In this document: piece by piece, positions 1 to 64,000 of the stretch
How positions within the stretch are numbered: the stretch's first letter is position 1
Layout of the letters: each line of letters begins with the position of its first letter
Source of the DNA: Oscillatoria princeps RMCB-10
GTDB taxonomy: Bacteria; Cyanobacteriota; Cyanobacteriia; Cyanobacteriales; Oscillatoriaceae
Assembly: GCA_019359235.1 (NCBI GenBank)
Contig: JAHHHT010000015.1
Span: 124,001-188,000 of the forward strand
Direction: 5' to 3'
DNA: 64,000 bases
Program-made: the position numbers and the translations under genes
Notes under the pieces: model-generated
Database searches by the model: none
What the model was told of the DNA's origin: nothing
Seen by the model: only the letters and a program-made list of their open reading frames with translations

Positions 1-1
1 G

Positions 2-391
2 GAAGGCAAATACGAAACCGAAATAGAGCGAGAATTCCCCGGCTTGTTGCAGCAGTGGAAAGAGTCCCCAGAAACCGTGCAAATGCCAGAAGGAGAAAAC
101 TTGCAGCAAGTGTGGGAGCGAGCGATCGCAGCTTGGCGAGCCATCGTTGCCGCAGCAGCCCCCAACAGCACCGGCCTAGTCATCGCCCACGACGCCATCA
201 ACAAAGCCATCCTCTGCCACCTGTTCGATTTAGAACCGGAACACTTCTGGAACTTCAAACAGGGCAACTGCGCCGTCACAGTGATCGACTACCCCAAAGG
301 CTCCGATGGCCCGCCGGTGCTGCAAGCCATGAATATCACCACTCACCTCGCCGGTGGCGTCCTCGACAAGACAGCAGCCGGTGCGCTGTAA
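2..391 (+). CDS. Histidine phosphatase family protein, C-terminal part (5' end outside window)
   Basis: The reading frame is open from base 2 with no start, so only the last ~129 residues are present. They show the second half of a phosphoglycerate-mutase-like (histidine phosphatase) fold: an 'E-Y' segment, 'W...P....P.GENLQQVWERA', then 'VIAHDAINKAIL', which carries the second catalytic His of the family (usually 'vsHg...r.ll'). A Phe/Asn-rich 'FWNFKQGNCAVTVIDY' closes the core. The family removes phosphate from small molecules or proteins through a phospho-His intermediate; the substrate cannot be told from this fragment. In cyanobacteria such proteins are often two-domain (~450 aa), inference only. 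The next gene on the same strand begins 107 bp downstream if the ATG at 499 is used. Confidence 0.8.
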   Translation, partial: EGKYETEIEREFPGLLQQWKESPETVQMPEGENLQQVWERAIAAWRAIVAAAAPNSTGLVIAHDAINKAILCHLFDLEPEHFWNFKQGNCAVTVIDYPKGSDGPPVLQAMNITTHLAGGVLDKTAAGAL

Positions 392-498
392 AGGGCTGAA
401 GAATGAAAAAAACCGCTCTTGACCACCTTTCCGCCAGAAACAGCAATTTCTTCTTGGCGCACAGGCGCGTCTTGGCGGTTCAAAATCCCACTTTGTTC

Positions 499-1770
499 AT
501 GAACAGCGAACTGCTCCAACAAGTACGGGTACTCGACCCACTCACCGGCACCGACCAAATTGCAGACGTCCTGATTGCCGGTGGCATGATTAAAGAAATC
601 GCCCCTGAAATTCCCCACCCCCCCCCTGACACCGGGGTGCGAGATTGCCGGGGACTGGTTCTCGGTCCCGGACTGGCAGACCTCTACAGCCACAGCGGCG
701 AGCCCGGGTTTGAAGAGCGGGAAACCCTGGAATCGCTGATCGAAGCGGCTGCAGCCGGCGGATTTACCAGGGTGGCGATTTTGCCCGACACGACGCCGCC
801 AGTGGATAACCCCGCCGTTTTGGCTCTGTTGCGCCGGCGCAGCGGTGAAGTATTCGCCCCCGCTCCCCTGCTCTATTTTTGGGGTGCGCTGACTGTGGGG
901 GTAAAAGGGGAGCAAATGGCGGAATTGGCGGAATTGGCAAAAGCTGGCGTCGCCGGCTTTGCAGACGGGCTGCCGGTGCAAAATCTGGCCCTGCTGCGCC
1001 GGCTGCTGGAATACCTCAAACCTCTGGGCTTGCCGGTGGCTCTCTGGCCATCGCACCGCGACCTGGCCCGCACCGGCGTGATGCGAGAGGGGCCCGATTC
1101 GATTCGCTTCGGGCTCGCAGGGAATCCCGCCATCTCGGAAACCGCTGCCCTCGCCGCTTTGCTGGAAGTGGTAGAAGCTACCGGCACTTGTGTGCACGTG
1201 ATGCGAGTCTCCACCGCTCGCGGCGTTGCGCTGATTCAAGATGCCAAACAGCGCGGCTTGCCGGTGACAGCCAGCACAACTTGGCTGCACTTGCTACTTG
1301 ACACGCAAGCACTTATAAGCTATAATACATCGCTGCGTTTGTCACCGCCTTTGGGAAACCCAGCAGACCGGGAGGCGCTCAGGCGCGGGGTGCGGCTTGG
1401 GGTGATCGATGCGGTCGCCACCGATCACACTCCTTATACCTACGAAGAGAAAACCGTTGCCTTTGGGGAAGCGCCAGCCGGTGCGATTGGGTTGGAGCTG
1501 GCTTTGCCCCTGCTGTGGCACAGCTTGGTAGAAACCGGCGAGTGGACAGCCTTAGAGCTGTGGCGGGTTTTGAGCACCGGACCGGCAAACTGTCTCAAGC
1601 AAAAACCGGCGAGTTTAGCCGCCGGTCAGTCCGCCGAAATCACCCTTTTCGACCCCCAGCTTTCCTGGAGAGTCGAAGCTCAAACTCTTCACACCCGCTC
1701 TGCCAACACCTATTGGCTGGGCCACCAGCTGAGCGGTCGCGTCGTGCAAACATGGCTCAGCCAGCCGTAG
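499..1770 (+). CDS. Dihydroorotase-like protein, probably non-catalytic
   Basis: 423 aa amidohydrolase related to dihydroorotase. I prefer the ATG at 499 because similarity begins just after it ('VRVLDPLTGTDQIADVLIAGG'); an ATG at 403 would add 32 unrelated residues. The fold is recognisable throughout, but metal and substrate residues are eroded. The family motif D-x-H-x-H-x-R-E-P-G reads DLYSHSGEPG (first His to Tyr, Arg to Gly). The H-x-x-H-x-S motif reads HVMRVS (second His to Arg). Only the late ATDHTP motif is intact. A full-length dihydroorotase lies at 2696-4030, so this copy is probably a structural or regulatory paralogue, like the inactive DHOases that scaffold aspartate transcarbamoylase in some bacteria (established for the family, inferred here). 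A perfect promoter-like sequence lies inside it at 1298-1326. Confidence 0.8.
   Translation: MNSELLQQVRVLDPLTGTDQIADVLIAGGMIKEIAPEIPHPPPDTGVRDCRGLVLGPGLADLYSHSGEPGFEERETLESLIEAAAAGGFTRVAILPDTTPPVDNPAVLALLRRRSGEVFAPAPLLYFWGALTVGVKGEQMAELAELAKAGVAGFADGLPVQNLALLRRLLEYLKPLGLPVALWPSHRDLARTGVMREGPDSIRFGLAGNPAISETAALAALLEVVEATGTCVHVMRVSTARGVALIQDAKQRGLPVTASTTWLHLLLDTQALISYNTSLRLSPPLGNPADREALRRGVRLGVIDAVATDHTPYTYEEKTVAFGEAPAGAIGLELALPLLWHSLVETGEWTALELWRVLSTGPANCLKQKPASLAAGQSAEITLFDPQLSWRVEAQTLHTRSANTYWLGHQLSGRVVQTWLSQP
1298..1326 (+). promoter_or_regulatory. Perfect TTGACA-N17-TATAAT promoter-like sequence inside a coding region
   Basis: TTGACA at 1298-1303, a 17-bp spacer, and TATAAT at 1321-1326 match the sigma-70 consensus at all 12 positions with ideal spacing. 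It lies within the dihydroorotase-like gene, about 445 bp before its stop. RNA started here would cover the gene's 3' end and could run antisense into lepB (minus strand, 1784-2392). The encoded stretch (LLDTQALISYNTS) is itself fairly typical of the protein family, so the match may be chance. Confidence 0.4.
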
Positions 1771-1783
1771 CGATCAGCGCAGC

Positions 1784-2392
1784 TTACTTACCCGACGTCG
1801 CTGCAGGCGGATAGAGGGGCTGGGGATCGAGTTCTCCCAGGCGACCGGGGGGCCAGAAGCGAACAGCAGCCCGGCCAATAATCCGGTCGCGGGGGACAAA
1901 ACCCCAGTAGTGACTGTCGTAGCTTTCATTGCGGTTATCCCCCAGCACCAAGTAGTGGCCATCAGGAACGTTGACAGGGCCATACTGGTACTGCGGCTCA
2001 GCGGCGATATACTGTTCCCGCAGAGGTTTGTTATTGACGTAAACCCGCCCCCCTTTGACTTCCACTTTGTCCCCAGGCAGACCGATCACCCGCTTAATGA
2101 AGGCATCGTGGTAGTTGAGCCGTTCCAGGGTGTCCGTAGGCGAGAACACCACAATGTCTCCCCGCTGGGGATTTTGGAACTTGTAGCTCAGCTTGTCTAC
2201 GATCAGCCGGTCATTAATCTGCAGGGTGGGCAGCATCGAGCCTGAAGGGATATAGCGAGCTTCAGCGACGAAGGTGCGAATCCCAAACGCCAAAACGGCG
2301 CTCAGCCCAATCGTCTTGATTCCCTCTATCCAGGGATTGTCAGTGTTTTTCTCAGTATTGGGTTCAGACACTTGATCTTGCAAAGGGGTCAT
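1784..2392 (-). CDS. lepB: Signal peptidase I
   Basis: 202 aa type I signal peptidase, which cleaves signal peptides from exported proteins at the outer face of the plasma or thylakoid membrane. A short cytoplasmic N-terminus is followed by one membrane segment (about residues 25-45). The catalytic Ser52 sits in '[10 protein letters not shown]' and the general-base Lys100 in '[11 protein letters not shown]'. Conserved boxes 'RGDIVVF' and '[16 protein letters not shown]' follow. Length is normal for cyanobacterial LepB. The gene is transcribed towards the dihydroorotase-like gene (13 bp between stops) and diverges from pyrC across a 303-bp gap. The family assignment is secure; which of a cyanobacterium's usual two LepB forms this is cannot be said. 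Confidence 0.95.
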
Positions 2393-2695
2393 AGGCGTTC
2401 AAGCACGATATGATAGCGAGTTTTAGCACAGGGCAGACGCAAGATACAACTTTACCCACCAAGGGCAACTCAATTCTTGGCTATCTACAACTGTACAAAT
2501 TTTGTCTAAATTTGAGATGGCTGTGGGCGATAGGCTGTCTCTGGTATTTTACTGAGACGCTGGCCGGTTTCCGCACGCCCGGGGGCTGCCGCAAATTTCT
2601 GCATCGTAGAAACATTCCCCTCTGGGGGCCTTGCGGGTCGGGTGCCACAATCAATATAGCTGTAACTCTTGACTGTTGTCTCAAACACGATTGCC
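2393..2695. other. Divergent intergenic region between lepB and pyrC
   Basis: No gene seen in these 303 bp. It must hold the start signals for both neighbours. A weak candidate for pyrC is TTGCGG (2631) with TATAGC (2655) at 18-bp spacing. 'CTCTGGGGGCC' style GC runs precede it. Nothing else stands out. Confidence 0.3.
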
Positions 2696-4030
2696 ATGTC
2701 CTCTGCATCTGCTCCCTGTCTGTTTATCCGTCGCGCCCGCATCCTCTTGCCCGGGGGTGAGCTCTCGATCGGGGATGTCCAAATTCGCGGTCGAGAAATT
2801 GTCCGAGTCGCGCCAGAGATCCCGTCAGAGGAAGTCGCACCGGCAGATAGGGAGATAGACGCTCTCGGGCTAACTCTGCTCCCCGGTGTCATCGACCCTC
2901 AGGTACACTTCCGGGAACCGGGGCTGGAACACAAGGAAGACTTGTTTACAGCCAGCTGCGCCTGCGCCAGGGGTGGGGTGACGTCGTTTTTGGAAATGCC
3001 CAACACGCGCCCTCTCACCACCACGCAGGCGGCTCTGGATGACAAGCTGCAACGAGCGGCACAGAAGTGCTTAGTCAATTATGGCTTTTTTATTGGGGCG
3101 ACGGCAGAGAATGTGCCAGATTTGCTGAGCGCTAGCCCGGCACCGGGGATTAAGATTTTTATGGGCTCTATGCACGGGGAGCTGCTGGTGGATGGGGAAG
3201 CGGCGCTGGAAGCCATTTTTGCCACCGGCAGCCGGCTGATTGCGGTTCACGCCGAAGACCAAGCCCGCATCTTGGAGCGCCGGCAGCTGTTTGCCGGTGT
3301 CACAGATCCAGCCGCTCACTCGCAAATTCAGGACAGTCAAGCGGCGCTGCAGGCGACTGGGCTGGCTCTGAAGCTCTCGAAAAAATACCGCCGGCGTCTG
3401 CACATTTTGCACATGTCCACGGCTGAGGAAGCGGAACTGCTGCGCCAGGACAAGCCAAGCTGGGTGACAGCGGAAGTGACGCCGCAACACCTGCTGCTCA
3501 ATACCGGCGCTTATGAGAAAATCGGCACTCTGGCTCAGATGAATCCGCCTTTGCGCTCGCCGAGCGATAACGAAGTCCTCTGGCAAGCTCTGCTGGATGG
3601 TGTGATTGACTTTATCGCCACGGATCACGCGCCCCACACTCTCGAGGAAAAGGCTAAAGGGTATCCCAATACGCCCTCGGGAATGCCTGGGGTGGAAACC
3701 TCGCTGCCTTTGATGCTGACTCAAGCGGCGCAGGGTCGCTGTACGGTGGCCCAAGTGGCCAACTGGATGTCTGCAGCGGTGGCTCAGGCGTACCAGATTC
3801 CCCGCAAGGGTGCGATTGCTCCGGGCTATGATGCCGATTTGGTGCTGGTGGACTTGAAGGCTTACCGGCCTGTTTTGCGCGAGGAGCTGTTAACTAAGTG
3901 CGGCTGGAGTCCTTTTGAAGGCTGGAATTTGACTGGATGGCCTGCTGTGACTGTTGTGGGGGGCGAGATTGTTTATCAAAGGGGCCGGCTGAATACAGAA
4001 GTTCGCGGCACCCCCTTGACATTTGGCTAA
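2696..4030 (+). CDS. pyrC: Dihydroorotase
   Basis: 444 aa; closes N-carbamoyl-L-aspartate to dihydroorotate in de novo pyrimidine synthesis (cytoplasm). ATG at 2696 is chosen over an upstream TTG at 2669. Motifs in order: 'DPQVHFREPG' (metal site), 'EMPNTRP' (substrate loop), 'VHAEDQARI', 'LHILHMSTAEEA' (both His present), 'ATDHAPHTLEEKAKGY' (catalytic Asp-His). The first His of the usual H-x-H pair is Gln; from memory this DPQVHFRE form is common in cyanobacterial entries annotated as dihydroorotase, so I keep the call. The C-terminus has the second beta-sandwich half ('GYDADLVLVDL'). Together with the degenerate paralogue at 499-1770 it suggests a catalytic/non-catalytic pair, though there is no proof of contact. 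Confidence 0.88.
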   Translation: MSSASAPCLFIRRARILLPGGELSIGDVQIRGREIVRVAPEIPSEEVAPADREIDALGLTLLPGVIDPQVHFREPGLEHKEDLFTASCACARGGVTSFLEMPNTRPLTTTQAALDDKLQRAAQKCLVNYGFFIGATAENVPDLLSASPAPGIKIFMGSMHGELLVDGEAALEAIFATGSRLIAVHAEDQARILERRQLFAGVTDPAAHSQIQDSQAALQATGLALKLSKKYRRRLHILHMSTAEEAELLRQDKPSWVTAEVTPQHLLLNTGAYEKIGTLAQMNPPLRSPSDNEVLWQALLDGVIDFIATDHAPHTLEEKAKGYPNTPSGMPGVETSLPLMLTQAAQGRCTVAQVANWMSAAVAQAYQIPRKGAIAPGYDADLVLVDLKAYRPVLREELLTKCGWSPFEGWNLTGWPAVTVVGGEIVYQRGRLNTEVRGTPLTFG

Positions 4031-4319
4031 ATTGTGAAAATTATCTGTTTATTTTGCAGCCAAAATCTAAATATTGCAAAGGGAGTAATCAGATATATTT
4101 CAGCTATTTTGTTCAATTTACCCCGTTGGGATTTTAGATTTGGGCTGCGTGGATGTCAGTCTGTTTGTGCCGGCTGAACTGCATTGCCAGCCAGTAGGGG
4201 CACCGAAAGAGTGCCCGCCCCCGGAACGAGAGAAAGTTGGCGGCGAAATATTGACATTTGGGTGGAGATGTGATAGACGGGTTTTGACAATCCGAGAGAG
4301 GAAAGCTGATAGCTTCAAT

Positions 4320-4347
4320 CCAAAATCTAAAATCCAAAATCCAAAAT
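4320..4347. repeat. Heptamer tandem repeat (CCAAAAT-type), overlaps tsaE 3' end
   Basis: Four 7-bp units CCAAAAT/CTAAAAT in tandem. The minus-strand reading supplies the last residues (ILDFGF) and stop codon of tsaE. The same unit recurs at 9575-9602 and, less regularly, at 37955-37988. Confidence 0.8.
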
Positions 4348-4782
4348 TGGTATGAGAGCCCCCACCGGCACCAGCTCAGCCTGACGCCCGGTGTTGGCTT
4401 GATAAGTCAGGCGGATTTGCAGGTAGCTGGGCGGAAGGTAGGGGAGCAGGTCAGCCCACTCAATGGCGACAATTCCCGCCGGCACTTCTATCCCCTCCCA
4501 GTAGAGTTCTGGGTGCAGCGCCGCAACCTGTGCCGGTTCGAGGCGGTACAGATCCAAGTGGTACAGGGGGAGGCGTCCTTCCGGGTATTCGTCGATCAGG
4601 GTGAAAGTGGGGCTGACGACCGGCTCATTGATTCCCAGCCCTTCAGCGAGTCCTTGAACCAGAGTGGTTTTGCCGGCACCCAAATCGCCTTGCAGTAAAA
4701 GCACGCTGAGAGCCGGCAGGGACAGCCCCAGGGCCCTGCCGAGAGAGCGAGTCGCCTCAGCATTTGGGAGAGAAAGTGTCAT
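4327..4782 (-). CDS. tsaE: tRNA threonylcarbamoyladenosine biosynthesis ATPase TsaE
   Basis: 151 aa P-loop ATPase that works with TsaB/TsaD to make t6A37 in ANN-decoding tRNAs. Walker A is 'GDLGAGKTT' (residues 32-40), followed by the family motifs 'SPTFTLIDEY', 'LYHLDLYRL' and 'GIVAIEWADLLPYLP'. Length is typical. The last six residues and the stop are built from a heptamer repeat (4320-4347), so the C-terminal tail has probably been replaced by repeat expansion without touching the ATPase core. It lies 74 bp from the yvcK-like gene on the same strand, separated by another short-repeat tract; co-transcription is possible. Confidence 0.93.
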   Translation of the reverse strand: MTLSLPNAEATRSLGRALGLSLPALSVLLLQGDLGAGKTTLVQGLAEGLGINEPVVSPTFTLIDEYPEGRLPLYHLDLYRLEPAQVAALHPELYWEGIEVPAGIVAIEWADLLPYLPPSYLQIRLTYQANTGRQAELVPVGALIPILDFGF

Positions 4783-4802
4783 CGGTCAGCCCAATTAGCG
4801 CG

Positions 4803-4859
4803 TGAAAATTGAAAATTGAAAATTGAAATTGAAAATTAAAAATTGAAAATTGAAAATTA
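4803..4859. repeat. AT-rich short tandem repeat (TTGAAAA-type heptamer)
   Basis: About eight imperfect copies of a TTGAAAA/TTGAAAT unit, period mostly 7, filling nearly the whole gap between tsaE and the yvcK-like gene. It directly abuts the latter's stop codon. This is the short-tandem-repeat class known in filamentous cyanobacteria. Confidence 0.8.
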
Positions 4860-6209
4860 TACCGCTTGGGCGCGGCTGTACCAGCGCAGCAGCACGCGGG
4901 CGAGCTGCTGAGGGTTGTGGCGCACATAACCAGTTTCCAGATCTTCCTCCATGACATTGGCCAAGACAATGCGGCGACCCAGCTGCGCCACCGCTTCGCG
5001 GTCAAGAAAAACGGGATGGGATTTTTCCTGAGCGTAGCGGATCAGGGCTTTGGCGGAAGGGACTTTGCGCTGCGCGAGCACCGCAGTGAACAGGGGCTGG
5101 CCACAGGCGCTGTCGATGGCTCTGATGTGGTCGGCAACCGTGTATCCTTGGGTTTCGCCGGGCTGGGTCATCATGTTGCAGACATAGATGCGGGGGACTT
5201 GCCGCTGGGCGATTTCAGTGGCGATCTCGGGCACCAAAAGATTGGGAATCACGCTGGTGTAGAGGCTGCCAGGGCCGATAATAATAAAGTCGGCTTCGCG
5301 AATGGCTTGCAGGGCTTTCGGCAAGGCTGGGGGATTGGCCGGCGTGCAGCCAATCGTGCGAATGGTGCCACCTGCTTCTGTGATGCTGGACTCTCCTTCA
5401 ATGCGGCGTCCGTCCGCCAGCTCAGCCCAGAGGTTGACATCGCAGAGGGTGGCGGGCAGGACTTCTCCCCGCACAGCCAGGACTTTAGAGCTGGCCGCGA
5501 TCGCCTGCTCCAAGTCGCCGGTAATGTCGCTCATGGCGGTGAGGAACAGGTTGCCAAAACTGTGGCCGAGAAGTCCGTTGCCGGCGCGAAAGCGATATTG
5601 AAACAGTTCTGTTAATAATTTTTCCTCATCGGCGAGGGCGGCAAGACAGTTGCGAATGTCCCCCGGCGGCAGAACCCCATTTTCCCGCCGCAGCCGGCCT
5701 GAAGACCCGCCATCATCGGCAACCGTGACAATGGCCGTAATGTTGGCGCTGTACTTTTTCAGCCCCCTGAGCAAAGTGGAAAGGCCGGTGCCGCCCCCAA
5801 TCGCCACAATTTTCGGGCCCCGGTGCAACTTGCGGTGGCTGAGCAGCACGTCAACCAGTTCTTCATCCCCTTGAGGCATCAGCACCTGGGTAATCGAGCC
5901 CACCGTGCGGGTCTGTCCCAAGAAAATCAAGATCATTCCAAAAAGCAGGACAATTGGCCCGCTGATGTAGCTGGGGATGACGCTGGTCAGGAGCTCGAAC
6001 AGGTCTTGGATGAGCTGGATCAGGTAAAAAACCGGGGTCAGCTTAATCCAAATCGCTATGCCGAGACTGGTGAGCAGCACGCCTGTGGCGCTCAGGAGCA
6101 GCCAGCGCTTCACCAGCAATCCGGGGGACAACCACTTAAACCACTGGCTGACTCGATTCGGAGTCCGACTTCGGAACTGCAGGACTTGTTTGAATAAACC
6201 GATTGACAT
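4857..6209 (-). CDS. Gluconeogenesis factor YvcK/CofD-like family, membrane-anchored
   Basis: 450 aa. The C-terminal ~320 residues are the YvcK (CofD-like) Rossmann fold, with '[17 protein letters not shown]', '[14 protein letters not shown]', '[13 protein letters not shown]', '[14 protein letters not shown]' and '[19 protein letters not shown]'. YvcK proteins bind UDP-sugars and influence cell-wall synthesis and carbon use in Gram-positive bacteria (family knowledge). Unlike Bacillus YvcK, the N-terminal ~120 residues contain two membrane segments (about 35-58 and 84-104), as usual in cyanobacteria, so the protein is probably held at the plasma membrane. The 2-phospho-L-lactate transferase reaction of CofD is unlikely. 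Confidence 0.9.
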
Positions 6210-6457
6210 GGCCGATCCAACCGAGAGGGATAAAAGGGTTTGTCAGACAAATTTACACGCTAAAGAGGTGAGGCGGTCAGGAAAAGGAATTAGCTTTTAA
6301 AGTCTAAGTGACATGGAGTCTGTGACCAAAGTTGCAGATGGCTCTTGGGCGGGCGAGCCTCTCTCCCTCCCAAGATATACTGTCAGAAAGTATATCGTCT
6401 GCTAAATTAGCAGCAGTCTGCGCAGGCGATGCGCCGACCCACTTGACTTGACATCCT

Positions 6458-7237
6458 ATGCACGAGCCGCTAATCGAACTCAAGGGAATCTGCAAGTCCT
6501 TTGGCAGCAATGTGGTCTTGGATCGCATCGATTTGAGTGTCTATCGGGGGGAAGCCCTGGCCATCATCGGCCCGTCTGGGACGGGTAAATCGACGAGCCT
6601 GCGGATTGTGGCGGGGTTGGAGGCTCCCGATGCCGGTCAGGTGTATGTCCAAGGACAGCTCCGGGAGGGGCTGATTGGCGATGTGGAAGATCCGCTGCGG
6701 ATTAGCATGGTGTTTCAGCAGGCGGCTCTGTTTGACTCGCTAACGGTGGACGAAAACGTTGGCTTCCTGCTGTACCAGCGCTCCAAACTGCCGCGCAGCG
6801 AAATTCGCGAACTGGTGAATAAAAGTCTGGATATGGTGGGGCTGTCTGGGATTGGCGACCGCTATCCTGCCGAACTCTCTGGCGGGATGCGCAAGCGAGT
6901 TAGCTTTGCCCGCGCTATCATGGGCAACCCGCACGACCCCCGCGACACCCCAGAGGTGATACTCTACGATGAGCCTACTGCAGGTTTGGACCCGATCGCC
7001 TCTACGGTGATTGAGGATTTAATTCGCGACCTGCAAGCCAAAGGCGGCTGCACTACCTATGTGATGGTCACTCACCAAGACAGCACCATCCGCCGCACCG
7101 CCGACCGCATCGTGTTTCTCTACCAAGGTAAGGTGCAGTGGGAGGGTACTGTCAGCGATATCGACACCGTGGAGATGCCGCTGGTCCGACAGTTTTTCAC
7201 CGGCAGCGTCACCGGCCCCATCCAGCTCGTCGGTTAG
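6458..7237 (+). CDS. ABC transporter ATP-binding protein, Mla (MlaF/Ttg2A) type
   Basis: 259 aa ATPase of the Mla lipid-transport class. Walker A 'GPSGTGKST', Q-loop 'MVFQQAALFDSLTV', signature 'LSGGMRKRVSFARA' and Walker B 'VILYDEPTAGLDP' followed by the H-loop 'VMVTHQD' are all intact. The 'LSGGM(R/K)KR' signature and 'QxxALFDSLTVxENV' are hallmarks of the MlaF group. It probably powers phospholipid or lipid movement between plasma and outer membranes with the MlaD-family protein 376 bp downstream. No MlaE permease gene lies between or beside them, so the permease must be elsewhere. Confidence 0.9.
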   Translation: MHEPLIELKGICKSFGSNVVLDRIDLSVYRGEALAIIGPSGTGKSTSLRIVAGLEAPDAGQVYVQGQLREGLIGDVEDPLRISMVFQQAALFDSLTVDENVGFLLYQRSKLPRSEIRELVNKSLDMVGLSGIGDRYPAELSGGMRKRVSFARAIMGNPHDPRDTPEVILYDEPTAGLDPIASTVIEDLIRDLQAKGGCTTYVMVTHQDSTIRRTADRIVFLYQGKVQWEGTVSDIDTVEMPLVRQFFTGSVTGPIQLVG

Positions 7238-7613
7238 GATACCTATTAGCAGCCCTATTCTGGATTTGGGGCTGTCCAATTTTGGCGCGGTCGCTATTGT
7301 GAAACTAAAATCTCGAATCCCGGGGCACCTGCCTTCTATCAAATTCTGCTGCCGGTCTATAATAGATAATCGCAGTGAGCGCTCGCAATACTGCCGGCGA
7401 GAATGAGGGCTAATACAAATTAGGGATTTTATATGCCCATATTTTGGATTTAAACTGCGGACATCAAGGGAGTTTCGTCGTGCGTTAAAAATCATATCAA
7501 TCTCAACTTTGTATAAAGTCATAAGTCCGCGGTCGCTCGCTACGTCGATATTTTTTTTTAAAGGCAATTAGACGGATTTGATAGTAATTATAAAAGAGTA
7601 GGGAGGATAAAAT
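7238..7613. other. Intergenic region between the Mla ATPase and MlaD genes
   Basis: 376 bp without a convincing gene. TATAAT occurs at 7358-7363 without a good -35 box. A strong Shine-Dalgarno (AGGGAGGA, about 7600-7607) precedes the MlaD start at 7614. The long gap makes a separate promoter for the second gene likely. Confidence 0.4.
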
Positions 7614-9149
7614 ATGCGGTCGCGAACGGTTCGAGAAGGCTCGGTGGGTTTGTTGCTAGTGCTTGGGCTGAGTTGCTTTGGGGCTCTAGTTCTCTGGTTA
7701 GGAGGACTGACTCTCGGCAAGAAAAGCTATACGGCTGTTGTTGAGTTCCAGGATGCTGGGGGGATGCAAGAAGGGGCACCCGTTCGGTATCGCGGCGTAG
7801 CGGTCGGCCAAATTACTGACATTAAGCCGGGAGCGAATGGAGTGGATGTCACGATTGAAATTTTACAGGCAGATTTGGTGATCCCGCGTCCGGTTCAGAT
7901 CGAAGCTACTAATTCCGGTCTGATCGGTGAAAGCTCCATCGATATCAGACCCCTGAAGGGGATACCAGATGTGGCGAATGTGGCTAAGCCCCGGGACCGC
8001 AACTGCAATAAAGACCTGATTATTTGTGACAAATCGCGCCTGGAAGGCCAGCCAGGGGTCAGCTTTGACGAGCTGATACGCTCCACTGTCGAATTAACCA
8101 GGCTTTTTACCAATCCGGCTTTTTTTGACAAGATTAACTCCTTGGCCACAAATGCTTCTTCTGCTACAGGGGGGGTTGCTAAGTTAACAGGGGAACTCTC
8201 TGCTTTGACTCAAACGGTCAGGCAAGAACTGAAAAGTTTCTCGACAACGGCGAATTCACTGGCTCTGACCGCCGAGCGAATGGCGGTTTCAGTTGACCGA
8301 ACGTCAACTAAATTTGGGGATTCACTGGATCGGGTTTCTAATCAAGTTGGCGCAATGACTGTTCAAATCGGTTCCACCGCTGGGCAACTGGGGGGAACCG
8401 CTAAGGAGATGAGCGCAACTGCTGCTCAGGTGAATCGCCTGACAGAAAATGTTAATGAGCTGGTCGTGTCCAACCGCTCCACTTTAGTTGCAGCCCTCAA
8501 CAATATTAGCCAAACGAGCGCCGAACTGGGCCAGACTTTGCGCAGTCTCAGACCTGTTCTCAATCAGGTGGAGCAGGGACAGCTTGTCCGCAATCTCGAT
8601 ATTCTGTCTGCTAATGCGGCTGCCGCTTCAACCCGCTTGCGCGACTTGTCGGAGGGACAGTTTATCCGCAATCTGGAAGATGTGTCTGCCAATGCGGCTG
8701 CGGCTTCAGCCAATTTGCGCCAGCTTTCCGATCCGGCTAACTTGGTGATGCTGCAACAAACGCTAGATTCGGCTCGCGCTACGTTTCAGAACGCCCAGAA
8801 GATTACGTCTGATTTGGATGAGCTGACGGGCGACCCGTCTTTCCGGACTAATATTAAAAGGCTGGTTAATGGGCTGAGCGGTTTGGTGTCTTCGACGCAG
8901 CTGCTGGAGCAGCAAACTCAGGTGGCGCAAAGTCTAGCGCCTCTGAGCGCTGTCATGGATGCTCAAGCTTCTGCAATGGCTGGCATGCAATTGAAGAAGC
9001 AAATGCCGGCGGCAAGACCGCCGGCCCCCAGCAGCGCTAAACTCCCTGAGCGGCTTTTAGATGCCTGGGGCCGTCCGCCTGTGGCTGCCAGTATGGCCCA
9101 AGAGCCGGTGGCGCAAGACTCTGCAAAACAAACGACTCCTACCGAATAA
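7614..9149 (+). CDS. MlaD family protein (MCE domain)
   Basis: 511 aa. A single N-terminal membrane anchor (about 15-36) is followed by an MCE/MlaD domain (about 40-120, 'SYTAVVEFQDAGGMQEGAPVRYRGVAVGQI'). A long helical region with coiled-coil character follows (150-440), then a Pro/Ala-rich tail. MCE proteins form periplasmic rings or tubes that carry lipids between membranes. A 26-residue internal duplication ('RNLDILSANAAAAS', 'RNLEDVSANAAAAS') is also visible as a 78-bp DNA repeat from 8577 and 8655. It pairs with the ATPase at 6458-7237. Length and layout fit cyanobacterial MlaD proteins. Confidence 0.9.
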   Translation: MRSRTVREGSVGLLLVLGLSCFGALVLWLGGLTLGKKSYTAVVEFQDAGGMQEGAPVRYRGVAVGQITDIKPGANGVDVTIEILQADLVIPRPVQIEATNSGLIGESSIDIRPLKGIPDVANVAKPRDRNCNKDLIICDKSRLEGQPGVSFDELIRSTVELTRLFTNPAFFDKINSLATNASSATGGVAKLTGELSALTQTVRQELKSFSTTANSLALTAERMAVSVDRTSTKFGDSLDRVSNQVGAMTVQIGSTAGQLGGTAKEMSATAAQVNRLTENVNELVVSNRSTLVAALNNISQTSAELGQTLRSLRPVLNQVEQGQLVRNLDILSANAAAASTRLRDLSEGQFIRNLEDVSANAAAASANLRQLSDPANLVMLQQTLDSARATFQNAQKITSDLDELTGDPSFRTNIKRLVNGLSGLVSSTQLLEQQTQVAQSLAPLSAVMDAQASAMAGMQLKKQMPAARPPAPSSAKLPERLLDAWGRPPVAASMAQEPVAQDSAKQTTPTE

Positions 9150-9197
9150 TGTTTGCAGTCAGGACTGTGAAGAAACTTGGTTTCTCACGCTTGTTTC

Positions 9198-9230
9198 AGA
9201 CACCCGGTTTCTTTAAGAAACCGGGTGTCT
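9198..9230. repeat. 33-bp palindrome, AGAAACCCGGTTTCTT family (variant)
   Basis: Perfect palindrome, 16-bp arms around one base. The arm reads AGACACCCGGTTTCTT, a variant of the family found at 13205, 37679, 37846, 46892, 48211 and 59361. It lies 48 bp after the MlaD stop and could act as a bidirectional transcript end. Confidence 0.9.
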
Positions 9231-9275
9231 CACCTCTGGCGCACCCAGTGGCTGCCGACATGCCAGCGGCTAACT

Positions 9276-9569
9276 CTAATCCTCTTCCTCTCCTCTCTTA
9301 TTTCGATTTTTGTACACCCGACCGGCAGCGTGAATGACACGAGTCTTAGCATAAAGCTGTTCTTCTGTCAAGCTCCAGCGCTGGAGAGTTTTTTGCAAGT
9401 TGTCCTGGATATCTCTGGCACCGGGAAAGCCGCGATAGCGAATCAGCAGCCGCGCTAGCTCGGCGAGATTGTAATCGGTCGGGTCCTGTTCGAGCAGGCT
9501 TTTGACAGTCGCGCCATCTATATGAGCCTGGGGGTGCTGCTGTTCTTGATTTTCCGAGGTCGGGGCCAT
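9276..9569 (-). CDS. DUF3288 family protein
   Basis: 97 aa small soluble protein of unknown function. It matches the cyanobacteria-restricted DUF3288 pattern: 'QHPQ...D...VKSLLEQDPTDYNLAELARLLIRY', 'GFPGARDIQDNLQ' and 'WSLTEEQLYAKTRVIHA'. No membrane segment or signal peptide. The start ATG (9567-9569) is followed upstream by a heptamer repeat (9575-9602), so the usual ribosome-binding region is repeat sequence. It faces the MlaD gene tail to tail. No function can be inferred from the context. Confidence 0.85.
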   Translation of the reverse strand: MAPTSENQEQQHPQAHIDGATVKSLLEQDPTDYNLAELARLLIRYRGFPGARDIQDNLQKTLQRWSLTEEQLYAKTRVIHAAGRVYKNRNKRGEEED

Positions 9570-9574
9570 GTCGA

Positions 9575-9602
9575 TTTTGGATTTTAGATTTTGGATTTTA
9601 GG
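9575..9602. repeat. Heptamer tandem repeat (TTTTGGA/TTTTAGA)
   Basis: Four 7-bp units immediately upstream of the DUF3288 start codon. It is the reverse complement of the CCAAAAT repeat at 4320-4347. Confidence 0.85.
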
Positions 9603-9786
9603 TCGGGAGAAATTTAGTAAAACCTAAGCTATCAGAGAGTTGCAGCTGGTGGGAGCTGGCGTTTTACCGTCCGAAACCAGCGGAAACGGTAATAGGCGTG
9701 CCGGTGAAGTCAGTGAAGGTGCCCGAAAATACTAAACTAAACCTTAGCATTCGTGGCACCACAGTATTTGCGGAGGAGTTTTGGTT

Positions 9787-10497
9787 ATGACCACAGCAGC
9801 AGACCCGGTTACGGTGATGAAGCAGCAAGTCGGTAAGGCGGCTGCAGACCGGGTGCAATCGGGCACAATTGTGGGGCTGGGCACGGGGTCAACGACGGCG
9901 TATGCCCTCCAGTACCTCGGCGAGCGGCTTAAAACCGGCGATTTAAAAGACATTCAGGGCATTCCGACATCTTTTCAAGCGGAAGTGCTGGCAAAGCAGT
10001 ACGGGATTCCGCTGGTGACGCTGAATGATGTTGACCGTATTGATGTGGCCATTGATGGCGCGGATGAAGTAGATCCGAATAAAAACTTGATAAAAGGCGG
10101 CGGCGCTGCCCACACCCGCGAGAAAATTGTGGATTCGCTGGCGGAGGTGTTTATCGTGGTGGTGGACAGTTCCAAGCTGGTGGACAAGCTGGGTTCGACG
10201 TTCCTGCTGCCGGTGGAGGTGCTGCCAATGGCGATGACGCCGGTGATGCGAGCGATTGAAAAGTTGGGCGGCAAACCGCAACTGCGCATGGGGGTGAAAA
10301 AAGCGGGGCCGGTGATTACCGACCAGGGCAATTTCGTGATAGATGTCAAGTTTGACTCGATTGATAACCCAGCTGAGCTAGAAAAGACTTTGAATAACAT
10401 TCCCGGAGTCTTGGAAAATGGCTTGTTCGTGGGTGTCGCCACGGTGGTGCTGGTTGGCGAAATTAAAGATGGCCAGCCGGTGGTGCGGGAAATATAG
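9787..10497 (+). CDS. rpiA: Ribose-5-phosphate isomerase A
   Basis: 236 aa; interconverts ribose-5-P and ribulose-5-P in the Calvin-Benson and pentose-phosphate pathways. '[19 protein letters not shown]' is the phosphate-binding loop, '[26 protein letters not shown]' carries the catalytic acidic residues, and 'LPVEVLPMA' is also conserved. ATG at 9787 is preferred to the TTG at 9781; it is preceded by GGAGGAG. Full length, no anomalies. A 38-bp palindrome follows 17 bp after the stop. Confidence 0.96.
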
Positions 10498-10514
10498 GGA
10501 TTTGAGAGTTTGAT

Positions 10515-10552
10515 CTCGTTCCCTGGCACCCTTAAGGGTGCCAGGGAACGAG
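10515..10552. terminator. 38-bp perfect palindrome after rpiA
   Basis: Perfect inverted repeat with 19-bp arms that start CTCGTTCCCTGGCACCC, centred on CTTAAG. No clear U-run follows, so it is a hairpin or processing site rather than a classical terminator. Related 'CTCGTTCCCAG' palindromes lie after other genes (12059, 15217, 49473). Confidence 0.6.
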
Positions 10553-10613
10553 AAACATCTGCGTTTATCCTTGTACTTCTGCGGTTCAAAATCCTAACTC
10601 AACAATCACGATA

Positions 10614-11795
10614 ATGCAGTACAGAAGATTTGGGCGCACAGAATTGCAAATGCCGGTGTTTTCCTGCGGCGGCATGAGATATCAGTACAAGTGGCAAGAT
10701 GTGCCGGCATCCGAAATTCCAGCGGACAGTCAGCGGAATCTGGAAGCGACGATTCGCCGCGCTCTTGAAGTGGGAATCAATCACATTGAAACGGCGCGAG
10801 GTTACGGCACTTCTGAAATGCAGCTGGGGAAGATTCTGCCGGTTTTTCCGCGCCCCCGGCTGACTGTCCAGACTAAAGTCGCGCCAATGGCAGATCCAAA
10901 GCAGTTCCGGCGCACTTTTGAGCAGTCGCTGGCTAACCTTCGGTTAGATTATGTTGATTTGCTGGCGCTGCACGGTGTCAATAACGCGGAGTTGCTGGAC
11001 TGGAGCCTCGGTGCCGGTGGCTGTCTGGAGGTGGCTCAGAAGCTGCAATATGAGGGAAAGGTGCGGTTTATTGGCTTTTCCACCCACGCACCCACTGAGA
11101 TGATTGTCAAGGCGATTGAAACGAACCAGTTTGATTACGTCAATCTGCACTGGTATTACATCAATCAATTAAATTGGCCGGCAATAGAAGCGGCGACGCG
11201 GCACGATATGGGGGTGTTTATTATCAGCCCTTCGGATAAGGGTGGAATGCTCTATCAACCGCCGCAAAAGTTGGTGAATTTGTGCCAGCCTTTGAGTCCG
11301 ATGGTGTTTAATGATTTGTTTTGTTTGAGCCATCCGCAGGTGCACACGCTGTCGTTGGGTGCCGAGCGCCCAACGGATTTTGACGAGCATTTAAAGACTT
11401 TGCCGCTTTTGGATAAGGCGGGTGAGATAATGCCTGCGATTGTGGAAAGGTTGGAGAAGGAAGCCATCGCCTGTCTGGGGGAAGAGTGGGTGCGCACCTG
11501 GCATATCGGTTTGCCGGCGCATGAAGAAACGCCGGGCGGGATTAATATTCCGGTGATTTTGTGGGCGAGGAATTTGGCGCTGGCTTATGACATGATTGAG
11601 TACGCCAAGAAGCGATACAACTTGTTGGGGAATGCGAGTGACTGGTTTCCTGGTGCGAGAGCTCAGGGTGTGGAGAAGTTGGATTTGAGCCGGTGTTTGG
11701 CGAGAAGTCCGCATGCGGATAAGATACCGGCGCTGCTGGCGGAGGCTGACCGGCTTTTGGGGGGACAAGAAGTGAAGCGGCTGTCGCAGCAGTAG
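10614..11795 (+). CDS. Aldo/keto reductase
   Basis: 393 aa (beta/alpha)8 NADPH-dependent oxidoreductase. Catalytic tetrad positions are visible: 'ETARGYG' (the usual Asp is Glu, Tyr present), 'VQTKVAP' (Lys) and 'LLALHGVN' (His). 'KVRFIGFSTHAP' is the strand-6 signature. A ~100-residue C-terminal extension after the barrel ('CLGEEWVRTWHIGLP' onward) is longer than in the ~300-residue classical enzymes and resembles a group common in cyanobacteria. The substrate is unknown. Transcribed alone: rpiA is 116 bp upstream behind a palindrome, and a hairpin lies 20 bp after the stop. Confidence 0.88.
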   Translation: MQYRRFGRTELQMPVFSCGGMRYQYKWQDVPASEIPADSQRNLEATIRRALEVGINHIETARGYGTSEMQLGKILPVFPRPRLTVQTKVAPMADPKQFRRTFEQSLANLRLDYVDLLALHGVNNAELLDWSLGAGGCLEVAQKLQYEGKVRFIGFSTHAPTEMIVKAIETNQFDYVNLHWYYINQLNWPAIEAATRHDMGVFIISPSDKGGMLYQPPQKLVNLCQPLSPMVFNDLFCLSHPQVHTLSLGAERPTDFDEHLKTLPLLDKAGEIMPAIVERLEKEAIACLGEEWVRTWHIGLPAHEETPGGINIPVILWARNLALAYDMIEYAKKRYNLLGNASDWFPGARAQGVEKLDLSRCLARSPHADKIPALLAEADRLLGGQEVKRLSQQ

Positions 11796-12156
11796 ATTTG
11801 AACCCCACCCCCTAGCCCCCTCCCCGCTAGCGGGGAGGGGGAAGTTTTGATGCTGATTTTTACGGCACTCTCCTGAGAAGAGTTGCGCCAGGGGGTGCGC
11901 TAGTAAGCAAGCTTGATGCCGCTGATTATAACCCATAAAGAGCCGGCAGCCGTTTGTAGTTGGGCTTTAGCCCTACAGCACGCCGGTCAATCTCTCCCTA
12001 AGCTTTTAGGCTTTTAATCTTCCTATCTGCCCAAAGGAGGCAGAGCCTCCAGGATGGCGTTCCCAGGCGGAGCCTGGGAACGAGGGATACGAGGGATAAC
12101 GAGGGATAGAGATGTAAGCGTGCAAATTCAATGCGCCCTAGCTTATCTCCCACCCA
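11796..12156. other. Intergenic region with stacked hairpins
   Basis: 361 bp, no gene. From left to right: a 26-bp palindrome (11816-11841, CCCCCTCCCC arms around GCTAGC, followed by AAGTTTT, a likely terminator for the aldo/keto reductase), GGAGGC-AGA-GCCTCC (12036-12050), and GTTCCCAGGC-GGA-GCCTGGGAAC (12059-12081), the last from the dispersed CTCGTTCCCAG family. Three short direct repeats of CGAGGGATA follow (about 12081-12110). Confidence 0.6.
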
Positions 12157-12588
12157 TCAAGATGCCAGCACTTCACTGAGGATAACAGCGGGTAAACCGG
12201 GCACACCGCGAAACCCTCTGTCGTTGGTCAAAAACAGGGTGCAACTTGCCGCTAAGGCTGTAGCAGCGTGAATGGCGTCGGGTGTTCTCAGATTGGTCGT
12301 AGCGCGGAGACGCGCCGCTTCCTTCAGCACAGATTGACTGATGGGAATCAGTCGTATTCCAGCTGACAATAGCAGTTGTTCGTAAGCATCTATCAAAACG
12401 CTATCAGAGTTTCTCAGAGGGACGACTAGAGTTTCCATCAAAGCCAGTTCGCTACAGACAATTTCAATTTCACCTGCTTGAAACTTTAACCAAAGAGGTT
12501 GCAGCAATGACCAGTAATCAGGATTTTCCTCCACACTGTAAATTATAACGGATGTGTCCGCACAGACAGTGGCCGAGGATGGAATCAT
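12157..12588 (-). CDS. PIN-domain toxin, VapC-like
   Basis: 143 aa PIN-domain protein, the RNase half of type II VapBC modules. Acidic active-site residues are visible in 'CADTSVIIY', 'ELALMET', 'TPDAIHAATA' and 'FLTNDRGF'. I place the start at the ATG 12588, which overlaps the antitoxin stop (TAATG) and has GGGAG just upstream; an in-frame ATG at 12600 is possible. The overlap implies translational coupling to the small gene before it. Whether the pair is active cannot be told. Confidence 0.85.
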   Translation of the reverse strand: MIPSSATVCADTSVIIYSVEENPDYWSLLQPLWLKFQAGEIEIVCSELALMETLVVPLRNSDSVLIDAYEQLLLSAGIRLIPISQSVLKEAARLRATTNLRTPDAIHAATALAASCTLFLTNDRGFRGVPGLPAVILSEVLAS

Positions 12589-12827
12589 TAGCTCTCCCAT
12601 GAGTCCCGCTCCTTTTGCAGCTGCTGGTCTATCTCATCAGCGGTTTTGCAAGCGCGTTGACTGCGTATCTGTTCTAGCAACTCTAGAACAGATCCCCGTT
12701 TGGGTTTCGGTTTTTCTGGCAAGATGACAAAAACATCCACAGGCTCGCCAACCGAACCGGGTGGCACATCGATTTCAATCTTATTCCCTGGCAAGATGTT
12801 GGTTTTTAGGTGGAAGGCGGATTGCAT
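12588..12827 (-). CDS. Probable VapB-like antitoxin partner
   Basis: 79 aa. The ATG at 12827 has AGAGGA seven bases upstream; the longer frame to 12908 is only GGGGCAT repeat sequence read as protein. The N-terminal half ('KIEIDVPPGSVGEPVDVFVILPE') looks like the short beta-strand DNA-binding element seen in antitoxins. The C-terminal half is charged and helical ('VLELLEQIRSQ...ADEIDQQLQKERDSWES'), as in toxin-wrapping tails. Assigned mainly from position: it overlaps the PIN toxin and is the first gene of the pair. Confidence 0.7.
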   Translation of the reverse strand: MQSAFHLKTNILPGNKIEIDVPPGSVGEPVDVFVILPEKPKPKRGSVLELLEQIRSQRACKTADEIDQQLQKERDSWES

Positions 12828-12874
12828 AATTTGTCCTCTCTCTACTCTTTGAGTATACTCCCTAAACCACACAA

Positions 12875-12920
12875 GGGCATGGGGCATGGGGTATGGGGCA
12901 TGGGGCATGGGGCATGGGGA
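12875..12920. repeat. Heptamer tandem repeat (GGGGCAT)
   Basis: Six to seven units of GGGGCAT/GGGGTAT. The same unit (reverse complement ATGCCCC) occurs inside the PAS kinase gene at 46613-46655. It lies just upstream of the VapBC-like pair. Confidence 0.9.
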
Positions 12921-12927
12921 ATTGCCT

Positions 12928-13329
12928 GAACCCCATTCTCTGGCTTTTGATTGCGCTTAATGTGCTGGACATGATATTTTAGGTTTTTAAAATGAATTAC
13001 ACCCCAGAAACCCGGAAGGGGGCGGTCTCCGTGGGTGCCCCTCCCCTGCGAAACCGGGTTTCTCAGCACCCAGTCCCGGACTTATGAATTCCCAATCCAG
13101 CCGGCTCAATCGTTCGGTTGGGGTTCGCATCCCGTGCCGCTGGGTAAGTATAAGTATCCAGGCGCTCGCACCCCAGCATTTAAGCGGAACATAAAGAAAC
13201 CGTGAGAAACCCGGTTTCTTTAAGAAACCGGGTTTCTGGCACGCACTTCATCCAACTGAAAACCGCTATAACCTAATAAAAGGAGGAATGTCAGCTAGCG
13301 CTGTTACTTTTTAGGAGCCTATACCACTT
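12928..13329. other. Intergenic region upstream of the superoxide dismutase
   Basis: About 400 bp without a gene. Includes a lone half-copy of the AAACCGGGTTTCT repeat (about 13050-13063) and the full palindrome at 13205-13237. A segment around 13110-13140 looks superficially like a tRNA T-arm but no full tRNA can be folded. AAAGGAGGAATG lies at about 13278. Confidence 0.4.
13205..13237. repeat. 33-bp palindrome, AGAAACCCGGTTTCTT family
   Basis: 16-bp arms around one base; canonical copy of the family. Confidence 0.9.
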
Positions 13330-14085
13330 ATGACACTCAATCGTCGAAATTTCTTGATTTTGCTGGGAGCCGGTGTTGGGGCAATCACCACCGGCGCTTG
13401 CGGGGCGTTTGGAGACAGCTTGCTCACACCCTCAAAAGAAGGGGACAGCACACTGGCTAGTAACGCAAAGCCTTACGTCGAGTTGCCGCCTTTACCCTAC
13501 GCCTACAGCGCCCTCGACCCGCACATCGATGAGCGCACGATGCAGTTTCATCACGACAAACACCATGCGGCTTACGTCAAAAACCTGAACGATGCGCTGG
13601 ACAAACACCCGGAGTTGAAAAGCAAGACCCCCGAGCAGCTGCTGCGCGACATCAAAAGCGTCCCCTCGGATATTCGCACGACGGTTCGCAATAATGGCGG
13701 CGGGCACGTCAACCACAGCATGTTCTGGAAAATCATGAAACCCAGTGGCGGCGGGGAGCCAACCGGCCCGATCTCAGACGCCATCAAACAAACCTTCGGC
13801 AGCTTTGACGCTTTCAAAAAGCAGTTCAACGATGCCGGCAGCACGCGATTCGGCAGCGGCTGGGTTTGGCTGGTGCGCACCGGCACCGGCAAACTGGAAG
13901 TGATCAGCACCGCCAACCAGGACAGCCCCTTTATGGATGGCAGCTATCCTATCATGGGCAACGACGTTTGGGAGCACGCCTACTATCTCAAATACCAAAA
14001 CCGCCGCGCCGATTACTTGAGCGCTTGGTGGAACGTTCTCAACTGGGACGAAATTAACAAGCGGTTTGCCCAAGCTACCGGCTGA
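13330..14085 (+). CDS. Exported superoxide dismutase, Mn type
   Basis: 251 aa. The N-terminus has a twin-arginine motif (NRRNFLIL) and a hydrophobic stretch ending in a Cys (Cys24), so it is probably sent through Tat and perhaps lipidated; the lipobox (TGAC) is atypical. The mature enzyme has all metal ligands: His in 'MQFHHDKHH', His in 'GHVNHSMFW', Asp and His in '[17 protein letters not shown]'. Mn rather than Fe specificity is suggested by Gly in 'NGGGHVNH' and Gln in 'ANQDSP'. It dismutates superoxide, likely in the periplasm or thylakoid lumen, as with the membrane-bound MnSODs of filamentous cyanobacteria. A terminator-like hairpin follows at 14133. Confidence 0.92.
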
Positions 14086-14132
14086 TATTGGGTTCGGTTG
14101 AGCGCCGGCAAAAACATCCCCTCACCCCCCAA

Positions 14133-14159
14133 CCCCCTCTCCCACAAGGGGAGAGGGGG
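14133..14159 (+). terminator. Hairpin after the superoxide dismutase
   Basis: 11-bp perfect stem CCCCCTCTCCC / GGGAGAGGGGG with a 5-nt loop, 48 bp after the stop. No U-run; GC-rich repeats of this kind are common between genes here. Confidence 0.45.
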
Positions 14160-14242
14160 AGTGGGAGTCGGGTGCGTTAATATAGCAAGGACATTAAACA
14201 TTGAGGGCAGGCCGAACGCAGTCCCTACGGATATATCTCGTA

Positions 14243-14263
14243 GGACAGGCGTCTCGCCTGTCC
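14243..14263. repeat. Palindrome of the GGACAGGCG family
   Basis: Arms GGACAGGCG and CGCCTGTCC around TCT. Other copies: 18453-18473, 18490-18508, 60303-60323, 60338-60357. All lie between genes. Confidence 0.8.
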
Positions 14264-14327
14264 CAATCTCCTTGAGAGCAAGCGAGATGCCTTGTCCTAA
14301 ACTGACTGTCCATTGCTATAACAATCC

Positions 14328-15155
14328 CTAAAGGGGCTGTTTCGCCGGCACCCCAGCGGGGCGAGGGAAGGCTGCCGGTGTCGCCGCCACTTTCCGCAGG
14401 TACAAACAGTGACGGACGCCCCCCTCCACCGGCGTAGTGAAGCCCTCGACTGACTCAATCGCGCCGCCGAGGCGCTCCACCGGCTTGCGCAGGGCGTCTG
14501 TCTCCTCAGCTGTCCAGTGTCCGCGATAGAGAACAGCCGTTCCGCCGGTTTTCAGCAAAGGCAGGGCGTATTCGGCACACGCGGATGCCGGTGCGACAGC
14601 TCTCAGGAGGGCGATATCGTAACTCTGCCGGTGCTGGGGCTGCAGGCCAATTTCCTCAGCTCTGCCGGTCAAAGTCGTGGCATTTTCAATCCCCAAATCG
14701 GCGATCAGCGAGTTGACAAAGGCGATTTTTTTGCGAGTGGAATCGAGCAGGGCAACAGTCCAGTCAGGCTTGACAATCGCCACCGGCAGCCCCGGGAACC
14801 CGGCACCCGTGCCGATGTCAATAACTTTCAAACCCGCGTGAAAAGATGCCGGTTGCCCACCGGCATCCAGAGGATTTTCCCCGCTGGCACTTGCGACATA
14901 CTCCTGCAAAAAAGGCGAAATTCCGCGCAGAGAATCCCAGAGATGTTTTTCCCAAAAATCCTCTGGGGAGGTGATGCGGGTTAAATTCATCTGGCTGTTC
15001 CCCTGCAAAATCAGCTCGTAAAGGCGCTGAAATTGCTGCAGAAAGCCGGCAGAGGGCTGCCAGCCCAGCGTTTCCTGCCACACCGGCATCATTTCCGGCA
15101 GCAGAAAAGCGTTTTCAGTGTTGAGTAAAGAGTTTTCAGTTAATTCATCCGACAT
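14328..15155 (-). CDS. rsmG: 16S rRNA (guanine527-N7)-methyltransferase RsmG
   Basis: 275 aa SAM-dependent methyltransferase that makes m7G527 in 16S rRNA. 'NLTRITSPEDFWEKHLWDSL' is the family N-terminal signature. The SAM site is 'VIDIGTGAGFPGLPVAI', followed by 'LLDSTRKKIAFVNSLI', 'GRAEEIG' and 'LLRAVAPASACAEYALPLLK'. The first 20 residues ('SDELTENSLLNTENAF') are not conserved in the family; translation may begin at an internal Met near 15092. Transcribed on the same strand as the downstream-lying ABC ATPase (15351-16025), 195 bp apart. Confidence 0.94.
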   Translation of the reverse strand: MSDELTENSLLNTENAFLLPEMMPVWQETLGWQPSAGFLQQFQRLYELILQGNSQMNLTRITSPEDFWEKHLWDSLRGISPFLQEYVASASGENPLDAGGQPASFHAGLKVIDIGTGAGFPGLPVAIVKPDWTVALLDSTRKKIAFVNSLIADLGIENATTLTGRAEEIGLQPQHRQSYDIALLRAVAPASACAEYALPLLKTGGTAVLYRGHWTAEETDALRKPVERLGGAIESVEGFTTPVEGGVRHCLYLRKVAATPAAFPRPAGVPAKQPL

Positions 15156-15216
15156 TGTTTAATCCAATATTGTTAACCTCCTTCCCAGGAGGAGCGGGGG
15201 AATCTCGCGTTCCCTC

Positions 15217-15239
15217 GTTCCCAGCCTCAGGCTGGGAAC
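15217..15239. repeat. Palindrome of the GTTCCCAG family
   Basis: Arms GTTCCCAGCC / GGCTGGGAAC around TCA, in the gap between rsmG and the ABC ATPase. A CCCCCCCTTGTTAAGGGGGGG hairpin lies about 30 bp on. Confidence 0.8.
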
Positions 15240-15350
15240 TAAAAAAAGGGTTGACTCTGAGAGTTCCCCCCCTTGTTAAGGGGGGGTAGGGGGGGATCGT
15301 TTCCCGACTGGGCGCTTAGGGCATTTAATATTTACTTTATAAATCACCGC

Positions 15351-16025
15351 TCACGAACTAACAGCTGACAGCTGCTGGGTGATGGCTAGCTTATCAGGTT
15401 CCACCGGCAGCAGGGAGCCGTGATTGAGAGTCCAGCAGCGGTCTGCCACACTCAGCATATCGCCGGCATCGTGGGTGACAACCAGCAGGCTCCAGTGGGT
15501 TTTCAGCTTGGCTAGCAAATTCACCAGCTGCCGGCGCATCGACCAGTCCAAGCCAGCAGTTGGTTCGTCGAGCAGCAGCAAGTGGGGCTGGCGAATCAGC
15601 TGCACCGCCAGGGCGAGGCGTCGCTGCTGTCCGCCGCTTAAAGAATGGGGTGAGGTCTGCAGCGGTAAGTGAGCCAGCCCCACTTCCGCTAGGGCTTGGC
15701 TGACTTGTTCTGACCCCAACTCTGGGTGTCCGAGCCGCAATTCTTGTAGAATGGAGCTGCCGCAGAAATGCCGCTCTGGAAACTGAAACACCAGTCCGGC
15801 AAGCTGTTGCAGGTGTTCGGGCAGGAGCTCTCCCTCGCGCCAGAAGACTTTACCGCCGGTGGGTTGCGCCAGCCCTGCTAAAATTTCCAGTAAGGTAGTT
15901 TTGCCAGACCCGCTCGGACCAATCACCAGCCCCAGTTGCTGCGGGGCGAGTTCCAGGTTGACGGCTTTCAGGATGGGGGTGGGGCTAGCCGGTGGGTGGT
16001 AAACCAAGTTTCTCAGATAGAGCAT
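15351..16025 (-). CDS. ABC transporter ATPase, energy-coupling-factor-like
   Basis: 224 aa single-domain ATPase. Walker A 'GPSGSGKTT', Q-loop 'LVFQFPERHF', signature 'SLSGGQQRRLALAVQL', Walker B 'LLLLDEPTAGLD' and H-loop 'LLVVTHD' are intact. The 'FQFPExxFF'-like Q-loop is typical of EcfA/CbiO ATPases, which drive uptake of vitamins or metals with an EcfT transmembrane partner and a substrate-specific S component. Neither partner is next to it, so the substrate is unknown. Shorter than most EcfA (~270 aa); the C-terminal coupling tail is reduced. Confidence 0.85.
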   Translation of the reverse strand: MLYLRNLVYHPPASPTPILKAVNLELAPQQLGLVIGPSGSGKTTLLEILAGLAQPTGGKVFWREGELLPEHLQQLAGLVFQFPERHFCGSSILQELRLGHPELGSEQVSQALAEVGLAHLPLQTSPHSLSGGQQRRLALAVQLIRQPHLLLLDEPTAGLDWSMRRQLVNLLAKLKTHWSLLVVTHDAGDMLSVADRCWTLNHGSLLPVEPDKLAITQQLSAVSS

Positions 16026-16170
16026 TCAGAAAGTACCACTAAAGGTGAGCGAGATAAGGTGAGCGAGTGGTGCTCGGGAGTGGCAACCCGTGCCGGCATC
16101 CAGAGGGGAGGCACGGGACTGGCAACAGCAGGTGATTTGCGTTCCATCTTCCAATCTATGCTATACTTTA

Positions 16171-16332
16171 CTCAAGACAGCCACCCGAACCTGAGAACCA
16201 AAGGCGGGTGGCTGTTCTGAAAAGCTCAAGACAGTCACCAAGACCTGAGAACCAAAGGCGGGTGGCTGCTCTGAAAAGCTCAAGACAGTCACCAAGACCT
16301 GAGAACCAAAGGCGGGTGGCTGTCCCGGAAAC
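16171..16332. repeat. 54-bp tandem repeat, three copies, each with a hairpin
   Basis: Copies start at 16171, 16225 and 16279 (CTCAAGACAG...). Copies 2 and 3 are almost identical; copy 1 differs by a few bases. In copy 1, ACAGCCACCCG and CGGGTGGCTGT form a perfect 11-bp stem around 17 bases; in copies 2 and 3 the left arm has drifted (ACAGTCACC). Because 54 is a multiple of three, the minus strand stays open through the array (18-residue unit QPPAFGSQVLVTVLSFSE). Confidence 0.85.
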
Positions 16333-16742
16333 TGCCACAAAGCCAGAAACTCTAAAGGATGAGTGGCCTTCAAGCTAGTTCAAGTGACTTCTTCTTAAAA
16401 GAAGGTGGGCAATATCATGAACTTGGCTGTTGTGCTCGCGGGATTTTCCTGTGGGCATTGGTTGATACGCCTTGGTTGAGAGAATCTCTCAGCTTATGTA
16501 TTTGTTGGCAACTGTTAAAGGTTGTTAGCAAAAAAGTATCGGTTGATACCTGCCATCCATTCTGGCAAACTGTCGCACTCAGCACACAGCTGCCGGCGGG
16601 AGTCCCGATGGCCCGACCGTTTCCGCAGCCCGTGCCGTGCGGAAACGGCACTGGCATTTGGGACGCCCGGATTTGAGGAGAGCCGGTGGAATCTACAATC
16701 TAAGTTCTGCCGGTTGCGGCGCGCCTCGGAGATCGCGGCACA

Positions 16743-16842
16743 GGACTTAAGCAGAAACCCGGTTTCTCAACCAGCAGTCTTGACTGTCAGCTCTCGTTCC
16801 AGAACCAGAAACCCGGTTTCTCTGACAGTTGTGCCTAAGTCC
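16743..16842. mobile_element. MITE-like element, copy 1
   Basis: Imperfect terminal inverted repeats GGACTTAAGCA and GTGCCTAAGTCC enclose two AGAAACCCGGTTTCT segments and an internal CTCGTTCCAGAACC. A sister copy lies at 19280-19376 with the same order of parts. No obvious target duplication. Non-autonomous; no transposase in the window. Confidence 0.65.
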
Positions 16843-16905
16843 CGCCGCAGTGAGTAGGATTGAGACAGAGTTGATTCGACAGGTACTGTTTTTTTTGACC
16901 CAACT

Positions 16906-17928
16906 ATGATAAAGCGGTTTCCCACTCTTGTGCGGAGGATTGGTGCGAGTGCTAGAAGACAGCTGGTGCGGAAGGCCGGCACTGCTGCGATTACCCTGAC
17001 GGCACTCACTGGGCTTTACACCCTCAGTTTGCCGGCTAGCCCAACCTTGGCTCAAGATCCCTTCCGCAACAGTAACGCTCAAGCCTTTGGAGAAAACACA
17101 GAAGCCGCTTTCAAAGCGCTCTTCGTGGCGGGCGACTATAAAGCAGCAACAGATCGCCTGGAAAAAGCTGTGTCGAGCGAGCCTGATGAGCCTTTGGTTT
17201 ATGCAATGAAGGCGTCTTTAGCTTACATGCAGATGGATGCGGAGACTTTCAATTCCTATGCTACCAAAACTCGCGAAAGTGCCGAAAAGCTGGCCGGCAC
17301 CAACCCCTTGCGCGGCAATCTCTACACTGCAGTTGGCCATTTTTTAGAAGGAGCTTACATCCTGGAGAAGGAAGGCACGATCAAGGGGACTCCCCAAGCG
17401 CTGAATAAATTGCGTTTGGTGTTTCAACATCTGGACGCGGCTGAAAAAATCGCCCCCGAAGATCCAGAGGTCAACTTGCTCAAGGGATACATGGATCTGA
17501 TGCTGGCGGTGAATCTGCCCTTTGCTGACCCAACTCAGGCAATTGAGCGGTTAGAAAAGTATGGCAGCCCCCGCTATCTGGCAGAGCGGGGAATTGCGGT
17601 CGGACACCGAGATATGAAACAATATGATAAGGCGCTGGAATATATCAATCTCGCCCTCGCCGAGACGCCGAACAATCCAGAGGTGCACTATCTAAAAGCT
17701 CAAATCCTGGTTAAGCTGAAAAAAGAGGAGGAAGCTAACGAGCATTTTAAGCTCGCTCTGGCCCAACCGGCTCTCCTCCCGAAAAGCCTGGTACAGCAGA
17801 TTTTCTTTGAGGGGTGCAGGAACCAAAGACGCCTCGATAAGAAAGAGCGAGATTGCGACGCGCTGCGCGATAAAATTAGAGAGGAACCGGGCAGCTGGGG
17901 GCCTAGTGAATTGCCGCGATTAGACTAG
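16906..17928 (+). CDS. Exported TPR protein, Sll0314/Alr1548 type
   Basis: 340 aa. A long N-terminal signal region (charged first ~25 residues, hydrophobic 'AITLTALTGLYTLSLP', then 'ASPTLAQ', probable cleavage after Ala) is followed by TPR-like helical pairs ('AAFKALFVAGDYKAATDRLEKAVSSEPDEPLVYAMKA', 'DKALEYINLALAETPNNPEVHYLKAQI'). It fits the cyanobacterial Sll0314/Alr1548 family of TPR proteins, whose role is unknown. Likely periplasmic or lumenal scaffold. The DUF3531 gene starts 13 bp downstream on the same strand, so the two are probably co-transcribed. Confidence 0.85.
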   Translation: MIKRFPTLVRRIGASARRQLVRKAGTAAITLTALTGLYTLSLPASPTLAQDPFRNSNAQAFGENTEAAFKALFVAGDYKAATDRLEKAVSSEPDEPLVYAMKASLAYMQMDAETFNSYATKTRESAEKLAGTNPLRGNLYTAVGHFLEGAYILEKEGTIKGTPQALNKLRLVFQHLDAAEKIAPEDPEVNLLKGYMDLMLAVNLPFADPTQAIERLEKYGSPRYLAERGIAVGHRDMKQYDKALEYINLALAETPNNPEVHYLKAQILVKLKKEEEANEHFKLALAQPALLPKSLVQQIFFEGCRNQRRLDKKERDCDALRDKIREEPGSWGPSELPRLD

Positions 17929-17941
17929 AGGGTTGGTGACG

Positions 17942-18388
17942 ATGCAAGTACAGTTTCGCGAATTTAATCCTTTTGACCTGTGGGTGTGGCTGGAGTTTTA
18001 CACTGTTCCGAGCGAAATGGAGAAGCAGTATGTTGAGGAAATCTTTAATTCCTGGTTTTCTCTGGGGAAGCTGGGGGGGTTCAATGCTGAAAATCTCCAG
18101 ATACAGGACACCGGCATCGAGATCAGCTATATGGAGTATGACCTTGACGTAGCTGAGGACTGCATGATAGCGCTCATGCACAATATGGGAGAGTTTGAGT
18201 ATCAAGGAACCTGGTCTCGCTGCTGGTTTGATTTGGGAACCAGTGACGCGATCGCTCTGGATGTCCTGCTCAACGCCCTGATTCAATTTAGCAAGGAGTA
18301 TGTGGCAATTAAAAGGCTGGTCGTGGGTGGTGAAAATAAAGATTGGCCGGTTGGCGATAGCCGCCGGTCTGTGTTTGCCGGCGAGTGA
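17942..18388 (+). CDS. DUF3531 family protein
   Basis: 148 aa soluble protein; start at ATG 17942 (GTG and TTG codons just upstream are less likely). The N-terminus 'MQVQFREFNPFDLWVWLEF', 'PSEMEKQYVEEIFNSWFSLGKLGGFNAENLQ' and 'DLDVAEDCMIALMHNMGEFEYQG' is the highly conserved core of DUF3531, which occurs in cyanobacteria and plastid-bearing eukaryotes. Function unknown. Probably in an operon with the TPR gene upstream (13 bp). Confidence 0.88.
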   Translation: MQVQFREFNPFDLWVWLEFYTVPSEMEKQYVEEIFNSWFSLGKLGGFNAENLQIQDTGIEISYMEYDLDVAEDCMIALMHNMGEFEYQGTWSRCWFDLGTSDAIALDVLLNALIQFSKEYVAIKRLVVGGENKDWPVGDSRRSVFAGE

Positions 18389-18452
18389 TTTGTGATAGGG
18401 TGGGGGCTGGGCAAGCAGAGAATGTTTTTCCTCGCACGCATATCGGGGACAG

Positions 18453-18508
18453 GGACAGGCAAGATGCCTGTCCTACGAGGTATCCCCCCGGCAGGCGAGA
18501 CGCCTGCC
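18453..18508. repeat. Two adjacent palindromes, GGACAGGCG family
   Basis: GGACAGGC-AAGAT-GCCTGTCC (18453-18473) and GGCAGGCG-AGA-CGCCTGCC (18490-18508) lie between the DUF3531 and Nudix genes. Confidence 0.8.
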
Positions 18509-18571
18509 CTCAATATTTAATTTCCTAACCAATGTGGCTACCGCTAGAACAGCTAGCAGGGACTTAAAAGT

Positions 18572-19012
18572 ATGCACAAACAGGGTGAAATTCGGGTGAT
18601 AGCCTTGGGGCTGATTAGGGATGGCGACCGCATCTTTTTGTCAGAGGGGTACGACCCAGTAAAGCAGCAAACTTTCTATCGCGCTCTGGGGGGCGGCGTT
18701 GATTTCGGGGAAACCAGCTACCAAGCTTTGCAGCGAGAATTTCAAGAAGAGATTCAAGCTGAATTAACGAATATTAGATACCTGGGCTGTCTGGAAAACA
18801 TCTTTGTTTACAGTGGCCAGCCCGGACACGAGTTGATTCAGCTCTATCAGTGTGATTTTGCTGACTCAAAATTTTACCTGCTGGAACAGTTAACTTTTGC
18901 TGAGGGGGAGCGGCAAAAAAAAGCGCTTTGGGTAGAGTTCGATAAGTTTAAATCTGGGGAATTGCGCCTGGTTCCAGAGGCGATTTTTGAGTATCTCTCA
19001 GAGCGGGGTTAA
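18572..19012 (+). CDS. Nudix hydrolase
   Basis: 146 aa. The Nudix box is 'GGVDFGETSYQALQREFQEE' plus IQAEL: the G-x5-E-x7-R-E-U-x-E-E core is complete, but the Gly that normally follows two residues later is Gln. Family members hydrolyse nucleoside diphosphates linked to another moiety, using Mg bound by the RE..EE glutamates. Substrate unknown. The start ATG has no strong ribosome-binding site. A hairpin follows 5 bp after the stop. Confidence 0.9.
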   Translation: MHKQGEIRVIALGLIRDGDRIFLSEGYDPVKQQTFYRALGGGVDFGETSYQALQREFQEEIQAELTNIRYLGCLENIFVYSGQPGHELIQLYQCDFADSKFYLLEQLTFAEGERQKKALWVEFDKFKSGELRLVPEAIFEYLSERG

Positions 19013-19017
19013 AAAGT

Positions 19018-19049
19018 AGGGTGCGTTCCTCGTGGGAGGAACGCACCCT
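19018..19049 (+). terminator. Hairpin after the Nudix gene
   Basis: Perfect 14-bp stem AGGGTGCGTTCCTC / GAGGAACGCACCCT with a 4-nt loop (GTGG). No U-run follows. GGGTGCGTT half-sites recur in other gaps (14171, 47027 reversed, 49170 reversed, 53359). Confidence 0.5.
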
Positions 19050-19279
19050 GCATGTCAGCAGGAAGCAATAAAATCGAGTTATTGTTCAAAACTCCCGCTT
19101 ATTGAGATTACGGCGTTTGTCCTGACTGATCGTCTGGCAACCGGCAGCCCTCAAACCTCAAGCCCGCTTTTGTAACGAGAGTAACATTTCTTAAAGCACA
19201 AGCTGGAGGCAGCTAACCTCTAAAGCCCCTCACTCCGCCGGCTATTAGGCAGTTTGGCCCTCTAGCTTTAATTGTTATA

Positions 19280-19376
19280 GGACTTACGCAGAAACCGGGT
19301 TTCTGAACCAGCAGTACCTCCAAGCCCTCGTTCCAGAACCAGAAACCCGGTTTCTTTCATCGTTGTGCGTAAGTCC
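19280..19376. mobile_element. MITE-like element, copy 2
   Basis: 97 bp bounded by GGACTTACGCA and TGCGTAAGTCC, a perfect 11-bp terminal inverted repeat. It encloses AGAAACCGGGTTTCT, GAACCAGCAGTA, CTCGTTCCAGAACC and AGAAACCCGGTTTCT in the same order as copy 1 (16743-16842). Confidence 0.75.
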
Positions 19377-19448
19377 CGTGTTATTTACAAAACTTGGGCC
19401 AAACAGCCGCTCCGTAAAAAAACTTTACATTTGAGAGGGGATTGCGTA

Positions 19449-19477
19449 TTGACATTAAAAAACTTGCTGTTTAAACT
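19449..19477 (+). promoter_or_regulatory. Candidate promoter of the glycan cluster
   Basis: TTGACA (19449-19454), 17-bp spacer, TAAACT (19472-19477; 4 of 6 consensus bases). It lies 93 bp before the first glycosyltransferase start, in an AT-rich stretch. Confidence 0.5.
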
Positions 19478-19569
19478 GAAAGAGCGGGTAAGAAAAGTCA
19501 AAACTAACGGCTTACTAAAAAGCTTATTCGCTACCGTTGGGCCGGCGTCAAACGCTGACAGCTTAAGCT

Positions 19570-20592
19570 ATGCTATCCCTTACCAGTCCAACTATCTCAA
19601 TTGTGATTCCAGTCCACAATGGAGGCGAAAATTTCCGGACGTGTCTGTCAAGCTTGGCCAAATTAGCTCCTCCCCCTGGGGAAATCATTGTGGTAGCTGA
19701 TGGCGATACAGATGGTTCTTGGCGTTTAGCTGAGGAATTCGGAGCTCAGGTGCTGAGAATACCGGCAGCTGGCGGACCGGCGCGGGCGCGGAATTTGGGG
19801 GCGCAGAGGGCAAAGGGTGATCTACTCTTTTTTGTGGATGCTGACGTAGCCATCCCTCCCGATACCGTGAGCAAAATTGCGGATGCCTTCACTCAAGAGC
19901 CAGATATAGCCGCTATTATCGGCTCTTACGACGAAGCGCCAGGAGCTGGCAATTTCCTGTCTCAGTATAAAAACCTTTTCCACCACTACACTCACCAGAC
20001 AGCTTCGGAGGAAGCGTCCACTTTCTGGGGGGCTTGCGGTGCGATATGGAGGGAGGTTTTCTTGAAAATGGGGGGGTTCGACGAATCGTACCGGCACCCA
20101 TCGATTGAAGATATTGAACTGGGCTACCGGCTGAAGCGGGCGGGTTACAGGATTCGGCTGATCAAAACGCTACAAGTCAAGCATCTAAAGCGGTGGGGAG
20201 TGGTGTCGCTATTAAAAGCGGATTTCTTCTACCGAGGGCTACCTTGGACTGAATTGATTTGGCGCGACCGGCAGCTCACAAACGACCTGAACCTGCAAAT
20301 AAAAAGTCGCATCAGCGTTATCTTGACATACGGGCTGCTGAGTGCTATAGTGGCATCATTGTGGTGGAGAAGCGCTTTACTGGCTGCTGGGTTGCAGGGC
20401 GTATTGCTGCTGGCGCTCAATGTGCGGGTTTATCGTTTCTTCCACCGGCAGCGCGGTTTGTGGTTCGCCATCCAAACCGTACCTTGGCACTGGCTGTACT
20501 ATTTCTATAGTGGCCTTGCCTTTGCGGTGGGAACAGCGGCTTACCAGCTGCGCCGGCTTACTTCTGTCAGGGTGAGTTTTCGCAAAACCTAA
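19570..20592 (+). CDS. Glycosyltransferase family 2 with C-terminal membrane segments
   Basis: 340 aa. GT-A fold: 'ISIVIPVHNGGENFRTCLSSL', 'IIVVADGDTDGS', 'GGPARARNLGAQRAKGDLLFFVDADVAI' (DAD metal-binding motif), and 'IEDIELGYRLKRAGYRI' (catalytic ED). The last ~90 residues hold two or three hydrophobic segments, so the active domain is on the cytoplasmic side of the membrane. It transfers a sugar from a nucleotide donor, probably to a lipid-linked glycan. First gene of the cluster; the FAD oxidoreductase starts 39 bp downstream. Confidence 0.9.
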   Translation: MLSLTSPTISIVIPVHNGGENFRTCLSSLAKLAPPPGEIIVVADGDTDGSWRLAEEFGAQVLRIPAAGGPARARNLGAQRAKGDLLFFVDADVAIPPDTVSKIADAFTQEPDIAAIIGSYDEAPGAGNFLSQYKNLFHHYTHQTASEEASTFWGACGAIWREVFLKMGGFDESYRHPSIEDIELGYRLKRAGYRIRLIKTLQVKHLKRWGVVSLLKADFFYRGLPWTELIWRDRQLTNDLNLQIKSRISVILTYGLLSAIVASLWWRSALLAAGLQGVLLLALNVRVYRFFHRQRGLWFAIQTVPWHWLYYFYSGLAFAVGTAAYQLRRLTSVRVSFRKT

Positions 20593-20631
20593 AAAAAAGC
20601 GATCGTACCAAAAAACGTCAGAGGTGTACTC

Positions 20632-22077
20632 ATGGATCGTCAGCCGGTTATCGTTATCGGTGCGGGTCCTGCTGGTTTGACTGCTGCCTACGAACTGGTC
20701 AAACAGGGGATTCTACCACTTGTCCTGGAAAAAGCCGATAAAGTCGGCGGAATATCGCGCACGGAGACATACAAAGGATATCGCTTCGATATTGGCGGCC
20801 ACCGATTTTACACTAAAGTCGAAGCCGTGCAGCAACTCTGGCAGGAGGTGCTCGGAGAAGAGTTCATCAAAGTTCCCCGCCTGTCGCGCATCTACTATAA
20901 AGGACGGTTTTTCAACTACCCCCTGGAAATATTCAATACCCTCTTGCATGTGGGGCCAATCGAAAGCCTGCTGATGGTGCTCAGCTATTTCAAAACCAAA
21001 TGGCAGCCCTTAAAAGAAGAAGACACCCTAGAGCAGTGGGTAATCAATCGCTTCGGCGAGCGACTTTACCAAACCTTCTTCAAAACTTACACCGAAAAAG
21101 TCTGGGGAGTTCCCTGTCACCACATCCAAGCCGATTGGGCAGCCCAGCGCATCAAAGGACTCTCGCTAAAGACAGCCATTCTCAACGCTCTTTTCGGCAG
21201 CAATAACGCCAAAAGCTTGATTAAGGAATTTGACTACCCGGTTTTGGGCCCGGGGATGATGTGGGAGCGATTTCAGGAGAAAGTCGAGAGCCAAGGCGGT
21301 CAGGTGTGGCTGAATACCGGCGTGCTAAAGGTTGAGCGGGAAGGGAATCGCATTCAAAGCATTACCGCCCAAAAGCAAGGGGAAATCGTTCAACTCTGTG
21401 GGGAGCATTTCATCTCCTCTATGCCCGTAACCTCATTAATCCTGCGGCTCGACCCTGCGCCGCCTCCCGAGGTTGTGCGTGCGGCGAAAAGCCTGAAATA
21501 TCGGGCGTTTCTAATTGTCTCCCTGATCATAAACCGAGCGGATTTATTTCCAGACAACTGGATTTACATTCACGCGCCAGAGGTGAAAGTGGGGCGGATA
21601 CAGAACTTCAAGAATTGGAGTCCGGCGATGGTTCCGGATGCGAGCAAAACTTGCCTGGGAATGGAATATTTCTGCAACGAAGGCGATGATATCTGGAACA
21701 TGACAGACACAGCCCTGATCGAGCTGGCAACTCAGGAGCTGGCCGAGCTTGGTTTGGCCAGTACGGACGACGTGGAAGAAGGGACTGTCATCCGCCAGCC
21801 GAAAGCCTATCCGGTGTACGATAGCGAATACCGCCAGCATTTAAAGGTTATCAAAAGCTTTTTAGAAACCATTGAAAACCTGCACCCGGTGGGGCGGAAC
21901 GGCACGCACCGCTATAACAATCAGGATCACTCGATGCTGGCGGGGATGCTGGCGGTGAAAAATATTCTGGGGGAAAAGCACGATTTGTGGGAGGTGAATA
22001 CTGAACGGTCGTACTATGAGGAGTTTGAGAAAAAGCCGGCAGGGAGGAGCAGCGAATCATGTCTGGTCTCAAAGTAG
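20632..22077 (+). CDS. NAD(P)/FAD-dependent oxidoreductase, amine-oxidase/UGM-like
   Basis: 481 aa. The FAD-binding Rossmann motif is 'VIVIGAGPAGLTAAYEL', with 'GGISRTETYKGYRFDIGGHRFYT' as in protoporphyrinogen-oxidase-like and UDP-galactopyranose-mutase-like proteins. Further conserved parts are 'FFKTYTEKVWGVPC' and the C-terminal 'GRNGTHRYNNQDHSML', which closes the FAD site. Proteins of this type are common in polysaccharide clusters; a sugar-modifying redox or mutase role is plausible but the reaction is not known. Its 3' end overlaps the next gene by 19 bp, implying translational coupling. Confidence 0.88.
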   Translation: MDRQPVIVIGAGPAGLTAAYELVKQGILPLVLEKADKVGGISRTETYKGYRFDIGGHRFYTKVEAVQQLWQEVLGEEFIKVPRLSRIYYKGRFFNYPLEIFNTLLHVGPIESLLMVLSYFKTKWQPLKEEDTLEQWVINRFGERLYQTFFKTYTEKVWGVPCHHIQADWAAQRIKGLSLKTAILNALFGSNNAKSLIKEFDYPVLGPGMMWERFQEKVESQGGQVWLNTGVLKVEREGNRIQSITAQKQGEIVQLCGEHFISSMPVTSLILRLDPAPPPEVVRAAKSLKYRAFLIVSLIINRADLFPDNWIYIHAPEVKVGRIQNFKNWSPAMVPDASKTCLGMEYFCNEGDDIWNMTDTALIELATQELAELGLASTDDVEEGTVIRQPKAYPVYDSEYRQHLKVIKSFLETIENLHPVGRNGTHRYNNQDHSMLAGMLAVKNILGEKHDLWEVNTERSYYEEFEKKPAGRSSESCLVSK

Positions 22078-23114
22078 GGCTGATCGGTTGCGGTCGGATC
22101 GTTCAGTTGGTTCACTTGAATGTGCTGGCGCGTTTGCCGGACGTTGAATTGGTGGCGCTGGCGGAACCCGATCCGCAGCGGCGAGAAGAAGCGAGTCGCA
22201 GGGTGCCAAAGGCGATTGCCTTTTCTGGCTACCAGGAAATGCTGGAGAAATCAGATGTGGACGCTGCGGTGATCTGCTTGCCGAATGCGCTGCACGCCGA
22301 GGCGGCAGAGGCGGCTTTGAAACAGGGCAAACACGTCTATTTGGAAAAACCGCTGGCTGCAAATCTTGAGGATGCGCGAGATGCGCTTCAGGCTTGGCGG
22401 GGTGCTGGTACGGTTGGGATGATGGGTTTTAACTATCGCTTCAATCCAATTTACCAGGCGGCCAAGGAATACATAAAATCGGGAAAGCTCGGCGAACTGG
22501 TGAGCGTGCGCTCGGTGTTTTCTTCCGCCGCAAGAACTCTGCCAGCTTGGCAGCAGCTGAGGTCAAGTGGGGGTGGGGTTTTGCTGAATTTGGCCTCGCA
22601 CCACATCGATATGGTTCGCTTTTTGTTTGAACAAGAAGTGAGCCAGGTGTGGGCGCAGGTGCGAACGCTGCGCAGTGAGGGCGACAGTGCTATGCTAGAA
22701 TTGCAGCTGACCGACGGGCTGCCGGTGCAGTCCTTCTTTTCCATGAGCGCGGTGGATGAAGACCGCTTTGAAATATACGGTCAAGCCGGCAAACTGACAC
22801 TCGACCGCTATCAAGTGCCAAATCTGGAAATTGCGCCGGCTAGCTGCGATTTTTCTCGGCTGAAACCCCTGGGGCGCAAACTGAAATCCCTCCTGAGCAG
22901 CCCCAACCTAGTGCGGAAAATTCTCGCCCCCAGCAACGAGCCATCTTATCAGGCAGCCCTAGCGCATTTTGTAGCGGCTGCGCGATCGAATCAGCCAACT
23001 CGCCCGGATTTTTGGGATGGCTATCGCAGCTTGGCCGTTATCGAAGCTGCGGAGGAATCAGCCCGTACAGGGGAAAGCGTTTCTTTGAAAGACGATGAAA
23101 ATCTTGCTGGTTAA
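22059..23114 (+). CDS. Gfo/Idh/MocA family oxidoreductase, copy 1
   Basis: 351 aa. N-terminal NAD(P)-binding Rossmann fold 'KVGLIGCGRIVQLVHL', then 'VDAAVICLPNALHAEAAEAAL' and the family signature 'YLEKPLAAN' (EKP Lys). The C-terminal substrate domain carries 'NLASHHIDMVRFLF' with the usual His. Such enzymes oxidise or reduce sugars or nucleotide sugars. Starts inside the previous gene (19 bp) and runs 20 bp into the next. The paralogue at 28960-30021 is roughly 55-60% identical by eye, so the cluster probably makes two related sugar modifications, or one copy arose by local duplication. Confidence 0.9.
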   Translation: MSGLKVGLIGCGRIVQLVHLNVLARLPDVELVALAEPDPQRREEASRRVPKAIAFSGYQEMLEKSDVDAAVICLPNALHAEAAEAALKQGKHVYLEKPLAANLEDARDALQAWRGAGTVGMMGFNYRFNPIYQAAKEYIKSGKLGELVSVRSVFSSAARTLPAWQQLRSSGGGVLLNLASHHIDMVRFLFEQEVSQVWAQVRTLRSEGDSAMLELQLTDGLPVQSFFSMSAVDEDRFEIYGQAGKLTLDRYQVPNLEIAPASCDFSRLKPLGRKLKSLLSSPNLVRKILAPSNEPSYQAALAHFVAAARSNQPTRPDFWDGYRSLAVIEAAEESARTGESVSLKDDENLAG

Positions 23115-24279
23115 CGACTACGGAACGCCGACTGGGGGCGCTGAACTGATGATGCTGGCACTGCGAGAGGGGTTGCGGCAGCGGGGGCACGACGCCAGAC
23201 TTTTTGCCAGTTGCGCCAAAGGCGGCGCAGCAGAAAGCCTAGCGGATTTCGAGTGTTTTGGCACAACCTCCAGTTTCCGCACGCTGTTGCAGACAGCCAA
23301 CCCGCCGGCGGCTGTGAAATTACGTCGAGTTCTGGCAGAATTTCAGCCCGATATCGTTCATGTTAAAATATTTTTGACGCAACTTTCGCCGCTGATTTTG
23401 CCCTTGCTGAAAGATATACCCAGCCTGTATCACGTTGCCTGGTATCGAGCGATTTGTCCGCTCGGCACCAAGATGCTGCCGGATGGGACAAGCTGCATTG
23501 ACAGAGCCGGTGCGGTGTGCTACACTAAAGGCTGCCTGCCCCTGCGCGACTGGCTGCCCCTGATGCTGCAGATGAAACTGTGGCGGCAGTGGCGCGACGC
23601 TTTTAATTTAATCGTCGCCAATAGCGAAGCAACAAAGCGGCGCTTGGTGGCAGAGGGCATCGAGCCGGTGGAAGTTGTCTGGTATGGGATTCCCATTCGC
23701 CCCCAACGTCCGCCTCTTTCGTCGCCGCCAACCGTGGCTTTTGCCGGCAGACTGGTTTGGGAAAAAGGTGCGGATATCTTAGTGCGGGCCTTCGCCAAAG
23801 TGGCCGCAGAAATTCCCCAGGCGCGGCTGTTAGTAGCCGGAGACGGGCCAGAACGCGACGCGCTGGCATCGCTGATTTCCGAACACAAACTGCAACAAAA
23901 TGTCACTTTTCTAGGGCACCTGTCTCGCGAAGAAATGGAACTGCACTTTGCCAGTGCGTGGGTGCAGGCTGTCCCCTCGCGATGGCAAGAACCGTTCGGG
24001 ATTGTGGCGGCTGAAGCGATGATGCGAGGCACGGCGGCAGTCGCCAGCGGTTCTGGGGGACTGACCGAAATTGTTCGGGACGGGCACACCGGCTTTCTCA
24101 TTCCCCCGGAGGATGCCGGTGCTTTAACAGAGGCTTTGCTGCGGCTGCTGCAAAACCGCGATCTGGCAGAACAGATGGGGCGATCGGCGCGGGAGGTGGC
24201 GCTAAAAGACTTCAGCGAAGCAACTTTTGTGGATAGATTTATCCAGCTGTATAAAAGCCTGTTAGAGAATATAGGTTGA
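23095..24279 (+). CDS. Glycosyltransferase family 4
   Basis: 394 aa GT-B enzyme. 'NDYGTPTGGAELMMLAL' is the acceptor-side N-terminal loop, 'VAFAGRLVWEKGADILVRAF' opens the second Rossmann half, and 'EPFGIVAAEAMMRGTAAVAS' holds the E-x7-E motif that binds the donor nucleotide sugar. Retaining transfer expected for the family. No membrane segment. Overlaps the upstream Gfo/Idh gene by 20 bp and sits 6 bp before the first AlkP-like gene, a tightly packed operon. Confidence 0.92.
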   Translation: MKILLVNDYGTPTGGAELMMLALREGLRQRGHDARLFASCAKGGAAESLADFECFGTTSSFRTLLQTANPPAAVKLRRVLAEFQPDIVHVKIFLTQLSPLILPLLKDIPSLYHVAWYRAICPLGTKMLPDGTSCIDRAGAVCYTKGCLPLRDWLPLMLQMKLWRQWRDAFNLIVANSEATKRRLVAEGIEPVEVVWYGIPIRPQRPPLSSPPTVAFAGRLVWEKGADILVRAFAKVAAEIPQARLLVAGDGPERDALASLISEHKLQQNVTFLGHLSREEMELHFASAWVQAVPSRWQEPFGIVAAEAMMRGTAAVASGSGGLTEIVRDGHTGFLIPPEDAGALTEALLRLLQNRDLAEQMGRSAREVALKDFSEATFVDRFIQLYKSLLENIG

Positions 24280-24285
24280 AAGGAA

Positions 24286-25845
24286 ATGACAAGAGATACG
24301 AAAACCCCTCCCTTAATCATTCTTGGATTTGATGTTGGCGATCTCGATTCCATCCAGCGCTGGGCAAAAGAAGGCTACCTGCCGGCCATTGCCTCGATTA
24401 TGGAAAAAGGATGCTGGGGCCAAACTGCTGGTTCCGAGCTAGTTTGCGCCTATAGCGTCTGGGCTTCTATGTTCAGCGGCGTCTCGCGCAACCAACACGG
24501 GTACTACTATTTTCGCCAGTTAAAACCAGGCACCTACGACTTGCAAACGGTCAGCGAAACGGATGCAAAGATCCGTCCTTTCTGGTCTTATTTGCAGGGG
24601 ACAGATAAAAAAGTGGCAGTCATTGACGCGCCCGACGCTCATCCAATGGCTGGACTGAAAGGGATTCAGCTCGCAGACTGGGCTAGCCACAATTCGCCCT
24701 TTCCCGCTGCGGCGGAGCCAGAGGGGCTTTTGGAAGAGGTGCGCCGAGTTTTTGGCCCGCAGATGGTGGTTGAGGAAACCTTGAATTTTGACCTTGCTGA
24801 AGACCGGCAGATTTACCGCCTGCTGTTAGAGAGAATGGAGAAAAAAGGGGCGCTGTGCCGGCACTTGCTGAGTCGAGATAGCTACGACGTAATAGTGATT
24901 ATTTTTTCCGAATCTCACATTGCCAACCACCAGTTTTGGCGGCACCGACCGGAAGCCCTCCTTCCCAACCAAACTCCAGAAGCGCCCGATCTCAAAGATG
25001 CGATCCGAGACGTTCTTGCTGCGCTCGACCGAGAAATGGGCCTGATTCTATCACAATTGCCAGAGGAAGCTAATGTCTTTATCTTGTCTGAGACGGGGAT
25101 GGAAAACCAATATCCGACCACCGGGCTGATTGAAGCGTTTTGCCGGCAGCTAGGCTATCAGGCAGCTCCAGAACCGAGTGGGAAAAAGTCTCTCTCTGTG
25201 ATGGATTTGGTGCGTAAGGTGTTACCTGAGCCGGTGCGGGTGGCAATCAGCCAGCGTTTGCTCTCCCGAGAGAAGCGGGAGGGACTGCTAGCTGATAAAT
25301 TCCGCAACAGCACCAATTGGCAGAAGACAAAAGCTTTCTCCATTCCTTCTTTTTACCCTAGCTTTGTGCGGGTTAATCTCAAAGGTCGGGAGCCACAAGG
25401 GATTGTGGAGCCAGGAGCGGAATATTTGGGGCTGCTCGACCAGCTGGAGGCAGATTTGATGCAGCTAAAAGATCCGGAAACCGGCGAACCGGTGGTGAGG
25501 CGCGTGGAGCGGATTTGCGATCTATTTGGTGGCGAGCCGCCGGCAGTTTTACCCGATCTGTTCGTGCAGTGGAAACCTGCCACTCGCTTTATGGAGCGGG
25601 TGATTCATCCCAAGGCTGAGCTCAGGCAGCAGAAGCCAGAATTTTACCGGGACAGCGACCATTCCCACAATGGCTTTATTGCGGCAGCCGGGCCATCTAT
25701 TCAGGGGCGGGGCGCGATTGGCGATGTTTCTTTGCTGGATTTGGCTCCGACGTTTCTGTCGCTGATGGGCGAACCGATTCCAGACCGGCTAAAAGGGAAA
25801 ACCATTGAGGCGATCGTCCGCCTGGAGTTTAGCAATGACACTTGA
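24286..25845 (+). CDS. AlkP-superfamily protein (COG3379-like), copy 1, altered active site
   Basis: 519 aa, soluble, no signal peptide. The fold is identified by 'IILGFDVGDLDSIQRWAKEGYLPAIASIMEKG' (first metal Asp), 'W..MFSG...NQHGYYYF', 'ESHIANHQFWRHRPEA' and the C-terminal 'HNGFIAAAGPSIQGRG...LDLAPTFLSLMGEPIP', as in predicted AlkP-type phosphohydrolases/phosphomutases. The Thr nucleophile region (family T-P-P-x-W) reads A-Y-S-V-W and the S-D-H-G metal motif reads SETGM. It may therefore use other residues, bind rather than cleave, or be inactive. Position between a glycosyltransferase and a flippase suggests a part in handling phosphorylated or lipid-linked sugar; this is inference. Overlaps copy 2 by 11 bp. 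Confidence 0.85.
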   Translation: MTRDTKTPPLIILGFDVGDLDSIQRWAKEGYLPAIASIMEKGCWGQTAGSELVCAYSVWASMFSGVSRNQHGYYYFRQLKPGTYDLQTVSETDAKIRPFWSYLQGTDKKVAVIDAPDAHPMAGLKGIQLADWASHNSPFPAAAEPEGLLEEVRRVFGPQMVVEETLNFDLAEDRQIYRLLLERMEKKGALCRHLLSRDSYDVIVIIFSESHIANHQFWRHRPEALLPNQTPEAPDLKDAIRDVLAALDREMGLILSQLPEEANVFILSETGMENQYPTTGLIEAFCRQLGYQAAPEPSGKKSLSVMDLVRKVLPEPVRVAISQRLLSREKREGLLADKFRNSTNWQKTKAFSIPSFYPSFVRVNLKGREPQGIVEPGAEYLGLLDQLEADLMQLKDPETGEPVVRRVERICDLFGGEPPAVLPDLFVQWKPATRFMERVIHPKAELRQQKPEFYRDSDHSHNGFIAAAGPSIQGRGAIGDVSLLDLAPTFLSLMGEPIPDRLKGKTIEAIVRLEFSNDT

Positions 25846-27388
25846 GACGAAAAAGTCGCCGCTAGTCATCTTGAGCTTAGATGCTGGCGATCCAGATTTT
25901 ATCGAGCGCTGGGCAAAAGAAGGCTACCTGCCTGCCATTGCTTCAATTATGGAGCGCGGTTGCTGGGGCAAAACTGGCGGTGCGGAAGCAATCTGCGAGC
26001 ACGGCGTTTGGGCTATCCTCTTTAGCGGGAACTCGCGCCGCCAGCACGGCTACCACTATTTCCGCCAGTTGAAACCGGGCACCTACGACTTGGAAACTGT
26101 AACTGCAGCCGACTTGGGCGTGCGACCTTTCTGGTCGCACCTGCAGGGGAAAGAGAAAAAAGTTGCCATTCTTGACGCACCTGACATCCATCCCGTACCG
26201 GGATTGACCGGCATTCAGCTCTGTGACTGGGCGGTTCACAACCCGCTTTTTCCCCCATCTGCCGAGCCGTCCGAGCTGCTGCAAGAAGTCCGGCAGGTTT
26301 TTGGCCCGCAGGTAAATATTGACGAAAAATTAGAGAGCGGGTGGGCAGAAGACCGGCAGCTCTACCGCCAGCTGCTAGAGCGGGTTGAGAAGAAAGGCAA
26401 CCTGTGCCGGCATTTACTCGCCAAAGATAGTTTTGATTTGACTGTCGCGGTTTTTGCCGAGTCTCACACCGGCGGTCACCAGTTTTGGAAATACCGTCCG
26501 GACGCCCGAGGCAGCGAAAAGGTGGCGGGACCGAACGAATTGACGAATGGCATCCGCGATATTTATCAAGCCATTGACCGAGAAATTGGCCTGCTGCTCT
26601 TGCAGTTGCCCGAGGATGCCAATGTCTTTATCATTTCTTCTGTCGGCTTGCACGACCAGTATCCGTATCGAGGCTTGATTGAAGATTTTTGCCGCAAGTT
26701 AGGCTACCAAGTTTCTCCAGAACCTAGCGGTAAACAGTCTTTCTCTCTGATGGATTTGGCCCGCAAGGTGTTACCCGAGCCGGTTCGGGTGGCGCTCAGC
26801 CAGCGCTTGCTTTCCCGCGAGAAGCGGGAGGGGTTGCTGGCGGAGCAGTTCCGCAACAGCACCAATTGGAAAAAAACGACAGCCTTTGCAACTCCTTCCG
26901 CTTACACTAGCTTTTTGCGCGTTAACCTGCGCAGTCGCGAACCAGAGGGCATTGTCGAGCCTGGGGCTGAGTTTGAGACTATCTTGCAGCGTTTGGAAGC
27001 TGATTTGATGCAGCTGACCGATCCAAAAACTGGCAAACCGGCAGTCAAACAAGTGGTGCGCTCTCGCGAACTTTTCGGTTGCGATCCCATGCGTTCGCCG
27101 CTACCCGATCTGTTTGTGGAATGGCAGCCCGTCCCTTATTTTGTGGAGCGACTCGCCCATCCAAAGGCTGAGTTAGTGCAGAAAAAACCGGACTTTTTCC
27201 GGGGGAGCGACCACCGCCAAAACGGCTTTATTGCTGCAGCGGGGCCATCTATTCAGGGGCGGGGCGCGATCGCCGATGTTTCTTTGCTGGATTTGGCTCC
27301 GACGTTTCTGTCGCTGATGGGCGAACCGATTCCAGAGGGAATGACTGGCAAGCCGGTTGAGGATATCGCGCAAAAAAGCGCGAGTTGA
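25835..27388 (+). CDS. AlkP-superfamily protein (COG3379-like), copy 2, more degenerate
   Basis: 517 aa tandem paralogue of the preceding gene; ATG at 25835 inside its 3' end. Same layout ('VILSLDAGDPDFIERWAKEGYLP', 'AESHTGGHQFWKYRPDA', 'QNGFIAAAGPSIQGRG'). The nucleophile region reads C-E-H-G-V-W with no Ser or Thr, and the S-D-H-G motif reads SSVGL, so both nucleophile and metal ligands appear lost. It looks like a pseudoenzyme partner of copy 1. A 95-bp stretch near the 3' end (27242-27336) differs from copy 1 at only two bases, although most of the gene is much more diverged. Confidence 0.85.
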   Translation: MTLETKKSPLVILSLDAGDPDFIERWAKEGYLPAIASIMERGCWGKTGGAEAICEHGVWAILFSGNSRRQHGYHYFRQLKPGTYDLETVTAADLGVRPFWSHLQGKEKKVAILDAPDIHPVPGLTGIQLCDWAVHNPLFPPSAEPSELLQEVRQVFGPQVNIDEKLESGWAEDRQLYRQLLERVEKKGNLCRHLLAKDSFDLTVAVFAESHTGGHQFWKYRPDARGSEKVAGPNELTNGIRDIYQAIDREIGLLLLQLPEDANVFIISSVGLHDQYPYRGLIEDFCRKLGYQVSPEPSGKQSFSLMDLARKVLPEPVRVALSQRLLSREKREGLLAEQFRNSTNWKKTTAFATPSAYTSFLRVNLRSREPEGIVEPGAEFETILQRLEADLMQLTDPKTGKPAVKQVVRSRELFGCDPMRSPLPDLFVEWQPVPYFVERLAHPKAELVQKKPDFFRGSDHRQNGFIAAAGPSIQGRGAIADVSLLDLAPTFLSLMGEPIPEGMTGKPVEDIAQKSAS

Positions 27389-27441
27389 GAACAAGTCATC
27401 AGTCGAAATTTAAAATCAATTCATCCCTCTTCCTTCATTCA

Positions 27442-28896
27442 ATGAACCCACCGGCTTCAAAACCAAGACGCGGCACACTAAAAGGAACAGTCCAGACTTT
27501 CGCCGGCGAAGCTGTGCTGTTTCCCACCGGCTTGCTGACGGCTATCTTTCTGACGCGCTCGCTGGGGCCAGAGGGCTACGGCTTGTTTACTTTGGCTGCC
27601 ACTATAATTGCCTGGATAGAGTGGAGTGCGACCTCTATTTTCTCGCGCACGACCATTAAATTTGTCAGCGAAGCTGAGGACTGGCGGCCCGTTGGCACAA
27701 CTGTCCTGCAGCAATATTTGCTAGTGAGCGCCAGTGCGGCATTTCTATTGTGTTTGTCAGCGGTTCCGATTGCGCGGCTGCTGGGCGAACCGCAGCTAAT
27801 ACCATACCTGCTGCTCTTCGCTCCGGAAATTGTTCTTTTCGCTGCAGCGAGGGCGCACCGGTCGATTCAAATGGGGCTGGGTGGCTTTTCCGCACAGGCG
27901 ATTGCCGGTGCCAGTCGCTGGATTGCTCGGCTAATCTTAATTGTCTTGCTTGTCGGACTGGGTTTTTCCGTGCCGGGAGCAATTCTGGGCAGCGTTGGGG
28001 CGTCGCTGGTTGAATTGGTATTTAGTCGATTTTACATCCGCCCCTCCCTATTCTGTGACGAGCCTTTCCCCGTCAAAAAATTGTGGGATTACGCTTTGCC
28101 GATATTTCTGTATGCTCTATCGATGCGTTTCTATGATAAACTAGATTTACTGATGCTGAAAGTGCTGGGCGGCACCGCCGAACAGGCCGGCATCTACGGC
28201 GCAGCGCAAAACTTGTCTCTGGTTCCGGGGATCTTTGCCCTGTCTTTTTCGCCGGTGCTGCTGTCTAACCTGACTCGAAAGTTGCGCGAAGGGGACATCC
28301 CACAAGCAAAAAAAATGTCTCTGGACGCAATGCGTTTAGTTTTCTTGATACTGCCTTTTGCCGCGCTCACAGCTGGAACGTCTTCTGAGATTGTTGGGCT
28401 GATTTTTGGCCCGCCATTTCTGCCGGCAGCTCCCCTGCTGGCTGTGCTGATTTTTGGGGCGATTGCCTTTGTCGGCATATCGGTGAATACCGCCATTCTC
28501 ATCGCGGCTGACAAACCCAATTGGACATTTGCCCTCACTGGGCCAATGGTGCCTCTAGCGGCGATCGGACACCTGTTAATAATCCCCAAACTGGGAGCGA
28601 TTGGCGCTTCTGCTGTCACCACTTCGTTCGCTTTTGTCGGGGCGACTGCGGCGGTGCTAGCTGTTCACCGGATCTGGCGGATTCTTCCCCCTTTCCGAAC
28701 ACTCCTCAGAAGTATCCTCGTCTGTGGATTAATCTACGCCGTAGCGGCTTACTGCTCTGCGCCGGGCTTTTGGCTGCTCTTGAAATTGCCGGCGCTCGCC
28801 CTTCTCATCCCCCTGGCATTCCTGCTCACCGGCGAATTCACCAAAACCGATATTGCCCTATTCCGCTCTCTGCTACCCTGGCAAAATGTAAGCTAA
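27442..28896 (+). CDS. Wzx-type oligosaccharide flippase
   Basis: 484 aa polytopic membrane protein of the MOP/polysaccharide-transporter group. Start at ATG 27442; the frame upstream to 27385 is not conserved-looking. 'TLKGTVQTFAGEAVLFPTG', 'LGPEGYGLFTLAATI' and 'MRFYDKLDLLMLKVLGG...AGIYGAAQNL' are typical of Wzx/RfbX. About 12-14 hydrophobic segments. It should move lipid-linked oligosaccharide units from the inner to the outer face of the plasma membrane, which makes the cluster a Wzy-type (or single-unit) glycan pathway. No Wzy polymerase is obvious unless the protein at 32111 plays that role. Confidence 0.9.
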   Translation: MNPPASKPRRGTLKGTVQTFAGEAVLFPTGLLTAIFLTRSLGPEGYGLFTLAATIIAWIEWSATSIFSRTTIKFVSEAEDWRPVGTTVLQQYLLVSASAAFLLCLSAVPIARLLGEPQLIPYLLLFAPEIVLFAAARAHRSIQMGLGGFSAQAIAGASRWIARLILIVLLVGLGFSVPGAILGSVGASLVELVFSRFYIRPSLFCDEPFPVKKLWDYALPIFLYALSMRFYDKLDLLMLKVLGGTAEQAGIYGAAQNLSLVPGIFALSFSPVLLSNLTRKLREGDIPQAKKMSLDAMRLVFLILPFAALTAGTSSEIVGLIFGPPFLPAAPLLAVLIFGAIAFVGISVNTAILIAADKPNWTFALTGPMVPLAAIGHLLIIPKLGAIGASAVTTSFAFVGATAAVLAVHRIWRILPPFRTLLRSILVCGLIYAVAAYCSAPGFWLLLKLPALALLIPLAFLLTGEFTKTDIALFRSLLPWQNVS

Positions 28897-28959
28897 AATA
28901 TAGGGCCGGGGCGTGGCGGGACGCGCCCCTACGAAACTATTACGGAGTAACAGTCACTC

Positions 28960-30021
28960 ATGCCATCTTTAAAAGTAGGATTAATCGGCTGCGGTCAAGT
29001 CGCTCAATCCGTTCACTTGAAGATTTTAACCGGCTTGCCGAATGTGGAGTTAATTGCCCTGGCCGAACCTGACCCGGGCCGGCGGGAGGCAGCCAGCCGT
29101 ATGGCACCAAAAGCGATGGCCTTTGACAGCTACCCAGAATTGCTGGAAATGCCCAATATTGACGCTGCTGTCATTTGTCTGCCGACTTTCCTGCACGCCG
29201 ACGCCACAGTAGCCGCTTTAGAGAAAAAGAAGCACGTCTATCTGGAGAAACCTTTCGCTACAAATCTTAATGAAGCGAAGCGCATCCTTGAGGCTTGGCA
29301 AAAGGCTGGTACTGTTGGTATGATAGGTTTTAACTACCGCCGCAACCGGCTTTACCAAGCCACCCGCGAATGCGTTCAATCGGGCAGATTGGGCGAATTA
29401 GTCAGCGTCCGCTCCGTATTTTCCACGGCGGCGAAAAAGCTGGCCGGTTGGAAACAAACCCGCCAGAGCGGCGGCGGCGTGCTCTTGGATCTGGCTTCGC
29501 ACCACATTGATTTAGTTCGTTTCTTGTTCGGGCAAGAAGTTCGGGAGATCGGAGCGGCGATGCGATCGCACAAGAGCGAAGCGGACAGTGCAGCGCTGCA
29601 AATGAAATTGGAAAGCGGGGTGCTGGTTCAGTCTTTCTTTTCGTTGAGTGCAGTTGAAGAAAATCGCTTTGAAATCTACGGAGATGCGGGGAGGTTAAGC
29701 GTCGATATGTACTTGTCACTGGAGGTGGAAGTTAGAGAGTCAACCCAGAACTTAGCTCGTCTCAAACAGCTGGGGCGGGGAATGCGGTCGCTAGCCAAAA
29801 GCCCCTATATTCTGGAAAAGCTGCGCTCGCCGAACCGCGAACCGTCTTACCGCAGCAGTTTGTCCCATTTTGTAAAAGCTGCGCTGGGAGATCAACCCGC
29901 GAGTCCTGACTTTTGGGATGGCTACTGCAGCCAAGCGGTTCTAGAAGCAGCCGAAGAATCCGCTAGGACGGGACGGGTGGTTTCCCTGACCGATTTAGTG
30001 CCAGAAAAAGCGATCGGCTAA
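28960..30021 (+). CDS. Gfo/Idh/MocA family oxidoreductase, copy 2
   Basis: 353 aa. 'KVGLIGCGQVAQSVHLKIL', 'AAVICLPTFLHADATVAAL', 'YLEKPFATN' and 'DLASHHIDLVRFLF' match copy 1 (22059-23114) along the whole length, with the same C-terminal 'NREPSYRSSLSHF' and 'SPDFWDGY' ends. NAD(P)-dependent sugar dehydrogenase or reductase expected. 63 bp after the flippase gene, in a gap that carries a GGGGCG/CGCCCC hairpin. Confidence 0.9.
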   Translation: MPSLKVGLIGCGQVAQSVHLKILTGLPNVELIALAEPDPGRREAASRMAPKAMAFDSYPELLEMPNIDAAVICLPTFLHADATVAALEKKKHVYLEKPFATNLNEAKRILEAWQKAGTVGMIGFNYRRNRLYQATRECVQSGRLGELVSVRSVFSTAAKKLAGWKQTRQSGGGVLLDLASHHIDLVRFLFGQEVREIGAAMRSHKSEADSAALQMKLESGVLVQSFFSLSAVEENRFEIYGDAGRLSVDMYLSLEVEVRESTQNLARLKQLGRGMRSLAKSPYILEKLRSPNREPSYRSSLSHFVKAALGDQPASPDFWDGYCSQAVLEAAEESARTGRVVSLTDLVPEKAIG

Positions 30022-30147
30022 TTTGCCAAAAGGAGGGCTCTAGCCATGCTAACTGAGAGGCGCTCGACCCGTTAAACTCAATAAACCGCTTTCCCGCGCG
30101 ATCTCAGCCGGATATGATCCAATTGAGTTAGCAAGGAGGAATTTCAA

Positions 30148-31125
30148 ATGCACTCATCTCATACTCCCCAGATGTCGGTCATTATTGCAACGCCCGACAC
30201 CTTCAAAACCATCCAAAAAACTCTCAGTTACCTGCGGGCGCAGACGGTTAAAGAACAACTAGAAATCGTCATTGTCGCTCCTTCAAAGGACCAACTCGGA
30301 CTTGACGAATCAGAGCTGCAAGATTTTTTTAAATTTCAGGTGGTTGAAGTGGGGCCAATTCCATCTGTGGCGTTTGCGAATGCGGCGGGGGTTCGTCACG
30401 CCAGCGCCCCAGTGGTGGCGTTTGCCGAAACCCACGCTTTCCCCAATCCCGAATGGGCTGAAGCGCTCATTGAAGCGCACAAACAGCCTCGGGCGGCAGT
30501 TGGGCCTGCGATGGTGAATGGGAATCCGGACAGCGCTATTAGCTGGGCGTCTTTTTTGATTGCCTACAGTCGCTGGATGGAGCCGGTAGAAGCAGGCACA
30601 ATAGAAGATTTGCCGGGACACAATAGCTGTTACAAGCGGGAAATTTTGCTGGAAAAGTATGGGGACAAGCTAGACACGCTGCTGGAGACGGAAAGCATCC
30701 TTCACTGGGATTTGCGGAGTTCGGGATACGAGCTGTACTTGGAACCGAGGGCGAAAACCCAGCACTTAAACCCGACGCTGCCGGCATCTTTTTTGGGAGA
30801 ATTATTTTATTACGGGCGACTGTTTGCGGCGGCGCGCGCCCAGCACTGGTCTTTCTTCCGCCGGCTAGTTTATACGGTCAGTTCGCCGCTGATTCCGCTG
30901 GTGCGGATTCGCCACACTCTGCCAAACGTGCGTCGAGCCAAGCAGCATTACAAGCTGCCGCGTTTTGTTTGGCCTCCTATAATTGCAGGGCTGATTGCTG
31001 CTAGTGTGGGGGAAATGCTCGGGTATGCCTTGGGTGCCGGTAATGCGATGGAGCAAATGAAGGAGTACGAGTACCACCGGGAGCGCCACTTGGCAGAGCG
31101 AGACAGACCAGCTGCTGCTAGCTAA
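30148..31125 (+). CDS. Glycosyltransferase family 2-like protein
   Basis: 325 aa. 'MSVIIATPDTFKTIQKTLSYL' opens a GT-A fold; 'VPxxxFANAAGVRHASAPVVAFAETHAFPNPEW' occupies the metal-binding position with ETH instead of DxD. 'LPGHNSCYKREILLEKYG' and 'WDLRSSGYELYLEP' correspond to the acceptor region. One or two hydrophobic stretches near 265-300 may anchor it. Strong Shine-Dalgarno AAGGAGG at 30133. The changed DxD suggests a divergent subgroup; activity cannot be assumed. Confidence 0.82.
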   Translation: MHSSHTPQMSVIIATPDTFKTIQKTLSYLRAQTVKEQLEIVIVAPSKDQLGLDESELQDFFKFQVVEVGPIPSVAFANAAGVRHASAPVVAFAETHAFPNPEWAEALIEAHKQPRAAVGPAMVNGNPDSAISWASFLIAYSRWMEPVEAGTIEDLPGHNSCYKREILLEKYGDKLDTLLETESILHWDLRSSGYELYLEPRAKTQHLNPTLPASFLGELFYYGRLFAAARAQHWSFFRRLVYTVSSPLIPLVRIRHTLPNVRRAKQHYKLPRFVWPPIIAGLIAASVGEMLGYALGAGNAMEQMKEYEYHRERHLAERDRPAAAS

Positions 31126-31159
31126 CTGAGCGATCGCGAAAAAACACGCCGGAATTTTT

Positions 31160-32056
31160 ATGGAACAAGAACAGCCTTTTTTCTCAATTGTTATCCCCAC
31201 CTACAACCGTCCGGAACGTCTGGCTACCTGCCTTCAATCTCTGGCGCTGCTGGATTATCCCCGCGACCGGTTTGAGGTTATTATAGTCGATGACGGTAGC
31301 GAGATGCCGGTGGAAAGTGCGGTGGAGCCGGTGCAAAGCCAACTGCACATAATGCTGCTCAAGCAACCCAATGCCGGCCCTGCAAAGGCGCGGAATACCG
31401 GCGCGTTCCGAGCCAAGGGCGAGTTTCTAGCCTTCACCGACGACGACTGCACGCCGGCTCCTGATTGGCTCACAACCTTGGCGGCGCGTTTTGCCGAGTT
31501 TCCCGATAGCATAATTGGCGGTCGAACTGTCAACGCTCTTTCCGACAATCTCTATTCTACCGCAAGTCAGGTACTAATCGATTATCTTTACGGGTATTAT
31601 AATGCTAGTGCCGAGGGAGCCAGCTTTTTCGCTTCCAATAATTTCGCCCTATCAGCTGAGCGGTTCCGCGCTCTTGGCGGCTTTGATACGAGCTTTCCTC
31701 TGGCTGCAGCAGAAGATAGGGAATTCTGCGACCGCTGGCTGCACAAGGGCTATCCGATGATTTACGCTCCCGAAGTCTTGGTTTACCACGCCCATCGCCT
31801 CGCACTTCCTGCGTTCTGGCGGCAGCACTTTAACTACGGTCGCGGCGCTTTCTGCTTTCACCAAGTTCGCGCCCAGCGAAACCGAGAGCCGGTTAAAGTG
31901 GAGCCTTTCTCATTTTATATGAAATTGCTAACTTACCCGTTTGTGCAGCCATTGCACCAGCCCGCACTGTTGCTGACCGGCTTACTCTTCCTGTCCCAAG
32001 TGGCCAATGTAGCCGGCTTTTTTTGGGAGCGGAGAATCCAACAGCGTCAAAGCTGA
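31160..32056 (+). CDS. Glycosyltransferase family 2
   Basis: 298 aa. 'FSIVIPTYNRPERLATCLQSL', 'VIIVDDGS', 'NAGPAKARNTGAFRAKGEFLAFTDDDCTPAPDWL' (DDD metal motif) and 'AAEDREFCDRWLHKGYPM' (catalytic ED) are all intact. A hydrophobic segment near 240-280 suggests membrane association. Inverting transfer from a nucleotide sugar is expected. 34 bp after the previous gene, same strand. Confidence 0.9.
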   Translation: MEQEQPFFSIVIPTYNRPERLATCLQSLALLDYPRDRFEVIIVDDGSEMPVESAVEPVQSQLHIMLLKQPNAGPAKARNTGAFRAKGEFLAFTDDDCTPAPDWLTTLAARFAEFPDSIIGGRTVNALSDNLYSTASQVLIDYLYGYYNASAEGASFFASNNFALSAERFRALGGFDTSFPLAAAEDREFCDRWLHKGYPMIYAPEVLVYHAHRLALPAFWRQHFNYGRGAFCFHQVRAQRNREPVKVEPFSFYMKLLTYPFVQPLHQPALLLTGLLFLSQVANVAGFFWERRIQQRQS

Positions 32057-32110
32057 ATTTGTGGTAATATCGAAGAGTGATGTCTAATTACTATCAGGGA
32101 GTAAGGGGCC

Positions 32111-34417
32111 ATGAATCTGAACGCAATTGCTGACCTGTTTAAACATCTGTGGGAGTTGATGCTATTCCTGATTATCCTAGGAGGCCCGCTTCCCTTATGC
32201 CTGTCTATTGTACTGAAAAATGCCCGCCAGACACAGGCATATTCCTTCGCTCACAGCTGGCTGTTGATAGGAACAGCTTGGAGCCTTTTACAGGTGCTGA
32301 CTGGACTGTTTTTAGGGAGTATTAGACAGTTTCATGTCGCCGCATTAATCCTATCAGAAATCCTGATTTTTGCCGCCGGCACCCTCAGCTTGCTACGAAT
32401 GAGCCGGCGGGCACCCTTGTCTTGGCGAAACCTGATGACAGTCAGCCGGCAATTTAATAAAAAAGAGCTACTGGTTGCCGGCTCCCTTTCTTTTGTCGGT
32501 TTGATTCTTCTGGCGAAACTGGCGACAGTGCCGGTGACATATTACGACTCTTTGTGGTTCCACCTCCCTCCTATGGCCCGGTGGTATCAAACCCATTACT
32601 TTACCCTGTTAGATCCAGCAGGATATTGGATTTTCGAGCATCAAGATGCCAAAGTGTACCCTTATAACTGGGAAGTGCTGTGCGCCTTATTTTTAATGCC
32701 TTTTGGAGAGGACTTCCTGGTTTGTTTGCCCGCGTTAATCGCTTGGTTGCTTCTGGGGCTTTCCGTTTACCTGCTGAGCCGTCAATTTGGGGCGACGAGA
32801 TATCACAGTATGGCGGCGTCCTCTCTCGTTTTAACGGTGCCTTATATCATCGATCAGGTCAACACAATCCATATAGATTTGCCCTTAGCTTCGTTTTATA
32901 TGGCGTGCCTGTATTTGGCACTGTCCTATCACAGAAGCAGGTCGGCGACCGAACTAGCACTCTTACTAGCATCGCTGGGAATGCTGGCCGGCCTCAAAAC
33001 AATAGGATTTATTTATGCAGCTTTTATCGCCGGCCTGTTCGCTCTGCTTGAAATTATAAGTATACGGCGCAAAAACAATCAGAGCGCTGCCCCTAAGTTG
33101 AGCTCCTACAAACAAGGTTTAAATCCTATTGTCGCTACAGGAGTTTTGTGCTTGTTCGTGTTAGGAGGCTTTTGGTACTTGAGGAACTTTCTGGAGATAA
33201 AATCTTATACAGCCGGCGAGAGCGCTGTAAAAGTTGCCAGCACAGCTCTCTCCGCCATATCTGTACCCGCCCGAGTCAATCTTTATAAACTCCAGCAAAG
33301 TACCCTAACCAATCAGTTTAATCCAACAGACATCGCCCACTGGAAAACTTTCGGCATCCAAGCCATTGCAAGATTGCAGATCCCCTTTGTGGCGATGGTC
33401 ATGCAGGTGCTTGTTTTGCCGGTGGCTTTCCTCAGTCAAAGGAGAATACCCCATCAAACCACTGCCGGTTTATTTGCCGTGTTAATAGCTACAGGATTTC
33501 TCTACTGGAACACCCCTTACAGTTCTGGCACAAGTGGGGATGTGGCGGGACAGCTTAGCTTTTTGCTCGGTTACAACTTGAGATATGGATTTTCCTTTTT
33601 GGGAGTCTTAGGAGTCGCAGCTGCAGCTAGCGCCACCTTGATGCGAACTCCAGACAAATTTATCGCAGCCTTAGTCTGTCTCAGCACTGTTACTGGCACA
33701 ATTAGCAGCAGTCTCTTTGACCTGGTGAGGCATGAATTCTTTATGGGAAACAGTGAAATTAAGCCGACTAAAATTTTAGAGCTTTTTAAAGAGTCTCCGG
33801 TTCAAGGTGTTGCTTTTATTTCCCACCACCTTACCGCTGAGATGTCCAGTTTAGCCGCCAGCATCTTGATATATATCATACTTCTAGTCTTGCTGCTAGC
33901 GAGAGGGGGCATAAATTCTGAAGCCAATAGATATAGTGCAAAGTTTTCCAGACTTTTCAGACGGTCGCGCCGCCCCTTAGCCTTTTTTATAGCAATCTCC
34001 TTAACCGTCAGCGCTACCTCACTGGCCAGAGAAAAACGCGCTCTAGCCCGCACAGAAATTTATGGAGGAATCTATGAATACATAGAAGGCCATATAGAAC
34101 CCACCGAAAAGATTGGATATTTGTTAAGCTCGCGCAACTACATATTTTATGGCAAAACCCTGACACAGCAAGTTTTACATGTCCCCTTGAAGTCAGATAA
34201 TATTTCGGAATGGCTTAAGGAACTCCGGCAAAAAAATGTCAGTTATCTTGCCCTTGGCCCCCTGGATGTAGATTCGCCAAAATCCGCAGATAGTCAGCGG
34301 CTGAAAAGAGAACTGTTGCGGCTAGAAAATAGCGGGGAATTTACTCGCGTTTCCGGGAAAAAGGTGGACAAAGAGCCACTGCTCTATCGCTTAAATAGCC
34401 AACGCGGGAAAAATTAA
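32111..34417 (+). CDS. Large polytopic membrane protein, GT-C glycosyltransferase-like
   Basis: 768 aa with about 12-14 hydrophobic segments. 'VPVTYYDSLWFHLPPMARWYQ' matches the first extracytoplasmic loop of GT-C proteins, where an acidic residue (here Asp in YDSLW) is needed for transfer from polyprenyl-phosphate sugars. 'TIHIDLPLASFYMACLYLAL' and 'LASLGMLAGLKTIGFIYA' resemble the mannosyltransferase/PMT core. The last ~130 residues form a soluble domain. It could add a sugar to, or polymerise, the flipped glycan outside the membrane. Last gene of the cluster. The assignment is by topology and one motif, so the exact reaction is open. Confidence 0.75.
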   Translation: MNLNAIADLFKHLWELMLFLIILGGPLPLCLSIVLKNARQTQAYSFAHSWLLIGTAWSLLQVLTGLFLGSIRQFHVAALILSEILIFAAGTLSLLRMSRRAPLSWRNLMTVSRQFNKKELLVAGSLSFVGLILLAKLATVPVTYYDSLWFHLPPMARWYQTHYFTLLDPAGYWIFEHQDAKVYPYNWEVLCALFLMPFGEDFLVCLPALIAWLLLGLSVYLLSRQFGATRYHSMAASSLVLTVPYIIDQVNTIHIDLPLASFYMACLYLALSYHRSRSATELALLLASLGMLAGLKTIGFIYAAFIAGLFALLEIISIRRKNNQSAAPKLSSYKQGLNPIVATGVLCLFVLGGFWYLRNFLEIKSYTAGESAVKVASTALSAISVPARVNLYKLQQSTLTNQFNPTDIAHWKTFGIQAIARLQIPFVAMVMQVLVLPVAFLSQRRIPHQTTAGLFAVLIATGFLYWNTPYSSGTSGDVAGQLSFLLGYNLRYGFSFLGVLGVAAAASATLMRTPDKFIAALVCLSTVTGTISSSLFDLVRHEFFMGNSEIKPTKILELFKESPVQGVAFISHHLTAEMSSLAASILIYIILLVLLLARGGINSEANRYSAKFSRLFRRSRRPLAFFIAISLTVSATSLAREKRALARTEIYGGIYEYIEGHIEPTEKIGYLLSSRNYIFYGKTLTQQVLHVPLKSDNISEWLKELRQKNVSYLALGPLDVDSPKSADSQRLKRELLRLENSGEFTRVSGKKVDKEPLLYRLNSQRGKN

Positions 34418-34940
34418 AGTTATATTGCTCCCCCTGAGAGGGAGCGTGCCGGTACAGTCAATATAACCAATGGCAGAGATTCCAGATGCGGCTTTTTTCT
34501 CTCCCGCTGTCCCCCCCGATCGGAAGAGTGCTGCAAAAGTGGGTTGATCCGGGTGCCTCGCCTCCGCCAGCTGGCACAGCAGGGGCGGGTTCATCAGGCA
34601 GAGATATCGATAAACCGGCCCCTGAGAGGGCCTTGAACGCGCCCCTATCAACCCCCCCTTACAGAACAGCTCAGAACAGCCGATCAACCTTAAGGAATAT
34701 AAATCAGAAAATTTGCTGTACTGTACCATCAAAACGCTGCGCCAAAGTCCTGATAGTGTCAGGAGAAAAAGCGGCACGGCGGGCTTTCTGCCCAACCGGC
34801 AGCCAACTGTCCAGTAAACTGGACGCCGGCATCCTGAACCCAGCACGCATCCGCCGTAAAGCTAGAGGCACCAAACAGGAGTTCCTCCAAAACAAAGGCA
34901 CTCTCTGGCGCAACTAGCCGACCGACGTTCCCCGCACAGT
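34418..34940. other. Intergenic region after the glycan cluster
   Basis: 523 bp. A small hairpin (GCTCCC/GGGAGC, 34427-34445) lies 10 bp after the last cluster gene and may end its transcript. Open frames on both strands (for example 34486-34917 plus, 34704-34913 minus) have no recognisable similarity. Nothing else seen. Confidence 0.4.
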
Positions 34941-37406
34941 ATGAGTGTGACCTCGATTGCCGTCCCAACAGTAACGCCGCCAAAAGTAACAGACTCGAAC
35001 CGGCAAATCTATGAGCGCCTTAAACTGGCCCTGAGTTTAGATTTGCGCCGGCAAATTTTTGTGGCTGTCTGCGATGACTTGCCGTTGCGCAACCGCCTAG
35101 CTGCCGATTTAGAGGCAGAGTTGGCCTGTGCCCCACCGGCACCGGCAGCCTCGGCGGCCAGTTGCCCGCAATTAGTCACCCTGCAGCTCAACTTCCGCCA
35201 TCCCAATCCCATCGCTCAAATAGCGGAGTGGCTGGCTGAGCGTTCCAAACCGAGGAACGGCGCTCACCCGCCAACCGGATTCCAGATTTTGGGCGTGGAA
35301 CACTTAACCCGGCAGCGTTCGGCCTTGCAGTGGTCTTTCCTCAGCTATCTGCGCGATATCGACCGCAGCCTGTCGGCATTGGAGTCCAACCTCTTACTCT
35401 GGGTGCCCCGACCTTGGTTGCAGACTATCCAGCAATCTGCAGCGGAGTTTTGGAGCCGGCGCACCGGCGTGTTTGAGTTTGAGGGAGAGCCAAAACCGGC
35501 CCCCTGTGCCCCAGCCGCACCGAGGACTGCCGGCCAAAATAGTGCCGGCGCTGCGCCGCTACCCGCAGCGGCGAACGGCTGTTCGCCCTTACAGTCAGAA
35601 ATCACCGCTCCTCAGGAGGTTGTCTGGGACATTTTGGCCCGTGACCGCACAGAGGCGGCTCGGCATTCCGCACAACTGGGCCCCACCGGCAAACAAAAAG
35701 CGCTTCCGCCCGCACCTGTGCGCCAGAGCTCGGTTTGCCAGCCGGTGGCTGCGCCAGACGTGGTGGATATAGCGGCGGGAATTGAACACATCACCGATTT
35801 AACCAGCCGGGGGGCAGCAGTGCTGCGCTCCGCCTCTCGCGCAGTGGAAAATATTTCCATCCCCGATCGCAATTCAGAGAAACGAACTGGGCACAATGGG
35901 GATACAGCAGCGCACTCTCAGACACAAATTGTCTTCCACCCAAAGCCAAACGACAGTAACACATCCGATCTCACATCCGCTCTGTCCCCCACTGTGCGGG
36001 CTGTCCCTTCTCGGGGGGGAGCTTCTGGCGTCCCCAGAACACCCTTCCCACTGCTCAAACAGCAATCTGGCGCGGTGGCGGAGCTGGTAGATTTGGTGAT
36101 CGCCAGTGCCGAGCGAGAAGTGGGTTGGGGTGCCGAGTTAAACAATTCCCACTCGCTGCAAACTCTGGAAAATATTGAGGGAGTGTACCGGCAGCAGGCA
36201 TTACCGGGGTTGCTTGCCGGTGCCTACCAAACGCTTGCAGAACTCTACCGCACTCGCATTGAACTCGGAGATGCCTCGCCCGAGAACCTGACGATTGCCA
36301 TTCGCGCCTACCAGCAGGTGCTGGAATTTCTGGACGCGGCTTCTGGGAGGGTGCCGGATATTTTGAATGACCTGGGCAATCTCTACTGGATGCTGTCCCG
36401 CCGCCTGGGAGAGCCACAGCAGAAGCAGGAGCAGCTGGAGTTGGCAATTCACGCCTATCACGCGGCGCTGATGAATGTCAGCCCCCAAAGGCAGCCGCTG
36501 TCTTACGCGACAGTACAGAATAATTTGGGAGCTGTCTGCGGCGAGTTGGCCCGCTACCGGCAGCCGGCGGAGAACTGGCAGCAATCGGTTTTAGCCTATC
36601 AAGAAGCGCTCCGGTATCGCGGGTGGGAGCTTGAACACTCGCTCTCAGAGCCGGTGCAGTATGCCGCCACTCTGAATAACTTGGGCACCGCCTACTGGAA
36701 CTTGGCGCAGCACTGCCAGCCGGTCCCCCACCTGCGGCAAGCGATCTCCGCTTATAATGAGGCAATCCGCTACTGCAACTTTACTGCGCCCCTCGACTGT
36801 GGCATGCTGCAAAATAATTTGGGCACGGCCTACTGGAACCTGGCTCAGTACGAACAGCCGGAGGATAATCTGCTCCTGGCGATTAGCGCCTATGAGATTG
36901 CTCTGACTTACCGGACAAAAGCAGCGGCTCCAGCGGCTTGTGCGGCGACTCAGAATAATTTGGGCACCGCCTACTGGCATTTGGCCGCCCAGTGCAAGGC
37001 CAAGCCCGACCAGCGCTTGCAGTTCTTGCAGCAGTGCGCCCGCGCCTACGAAGCTGCTTTGAATGCCGCCGAGCCGGTACTTAAAGACAGTCAGTCTCGC
37101 AAACCTCTGAGTTTTGATATATTTGCCACCCACAATAATTTAGGGCTAGCTCACTATCACATGGCCACAGAAGCGCTGCTGCCCGTGGAGAAAGCCTGCC
37201 GGTTCACTCATTTGGAAACTGCCCTGCACCACCACCTGCTAGCCTGCAAGGGTTGGCAGCAGCAACCCGATTCCTATCAAAATGCCCTCAATTTTGTCGC
37301 GCAAACGATTCGGGCTTTTTACACTCACTTCAACATTCAGGGTCAAAATTCAGCCCTCTCTAAGGTTCCCGGTAATTTATTGGCTGACATTTTGCGCCTG
37401 GTTTAA
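34941..37406 (+). CDS. TPR protein with degenerate N-terminal ATPase-like domain
   Basis: 821 aa. Residues 1-180 resemble a nucleotide-binding effector-like domain ('LRRQIFVAVCDDLPLRNRLAADLEAEL', 'LLWVPRPWLQTIQQSAAEFWSRRTGVFEFE') but lack a Walker A. A low-complexity Pro/Ala/Ser linker spans about 185-375. The C-terminal half is a TPR array whose helices repeat 'NNLGTAYWNLAQ' at least five times with ~45-50 residue spacing, a TPR_12-like ladder. Proteins of this build in cyanobacteria are thought to act as scaffolds; no partner is evident nearby. Transcribed alone. Confidence 0.82.
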   Translation: MSVTSIAVPTVTPPKVTDSNRQIYERLKLALSLDLRRQIFVAVCDDLPLRNRLAADLEAELACAPPAPAASAASCPQLVTLQLNFRHPNPIAQIAEWLAERSKPRNGAHPPTGFQILGVEHLTRQRSALQWSFLSYLRDIDRSLSALESNLLLWVPRPWLQTIQQSAAEFWSRRTGVFEFEGEPKPAPCAPAAPRTAGQNSAGAAPLPAAANGCSPLQSEITAPQEVVWDILARDRTEAARHSAQLGPTGKQKALPPAPVRQSSVCQPVAAPDVVDIAAGIEHITDLTSRGAAVLRSASRAVENISIPDRNSEKRTGHNGDTAAHSQTQIVFHPKPNDSNTSDLTSALSPTVRAVPSRGGASGVPRTPFPLLKQQSGAVAELVDLVIASAEREVGWGAELNNSHSLQTLENIEGVYRQQALPGLLAGAYQTLAELYRTRIELGDASPENLTIAIRAYQQVLEFLDAASGRVPDILNDLGNLYWMLSRRLGEPQQKQEQLELAIHAYHAALMNVSPQRQPLSYATVQNNLGAVCGELARYRQPAENWQQSVLAYQEALRYRGWELEHSLSEPVQYAATLNNLGTAYWNLAQHCQPVPHLRQAISAYNEAIRYCNFTAPLDCGMLQNNLGTAYWNLAQYEQPEDNLLLAISAYEIALTYRTKAAAPAACAATQNNLGTAYWHLAAQCKAKPDQRLQFLQQCARAYEAALNAAEPVLKDSQSRKPLSFDIFATHNNLGLAHYHMATEALLPVEKACRFTHLETALHHHLLACKGWQQQPDSYQNALNFVAQTIRAFYTHFNIQGQNSALSKVPGNLLADILRLV

Positions 37407-37678
37407 TTTTTTAAGTTGCAATTTAGAAGGCTGAATAAATTTGTCTCTCTGCGGTGCGCCAGCCCGGGATGAAAATCTCTCCCCCCTGCAACGACCGCGC
37501 TCCCCAGGGGGGCGCAAGGCTATTATCCGATTAAATGGTTTTTGTAAAAAGCGCCTTCTGACAGGTTTTGTATATATGTTTTCTTCCGGATATGATGGAA
37601 TAAGCGGTGGCGTGGCCTGGCCGGTGCCGGGCCGGCGGCGATCCGGAGTTTGAAAAGAGAGTATCTATCTCAAGGGAC

Positions 37679-37711
37679 AGAAACCAGGTTTCTTTAAGAA
37701 ACCTGGTTTCT
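37679..37711. repeat. 33-bp palindrome, AGAAACC family (CCAGG variant)
   Basis: AGAAACCAGGTTTCTT and its inverse around one base. Compensating C/G changes in both arms (CAGG / CCTG) keep the stem intact relative to the CCGG copies. Confidence 0.85.
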
Positions 37712-37798
37712 TGTTACCGCTTTGAGAAACCGGGTTTTCCTAGCAAGTTGAGATAGATATAGCAGCTCTAAATGATGGGCGCAACCGCTGAGTTCCAG

Positions 37799-37878
37799 AC
37801 CCCTGGTTTCTTAAAGAAACCGGGGGGCTGAAATTTCCGGGACTGAGAAACCCGGTTTCTTAAAGAAACCGGGTTTCT
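37799..37878. repeat. Two further palindromes of the AGAAACC family
   Basis: An imperfect copy at 37799-37826 (CCCCTGGTTTCTT / AAGAAACCGGGG) and a perfect copy at 37846-37878. Confidence 0.85.
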
Positions 37879-38045
37879 TATGCGCAGTTCATCCAACTGA
37901 AACCGCTACAGTATTCTTTCCGCACGACGAAACCCCCTTGATGTCTGGATTTTTAATCCAAAATCAGGGCATCTAAAATCCAAAATTGACATAAGTTACC
38001 CCGGGGGTGTCTCATCTTAAACCGGCAGCCGCAAGGGCGGCGGAC

Positions 38046-38075
38046 TTGACAGGCGTCGGTTGAATGCGGTATAAT
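38046..38075 (+). promoter_or_regulatory. Consensus promoter of the Ski2-like helicase
   Basis: TTGACA (38046-38051), 18-bp spacer, TATAAT (38070-38075): both hexamers perfect. Transcription would begin near 38082, giving a leader of about 195 nt before the GTG start at 38277. The long leader could be a regulatory element, as often seen for RNA helicases; no known riboswitch recognised. Confidence 0.7.
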
Positions 38076-38276
38076 CCGCGAGCGAAGAGGGTGAGGAGCG
38101 GGCAGCAGAGGGCGGCGCGGCACGAGAGCCAGAAAGAAAATCCTCTCTCGTCCTTAACACATCGCGCCGGTGAGGGGGATTTGAGGGGGAGCGCCCTTGC
38201 GCCAACTTTCACAGATAAACTGCGCCCTGGCAACAGGGGATTGTTGCCTGCGGTTTACAATCAAAAATAGATACAA

Positions 38277-41000
38277 GTGTCTGTTGCAGCAAGATTTCAG
38301 CGAAGCCTTGCCAGCAACGCCATCATCCATTGTGTGCCAGCCGTGCCCCAGAACCTCCAAGAGCAAGAGCTAAACCTGAACACACTCTTTCCATTTGAGC
38401 TCGATAAGTTCCAGCTCGATGCGCTCGCCGCCCTGAATGCCGGTCGCTCGGTGGTCGTCTGCGCCCCCACCGGTGCCGGGAAAACCTTAATCGGGGAGTA
38501 CGCCATTCACCGCGCTTTGGCTAGGAAACGGCGGGTGTTTTACACCACGCCCCTGAAAGCGCTTTCCAACCAAAAATTGCGCGACTTCCGGGAACATTTC
38601 GGGGCAGACCGGGTGGGGCTAGTCACCGGCGACGTGTCAGTGAATCGGGACGCCCCCATCCTGGTGATGACGACGGAAATCTTCCGCAACATGCTCTACG
38701 GCACCCGCATCGGAGAGGTGGGCACCTCTCTAGCCGGTGTGGAAGCGGTGGTGCTCGACGAGTGCCACTACATGAACGACCGGCAGCGGGGTACGGTTTG
38801 GGAAGAGTCGATCATCTACTGCCCGCCTGACATTCAGCTGGTGGCCCTCTCGGCGACAGTGGCCAACAGCGCCCAGCTGACGGACTGGATCTCTCAGGTG
38901 CACGGGCCCACCGACCTGATCTACTCCGACTTCCGCCCAGTGCCCCTGGACTTTCACTTCTGCAGCCCCAAGGGGCTATTTCCCCTGCTCGACAGCAGCG
39001 GCAAAAAGATTAACGCCCTGCTCAAACCCAAGGGGGGGAAACCAAAAGGGGGGCGTCCGGAAGCCCCGAGCATGTCCTATGTGCTCTCTCAGCTGTGGCA
39101 GCGGGACATGCTGCCGGCCATCTACTTCATCTTCAGCCGCCGGGGCTGCGATAGAGCCGTCGCGGATTGCGAAAATCTCACCCTGATCAGCGAGCGAGAA
39201 GCCCGAGAGCTCCAGGTGCGGATTGAGGAGTTTTTGGCTCGCAACCCAGAAGCCGGTCGCGCCGGTCAGGTGGAGCCCCTCTACCGGGGAATTGCCGCTC
39301 ACCACGCCGGCATTTTACCGGCTTGGAAGGGATTGGTGGAAGAACTGTTTCAAGAAGGGCTAATTAAGGTGGTGTTCGCCACGGAAACCCTGGCGGCGGG
39401 GATTAACATGCCCGCCCGCACCACGGTGATTTCCAGCCTGTCCAAGCGCACGGACGACGGGCACCGGCTGCTGAAAGCTTCCGAGTTCCTGCAAATGGCG
39501 GGGCGAGCGGGCCGGCGGGGCATGGACGAGCTTGGCCATGTGGTGACGGTGCAGACTCCCTTTGAAGGCGCTAAGGAGGCGGCGTATTTGGCCACTGCCG
39601 GTGCTGACCCGCTGGTGAGCCAGTTCGCCCCCAGCTACGGCATGGTGCTGAATTTGCTGCAAAAACACACGGTCGAGGAAGCCAAGAATCTGGTGGAGCG
39701 CAGCTTTGGCCAGTATCTGGCTTCCCTGTCCCTGCGCCCCATGCACGAGAAGATCGCGGCGCTGAAGCTGGAACTGGCTCAAGTGCGAGAGCTCCTCGCC
39801 GTCGCCGACGAGAATCTCATAGCCCGCTATGAGAAATTGTACGAACGGCTGAAAACTGAAAGGCAGCTGCTGAAAACTTTGCAGGAGCAAGCGACGCAGG
39901 TGTCGGCGAGTGAGATATCGGTGGCCTTGCCGTACACGATGCCGGGGACGGTTCTCCGACTCAAGGGCAAGCACATCCGCTACAGCGAGCCGCTGACGGC
40001 TGTGCTGGTGACTCGGGTGCCCGGGCCTGGCCAGTCGCCTCATTTGGTCTGCTTGGGACAGGATAACCGCTGGTATGTGTGCACCGGCATTGATGTTGTG
40101 GGCCTGCATCCGGAGCTGCCCCGCGTGCAAGGGGTGCAGCGGCTGGAGTCACTGCCGGCAGACATGCCGCTGAAGCCGGGAGCCAGCCGCCAGGGAACAG
40201 ATGCGACGGCGGCAATTGCCTGCCTGATTCCGAGCCCATCAGCGGCGGACGAGGCTCCGGAAGTGATCGCCCAGATGCAGCGTGCCGAAGCGGTGCGGCA
40301 GCAGCTGGAGTCTCACCCGCTGCACCAGTGGGGGGAACCGGCAGCCCTGCTCAAGCGGCACCGGCGAGCGGCGGCGCTGCAAGAAGAAATCGAGAAGTGC
40401 TCCGCTCGGCTGCAGGAGCAGTCCCAGCGCCACTGGGAGGAATTTATCGACTTGATTAAGATTTTGCAGCATTTTGGCGGTTTGGAGGATTTGACGCCCA
40501 CTCCGCTCGGGGAATCTGCTGCAGCGATTCGCGGCGATAATGAACTGTGGCTGGGGCTGGCGCTGAGGTCTGGGGAATTTAACGAGCTTGACCCCCACCA
40601 CTTGGCCGCTGCCTGCGCGGCTCTGGTGACGGAGGTGTCCCGACCGGACAGCTGGGCGGGATATGACCTCTCTCCGGAAGTGGAGGGGGCTTTGGAGAAT
40701 TTGCGGGGCGTGCGCCGAGCTCTGTTCCAGCTGCAGCGACGCCATCGCGTGGCGCTGCCGGTGTGGCTGGAGGTGGATTTAATTTCTCTGGTGGAGCAGT
40801 GGGCTCTGGGTGTCGAATGGGTGGATCTGTGCGAGAACACCAGTTTGGATGAGGGGGATGTCGTGCGCATACTCCGCCGCACCCTCGATTTTCTCTCTCA
40901 GATACCCCATGTGCCGAATATCGCGGAGTCGTTGAAGCTCAACGCCTGTCGCGCCATGCAGCTGATTGACCGGTTCCCGGTTAATGAGATCCTCGATTAG
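38277..41000 (+). CDS. Ski2/Mtr4-like DExH-box RNA helicase (DSHCT)
   Basis: 907 aa. Motif I 'APTGAGKT', Ia 'TTPLKALSNQKL', II 'DECHYMND' (DECH), III 'LSATVAN', IV region 'IYFIFSRRGCDRA' and VI 'QMAGRAGRRGMDELG' are complete. A linker with long helices follows (450-650), then a DSHCT-type C-terminal domain (about 720-905). Related plastid proteins (ISE2-like) and eukaryotic Mtr4/Ski2 unwind RNA for processing or decay, so a part in RNA turnover or ribosome maturation is likely. No ATG is near the start: GTG at 38277 or GTG at 38343 are the options, the latter nearer to where conservation begins ('LNTLFPFELDKFQLDALAALN'). A hairpin follows the stop. Confidence 0.9.
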   Translation: MSVAARFQRSLASNAIIHCVPAVPQNLQEQELNLNTLFPFELDKFQLDALAALNAGRSVVVCAPTGAGKTLIGEYAIHRALARKRRVFYTTPLKALSNQKLRDFREHFGADRVGLVTGDVSVNRDAPILVMTTEIFRNMLYGTRIGEVGTSLAGVEAVVLDECHYMNDRQRGTVWEESIIYCPPDIQLVALSATVANSAQLTDWISQVHGPTDLIYSDFRPVPLDFHFCSPKGLFPLLDSSGKKINALLKPKGGKPKGGRPEAPSMSYVLSQLWQRDMLPAIYFIFSRRGCDRAVADCENLTLISEREARELQVRIEEFLARNPEAGRAGQVEPLYRGIAAHHAGILPAWKGLVEELFQEGLIKVVFATETLAAGINMPARTTVISSLSKRTDDGHRLLKASEFLQMAGRAGRRGMDELGHVVTVQTPFEGAKEAAYLATAGADPLVSQFAPSYGMVLNLLQKHTVEEAKNLVERSFGQYLASLSLRPMHEKIAALKLELAQVRELLAVADENLIARYEKLYERLKTERQLLKTLQEQATQVSASEISVALPYTMPGTVLRLKGKHIRYSEPLTAVLVTRVPGPGQSPHLVCLGQDNRWYVCTGIDVVGLHPELPRVQGVQRLESLPADMPLKPGASRQGTDATAAIACLIPSPSAADEAPEVIAQMQRAEAVRQQLESHPLHQWGEPAALLKRHRRAAALQEEIEKCSARLQEQSQRHWEEFIDLIKILQHFGGLEDLTPTPLGESAAAIRGDNELWLGLALRSGEFNELDPHHLAAACAALVTEVSRPDSWAGYDLSPEVEGALENLRGVRRALFQLQRRHRVALPVWLEVDLISLVEQWALGVEWVDLCENTSLDEGDVVRILRRTLDFLSQIPHVPNIAESLKLNACRAMQLIDRFPVNEILD

Positions 41001-41407
41001 CAGTCGCGGGGTGCTAATCGAGGGCACCCCACGATTAGCACTCGCAGGCAGGGCCGGCTAGATGCTCTTGAGCGGAAGGCTAGCAATAGAAAATCTGGAA
41101 TATATTTTTATTTGAACCGCAGATGGACGCCGATTGACGCCGATGGGCAAGATCTATTGTCTGCGTTTATCTATAACAAATACTAGAATAAATAAAATCG
41201 GCGCAAAGGTCGGGCAGCTGCAGTGTTTCTGCGCTACAGCAAAGAAGCTCTGGGGAATAGGGGTGCGGAGTGAAAAAATGTTAAAACTTTTTGCAGGAAT
41301 CCGAGGCACCCTCACCCCCACCCCGCTCCCCGCGCAAGGGGCTGGGGCTGGGGAGAGGGCGGTAATGCGCAACGCTGGGGGAGAAGGGGGAAAAGGAGAG
41401 GCATGAG
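41001..41407. other. Intergenic region between the helicase and the PAS kinase
   Basis: 407 bp. Terminator-like hairpin at 41008-41030, then an ATCTGCGTTTATC-type repeat (near 41155; also at 10556 and 52030), then GC-rich CCCCAC/GGGGCTGGGG pairing just before the kinase. No gene. Confidence 0.5.
41008..41030 (+). terminator. Hairpin after the helicase gene
   Basis: GGGGTGC / GCACCCC stem with a 9-nt loop. It is nested with CGATTAGCA direct and inverted copies that include the gene's last codons (CTCGATTAG ... CTAATCGAG). No U-run. Confidence 0.5.
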
Positions 41408-44400
41408 ATGGTAGAATTTTGGCAAAGCTTTTTTGGATCAGATCCTTTCATACCGCACGGGCACTGTTACCTGTGGAAGCCAGACTTGGTTTCCCTCCAT
41501 ATCGCATCAGATTCTCTGATTGCCCTCGCGTATTACTCGATTCCCATCGCCCTCGTGTATTTCGTCCACAAGCGGCGGGACTTGCCGCACCCCTGGATAT
41601 TGCTGTTATTTGGACTCTTCATTATCTCCTGCGGCACAACCCACCTGATGGAGATTTGGACGCTGTGGCACCCCATTTACTGGACTGCCGGTTGGCTGAA
41701 AGCGTTTACGGCTTTTGTCTCCGTGCTGGCGGCGGCGCTCCTGGTGCCGCTGATTCCGCAAGCGCTGGCGCTATCGAGCCCGGCACAGCTGGAAGCCGCC
41801 AACCGCCAGCTGGAAGCGGAAATCAGGGATCGCCGGCGCGTGGGGGAAACGCTGCGGAAATCGCAACAGATGCTGCAGCTGGTGATGGACAATATCCCGC
41901 AGTACATCTTTTGGAAGGACAGGCATTCAGTTTACCTGGGCTGCAATGTCGCCTTCGCGGGAGTGGCGGGTTTGAAAAATCCACAGGAGATCGCAGGCAA
42001 AACAGATTACGACTTGCCGTGGACGAAAGAGCAAACAGAATTCTTTCGCTCCTGCGATGCCAGAATCATGGGAACAGATAAACCTGAAGCTCATATCATT
42101 GAACCGGCACTTCTGGCGGATGGCAAACAGGCTTGGTTTGAAACTAACAAAATCCCGCTGCACGATTCAGAAGGAACCGTAGTGGGCATCCTCGGCACAA
42201 TTGAAGACATTACCCACCGCCTGCGCTCTGAGGAGGAGCTGCGCAAGATGCGGGAGCGGTTCGAGCTGGCAGTGCGAGGCTCCAGAGACGGGTTGTGGGA
42301 CTGGGATATTCAAACCAACGACGTCTATTTTTCGCCGCGCTGGAAGAATATGCTCGGCTTTGAGGACTGGGAGCTGCAAAATACTTTTGACGAGTGGGAA
42401 AAACGGATACATCCCGACGATATTGACCGAGTGCTAGCCAGTGTCCAAGCCTGTTTGTCAGGTTTGACCCCTTATTTGGAAGTGGAGTACCGTTTGCGGC
42501 ACAAAGATGGCTCCTCCCGCTGGATTTTCGGGCGGGGTGCGGTGCTTTTTGATGCCACCGGCAAGCCTTACCGGATGGCCGGCTCGCACACGGATATAAC
42601 CGAGCGGGTGCGTGCTGAGTCAGCGCTGCGAAACTCGGAAGCTGAGCTGCGGGCTTTGTTTGCAGCGATGACAGATGTTATCATTGTTCTTGACGCAAAG
42701 GGGCGCTATCTCAAAATTGCCCCGACAAATCCCCAACTGCTGTACAAACCCCCGGCAGAACTGATTGGCAAAACACTGCACGAGGTTTTGCCGGCAGCAC
42801 AAGCTGATTCTTTTTTGGGCTGCATCCAGCAAGCTTTGGACGCCAAGCAAACCGTTAATGTGGAATACAGTTTGCCCATCGGCGGCACCGAAGAGTGGTT
42901 TGCCAGTTGCGTGTCGCCCATGACTGAGGACACTGTTATTTGGGTGGCGCGGGACATCACGGAGCGCGTCCGGGCAGAGTCAGCGCTGAAAAAGACTTTG
43001 GAAGAGTTAGAAATTCGCGTGGGGGAGCGCACAGCCCAATTAAGGCAAGCTAACGAGCAATTGCACGAGGAGATTGCTGAGCGCGTCTGTGCGGAAGAGG
43101 CGCTGCGAACTGCTAATCAAACGTTGCAAACCCTGATCCAAGCTTCGCCTTTGGCGATTGCGACTCTCAGTACGGAGGGCAGTGTGACGCTGTGGAACCC
43201 AGCGGCTGAGCGGCTTTTTGGCTGGAGGGAACAAGAGGTTTTGGGCAAGCCTCTTCCCATTATTCCTGCTGGCGGAGAGCCGCAGTTCCGCGCCATTATT
43301 CAGGCTGAGATGGAGGGCAAGGAACTGACGGGCTTGGAATTGCGCCGGCAGCGGAAAGATGGCTCACCGGTCGATGTCAGCCTCTGGACAGCCCCGCTGT
43401 TTGATGGCAGTGGCGCTGTCACCGGCACTATCGGTTTATTCGTTGACATCAGCGACCGAGTGCGGGCTGAGGCGGCGCTGCGGGAGAGCCAACAGCTGCT
43501 GCAGGCGATTCTGGATTTCTCGCCAACAGCTATTTATATTAAGGACAATCTTGGCCGCTATATTTTGATGAACCGGAAGTACGCAACCCAGCTCGGTTTA
43601 AATCCAGAATTTGTCAAAGGGAAGACTGATGGCGAGCTTTTTTCTCGTGAGGTGGCGGAGGCATTTCGGGCGAACGATCTCAAGGTGCGGCAAAGCGGAC
43701 AGCCTTTGGAGATGGAAGAAGTTGTCCCGCACTATGACGGTGCGCACACCTATCTGTCGGTGAAGTTCCCTCTCTACGACTGTGCCGGTATTCCCTACGC
43801 GCTCTGCAGCATCTCCACAGACATCACGGAACGCAAGAGGGCGGACGAGGAAAAGCAAAAGTTTGTCTCTCTGATTGCCAACAGTAACGATTTTATTGCG
43901 ATGGCGTCCCTGTCAGGGAAACCGATATTTATTAACGAAGCCGGACGCCAATTGCTCGGCTTGGGCATTTCGGAAGATATGTCGCCCAATAATATTGCGG
44001 AATTTTTTCCGGTTGAAGCTCGGATAAATTTGCAACAAATCGCTCTGCCGGCGGTGATGCAGCAAGGATTCTGGGAAGGCGAAACTCAATTGCTTAACTT
44101 GAAAAACGGCCAGCCATTTGACGCGCACATGACTTTATTCACCGTGAAGCACCCGGAAACAGGCTTGCCAATGTGTCTGGCAACGGTTTCCCGAGACATT
44201 ACCGAGCGCAAGCAGGCAGAAAAGGCGCTCACAGAAAGCTATATCCTGCTGCGTTCCGTGATTGAAAGCACAGCCGATCCGGTTTTTGTTAAGGATCTTC
44301 AGGGACGCTATGTGACGGTCAACGGCGCATGTGTCCCCATTTTTGGCAAGCCGGTCGAGGAAATTATTGGCAAGGATGACACGGAATTGCAGCCGGCTGA

Positions 44401-46882
44401 GATCGCGCGTCAGATCTGGGAAACTGACCGCCGCATCATGACGGTGGGCGCAACGGAGATTCTCGAAGAACTTGTCACAGCACCGGAGATGACGCGAACG
44501 TATCTGTCAACGAAAAGCCCCTGGCGCGACAGTGAGGGAAACATCATTGGTTTGATTGGCATAGCCCGTGACATTAGCGAGCGCAAGCAACAAGAAGAGG
44601 CGCTGCGGCGCAGTGAGGCGCGGTATCGCTCTCTGGTTGTTGCCAGTTCCCAGATTGTCTGGCTCAACAATGCTGAAGGACTGGCTGTTGACATGCCGGA
44701 GTGGGGGGCTTATACGGGTCAGAGCAAGGAAGAACTCGCAGGTTGGGGCTGGTTAAATGCGATTCACCCCGACGATCGCCAGCGCACGGCTAATGCTTGG
44801 TCACTAGCAGTTGCAACGAAAAGTCTGTATGAAACTGAGTGCCGCATTCGCTCGAAGAATGGCCACTACCGCTATTTCTATATTCGTGGCGTTCCCGTGC
44901 TAGCAGAAGATGGCAGCATCCGCGAGTGGGTGGGCGTCTGCACGGACATCCACGACCGCAAGCTGGCTGAGTCTGAACAGCAAAAGTTGATAGCTCTTGT
45001 GGAAAGCAGCTCCGACTTCATTGCTCTAGCTACACTTGAGGGTGAGGTTTTGTTTCTCAATGAAGCCGGTCAAAAGCTGGTAGGGATGTCAGGGATGGAA
45101 CAAGTCAAGCAAACGCCGATACCTGACTATTTTATGCCGGACGACTTGCCGGTGCTGCAAGAGCGCATTTGGCCGGCTCTTGCCGAAACTGGTCGCTGGG
45201 AGGGAGAGGTTCGCTTCCGGCACTTCAAGACGAATCTGCCGGTGCCGGTCTATTATAACGTCTTTACTGTTAAAGACTCGCAGACAGGTGAGCCCATAGC
45301 TTTAGCCACTGTCACGAAAGATTTTACGGAGCGCAAGCGAGCGGAGTCGGAACTGCGGCAAAGTGAAGCGCGATTCCGAGAATTAGCAACTCGGGAGGCG
45401 CTGCTCAACCGGCTCGCCAGCCAGATTCGCGCTTCTCTCGACCTGGATACGATTCTGGAAACTGCAGTGCGGGAGATCTATCACTTGCTGCAGCTCGACC
45501 GCTGTAAGTTTATCTGGTATCTCCCCGACGCACAACCGCCGGTTTGGAATGTCGTGCATGAAGCTAAGACACCCGAGCTGTTCTCACTTTTGGGTTCCTA
45601 TCCGCTTGAGGCGACGTCTTCTCTAGCCCAAAAGCTCTCCAACTTGGAAATCTACCGATTTGACGATATTGAAAGTGTGTCTGACCTAAAAGAGCGGCAG
45701 TTTTTTCAGGCTAAGGGATACAGGGCTCTCGTGGATTTGCCTATTCCAACGCGCCGGGGTGCGCTCGGTGTCATCGGCTGCATTCAATCCACTCACCCCC
45801 GCGACTGGCGCGAGGATGAAGTGGAATTGCTGCAGGCGGTTTGCAATCAATTGGCCATTGCAATCGACCAAGCGCAACTCTACGAGCAAAGCCGCACTGC
45901 AGCAGAAATAGCCGAAACTAAAGCCCGCGAGCTCGAACAAGCTCTGAGCGAGCTAAAACAGACTCAAGCCCAACTCGTTCAAAGCGAAAAGATGTCCAGT
46001 CTGGGGCAGCTGGTTGCTGGGGTGGCTCACGAAATTAACAATCCGGTTAATTTCATCTACGGCAATATTACCCCCGCCAAGGAATATGCCGAAGACTTGC
46101 TGAATCTGCTGCAACTCTACCAGGAGTCCTATCCCCATCCCGCACCGGCTATTCAAAAGGAGATGGAGGCGATTGACCTCGATTTCATTAAGGAAGACTT
46201 GCGAAAAATTCTGAATTCGATGAAGGTGGGAGCCGACCGCATCCGCCAGATTGTCGTTTCGCTGCGCACGTTCTCGCGGCTGGATGAAGCGGATATGAAG
46301 GCGGTTGACATTCACGAGGGGATTGACAGCACTCTGCTGATCCTGCAAAGCCGTCTGAAAGCTAAACCAAACGGGCCGGCTATCCAGGTGTTGAAAGAGT
46401 ACGGCGACCTGCCCAAAGTCGAGTGCTATGCTGGTCAGCTCAATCAGGTGTTTATGAATATTCTGACTAATGCGATTGACGCTTTGGAAGAAGGGCACAG
46501 GGCATTGGGCACTGGGGGTGCGGGAGAACCGCAATACGTCACGCCCCATACCCAATCCCCAATCCCCACGATTCGGATTCGCACCGAGGTGGGGCGTGGG
46601 GGAAAAGAGCAATCACCCATGCCCCATGCCCAATGCCCCATGCCCAATTCCCATGTTCTTATAGCGATTGCTGATAACGGTCCCGGGATGACGGAGGAGG
46701 TGCGCCGCCGGCTTTTCGATCCTTTCTTTACGACTAAACCTGTCGGTTCCGGTACAGGGCTTGGAATGTCGATTACCTACCAGATTGTGGACAAGCATGG
46801 CGGTCAGTTGCAGTGCTTTTCAGCCCCCGGTGAGGGCACGGAGTTCTTGATTTGGATTCCGATTCAGCAGGCAAAAAGGTAG
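41408..46882 (+). CDS. Multi-PAS sensor histidine kinase with ethylene-receptor-type input domain
   Basis: 1824 aa. Residues 1-130 have three membrane helices and the exact copper/ethylene-site pattern of plant ETR1: Asp35, Tyr42, Pro46, Cys75 and His79 keep the spacing of ETR1 Asp25, Tyr32, Pro36, Cys65 and His69. Nine PAS domains follow (starting near 155, 284, 414, 576, 697, 817, 947, 1072 and 1192), then a GAF domain (1331-1488), a HisKA domain with phospho-acceptor His1541 ('GVAHEINNP') and a HATPase domain with intact N ('NAIDALEE'), G1 ('DNGPGM') and G2 ('GSGTGLGMS') boxes. Two repeat-derived inserts sit between the N and G1 boxes (46541-46571, 46613-46655). No receiver domain and no adjacent response regulator. 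Signal: probably ethylene plus ligands of the PAS domains (inferred). Terminator at 46978. Confidence 0.92.
46541..46655 (+). repeat. Heptamer-type repeats inside the kinase coding region
   Basis: Two tracts: CCCCATACCCAATCCCCAAT-like (46541-46571) and CCCATGCCCCATGCCCAATG-like (46613-46655). Both keep frame and encode Pro/Met/His/Gln-rich inserts in the ATP-binding domain. The second is the same unit as the intergenic array at 12875-12920. Confidence 0.85.
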
Positions 46883-46891
46883 CCGCGCATA

Positions 46892-46924
46892 AGAAACCCG
46901 GTTTCTTAAAGAAACCGGGTTTCT
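46892..46924. repeat. 33-bp palindrome, AGAAACCCGGTTTCTT family
   Basis: Canonical perfect copy, 9 bp after the kinase stop codon. Confidence 0.9.
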
Positions 46925-46977
46925 CAGCCCCCCACCCCCAACCCTCTCGCCGCACGCGGGAAGGGGGCGACCGCAGG

Positions 46978-47008
46978 GTGCCCTCCCTCAAGGGAGGGCA
47001 CTTTATTT
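46978..47008 (+). terminator. Rho-independent terminator of the PAS kinase
   Basis: GTGCCCTCCC and GGGAGGGCAC pair as a 10-bp stem around TCAA, followed directly by TTTATTT. This is the clearest classical terminator in the window. Confidence 0.75.
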
Positions 47009-47182
47009 CTAGTTTGGCTGTAGCGGAACGCACCCTACTTGTGAATTGCCGCAAGCGTTGCAGCTCCCCAGGCGCATCGCGCTTGGGAACAGCCACGGTA
47101 AAATGGCGTCACTACAAGATGTTAAACCCTGTCCCCGGACTGGGGAGTGACAGCCGTTTACAAAAATTTACTTTTGATTGAT

Positions 47183-47445
47183 TTAACTCGCTCGTTGCCT
47201 GAGGTAAAATGAAGCAACGATTGAGTTAACGACCGTCAGAGCGGCCAAACTAAGAGGCGCGACTCGCTTCAAGGCGCGGGCGCGTTGGGTTTCTGAAGGA
47301 AAAGTTTACGTCCGAGAAGCCGGTTGAAAGACTGGGATAGCAGACCGGCCTTACAGGCACAAGGATTGCTTTCGGAAACCTCTGAAAGCGGATATCTGGC
47401 TTAAAGGTCAGAGAATCCCATCCTTTCGCAGGGTGGGAGTGTCAA
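47183..47445 (+). ncRNA. Structured element resembling a TnpB-less IS200/IS605 unit (omega-RNA-like)
   Basis: TTGAT (47178-47182), the known target motif of IS605 members such as ISDra2, is followed at once by a hairpin TTAACTC-GCT-CGTTGC / GCAACG-ATT-GAGTTAA (47183-47229). After a GC-rich hairpin region come GCCGGT/ACCGGC (47319-47349), GCTTTC/GAAAGC (47368-47389), and GAATCCCATCC-TTTCGCA-GGGTGGGAGTGTCAA (47414-47445). The last part resembles what I recall of the right end of cyanobacterial tnpB elements, where the omega-RNA scaffold ends at ..TCAA and the flanking DNA becomes the guide. No tnpB or tnpA coding remains are visible. It ends 17 bp before the start codon of the zinc-ribbon gene. 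It could instead be a regulatory leader of that gene. Confidence 0.45.
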
Positions 47446-47462
47446 ATTCATTAGGCACCATC

Positions 47463-48032
47463 ATGGCTTATATATTTAACGCGGGCGCGGGCCATCAGGT
47501 AATTGTGGAAAATCAGGGGCAGCAGACTGCGGTCGCCACGGTCAGCAGCAGCCCCGGACAGCAGCAAAGCCAGCGCACCAGCTTTACCACCGGCACTTGG
47601 ACGGCACCCCCCGCCGCGTTCCGCACGCCCGCCGGCATCGTCTTGCAAATTACTGCAGCACAAGGGCAGCATTTTGTCAATATCGCAGCCACCGGCATCA
47701 GCACGGTGAGTGAAGCGCCCAACCTGGCTCTGGCGGAAGAGTTGCCGGCGCAGCAAGGCGGGATGCCGGCGGTGCGGGCAATGGAACCGATGAAACCGAT
47801 GGAACCCATGAAACCGATGGAACCCATGAAACCGATTTCGCCGGTGGAACCCATGAAGATGGGGGATATGGAAATGCGGATGAACCCAATGGAGATGCGC
47901 ATGGGCAATATGTCGATCAGCCTGGGGAATCCGCTTTCCGCCGGTGCCGGCAAGAATTTCTGTCCGCAATGCGGCGCTGCAGTCGAACCGAGCGCTCGCT
48001 TCTGCACTAGCTGCGGGCACCGTTTAATTTAA
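47463..48032 (+). CDS. Zinc-ribbon protein with Met-Pro repeat linker
   Basis: 189 aa; ATG 47463 gives the expected N-terminus 'MAYIFNAGAGHQVIVENQGQQT'. Residues 1-90 form a compact beta-rich domain that I recognise from cyanobacterial hypothetical proteins ('SSSPGQQQ...FTTGTWTAPPAAFRTPAGIVL'). Residues 100-150 are a Met/Pro/Lys-rich linker with three MEPMKP units (18-bp DNA repeat, 47787-47836). The C-terminus is a zinc ribbon with two CxxC pairs ('CPQCG', 'CTSCG'). No function known. There is no clear Shine-Dalgarno, since the structured element at 47183-47445 lies almost against the start. Confidence 0.82.
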   Translation: MAYIFNAGAGHQVIVENQGQQTAVATVSSSPGQQQSQRTSFTTGTWTAPPAAFRTPAGIVLQITAAQGQHFVNIAATGISTVSEAPNLALAEELPAQQGGMPAVRAMEPMKPMEPMKPMEPMKPISPVEPMKMGDMEMRMNPMEMRMGNMSISLGNPLSAGAGKNFCPQCGAAVEPSARFCTSCGHRLI

Positions 48033-48210
48033 TTCTGAATTGGGAATTTGGAATTGCCAATGGGTAGGGGCGGGTTCACCCCAGATATCTGCCGGTGGCT
48101 TCGGATATTTAGCTGCCCCGCCCCTGCGGGCACCAAAGGAGGCAGAGGCTCCCAATCAGGATGCCGGCAAAAATAAACGGAACATCCAGAAACAGCATCA
48201 AAAAACATCA

Positions 48211-48243
48211 AGAAACCAGGTTTCTTAAAGTTTCCTGGTTTCT
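48211..48243. repeat. 33-bp palindrome, AGAAACC family (diverged)
   Basis: AGAAACCAGGTTTCTT on the left; the right arm has lost two bases of pairing. About 60 bp upstream of the transglutaminase-like gene. Confidence 0.75.
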
Positions 48244-48301
48244 GGCCGGTGGAATTAGCTGATAAACAGCGCTAAAGCGCTGATTGCAAACAAACACTTG
48301 T

Positions 48302-49159
48302 ATGTCCGTCAAGGTTGCTCTAAATCATCAAACCGCTTACCGATTCGACAGATTCGTTTATTTGGGGCCACATATCGTGCGGCTGCGACCGGCACCCCAC
48401 TGCCGCACGCCAATTCAACGCTATTCTTTCCAACTTCACACCCCAGAACACACCCTCCACTGGCTGCAAGATCCCTACGCAAACTTCCTGGCGCGGCTGA
48501 CATTTCCGAATCCAACCGCTCAGTTTAAACTTGAAGTTGACCTGATTGCTGAGCTTCACCCTGTCAACCCTTTTAATTTCTTCCTAGAACCCTACGCCGA
48601 AAAATACCCGTTCGCCTATGAGGACGATCTAGCCAAAGAGCTAATTCCGTTTCTGGAAATTACAGAAGCCGGCTCCCTGTTGCGGAAATGGCTGGCAACA
48701 GTTGACCGAAAGGAACAGTTCATCACTGATTTTATTGTCTCGCTCAACGCACGGCTGCAGGAGGAAATCGCCTATGAGCAGCGCTTCGAGTCGGGCATCC
48801 AATCCTGTGAGGAAACGCTGGCGAGAAAAGTTGGCTCCTGTCGGGATAGCAGCTGGCTGCTGGTGCAAATCATGCGGCATTTTGGCCTTGCGGCGCGGTT
48901 TGTGTCGGGCTATCTCATCGATTTGGCGTCGCAGGAAAAACAGCAGGATAGCGCAGATTTGCACGCTTGGGCGGAGGTTTACTTGCCCGGTGCCGGTTGG
49001 GTTGGTTTAGATCCCACCTCCGGCTTGCTAGCAGCGGAGGGACATATCCCCCTCGCCTGTACCGCTAACCCTGAAAGGGCGGCTCCGATTACCGGCTCGA
49101 CAGAAGCTTGTTCCTCAACGCTGGATTTTTCTATCACCGTCTCTCGTTTGCAGGAGTAG
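48302..49159 (+). CDS. Transglutaminase-like cysteine protease family protein
   Basis: 285 aa; ATG 48302 chosen over a non-ATG start at 48284. An N-terminal beta-sandwich domain ('YLGPHIVRLRPAPHCRTPIQRYSFQL', 'NPFNFFLEPYAEKYPF') is followed by the transglutaminase core. The catalytic triad is present: Cys in 'KVGSCRDSSWLLVQIMR', His in 'DLHAWAEVYLPGAGW' and Asp in 'GLDPTSG'. Bacterial members mostly act as peptidases or amidases rather than cross-linkers; the substrate is unknown. In many genomes it sits beside a much larger transglutaminase-like gene, not seen here. Confidence 0.9.
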   Translation: MSVKVALNHQTAYRFDRFVYLGPHIVRLRPAPHCRTPIQRYSFQLHTPEHTLHWLQDPYANFLARLTFPNPTAQFKLEVDLIAELHPVNPFNFFLEPYAEKYPFAYEDDLAKELIPFLEITEAGSLLRKWLATVDRKEQFITDFIVSLNARLQEEIAYEQRFESGIQSCEETLARKVGSCRDSSWLLVQIMRHFGLAARFVSGYLIDLASQEKQQDSADLHAWAEVYLPGAGWVGLDPTSGLLAAEGHIPLACTANPERAAPITGSTEACSSTLDFSITVSRLQE

Positions 49160-49251
49160 GGACTGTTAATAACGCACCCTGGGGCTTAGGGAGCATCCCA
49201 TTTGTGCGATGATTCTCACCCTCACCCCCCAAGGCACCCCTGTGCCATTAA

Positions 49252-49436
49252 GGGCTACGGTTTACACACAAATCCCTGTGATGCCAATTTTGCATGAAGT
49301 TGGAAGAACCTCTTTCTCCCCCCCTCCCCTCCATCCCCAGAGGGGGCCCCGAGCCTCCCCTTGTGGGAGAGGGGGGCTGGGGGGGGTGAGGGGCTTTCTG
49401 CAGTCACATACCCAAGATGTGTGTAAACCGTAGCCC
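49252..49436. mobile_element. 185-bp MITE with 19-bp inverted repeats and 5-bp target duplication
   Basis: Perfect terminal inverted repeats GGGCTACGGTTTACACACA (49252-49270) and its complement (49418-49436), flanked on both sides by ATTAA (49247-49251 and 49437-49441). The interior is C-rich on one half and G-rich on the other and can fold back. It encodes no transposase, so it would need one from elsewhere in the genome. Confidence 0.85.
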
Positions 49437-49472
49437 ATTAAGGGAGAGGGGGGAAAAATCAATACTTTTGCG

Positions 49473-49500
49473 CTCGTTCCCAGCATGAGCTGGGAACGAG
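49473..49500. repeat. Palindrome of the CTCGTTCCCAG family
   Basis: CTCGTTCCCAGC / GCTGGGAACGAG around ATGA, just beyond the stop of the minus-strand helical-repeat gene. Confidence 0.8.
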
Positions 49501-49521
49501 AAGAGAACGAGAAGAGAGGAG

Positions 49522-50904
49522 TCAGCGCCGGCGAAATTCATCTTGCAAGGCTTGATGGCGGGGATAGCGCAGGCGAAGAGCGTCAATATACTGCCGCCAG
49601 ATGTCTGGCTCGTTCAAAATGTCCAGATAAATCGATTTGATGGCATCAGCGTGACGGGCGGCGGTTCGATAGTGATCGCGGCTTTTGAGGTCGATATAGT
49701 GCTGCACCAGCTGCTCGTAAATCTGCACCGACTTTTGGGGATGATGTTCTTTGACGCCTTCGGCAACCAAAACCTGCAATCGCTCAGCATGGGGCTGCCG
49801 GTGTGCCAGTTCGAGGGCGGCTTGCCAATCGGCTTCATACAGATAAATCTGTGCCAAGGTTTCGGGATTTCGCTGCGCTCTCTCTAGAAGTTTTGGCCGG
49901 TCGAGCTGCCATGTGCCTAACTTTACAGATAAGTCTTTAATTTTCTGGTACAATTCTACCGAGACGCCGCTGTACTCGGCAACCGCCATCAAAATCCGGC
50001 ACAAGTTTTCGCGGTCGTGTTTGAGTTCATAGTAGTCAGCTAAGGTCTGCAGCAGTTCGCTGGATTTCACCGCTGAACCCACAGGCAAGAAGTCAAAACT
50101 ATAGTTGCGTGAGTGGCGCTTTTCCAGTAAGTGCGCGGCTCCGGCTTCCAAGGTGGCGATGTATTTCTTCTTCTCCCCTTTTCGCTGCCAATATTTCGCT
50201 AATTCTAGATAGTTTTCTTCGGTTACGAGGTGGGCTTGCCGGACTTTCAGATAGCTGGCATCATCGCCTAATTTGAGGTAGAAACTGGCGATTAATTCAG
50301 GGCTTCTGCAATAGTCAGTTTTTTGAAGTTGAGCGATTATATAGCGAGCGTCTTCGGGAGCGGTAGCAAGGGTGGCGAGCGCCTTTTCAATGGCATCGCT
50401 CACGTCGCCGTAACCGCACATTTCCCAGGTGAGTGCGCCGGCGAGCGAGTCGAAATAGGGCTGCTTGTCGGAGGGCGCTAATTTGGCCACGGCTTCAGCA
50501 TACAAGCCAATGGCTTCCTCAAGTTGCTGGGTTCCGATGGGAAACTCATCCTCAAACATCTGGTTGCAGCGCGTTACCAGATGCCAAAATACCTGGATTT
50601 TTTCGGGGGGAGGCAAAGTTTTTGCCCGCTCGACAATCGGGTCTAATTCCGTATATCTTTCATCTTCGTCGTGTTCGCGCTCGAAATAGCGACAGCGCTC
50701 TTTAATGGCCTCAAACAATTCGGTTATTTGTTGCTTCAGTTGCCGAAATTGTTGAGAATTTCTGGACTGCGGCGGTGGGTTGATGTTCGCCAGCAGTGCG
50801 TGGCAAAAGTCCGCTCTGTTGCTGGCCAATTTCAAGACCAGAGCCAACAACTCCTGATGGGACATGGCGGTTAACGCTTGCTCTAGGACACCCGGTTTAT
50901 CCAT
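49522..50904 (-). CDS. Helical-repeat protein of unknown function
   Basis: 460 aa; I choose the ATG at 50904 ('MDKPGVLEQALTAMSHQELLALVLKLASNRADF'), since the open frame continues upstream to 51135 without protein-like composition. Almost entirely alpha-helical, with repeated helix pairs such as 'IASFYLKLGDDASYLKVRQAHL', 'YLELAKYWQRKGEKKKYIATLEAG' and 'SVQIYEQLVQHYIDLKSRDHYRTAARHADAIKSIYLD'. This resembles the C-terminal helical region of SWIM zinc-finger proteins (COG4715-like), but no SWIM CxCxnCxH motif is present. Cytoplasmic; role unknown. Confidence 0.75.
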   Translation of the reverse strand: MDKPGVLEQALTAMSHQELLALVLKLASNRADFCHALLANINPPPQSRNSQQFRQLKQQITELFEAIKERCRYFEREHDEDERYTELDPIVERAKTLPPPEKIQVFWHLVTRCNQMFEDEFPIGTQQLEEAIGLYAEAVAKLAPSDKQPYFDSLAGALTWEMCGYGDVSDAIEKALATLATAPEDARYIIAQLQKTDYCRSPELIASFYLKLGDDASYLKVRQAHLVTEENYLELAKYWQRKGEKKKYIATLEAGAAHLLEKRHSRNYSFDFLPVGSAVKSSELLQTLADYYELKHDRENLCRILMAVAEYSGVSVELYQKIKDLSVKLGTWQLDRPKLLERAQRNPETLAQIYLYEADWQAALELAHRQPHAERLQVLVAEGVKEHHPQKSVQIYEQLVQHYIDLKSRDHYRTAARHADAIKSIYLDILNEPDIWRQYIDALRLRYPRHQALQDEFRRR

Positions 50905-51175
50905 ATCAATCGGCTTCGCGTGGGTTCGGCTCGCAAATCTGGCAGCAGTCGCCCTATTTGCAAGCATGCTGATCGTAAGGCTCTCCGTGAAGTCCTGGCA
51001 ATCTCTTGCGCCTGTTTTGTCTGAACTGGGGATTGGGAACGCGATCGTGCCCCATGCGATGATGCCCCACGCCCCTCCTGAGATGTGGCCCGCTGCCAAT
51101 CTATCTGTGGGATGTTCCGCCCAGACAACCTGCAATATCTAAGTAAAGATGCTTAGGAAAAATCAGGGGAAAGGT

Positions 51176-51664
51176 ATGAGAAGGCAAATCATGCGATTGC
51201 TGCTAGGCATTTTGATGACTGTGGGGCTGCCGGCGCTGCCGGTTCGCGCCCAAGTCTCGGACGCCCAGGTTGGGGCGCTGGTGGAGGCGCTGCGGCGGGC
51301 TGCGCCAGATACCGGCACCGAAGACGATGGACTTTACAGCGACTGGCAAATCAAAGCGGAGAATATCCCCCGCTGGTCGAGACTTTGCACCGGCAAGGAA
51401 CTGACACCGGCACAATTTGAATCGAGTCCGGTGACGGCGCGTTCGATTCTGGTGTGCGTGATGCGCGATGTCCTCTCTGACGAGTATAAAGCTAGCGGCA
51501 GCGACGAGTCTCTGGCAGTGCGCCGCGCCGCCGCCTGGTGGATGACCGGCGATCCCACCGAGTACAGTAGCGAGGGCATCGCCTCCTACATCCAGAAAGT
51601 TCTGGACTTCTACCAGCAGCAGCGCTCCAAACCCTCACCCAATCCGCCCAACTCCAACGGGTAG
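51176..51664 (+). CDS. Small exported protein of unknown function
   Basis: 162 aa from ATG 51176 (GGGGAAAGG just upstream); an in-frame ATG at 51149 would add nine residues. Signal peptide 'MRRQIMRLLLGILMTVGLPALPVRAQ' with cleavage probably after RAQ or ARA. The mature part is acidic, with two Cys that could form a disulphide ('LCTGKELTPAQF', 'ILVCVMRDVL'), and ends in a Pro/Asn/Ser tail. Not recognised. A frameshifted fragment of a second copy lies at 53187-53265. Confidence 0.75.
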   Translation: MRRQIMRLLLGILMTVGLPALPVRAQVSDAQVGALVEALRRAAPDTGTEDDGLYSDWQIKAENIPRWSRLCTGKELTPAQFESSPVTARSILVCVMRDVLSDEYKASGSDESLAVRRAAAWWMTGDPTEYSSEGIASYIQKVLDFYQQQRSKPSPNPPNSNG

Positions 51665-51742
51665 CGGTTTCTCGCTCCCCGGCTGGAGGTGCTCACCGTT
51701 AGCGGTGATTTATAAAGCAATTGTTAAGCCTGAATGGGGGCC

Positions 51743-51784
51743 AGAAACCGGGTTTCTTGCTGCAGTACAAGAAACCCGGTTTCT
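51743..51784. repeat. Inverted pair of AGAAACCGGGTTTCTTG
   Basis: Two 17-bp arms, perfectly complementary, around an 8-bp loop (CTGCAGTA). It is a looser member of the 33-bp palindrome family, with half-sites in opposite order. Confidence 0.85.
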
Positions 51785-51929
51785 TGTGGCTTCACTTTTT
51801 TTTTATAAATGAGGTCTTAGGGGGGAAGCATCCGCGCAAATAAATTAGCGGTATGTTCCAAATCCCTATGCGCGGATGCGAAAGCCCCCGCAATTATAGC
51901 AGATTGCAACTGAGTGAGGTACAGATACT

Positions 51930-52002
51930 GATCCCCCCCTCACCCCCCCTTAAAAAGGGGGGTAAAAGTTAGCCCCCCTTTTTAAGGGGGGTTGGGGGGA
52001 TC
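51930..52002. repeat. 73-bp near-perfect cruciform
   Basis: GATCCCCCC ... GGGGGGATC outer arms with CCCCCCTTAAAAAGGGGGG-like inner arms; each inner arm is itself self-complementary, so it can fold as one long hairpin or as two short ones. A shorter relative lies at about 15265-15300. Confidence 0.85.
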
Positions 52003-52104
52003 GAAGCGCACTCCTCAAGTAAAAAGTGCTATATCTGCGTTTATCTGCAGCCGGGCTGCGAGATAGCCCTCTCCCCGCAAGCGGCGCGAGCGCACCGGCA
52101 GCCC

Positions 52105-52896
52105 CTAATTGCCATTCCCCCGCAGGAAGTAACGCAGCCGCCACTGTCCGCGAGAGCGCACAAAGCTCACCCGGTAGTCATTTTCCTCATCATAAACATA
52201 CTGGTTGAGAATCCAGCCCCGCTGGCCATTGCGCAGTCTCACCGGCGTCCAGCCACCGAGAGGATCTGCCTGCATTTTTTCCATCGCACCCGCCGGCAAG
52301 CTGCTATAGGCGGCAGAGTCAAACACCACATATTCATTAGACACTGACCCGATAACTCGCCCGCCCATCCCCGGTTCAGCCCGGACGTTGACGTTCTGCC
52401 CGACAATGGCCAAGTTGCCAAAATTGGGCCGGTCGGGCCGCACCGACTCCTTGACTTTTGTCAGGTCTGGGCACAGCCACACGCTCGATCCGGGTTCTTT
52501 ATCCGCAACCTGCGCCTCGGAGTCAGCGCCGCAACCCAGCTTGAGGGCTTTGTCCATGTGCGGCCAGAATTTGGACTGGTTGCTGTTAATGTTGTAGCTG
52601 TCCAGATTCAGCGTGCCGCCGTAGTTCCACTGCGTTTGGGGAGTGACAGTAGCGCGTATAAATTTGGCATCCGCACGCCCGACGGCATCGAGCAGGCGGA
52701 GGCGGAACTGCGAGAACTGACTCGCCTCGGGCTTTGCTGTTTGAGGCCGGCTCTGTGCCGATTGCTGCGAGACTTGTGCCGGAGAGGGGGTGAGATTTTG
52801 CGCCGCCGGTGCCGGTAGCGTGCCGGTGCGAAAAGCAAAGCCGGCCACTGTTCCCGAGACAATCAGTCCGCCGAGCCATTTCTGATAGCGTTTCAT
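52105..52896 (-). CDS. Exported SH3b-domain protein
   Basis: 263 aa. Signal-peptide-like N-terminus ('MKRYQKWLGGLIVSGTVAGFAF'), then a Gln/Ser/Pro-rich linker (30-65). A domain of ~90 residues follows ('RLRLLDAVGRADAKFIRATVTPQTQWNYGG'), then a bacterial SH3b fold ('VGQNVNVRAEPGMGGRVIGSVSNEYVVF...GWTPVRLRNGQRGWILNQYVY'). SH3b domains usually bind peptidoglycan or peptides. The C-terminal 'SRGQWRLRYFLRGN' suggests a further strand. Periplasmic role likely; partner unknown. It lies between the small exported protein gene and its decayed copy. Confidence 0.82.
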   Translation of the reverse strand: MKRYQKWLGGLIVSGTVAGFAFRTGTLPAPAAQNLTPSPAQVSQQSAQSRPQTAKPEASQFSQFRLRLLDAVGRADAKFIRATVTPQTQWNYGGTLNLDSYNINSNQSKFWPHMDKALKLGCGADSEAQVADKEPGSSVWLCPDLTKVKESVRPDRPNFGNLAIVGQNVNVRAEPGMGGRVIGSVSNEYVVFDSAAYSSLPAGAMEKMQADPLGGWTPVRLRNGQRGWILNQYVYDEENDYRVSFVRSRGQWRLRYFLRGNGN

Positions 52897-53818
52897 CCAG
52901 CTTTTCTTATAATTTATACGGGTGAGGGAATCCCCCCTGATGCTGCTGGCTTGGGAGTTCTGGCCGTTTGCCAGTCCTCAGGGAGGCCGTGTTCATTACC
53001 TTTAATGTAGGCGGCGCAACGCGCTCTCGCCCTCACCCGACTGGCTCACCCAGCCAGGGGATTTTCGCCGCATCCCAACCGGCGCAAATCTCGTGTGGGG
53101 GAGAAGCGTGCCGGCGCACATCTCTGGTTTTGACCGACAGGTTATCTGCTGGAATGCTCTCGGGGATGTTTGGTTGGTCGAGATCGCCGGCGATCCCACC
53201 CAGTACAGAGCGCGAGGGCACAGCCGCTTGCGTCCAGAAAGTTCTGGACTTCTGCCAGCAGCAGCCCCCCCGTTAGCGCAGCGGCAGCTGCTAGCGCAGC
53301 CACTTCGCTAACGCTATCGCCAGCAGCGAGCGAGTCCAACTAGCTGCCAGGGTGCGCGCAGCCGGGTGCGTTAATACCCACACAGACTCGCCAGCGCCTC
53401 ACCCCACTCGTCGCTCACCAGCTGCTGCCGGCGGCTAACGCCTGCCAAAACGCTTCCGCATCGCGAAGCGAGCGATTCTGACATGCAAATTTTTCCGTTA
53501 TTTTTTAAGTTTAAAAAATAAACTTAACTTTATGTTAAGTTAAGCAAAGAAAGATAGCTTTTTTTTTCATTTGAGTGCATGCTGTAAAAAGCATTCAATT
53601 TGGCCAGCTGGTTTTTCCCAGAAGCCAGCACGGCAGATAGCTCTGACCGCATCCTGCCCTCCGCAACCGAGATGGCCCTCAATGGGGCGTGCGAGTTTGT
53701 CCGTGGCAGTGCCGCGCAGTTTGCGCCCGCGATTTTTCAGGTGCCAACTCGTCCTAACTTGAGTTTGTCCCCGTACCTCCCCCAAGACAAGACAACCGAC
53801 AAATCGACAGACAAAACT
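52897..53818. other. 922-bp gap with a gene fragment and an AT-rich kinase upstream region
   Basis: Contains the decayed fragment (53187-53265), GTTAGCG/CGCTAAC inverted repeats (about 53274-53315), and an AT-rich stretch with AACTTAAC-TTTAT-GTTAAGTT (53521-53541) that may be part of the hybrid-kinase promoter. The frame upstream of 53819 is open to 53600 but lacks family similarity. Confidence 0.5.
53187..53265 (+). pseudogene. Frameshifted fragment of the small exported protein gene
   Basis: About 79 bp aligns with 51546-51623 at roughly 80% or better; the shared core AGAAAGTTCTGGACTTCT is identical. One inserted base breaks the frame. It corresponds to the C-terminal segment GDPTEYSSEG...QKVLDFYQQQ. 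The rest of the copy has decayed past recognition. Confidence 0.75.
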
Positions 53819-56800
53819 ATGCTCACCGTTCCGGGCTACCAAATCACAGAAGAAATTCAATCTGGTGTCCATACAGTCGTTTATCGCGGCTACAGGGAAA
53901 CCGAGCGCAAGCCAGTTATTCTCAAGATTCTCAAACCGCAGTTTCCCACCCTGGAAGAGATTGCTCGATTCCGGCAGGAATATGAAATTTCCAGAAATAT
54001 GGAGATAGAAGGAATTGTCAGAGCCTACAGCTTGGAAGACTGTCATAACGGTCTATCTCTGATATTGGAAGATTTTGGCGGGGAATCGGTCAGCCAATTT
54101 ATCGGAACTCAAAAAAAGTTTAAATTAAGAGAGTTTCTGGGGATAGGGATTCAGCTAGCAGCCACCCTGGAAGAGCTGCACAAAAATCAGATCATCCATA
54201 AAGATATCAAGCCTCAAAACATCATTTTAAATGCCGAAACCGGAATTGTCAAACTCACTGACTTTAGCATTGCCTCGCGCCTGTCTTCTGAGAACCAGAC
54301 CCCCAGCCACCCCAATTTTATAGAAGGCACCCTCGCCTACATGTCACCGGAGCAAACCGGGCGGATGAACCGGGCGATTGACTGCCGCACCGACTATTAC
54401 TCCCTGGGCGTCACCTTCTATGAAATGCTAGCCGGTCAGCTGCCCTTCCAATCGGAAGACCCGATGGAATTGGTTCACTGCCACATTGCTAAACAGCCAG
54501 TTCCTCTCCACGAGCTAAATCCAGAAATCCCGCCAGCGATTTCAGATATCGTGCGCAAATTAATGGCCAAAAACGCCGAGGACAGATACCAAAGTGCCGG
54601 CGGACTTAAATATGACCTGGGATACTGTCTCGCCCAGCTAGAGGCAGCGGGCCAAATTCCTCCATTCAAGGTGGGAGCGCGAGATTTATCCGGACAGCTT
54701 CTGATCCCGCAAAAACTCTACGGTCGGGAAAAAGAAGTCGCCCAGCTGCTCAGCGCCTTTGAGCGGGTCAGCCTCGGAACCTCTGAGATGACCCTGGTTG
54801 CGGGTTACTCAGGAATTGGCAAATCCTCCTTAGTCCGTGAAATTCACAAACCCATTGTGCGCCAGCGGGGCTATTTTGTATCCGGCAAATTTGACCAATT
54901 TAAGCGGAATATTCCTTATGCCGGCCTGATTCAGGCGTTTCAGGAACTCCTGCGCCAGCTGCTCACAGAAAGTCCAGCCAAAATAGCCGGCTGGAAAGAA
55001 AAACTCTTAGAAGCCCTTGGCACCAATGCTCGGGCGATCGCTGATGTCATTCCCGAAGTCGAACTGATTGTCGGCGCTCAGCCACCTGTCCCCCCGCTCA
55101 CCCCTGCAGAAGCCCAAAATCGCTTCAACCGGCTGTTTCAAAAATTTTCTCAGGTATTCGCCAAGAAAGAACACCCCCTGGCGCTGTTTTTGGACGACTT
55201 GCAGTGGGCGGATTCCGCTTCCTTAAAGCTGATCGAGCAGCTGGTTACCGCCCCCGAAAGCCAATATCTATTGCTGATTGGGGCGTATCGGGATAACGAA
55301 GTTTCCCCAGCGCACCCGCTGCTCTCAACTTTGGAGAGCGTACAGCAAGCCGGGGCGACAGTCAGCAACATCACCCTCCAGCCTTTGAGTTTAGCTGATG
55401 TCGGCCACCTGATTGCCGACACCTTGGGGGAAACAACACGGGTCCAGCACTTAAGCGAGCTGCTTTTCAATAAAACCGCTGGCAATCCCTTTTTCTTGAC
55501 TCAAATGCTTCTTTCCCTGCACCGAGAAAAGCTGCTGAGTTACGATGCGAGCGCGGGGAAATGGCAGTGGGACATTCGGCACATCCAAGCGGTCGGGATT
55601 ACCGACAAGACTGTCGTTGAATTAGTAGCCGGCAATATTGAAAAGCTGCCAGAAAGCGCCCAAAGCGTGTTAAAATTGGCCGCCTGCATTGGCAGCCAGT
55701 TTAGTTTGGACGTGCTGGCGATCGTCAGTGAAAAGCCCCCAGCTGCCACAGCTGCTGATTTGTGGCCCGCTTTGCAAGCCGGTCTGATTCTGCCGCTGAG
55801 CAATGCCTACAAAATCCCCCTGGTTTTTGCCTCGGATGCGCCGGCAGATTTGAAATTCGATGAGTTAAAAGTTTCTTACAGGTTTCTGCACGACCGGGTG
55901 CAGCAAGCCGCCTACTCTCTGATTCCCGACGACAGCAAGAAAGAAACGCACCTGAAAATTGGCCAGCTGTTGCTGAAGAAGACGCCGCCCGAAGAGCGAG
56001 AAGCTCATATCTTTGATATTGTCAACCAGCTGAATGTCGGGAGTGAACTAATAGCGGATCGGGCAGAAGGGCGGAGCCAATCGGGGGATACCGGCGACAG
56101 CCACACAGAGCAGGTTTTCCCGCTCCTGCTGGCGTCCCTGAATCTCACTGCCGGCAAGAAGGCGAAGGCGTCAGCCGCGTATGAACCGGCAGTCCGGTAT
56201 TTGAACGAGGGCATAAACCTTCTGGGAGAATCCAGCTGGCTCCAGTCTTATGACCTGACCTTCGCTCTCTATGTGGAAGCCAGCGAAGCGGAATACTTAA
56301 CAGCCAACTTCGACCGCTCCGCACAGCTGTCTTCTCTCGCCCTAGAGAAAGCCAAAACAGCTCAGGAAAAGGCCAAACTCTATGAGGTGCAAATCCAGTT
56401 CTATTTTGCGAAAAACCAGCTAAAATCAGCAATCGATACCGGGTTGCGAGCCCTGGAGGCGCTCGGAGTCAGCCTGGAGGAAACTCCCCCCGGGCAGCTG
56501 GCCATTGAGGAGTTGATCGACCTGCCGGTGATGACCGACCCTCACAAACTCGCCGCCATGCGCGTATTGAACACCCTCATCTCACCGGCTTTTGTCGCCG
56601 CTCCCACTTTGCTGCCGGCGATTATCTTTACAATGGTCCATCTCTCCCTGCAATACGGAAACTCCCCACCGGCGGCTGTCGGCTACACTTTTTATGGGGT
56701 GATCCTGAACGGCTTTATGGGAGACACCGATTCTGCATACCGGTTTGGTATGCTGGCTGTGAGGCTGGTGGACAAACTGAATGCCAGAGAAGTAAAAGCT

Positions 56801-59329
56801 AGGGTCTACTCGCCCTTCAACATTTTCATCAGGCACTGGAAAGAGCACGCCAAGCAAACGATTGCCCCGCTCCTGGAGGGAGGTCAGAGTGGCTTAGAAA
56901 CCGGAGATATAGAATTTGCCAGCTATTGCTTTAAAGACAGGGCCACTCACTTACTCTTGATGGGCGAGCGCCTGGAAACCGTCGAGCAGCAGATCAGTCA
57001 AGCTCTGGATGTGCTGCTGAAATTCAAACAAGAATTTTCGGTATACAACGCCCAGATATGGAAGCAGCTGGTTCACAATCTCATGGGATGTGGGGGTGCC
57101 GGCAGTCCAACTCGGCTGATTGGCTCCAGCTTCGATGAAGCTGAAATTCTGCCCCGTTTGATAGAAACTCACAACGGCACTTCACTGTTTGCGCTCTACC
57201 TGGCCAAAGGGATTCTCTGTTACTTATTTAAAGATTGCTCGCGGGCGATAGAATATTCCCAGCGTGCGGCTGAGTACGCCAATTCGGCAATGGGATTTAT
57301 CACTGTAGCCATTCACAACTTCTACTACTCCCTGCAACTTCTCGCCCTGTATCCCAGCGCTGAACCTGGCGACCGGCAGCAATACCTCCAGCAAGTAGAG
57401 TTAAACCAAGAAAAGATGCGGCTGTGGGCGAGTCACGCCCCCTGTAACTTCCAGCACAAGTGCGATTTGGTGTCAGCAGTGCGCAGTGGGGTATTGGGGC
57501 GCATCCAGGAAGCGATGGAATATTACGACCGCGCCATTCAAGGCGCACAAGAACAGGGCTACATCCAGGAAGAAGCGCTGGCGTGTGAGCTAGCAGCGGA
57601 GTTTTACCTGTCTCGCGGCTTTGAAAAGATCGCTCGCGCTTATCTCACGGATGCCTACTACGGATACATTCACTGGGGAGCCGTCGCCAAAGTGCGAGAC
57701 TTAGAAAAAAGGTATCCCCAGTTCCTGTCTCACATTACCGCCAAAGAGCCAGAGTCAATCCAGGTGACTCGCACGACAAAAGCGACGACGACCGGCAATT
57801 TGCTGGCGATGCTGGATTTGTCCGCCGTCCTCAAGGCGTCCCAAGCGATTTCGCGAGAAATCGTTCTCGACAGCTTGCTGGATAAGTTGATGCGGATTGT
57901 CATCGAGAGCGCCTGCGCACAAAAAGGGTTGCTGTTTTTGCATTCGCAGGCGCAACCCGGAAAGGAAGAGGGCCAGTTGATTCTAGCCGCCGAAGCTTCC
58001 CTTGAGCGAGACGAGGTGATTGTTCTTCCTTTTGTGCCGGTATCGGTTCGCCCGGATTTGCCTGTCTCTGTTATCAACTATGTGGGCAGTACCGGGGAAA
58101 CGGTCGTCCTCAACGATGCCGCGAATCAGGAGCTGTTTGCCGGCGACCCTTATATTCTCCGCCACAAGCCCAAGTCTGTCTTGGGTTTGCCGGTCACGTA
58201 TCAAGGCAAACTGCTGGCCATTCTTTATTTAGAAAATCGCCTGACTGCAGGGGCTTTTACCCGCGACCGGCTGGAAGTGCTTTCCCTGCTCTCCACGCAA
58301 GCTGCTATCTCACTGGAAAATGCCGGCCTTTACCAGCAGTTGCAAACTTACTCCCAGCAGCTGGAGGCCAAAAATCAAGAGCTGGAAACCGCAAACGCTG
58401 CCTTGCGGGAGTCGGAAGCGCGGGCGCGTGAAAAAGCTTTGCAAGCGCAAGAAGCGCTGCAAGAACTCCAGCACGCCCAAACCCAACTGGTTCAGAGCGA
58501 AAAAATGTCCTCCCTCGGACAGATGGTTGCCGGGGTGGCCCACGAAATTAACAATCCCGTTAACTTTATCTACGGGAATCTCAGTCACGCGCATGACTAC
58601 AGCCGAGATTTGCTCAACCTCCTGGAGCTTTATCGCGAGAAGTTTCCCGACCCCGGTTCGGAGATAGAAGAGGAGATGGAAGCGATTGACTTGGAGTTTT
58701 TGATTGAAGACTTGCCCAAAATGCTGGGTTCGATGAAAGTGGGAGCCGACCGCATCCGGGAGATTGTTCAGTCGTTGCGGACTTTCTCGCGCTTGGATGA
58801 GGCGGAAATGAAGCCAGTGAACATCCACGAAGGCATTGACAGCACCTTGCTGATTTTGCACAACCGGCTTAAATTTAAACCCGACCGGCCCGCCATTCAG
58901 GTGATTAAAGAGTATGGCAATTTGCCGCAAGTGGAGTGCTATGCCAGCCAGCTGAACCAGGTATTCATGAATATCCTGGCGAATGCGATTGATGCGCTGG
59001 AGGAACACAGCAAAGGGCGCTCGCCAGAGGAAATTAAACAAAATCCCAGCACGATTCGCATTCGCACCGAAATGACGGATAATGGGAAGGTTGCCATCCG
59101 GATTGCAGATAACGGCCCGGGCATGACAGAAAAAGTCTGCCAGCGCCTGTTTGACCCTTTCTTCACGACCAAACCCGTAGGGAAGGGCACCGGCATCGGG
59201 CTGTCAATCTCGCAGCAAATTGTGGTCAAAAAACACGGCGGCAGTTTGCGGTGCCTGTCCGCACCCGGGCAGGGGGCCGAGTTTATCATTGAGATTCCCC
59301 TGCGCCAGATCCTTCCGCAGACCGCCTGA
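53819..59329 (+). CDS. Hybrid Ser/Thr kinase - ATPase - GAF - histidine kinase
   Basis: 1836 aa from ATG 53819 ('MLTVPGYQITEEIQSGVHTVVYRGY', the usual start of this family). Domains: Ser/Thr kinase (1-270; Lys in 'VILKILK', 'HKDIKPQN' at ~126, and DFS in place of DFG); a large AAA/MalT-like ATPase with Walker A 'GYSGIGKSS' (~330) and Walker B 'LFLDDLQWAD' (~455); a helical TPR-like region (700-1320); GAF (about 1345-1500); HisKA with His1575 ('GVAHEINNP'); HATPase with 'NAIDALEE', 'DNGPGM' and 'GKGTGIGLS'. Such hybrids (HstK type) in filamentous cyanobacteria link Ser/Thr and His phosphorylation, for example in nitrogen or stress responses. The HisKA-HATPase part is closely related to that of the kinase at 41408, but without the repeat-derived inserts. 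No response regulator adjacent. Confidence 0.93.
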   Translation: MLTVPGYQITEEIQSGVHTVVYRGYRETERKPVILKILKPQFPTLEEIARFRQEYEISRNMEIEGIVRAYSLEDCHNGLSLILEDFGGESVSQFIGTQKKFKLREFLGIGIQLAATLEELHKNQIIHKDIKPQNIILNAETGIVKLTDFSIASRLSSENQTPSHPNFIEGTLAYMSPEQTGRMNRAIDCRTDYYSLGVTFYEMLAGQLPFQSEDPMELVHCHIAKQPVPLHELNPEIPPAISDIVRKLMAKNAEDRYQSAGGLKYDLGYCLAQLEAAGQIPPFKVGARDLSGQLLIPQKLYGREKEVAQLLSAFERVSLGTSEMTLVAGYSGIGKSSLVREIHKPIVRQRGYFVSGKFDQFKRNIPYAGLIQAFQELLRQLLTESPAKIAGWKEKLLEALGTNARAIADVIPEVELIVGAQPPVPPLTPAEAQNRFNRLFQKFSQVFAKKEHPLALFLDDLQWADSASLKLIEQLVTAPESQYLLLIGAYRDNEVSPAHPLLSTLESVQQAGATVSNITLQPLSLADVGHLIADTLGETTRVQHLSELLFNKTAGNPFFLTQMLLSLHREKLLSYDASAGKWQWDIRHIQAVGITDKTVVELVAGNIEKLPESAQSVLKLAACIGSQFSLDVLAIVSEKPPAATAADLWPALQAGLILPLSNAYKIPLVFASDAPADLKFDELKVSYRFLHDRVQQAAYSLIPDDSKKETHLKIGQLLLKKTPPEEREAHIFDIVNQLNVGSELIADRAEGRSQSGDTGDSHTEQVFPLLLASLNLTAGKKAKASAAYEPAVRYLNEGINLLGESSWLQSYDLTFALYVEASEAEYLTANFDRSAQLSSLALEKAKTAQEKAKLYEVQIQFYFAKNQLKSAIDTGLRALEALGVSLEETPPGQLAIEELIDLPVMTDPHKLAAMRVLNTLISPAFVAAPTLLPAIIFTMVHLSLQYGNSPPAAVGYTFYGVILNGFMGDTDSAYRFGMLAVRLVDKLNAREVKARVYSPFNIFIRHWKEHAKQTIAPLLEGGQSGLETGDIEFASYCFKDRATHLLLMGERLETVEQQISQALDVLLKFKQEFSVYNAQIWKQLVHNLMGCGGAGSPTRLIGSSFDEAEILPRLIETHNGTSLFALYLAKGILCYLFKDCSRAIEYSQRAAEYANSAMGFITVAIHNFYYSLQLLALYPSAEPGDRQQYLQQVELNQEKMRLWASHAPCNFQHKCDLVSAVRSGVLGRIQEAMEYYDRAIQGAQEQGYIQEEALACELAAEFYLSRGFEKIARAYLTDAYYGYIHWGAVAKVRDLEKRYPQFLSHITAKEPESIQVTRTTKATTTGNLLAMLDLSAVLKASQAISREIVLDSLLDKLMRIVIESACAQKGLLFLHSQAQPGKEEGQLILAAEASLERDEVIVLPFVPVSVRPDLPVSVINYVGSTGETVVLNDAANQELFAGDPYILRHKPKSVLGLPVTYQGKLLAILYLENRLTAGAFTRDRLEVLSLLSTQAAISLENAGLYQQLQTYSQQLEAKNQELETANAALRESEARAREKALQAQEALQELQHAQTQLVQSEKMSSLGQMVAGVAHEINNPVNFIYGNLSHAHDYSRDLLNLLELYREKFPDPGSEIEEEMEAIDLEFLIEDLPKMLGSMKVGADRIREIVQSLRTFSRLDEAEMKPVNIHEGIDSTLLILHNRLKFKPDRPAIQVIKEYGNLPQVECYASQLNQVFMNILANAIDALEEHSKGRSPEEIKQNPSTIRIRTEMTDNGKVAIRIADNGPGMTEKVCQRLFDPFFTTKPVGKGTGIGLSISQQIVVKKHGGSLRCLSAPGQGAEFIIEIPLRQILPQTA

Positions 59330-59360
59330 TCAGCGCGTTTCTCATATTAGTGAGGTACTG

Positions 59361-59393
59361 AGAAACCCGGTTTCTTTAAGAAACCGGGTTTCT
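59361..59393. repeat. 33-bp palindrome, AGAAACCCGGTTTCTT family
   Basis: Canonical perfect copy 31 bp after the hybrid kinase stop codon. Confidence 0.9.
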
Positions 59394-59534
59394 GGGGTGT
59401 ACTCAGGCGTTCCCTCCGACCTTAATGTCTAATGTCCTAACCAATTTGGCCAGTGCTATACCCACCGGCTCCCCCTGGTTTCCCGTCGCGCTAAGTGCCA
59501 CAATAATTGTTGCTATTGCTTAAACGGAAAGAAA

Positions 59535-60284
59535 ATGACCGCCCTTACAACACTGCAGCGTGCTTTTGAGCAAGGACGCGCCCTCAAGATTATCACCGGC
59601 CTGACCAATTTTGACAGCCACAGCGTGGCGAGCACCGTCAAAGCCGCTCACAACGGCGGCGCTACTTTTGTCGATATTGCCGCTGACTCCGACTTGGTGC
59701 GGCTGGCAAAAAGCTTGACAAATTTGCCAATCTGTGTGTCGGCAGTGGAGCCGGCAAAGTTTGTCCCAGCGGTGGAAGCAGGTGCGGATTTGATTGAAAT
59801 CGGCAACTTTGACGCTTTCTACGCGCAAGGACGCCGGTTTGAAGCGTCGGAAGTCCTGCAGCTGACTCGCGAAACCCGCTTGCTGCTTCCCGACATCACC
59901 CTGTCTGTCACCGTCCCCCACATCCTCGAACTCGACCGGCAAGTGACCCTCGCCGAAGAACTGGTCAAAGCCGGTGCGGACATCATCCAAACCGAAGGCG
60001 GCACCAGCAGCGCCCCCGCTCACGCCGGCACCCTGGGGCTGATTGAAAAAGCCGCCCCCACCCTAGCTGCAGCTTACGAAATCTCCCGCGCCGTTTCCGT
60101 GCCGGTGCTGTGCGCCTCCGGGATTTCCAGCGTCACCGCACCGATGGCGATCGCCGCCGGCGCTCTTGGTGTTGGCGTCGGTTCCGCCATCAACCGCCTG
60201 GACAGCGAAGTCGCCATGATTGCTGCCATTCGCAGCTTGGTGGAAGCGCTGGCCACAGTCAGCCGCGCCAAGGTTCGCGCATAG
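59535..60284 (+). CDS. ycf23: Ycf23 / DUF561 family protein
   Basis: 249 aa TIM-barrel-like protein conserved in cyanobacteria and in red-algal and other plastid genomes as ycf23. 'ALKIITGLTNFDSHSVASTVKAAHNGGATFVDIAAD', 'GADLIEIGNFDAFYAQGRRF', 'GADIIQTEGGTSS' and 'VLCASGISSVTAPMAIAAGALGVGVGSAIN' are the conserved blocks. The last two look like phosphate-binding loops of flavin/phosphate-binding barrels. Function unproven. Complete, with no nearby partner; two GGGCAGGCG palindromes follow. Confidence 0.92.
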   Translation: MTALTTLQRAFEQGRALKIITGLTNFDSHSVASTVKAAHNGGATFVDIAADSDLVRLAKSLTNLPICVSAVEPAKFVPAVEAGADLIEIGNFDAFYAQGRRFEASEVLQLTRETRLLLPDITLSVTVPHILELDRQVTLAEELVKAGADIIQTEGGTSSAPAHAGTLGLIEKAAPTLAAAYEISRAVSVPVLCASGISSVTAPMAIAAGALGVGVGSAINRLDSEVAMIAAIRSLVEALATVSRAKVRA

Positions 60285-60302
60285 GGGATTAAAAAAGGCG
60301 TA

Positions 60303-60357
60303 GGGCAGGCGTCTCGCCTGCCCCTGTTAAGGCGTAGGGCGGGCGTCCCGCCTGTCC
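60303..60357. repeat. Two palindromes of the GGACAGGCG family
   Basis: GGGCAGGCG-TCT-CGCCTGCCC (60303-60323) and GGGCGGGCG-TCC-CGCCTGTCC (about 60337-60357) fill the space between the convergent Ycf23 and aminopeptidase genes. Confidence 0.8.
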
Positions 60358-60364
60358 TACGTCA

Positions 60365-63022
60365 CTACTTCGCCTTTGCTTCCAGATTCTCCAACCGGCT
60401 CCGCAACTCCTGATTCTCCTTCTTCAACTGGTCGAGTTCTTCCCGCAGCTGCTTGACCGCCTTATCGGAACCGGCATTCTTCTGTACCTTCCCAACCGCC
60501 TCCTCAGCAATGCGGCGCACCCGCCCGTCAGCCGTTTGCTCCGACAGAGATTGCAGAATCCCAATCGCCTTAGTCGTTTCCATTTGCCCCAGCGCCGCGA
60601 CAACCGCCACTTGCGTCAGGAAAAACGTTTCGCGCGACAGTTCCTTCAGCCGCTCCAAAATCCGCTCCACACCAGCCGGCGTCTGTCCCGCAGAAATCCC
60701 TCCCAGAGCGCGAATCGCAGCCAAACGCAAAGGTTGCGGCACCCCGGAGGCCGTATATTCCAGAATAATATCGAGAGCTTCTTGCGAAGTCTTCATCTGG
60801 CTCAGCCCCCCGATCGCACCCGATCGCACCACCTCATTCCAGCCGGCTCGCTCTTGCAGCACCGACTCCAGCAGCTTGAGAGCCTTCTCTTCCTTCAGCT
60901 GCTCGCTCTTGCTCGCACCGGCAATCGCGCCCACCGCACGACAAGCCGCCGCCTCCACATAATAGCTGGGGTCGCCCTTTTCCACCACCGGCGCGATCGC
61001 CGCATAGCTCTCGTCGGTCTTAATTTTGCTTAAGCCCTCCACAGCCGCCCCCCGCACCCGGGCTTCAGAATCCTTCAGCCCACTAACCAAAGCCTCAAAC
61101 GCTTGGTCGAGCTTCACGTCCGCCAGCTGTTGGGCCACTTCCGCCCGCACGCCCCAGAAGCGGTCATTTTGCAGCGCCTCTGACAGCGCCCTCACCGCCT
61201 CCAAACCGCCTTTTTTCGCCAGCGCCTCAGCGGCATAAATCCGCGAAATGGGGTCTGGGTCAAACTTCAGCTGGGCTTTCAGTTCCGGAATCGGGTACTC
61301 CAGCGTCACGGTTTTGAGCGAGTGATTGCCGGCATCAAAACTGACAAATTGCGGCTTTTCTTCTAGGGGGAAATAAAAGCTCTGCTCCCGCTCGCAGACG
61401 CGCACGGTGAAAGTTTTGAATTCTGTCTGGGTGCCGGGATTAGGGGATTTGGGGATTGTTTGTTCCCCATCCCCTAATCCCCCAATCCCGGCATTTTCTG
61501 ACCCGACATATCCAAAAGCAATGGGCAGTTTCAGGTCAAATAAGTCTTTCCCGGCACCATTGCTGCCTTCTTTTGCCTGGGTTTGCGTTACTGTGACTTT
61601 CGCCAGTTTGCTGTCGGCGTCCCAAGAATACGCCACTTTATAATCTGGATGGCCGCCGCGATAAACGTACTGGTCAAATAGAAATAGGAGATTGCGACCG
61701 GTGGCTTTTTCGATTGCCCGCAGCAGGTCAACGGTTTCGACTGTTGAGTGGGCGCTGTCTTTAATGAAGGTGCCAATGGCTTTGAAAAATAGCTCTTCTC
61801 CCAGTTCGGCGCGAATCATGTGGTAGACGCAGGCTCCTTTTTCGTAAAGGTGCCGGTCGTACAGTTCAATGGGTTCCCGGTAAATGTGGGTGACGATCGG
61901 GCGGCGGTAGCGCTCAGCGTCTTCTGCAAGATAGTTTCTCGCTTCTTTGAGCCGGTAGTAGGCGGCTTCTTCTGCGCCGTACTCGCGGTCTGTCCACAGG
62001 ACTTCGGAGTAGGACGCCATGCCTTCTTTGAGCCACGCATGCGACCAGTGCTTGATCACTGCTAAGTCTCCGAACCACTGGTGCGCCAGTTCGTGGGCGA
62101 CGAGGCTTTCGGTGCTGCGGTTGTCTAAAGACGCCCGTTCGTCGAGCAAGCATCGGTCTGTCAGCAGGGTGGTGGAGGTGTTCTCCATCCCGCCAAAGAT
62201 GAAGTCATCGACGCAAACTTGGGCGTATTTGGGGAAGGGGTAAGGGTAGCCGAAGGTTTGGCTGAAAAATTGAATCATCGCCGGCGTTTTGCCCATGCTG
62301 CGGCGGGCGTCTTCTTCTCTGCCCTTTTCTACGTAGTAGGTGACGGGGACAAAGTGCCAGCTGTCCTCTATCTCGGCGAAGTCGCCCACTGCTAGGGTCA
62401 TCAGGTAGGTGGGGTGGACTTGTTTTTGATACCAGTGGTAGATTTTGTCCTCACCGGCATCTTCTGTCGCGATCAGTTCCCCGTTGGAAATGGCTCGCAA
62501 CCCGCTAGGCACTCGCACGCGGATTTCCGAGGTGGCCAATTGGCCCGGGTAGTCAAAGCAGGGAAACCAGTGGCGGGAGTCTTCGTCTTCTCCCTGTGTC
62601 CAGACTTGCACCGGCTTGTTGGGGTAGTGCTCTTCGGGTCCGACGAAGTAGAGCCCCCGCTGGGGTTTTTCCGCGCTGTAGGCGATCTGCAGCGTCACCG
62701 GCACTTCAGCTTCGGTTGCCTGCTTGAGCCGCACCCCCAACTTTTCGCCGTCATATTCAAAGTGTTGCTCGCTTTCGCCAACCTTCACCGATTTGATGTC
62801 CAGGTTGACAGCATCCAAGGTGAGCCGGTCAATCCCGTTGCGCACCGGACGCAGCCTTATGCTGCACGTCCCCTGAAAGCTGCGACTGGGAATATTCAGC
62901 ACTAGGTCAAGGAAAATATGCTCCACTTGGCCCTGACTGTCCGGGGTGTAGTGGGGGCGGGAGCCCGGCAACTCAAAGGATTTGTGGCCGTTATTGTCGG
63001 CATCGAAGTAAGACTGCAACAT
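60365..63022 (-). CDS. M1 family zinc aminopeptidase with HEAT repeats
   Basis: 885 aa from ATG 63022. An N-terminal beta-domain is followed by the exopeptidase motif 'FGGMENTST' (GxMEN) and the zinc site 'HELAHQWFGDLAVIKHWSHAWLKEG' (HExxH-x18-E), then a catalytic-domain Tyr region. The C-terminal third consists of HEAT-like repeats ('AAVEGLSKIKTDESYAAIAPVVEKGDPSYYVEAAACRAVGAI') and ends in a coiled coil ('LREELDQLKKENQELRSRLENLEAKAK'). It removes N-terminal residues from peptides in the cytoplasm. An in-frame low-complexity insert ('GIGGLGDGEQTIPKSPNPG') is encoded by a GGGGATT-type repeat at 61433-61492. GTG or ATG starts further upstream (to 63067) are possible. Confidence 0.93.
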   Translation of the reverse strand: MLQSYFDADNNGHKSFELPGSRPHYTPDSQGQVEHIFLDLVLNIPSRSFQGTCSIRLRPVRNGIDRLTLDAVNLDIKSVKVGESEQHFEYDGEKLGVRLKQATEAEVPVTLQIAYSAEKPQRGLYFVGPEEHYPNKPVQVWTQGEDEDSRHWFPCFDYPGQLATSEIRVRVPSGLRAISNGELIATEDAGEDKIYHWYQKQVHPTYLMTLAVGDFAEIEDSWHFVPVTYYVEKGREEDARRSMGKTPAMIQFFSQTFGYPYPFPKYAQVCVDDFIFGGMENTSTTLLTDRCLLDERASLDNRSTESLVAHELAHQWFGDLAVIKHWSHAWLKEGMASYSEVLWTDREYGAEEAAYYRLKEARNYLAEDAERYRRPIVTHIYREPIELYDRHLYEKGACVYHMIRAELGEELFFKAIGTFIKDSAHSTVETVDLLRAIEKATGRNLLFLFDQYVYRGGHPDYKVAYSWDADSKLAKVTVTQTQAKEGSNGAGKDLFDLKLPIAFGYVGSENAGIGGLGDGEQTIPKSPNPGTQTEFKTFTVRVCEREQSFYFPLEEKPQFVSFDAGNHSLKTVTLEYPIPELKAQLKFDPDPISRIYAAEALAKKGGLEAVRALSEALQNDRFWGVRAEVAQQLADVKLDQAFEALVSGLKDSEARVRGAAVEGLSKIKTDESYAAIAPVVEKGDPSYYVEAAACRAVGAIAGASKSEQLKEEKALKLLESVLQERAGWNEVVRSGAIGGLSQMKTSQEALDIILEYTASGVPQPLRLAAIRALGGISAGQTPAGVERILERLKELSRETFFLTQVAVVAALGQMETTKAIGILQSLSEQTADGRVRRIAEEAVGKVQKNAGSDKAVKQLREELDQLKKENQELRSRLENLEAKAK
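61433..61492. repeat. Imperfect palindrome of GGGGATT repeats inside the aminopeptidase gene
   Basis: GCCGGGATT-A-GGGGATT-T-GGGGATT on the left and its near-complement on the right, around GTTTGTT. It keeps the frame and encodes a Gly/Pro-rich loop between two domains. Confidence 0.85.
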
Positions 63023-63595
63023 GGAAAATGATATGAGCGGGATGAATGCTGGCGCTATTCCTACCACATTAGCGCGTCTTGCCCCCCCCTGATAGCGCCG
63101 GCGGGGAGGACGCGCCGGCCTCTTCTATGTGCGATTAAGCGGAGAATAGCATTTCAAAACGTGTTATTTTAAATATTAAAACCCTTTACAGCTTAGGGCA
63201 GTTATAACTATCCGCTTAATTGCTTTTTTTAACCTCCGGCTGTCGTGCGTGGAGCTAGTGCGAGTGAAGACCTGCGAGCCGTCAGGTTGTAAATGGAAAA
63301 TGGGCCGGCACAGGATTTAAAGTTGAAAAGTACAGATTGTCAGACAGGGAGCATCCCGTTTTTGCCTTTGCCAATATGCCCTGGGGGATTAGAAATCGCC
63401 CGCAATTCCCGCCGGCACTGGGAAGAAAAAGCCCGCGCAGGCGGGCGAAAGTTTGTCGGTGTGAATTTCCAATCGCCAGCCATCCCCCGATTTGCAATCC
63501 TCAGCCATCCCCCGATTTGCAATCGCCACCCCAAGGCATTGCCGGGAGCGCCGAGAGTGTGTCATATTATTAAAGATAAGCCGAGGAAAGTAAAA
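63023..63595. other. Divergent intergenic region between the aminopeptidase and DUF3352 genes
   Basis: 573 bp without a gene. A GCCCGC-GCAG-GCGGGC hairpin lies at about 63431. A 23-bp direct repeat (CAGCCATCCCCCGATTTGCA plus ATC) occurs at 63477-63499 and 63502-63524. GAGGAAAG at 63582 is the Shine-Dalgarno of the next gene. Confidence 0.6.
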
Positions 63596-64000
63596 ATGCC
63601 CGAAAGAAGAAAACCGCTGCTGGTGGCTGTGGCTGCCGTTGTGGCAGCAGGAAGTGTGGCAGCCTATCTTTATTTCAAAGGGATTCCAGGAAAGTTAGCG
63701 ACTCCCCTCGACAGCGCCAAAGTCGTGCCAGATGAAGCTTTGATGACCGCGTTTATCTCTGCGGACTCCCAGAACTGGTCAAAATTGCAGCAGTTTGGCA
63801 GCCGGGAAGCGCAACAGATAATCGCTCAAGGGTTGCAGAACTTCCAAGCTCAGCTCCGGGCTGACACCAATATGGATTTTGAAAAAGATTTGCAGCCTTG
63901 GGTGAGTGGGGTGATGTTCGCTTTTCTGCCGGCACCGGCTGGGGCGTCCGCAGCGGAACCCAACCTGCTGATGGTGGTGGGAATAAAAAATAAACTGAAA
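63596..64000 (+). CDS. DUF3352 domain protein, 5' part (continues beyond window)
   Basis: First 135 residues; no stop before the window end. ATG 63596 with GAGGAAAG ten bases upstream. An N-terminal hydrophobic segment ('LLVAVAAVVAAGSVAAYLYF') acts as signal anchor, followed by 'VPDEALMTAFISADSQNWSKLQQFGSREAQ', the start of the cyanobacterial DUF3352 domain. The full protein is normally 500-600 aa and exposed on the periplasmic or lumenal side. Function unknown. Confidence 0.85.
   Translation, partial: MPERRKPLLVAVAAVVAAGSVAAYLYFKGIPGKLATPLDSAKVVPDEALMTAFISADSQNWSKLQQFGSREAQQIIAQGLQNFQAQLRADTNMDFEKDLQPWVSGVMFAFLPAPAGASAAEPNLLMVVGIKNKLK

Follow-up and report, generated by a model that had tools for sequence, protein, structure and literature searches.

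Several described systems come close to the locus reported here. The palindrome-associated transposable elements (PATEs) of Haloquadratum are, according to the sections of their description considered here, transposase-free IS605-type derivatives generated by core deletion, with near-terminal palindromes and without target duplication (PMC3119063). RAGATH-18, a structured RNA, turned out to be the guide scaffold of IS607 TnpB; 64% of its copies are reported to adjoin an IS607 TnpB, which leaves a remainder that do not (PMC11061315).

The window (the whole stretch of 64,000 nucleotides of Oscillatoria princeps RMCB-10 that was analysed) carries, upstream of a zinc-ribbon gene, what is probably a decayed, non-autonomous PATE-like derivative that has kept the guide scaffold of its right end and by now provides that gene with its promoter and leader. 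Features of the locus are detailed in Table 1. TTGAT (47175-47179), the two-part hairpin, further short stems and the end block named in the original prediction were all present in the sequence. The element region folded at -98.8 kcal/mol (z -2.98), a value that beat 200 of 200 dinucleotide shuffles. No transposase or tnpB gene was detected inside the element, merely an 11-codon tnpB fossil with its stop. Rfam covariance models, HEARO and RAGATH-18 included, gave no match for the element, and the Rfam scans of the window and its relatives yielded solely a Yfr1 elsewhere plus chance matches. A plasmid collection searched with the element gave no match, and elsewhere in its own genome there were just partial copies of the block, none of them adjoining a tnpB.

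Table 1. Features of the zinc-ribbon leader locus (positions in the window).
Feature	Position	Strand	Basis or remark
TAAAAT, -10-like box immediately 5' of the first half of the omegaRNA	47099-47104	+	Compared with L013, L015 and L017
omegaRNA 5' half (GTCACTACAAGATGTTAAACCC..CCCCGGACTGGGG)	47108-47145	+	Local alignment to nine compact copies
Insert of about 147 bp, repeat module	47146-47292	+	Partial copies L002, L003 and L004; boundaries approximate
TGAC	47148-47151	+	First bases common to window, G001, G002 and L004
HLR1 (RpaB)-like site TTTACAAA-AA-TTTACTTT	47157-47174	+	One mismatch to KTTACAWW-N2-KTTACAWW; function putative
Imperfect hairpin of the original prediction	47183-47229	+	Fold and self-match
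Promoter-like site TTAACT-16-TAAAAT	47183-47210	+	Only one in 46880-47480 on either strand
R1 covariance model match	47263-47445	+	100.6 bits; truly homologous from about 47293
tnpB 3' coding-end fossil, FTSEKPVERLG-stop	47305-47340	+	Aligned with the C-terminal end of the intact L036 TnpB
Right-end hairpin block (GAATCCCATCC..GGGTGGGAGTGTCAA), ending in GTGTCAA; scaffold 3' end and element right end	47413-47445	+	Empty-site comparisons; exact junction
Would-be guide position	47446-47465	+	Covers leader and start codon of the zinc-ribbon gene
Zinc-ribbon gene, 189 aa, Zn_Ribbon_1	47463-48032	+	Conserved beyond the genus without the element

To describe the RNA, a covariance model (R1) was built from six compact solitary copies of other Oscillatoriales-type genomes, the window copy being left out. 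Besides the window copy, R1 recovered matches in a total of 60 out of 100 genomes of the order. When 100 related genomes were searched, the whole block was found at the orthologous place in G001 (89%) and, with internal deletions, in G002; in other genera only its 3' part was recovered, at loci unrelated to this one (L013-L017, L020 and L021). Compact solitary RNAs elsewhere have a length of about 185-190 nt. The conserved secondary structure of the RNA family is supported by covariation: in an alignment of 21 matches (20 distinct copies), fitted to the model and thus biased in favour of structure, 33 of 52 pairs had changed on both sides, which none of 500 shuffles equalled, and the paired cells fell from 95% to 47-49% when partners were slid by one column. 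One match (L018, in G030) was rejected as a chance match inside a coding gene.

Other members of the family differed in their surroundings. Loci L046, L047, L048, L050 (1501 to about 1690) and L051, from four genomes of one genus (G046, G086, G102, G019) and from G097, presented the omegaRNA core with a TATAAT-like box, the right end being missing. The 3' end of L047, L048 and L051 resembles an intrinsic terminator, and the gene neighbourhood is identical across L046-L048, a type that is possibly an omegaRNA become an sRNA gene passed on vertically. In G095 (L013, 1471-1716), a solitary-type omegaRNA whose 3' end is degraded was located directly upstream of a different tnpB reading frame of 401 aa, and another solitary omegaRNA, of 217 bits, ends about 36 bases before an mreB/rod-shape-protein-like reading frame (L014, 1469-1652, in G061).

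The relation of this RNA to tnpB was established at six R1-match loci (L036, L042, L043, L044, L045 and L055), where a tnpB-like gene of the same orientation has its 3' end within the RNA or immediately ahead of it. The RNA is thus situated at the 3' end of tnpB and overlaps the last codons of intact genes; in L036 its core is the 3' coding end itself (..QTLEELVARQG-stop), the sequence to which the fossil of the window was aligned. The L036 protein showed OrfB_IS605 and Cas12f1-like_TNB domains (Pfam); among natural proteins of solved structure, its best match is TnpB (8bf8). Since the RNA lies 3' of or overlaps tnpB, and L036 was identified as a TnpB, it is the right-end scaffold (omegaRNA) of a TnpB lineage. 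The right end had been predicted to be such a scaffold, and the tnpB-bearing relatives, which carry the same RNA and share this end, bear the prediction out. The TnpBs of the own genome were considered as the source of the element and discarded, as the tnpB elements examined there have different right ends. Reading frames of this kind in the own genome (L028-L031) have 534-577 codons with a long N-terminal extension, and in three of them the upstream sequence resembles an IS607-type DNA-binding start (MAYVPLRKAVEFL..).

Solitary copies of other genomes were mobile. G104 contains a full-length relative of L033 (G038), 98.7% identical to it over 396 bp. Copies of the L033/L183 type start with TGAC/AGAATTT (the slash marks the junction) and finish with GTGTCAA, and their left end is 95.7% identical to that of a complete tnpB element (L182, G038). 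L183 (G104) is solitary, has both ends, measures 386 bp and is inserted 3' of TGAC, target duplication being absent. Its empty site is seamless (GATGAC/AAGC), and G038 and G078 have the uninterrupted gene, GATGAC/AAGCAATT, which aligns gap-free along 524 bases. L183 was used for the left junction instead of L033, whose left flank shows an additional difference of 56 bases from the empty site. On the basis of the shared ends and the perfect empty site, the solitary copies lack tnpB and are PATE-like derivatives of the IS200/IS605 type, with insertion 3' of TGAC; derivatives without tnpB and with both ends, as proposed for this locus from the beginning, do exist and have moved. Both ends are common to solitary and full elements in the L033/L183 type; in the window copy the right end alone is clear. 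A pattern scan detected exact-core copies in genomes of Tychonema, Microcoleus, Kamptonema and Lyngbya, among others. The smallest derivative observed was an element of about 65 bp (L024, 1501-1565, in G061), which consists of 26 bp from the left end and 35 bp from the right end and nothing more.

At the window locus the right junction is exact. In the sister genus (G003, G006 and G007) the zinc-ribbon gene occupies the same neighbourhood without the element, with a transglutaminase gene on its 3' side in the three genomes and a histidine-kinase gene on its 5' side in G006 and G007. The empty leader reads TTGAC/ATCAGGCACCATC-ATG in G003 and G006, the empty site being TTGAC/ATCAGGCACC, and TTGAA/ATC.. 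in G007, and the filled leader of the window reads GTGTCAA/ATTCATTAGGCACCATC-ATG; the window has ATTCATTAGG in place of the ATCAGG of the empty site, a change of a few bases. Given that the leaders of the sister genus are empty, the element, whose right end is at 47445, is an insertion fixed in the genus. The start codon adjoins the element as predicted, in a corrected position, ATG 47463, 17 bp past the right end. Orthologous elements are present in G001 and G002, and the element has been retained vertically in the genus. Element and gene are equally conserved with respect to G001 (90.0% versus 89.2% identity); in G002 the RNA core is deleted and the R1 score is 40 bits, compared with 95.1 bits in G001.

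The position conserved within the genus at about 90% identity, together with a single promoter-like site 5' of the RNA, would also be expected of a cis-regulatory leader (riboswitch-like or an RNA thermometer) that evolved for this purpose and merely resembles an omegaRNA. This explanation is highly improbable, and as to origin it is refuted, because the same RNA occurs at the 3' ends of tnpB genes as well as at numerous unrelated loci, and it has no Rfam match. Moreover, zinc-ribbon homologues were detected in 20 of 40 relatives, and the R1 RNA is upstream of the gene in three of three genomes of the genus and in none of the 17 other genomes with the gene. The sequence therefore does not accompany every zinc-ribbon homologue, as the original prediction had expected of a simple gene leader.

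The left side of the element is more complex. The original prediction placed the left end at TTGAT and described a compact unit of about 263 bp from left to right end; neither was sustained, although the features themselves were; the RNA ends at 47445. TTGAT was rejected as the left junction, since the homology of the dispersed copies in the own genome starts at about 47147, some 30 bp further upstream, and the family target is TGAC. The left limit lies beyond 47178: the insert reaches to about 47146 and the RNA's 5' half to 47108, the two halves being parted by the repeat of about 147 bp. When the 5' half was aligned with nine compact copies the scores were 29-48 (shuffle maxima 21-25), and in two of the nine comparisons just one of the 3876 background windows taken from the 64 kb scored as high; the stretch that R1 had used for its 5' part, 47263-47310, reached only 12-17. 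TAAAAT/TACAAT-like boxes occur in solitary copies elsewhere in the same position as the one preceding this half. Partial copies of the insert module in the own genome (L002, L003 and L004) lack an omegaRNA. Because both halves join to a full-length compact RNA, the copy appears to be split, and these alignments indicate that an inserted repeat is probably what separates them. The 5' half was not found in G001 or G002, though both hold the insert. Its presence in G000 alone makes a second, independent fragment possible, and with the insert but not the 5' half in G001 and G002, the order of events is one that we infer.

TGAC at 47148-47151 is the motif that precedes the left ends of related elements (TGAC/AG..), and it could mark the left end of the element or that of the inserted repeat. 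Read in the first way, the locus would be a simple element of 294 bp with a left and a right end (47152-47445), TGAC being its target and 47108-47145 an unrelated older fragment. Window, G001 and G002 all begin at TGAC, and TGACAG also starts the left ends of related full elements; nevertheless, this simpler arrangement is unlikely, as both halves join to the full-length compact omegaRNA and partial copies of the 47146-47292 module elsewhere in the genome have no omegaRNA. The surroundings of L003 did not yield an empty site of the 5' module, since a high-copy repeat is present there. A high-copy repeat with about 40 matches in each of G000 and G002 was observed in L007 (6200-6850, query part 356-590), adjoining the Yfr1/guaB region. 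Palindromic repeats of the AAGAAACCCGGTTTCTT type are also present in the window, at 46892-46925, 9198, 13203, 37679-37878, 48211, 51743 and 59350.

The disrupted or ambiguous left end also bears on whether the element is a still-active mobile unit, an active PATE moved in trans by a host TnpA. Its relatives moved recently and precisely, and the own genome encodes Y1 transposases (six PF01797 matches), whose compatibility with the element is putative. Against this, the element has one orthologous place in the genus, other places hold only partial fragments, and the own-genome tnpB elements examined end differently, which makes present activity highly improbable.

Most likely, the element is now a fixed relic that supplies the zinc-ribbon gene with a promoter and a leader. 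With 17 bp alone between the right end and the ATG, transcription of the gene would have to start inside or upstream of the element, which would thus provide both promoter and 5' leader. The promoter-like site (Table 1) is inside the repeat of about 147 bp; the comparison of the window promoter with TAAAATGATGGAAC of the empty site gave no significant orthology. The consensus KTTACAWW-N2-KTTACAWW of the HLR1 site and a range of RpaB activation from about -45 to -66 have been described (PMC13421787). The HLR1-like box of the window, the sole match with one mismatch or none in the 64 kb, occupies roughly -60 to -43 relative to the start that the -10 box predicts, near that range, and has two mismatches in G002; light regulation of the gene through RpaB may be suggested from this position. 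Regulatory leader, one of the options of the original prediction, is therefore the likeliest present-day role at this locus, but not one that extends to the homologues in general.

Use of the RNA as a guide was evaluated from the would-be guide position. It had one other match in the genome with three mismatches or fewer, and as a second site this lone 3-mismatch match was rejected, for it is in unrelated sequence. The profile of the cognate TnpB gave more than 450 bits in G008, G038, G061, G078, G094 and G095, and no member of the clade was found in the three genomes of the genus (G000, G001 and G002), the best match of the own genome reaching merely E 8.9e-20. Neither a TldR-like partner of the matching clade in these three genomes nor a credible trans target was detected. 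Owing to the missing cognate TnpB and second site, and to the deleted core of G002, guide function is unlikely here, and the proposal that a TnpB elsewhere in the genome uses this guide is not upheld.

A domesticated guide, that is, an omegaRNA expressed and then loaded in trans by a TnpB or a nuclease-dead TnpB-like protein and directed to the zinc-ribbon start or to empty alleles, would agree with a scaffold intact in G000 and G001, with a guide position that is identical in both and sits on the start codon, and with the 18 RNA matches of G061 against one tnpB of the matching clade. These observations are outweighed by the protein and target results above and by an RNA that is interrupted by about 147 bp and has no core in G002, and this possibility is accordingly very unlikely.

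Under the preferred reading, a decayed PATE-like derivative, an ancestral cyanobacterial IS200/IS605-type tnpB element would have lost tnpB and tnpA and kept its right end with the guide scaffold. In the ancestor of the genus it would have inserted 3' of a TGAC target in the zinc-ribbon leader, 17 bp before the ATG. Later, a genomic repeat of about 147 bp carrying a promoter would have split the RNA, the element then serving as promoter and 5' leader of the gene, with guide function presumably lost at the window locus.

Where a cognate TnpB persists, a different situation may be considered. In G061, a single matching tnpB coexists with about nine strong solitary omegaRNAs, of which one lies just upstream of mreB. 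It is conceivable, although doubtful, that in such genomes the solitary elements constitute a dispersed set of guides for one TnpB acting in trans, the window copy being a fossil of this arrangement. If true, this would be an RNA-guided system distributed over protein-less mobile units, from which one nuclease could draw many guides, and such trans use is directly testable in cyanobacteria. What makes the family relevant is that its tnpB-less elements have a complete, covarying TnpB guide scaffold and were precisely moved; in the window, an omegaRNA would have been stranded in a gene leader after the loss of the enzyme. As the family lacks an Rfam model, such relics would be missed by annotation. 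In the literature searched, in which subscription journals were thinly covered, no description was found of a complete scaffold in protein-less mobile units or of a split copy fixed in a leader.

The locus is a genuine orphan relic of a TnpB guide RNA, from a PATE-like family known in kind. A TnpB-derived guide near a gene start is analogous to the use made of it by TldR repressors (PMC13418256), from which the locus differs in that no TldR-like partner of the matching clade and no sign of trans targeting were found. Like RAGATH-18, it is a structured RNA identified as a TnpB guide scaffold, but it belongs to another RNA family and another TnpB lineage, and its insertion is precise, 3' of TGAC, and not of the IS607 type. 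With the ISDra2-type omegaRNA/reRNA (PMC8612924, PMC10278001) it shares a right-end scaffold that overlaps the tnpB 3' end and a guide taken from the flank; in contrast, the window copy has no adjoining tnpB, the matching clade was not found in its genome, and it has no Rfam match. Finally, the solitary family resembles the PATEs, as far as the sections of their description considered here extend, in consisting of transposase-free IS605-type derivatives that arose through core deletion, with palindromes near their termini and without target duplication (PMC3119063). It is distinguished from them in being cyanobacterial, in keeping a complete, covarying guide scaffold, guide RNAs being unmentioned in those sections, and, as to the window copy, in being split and fixed in a gene leader.
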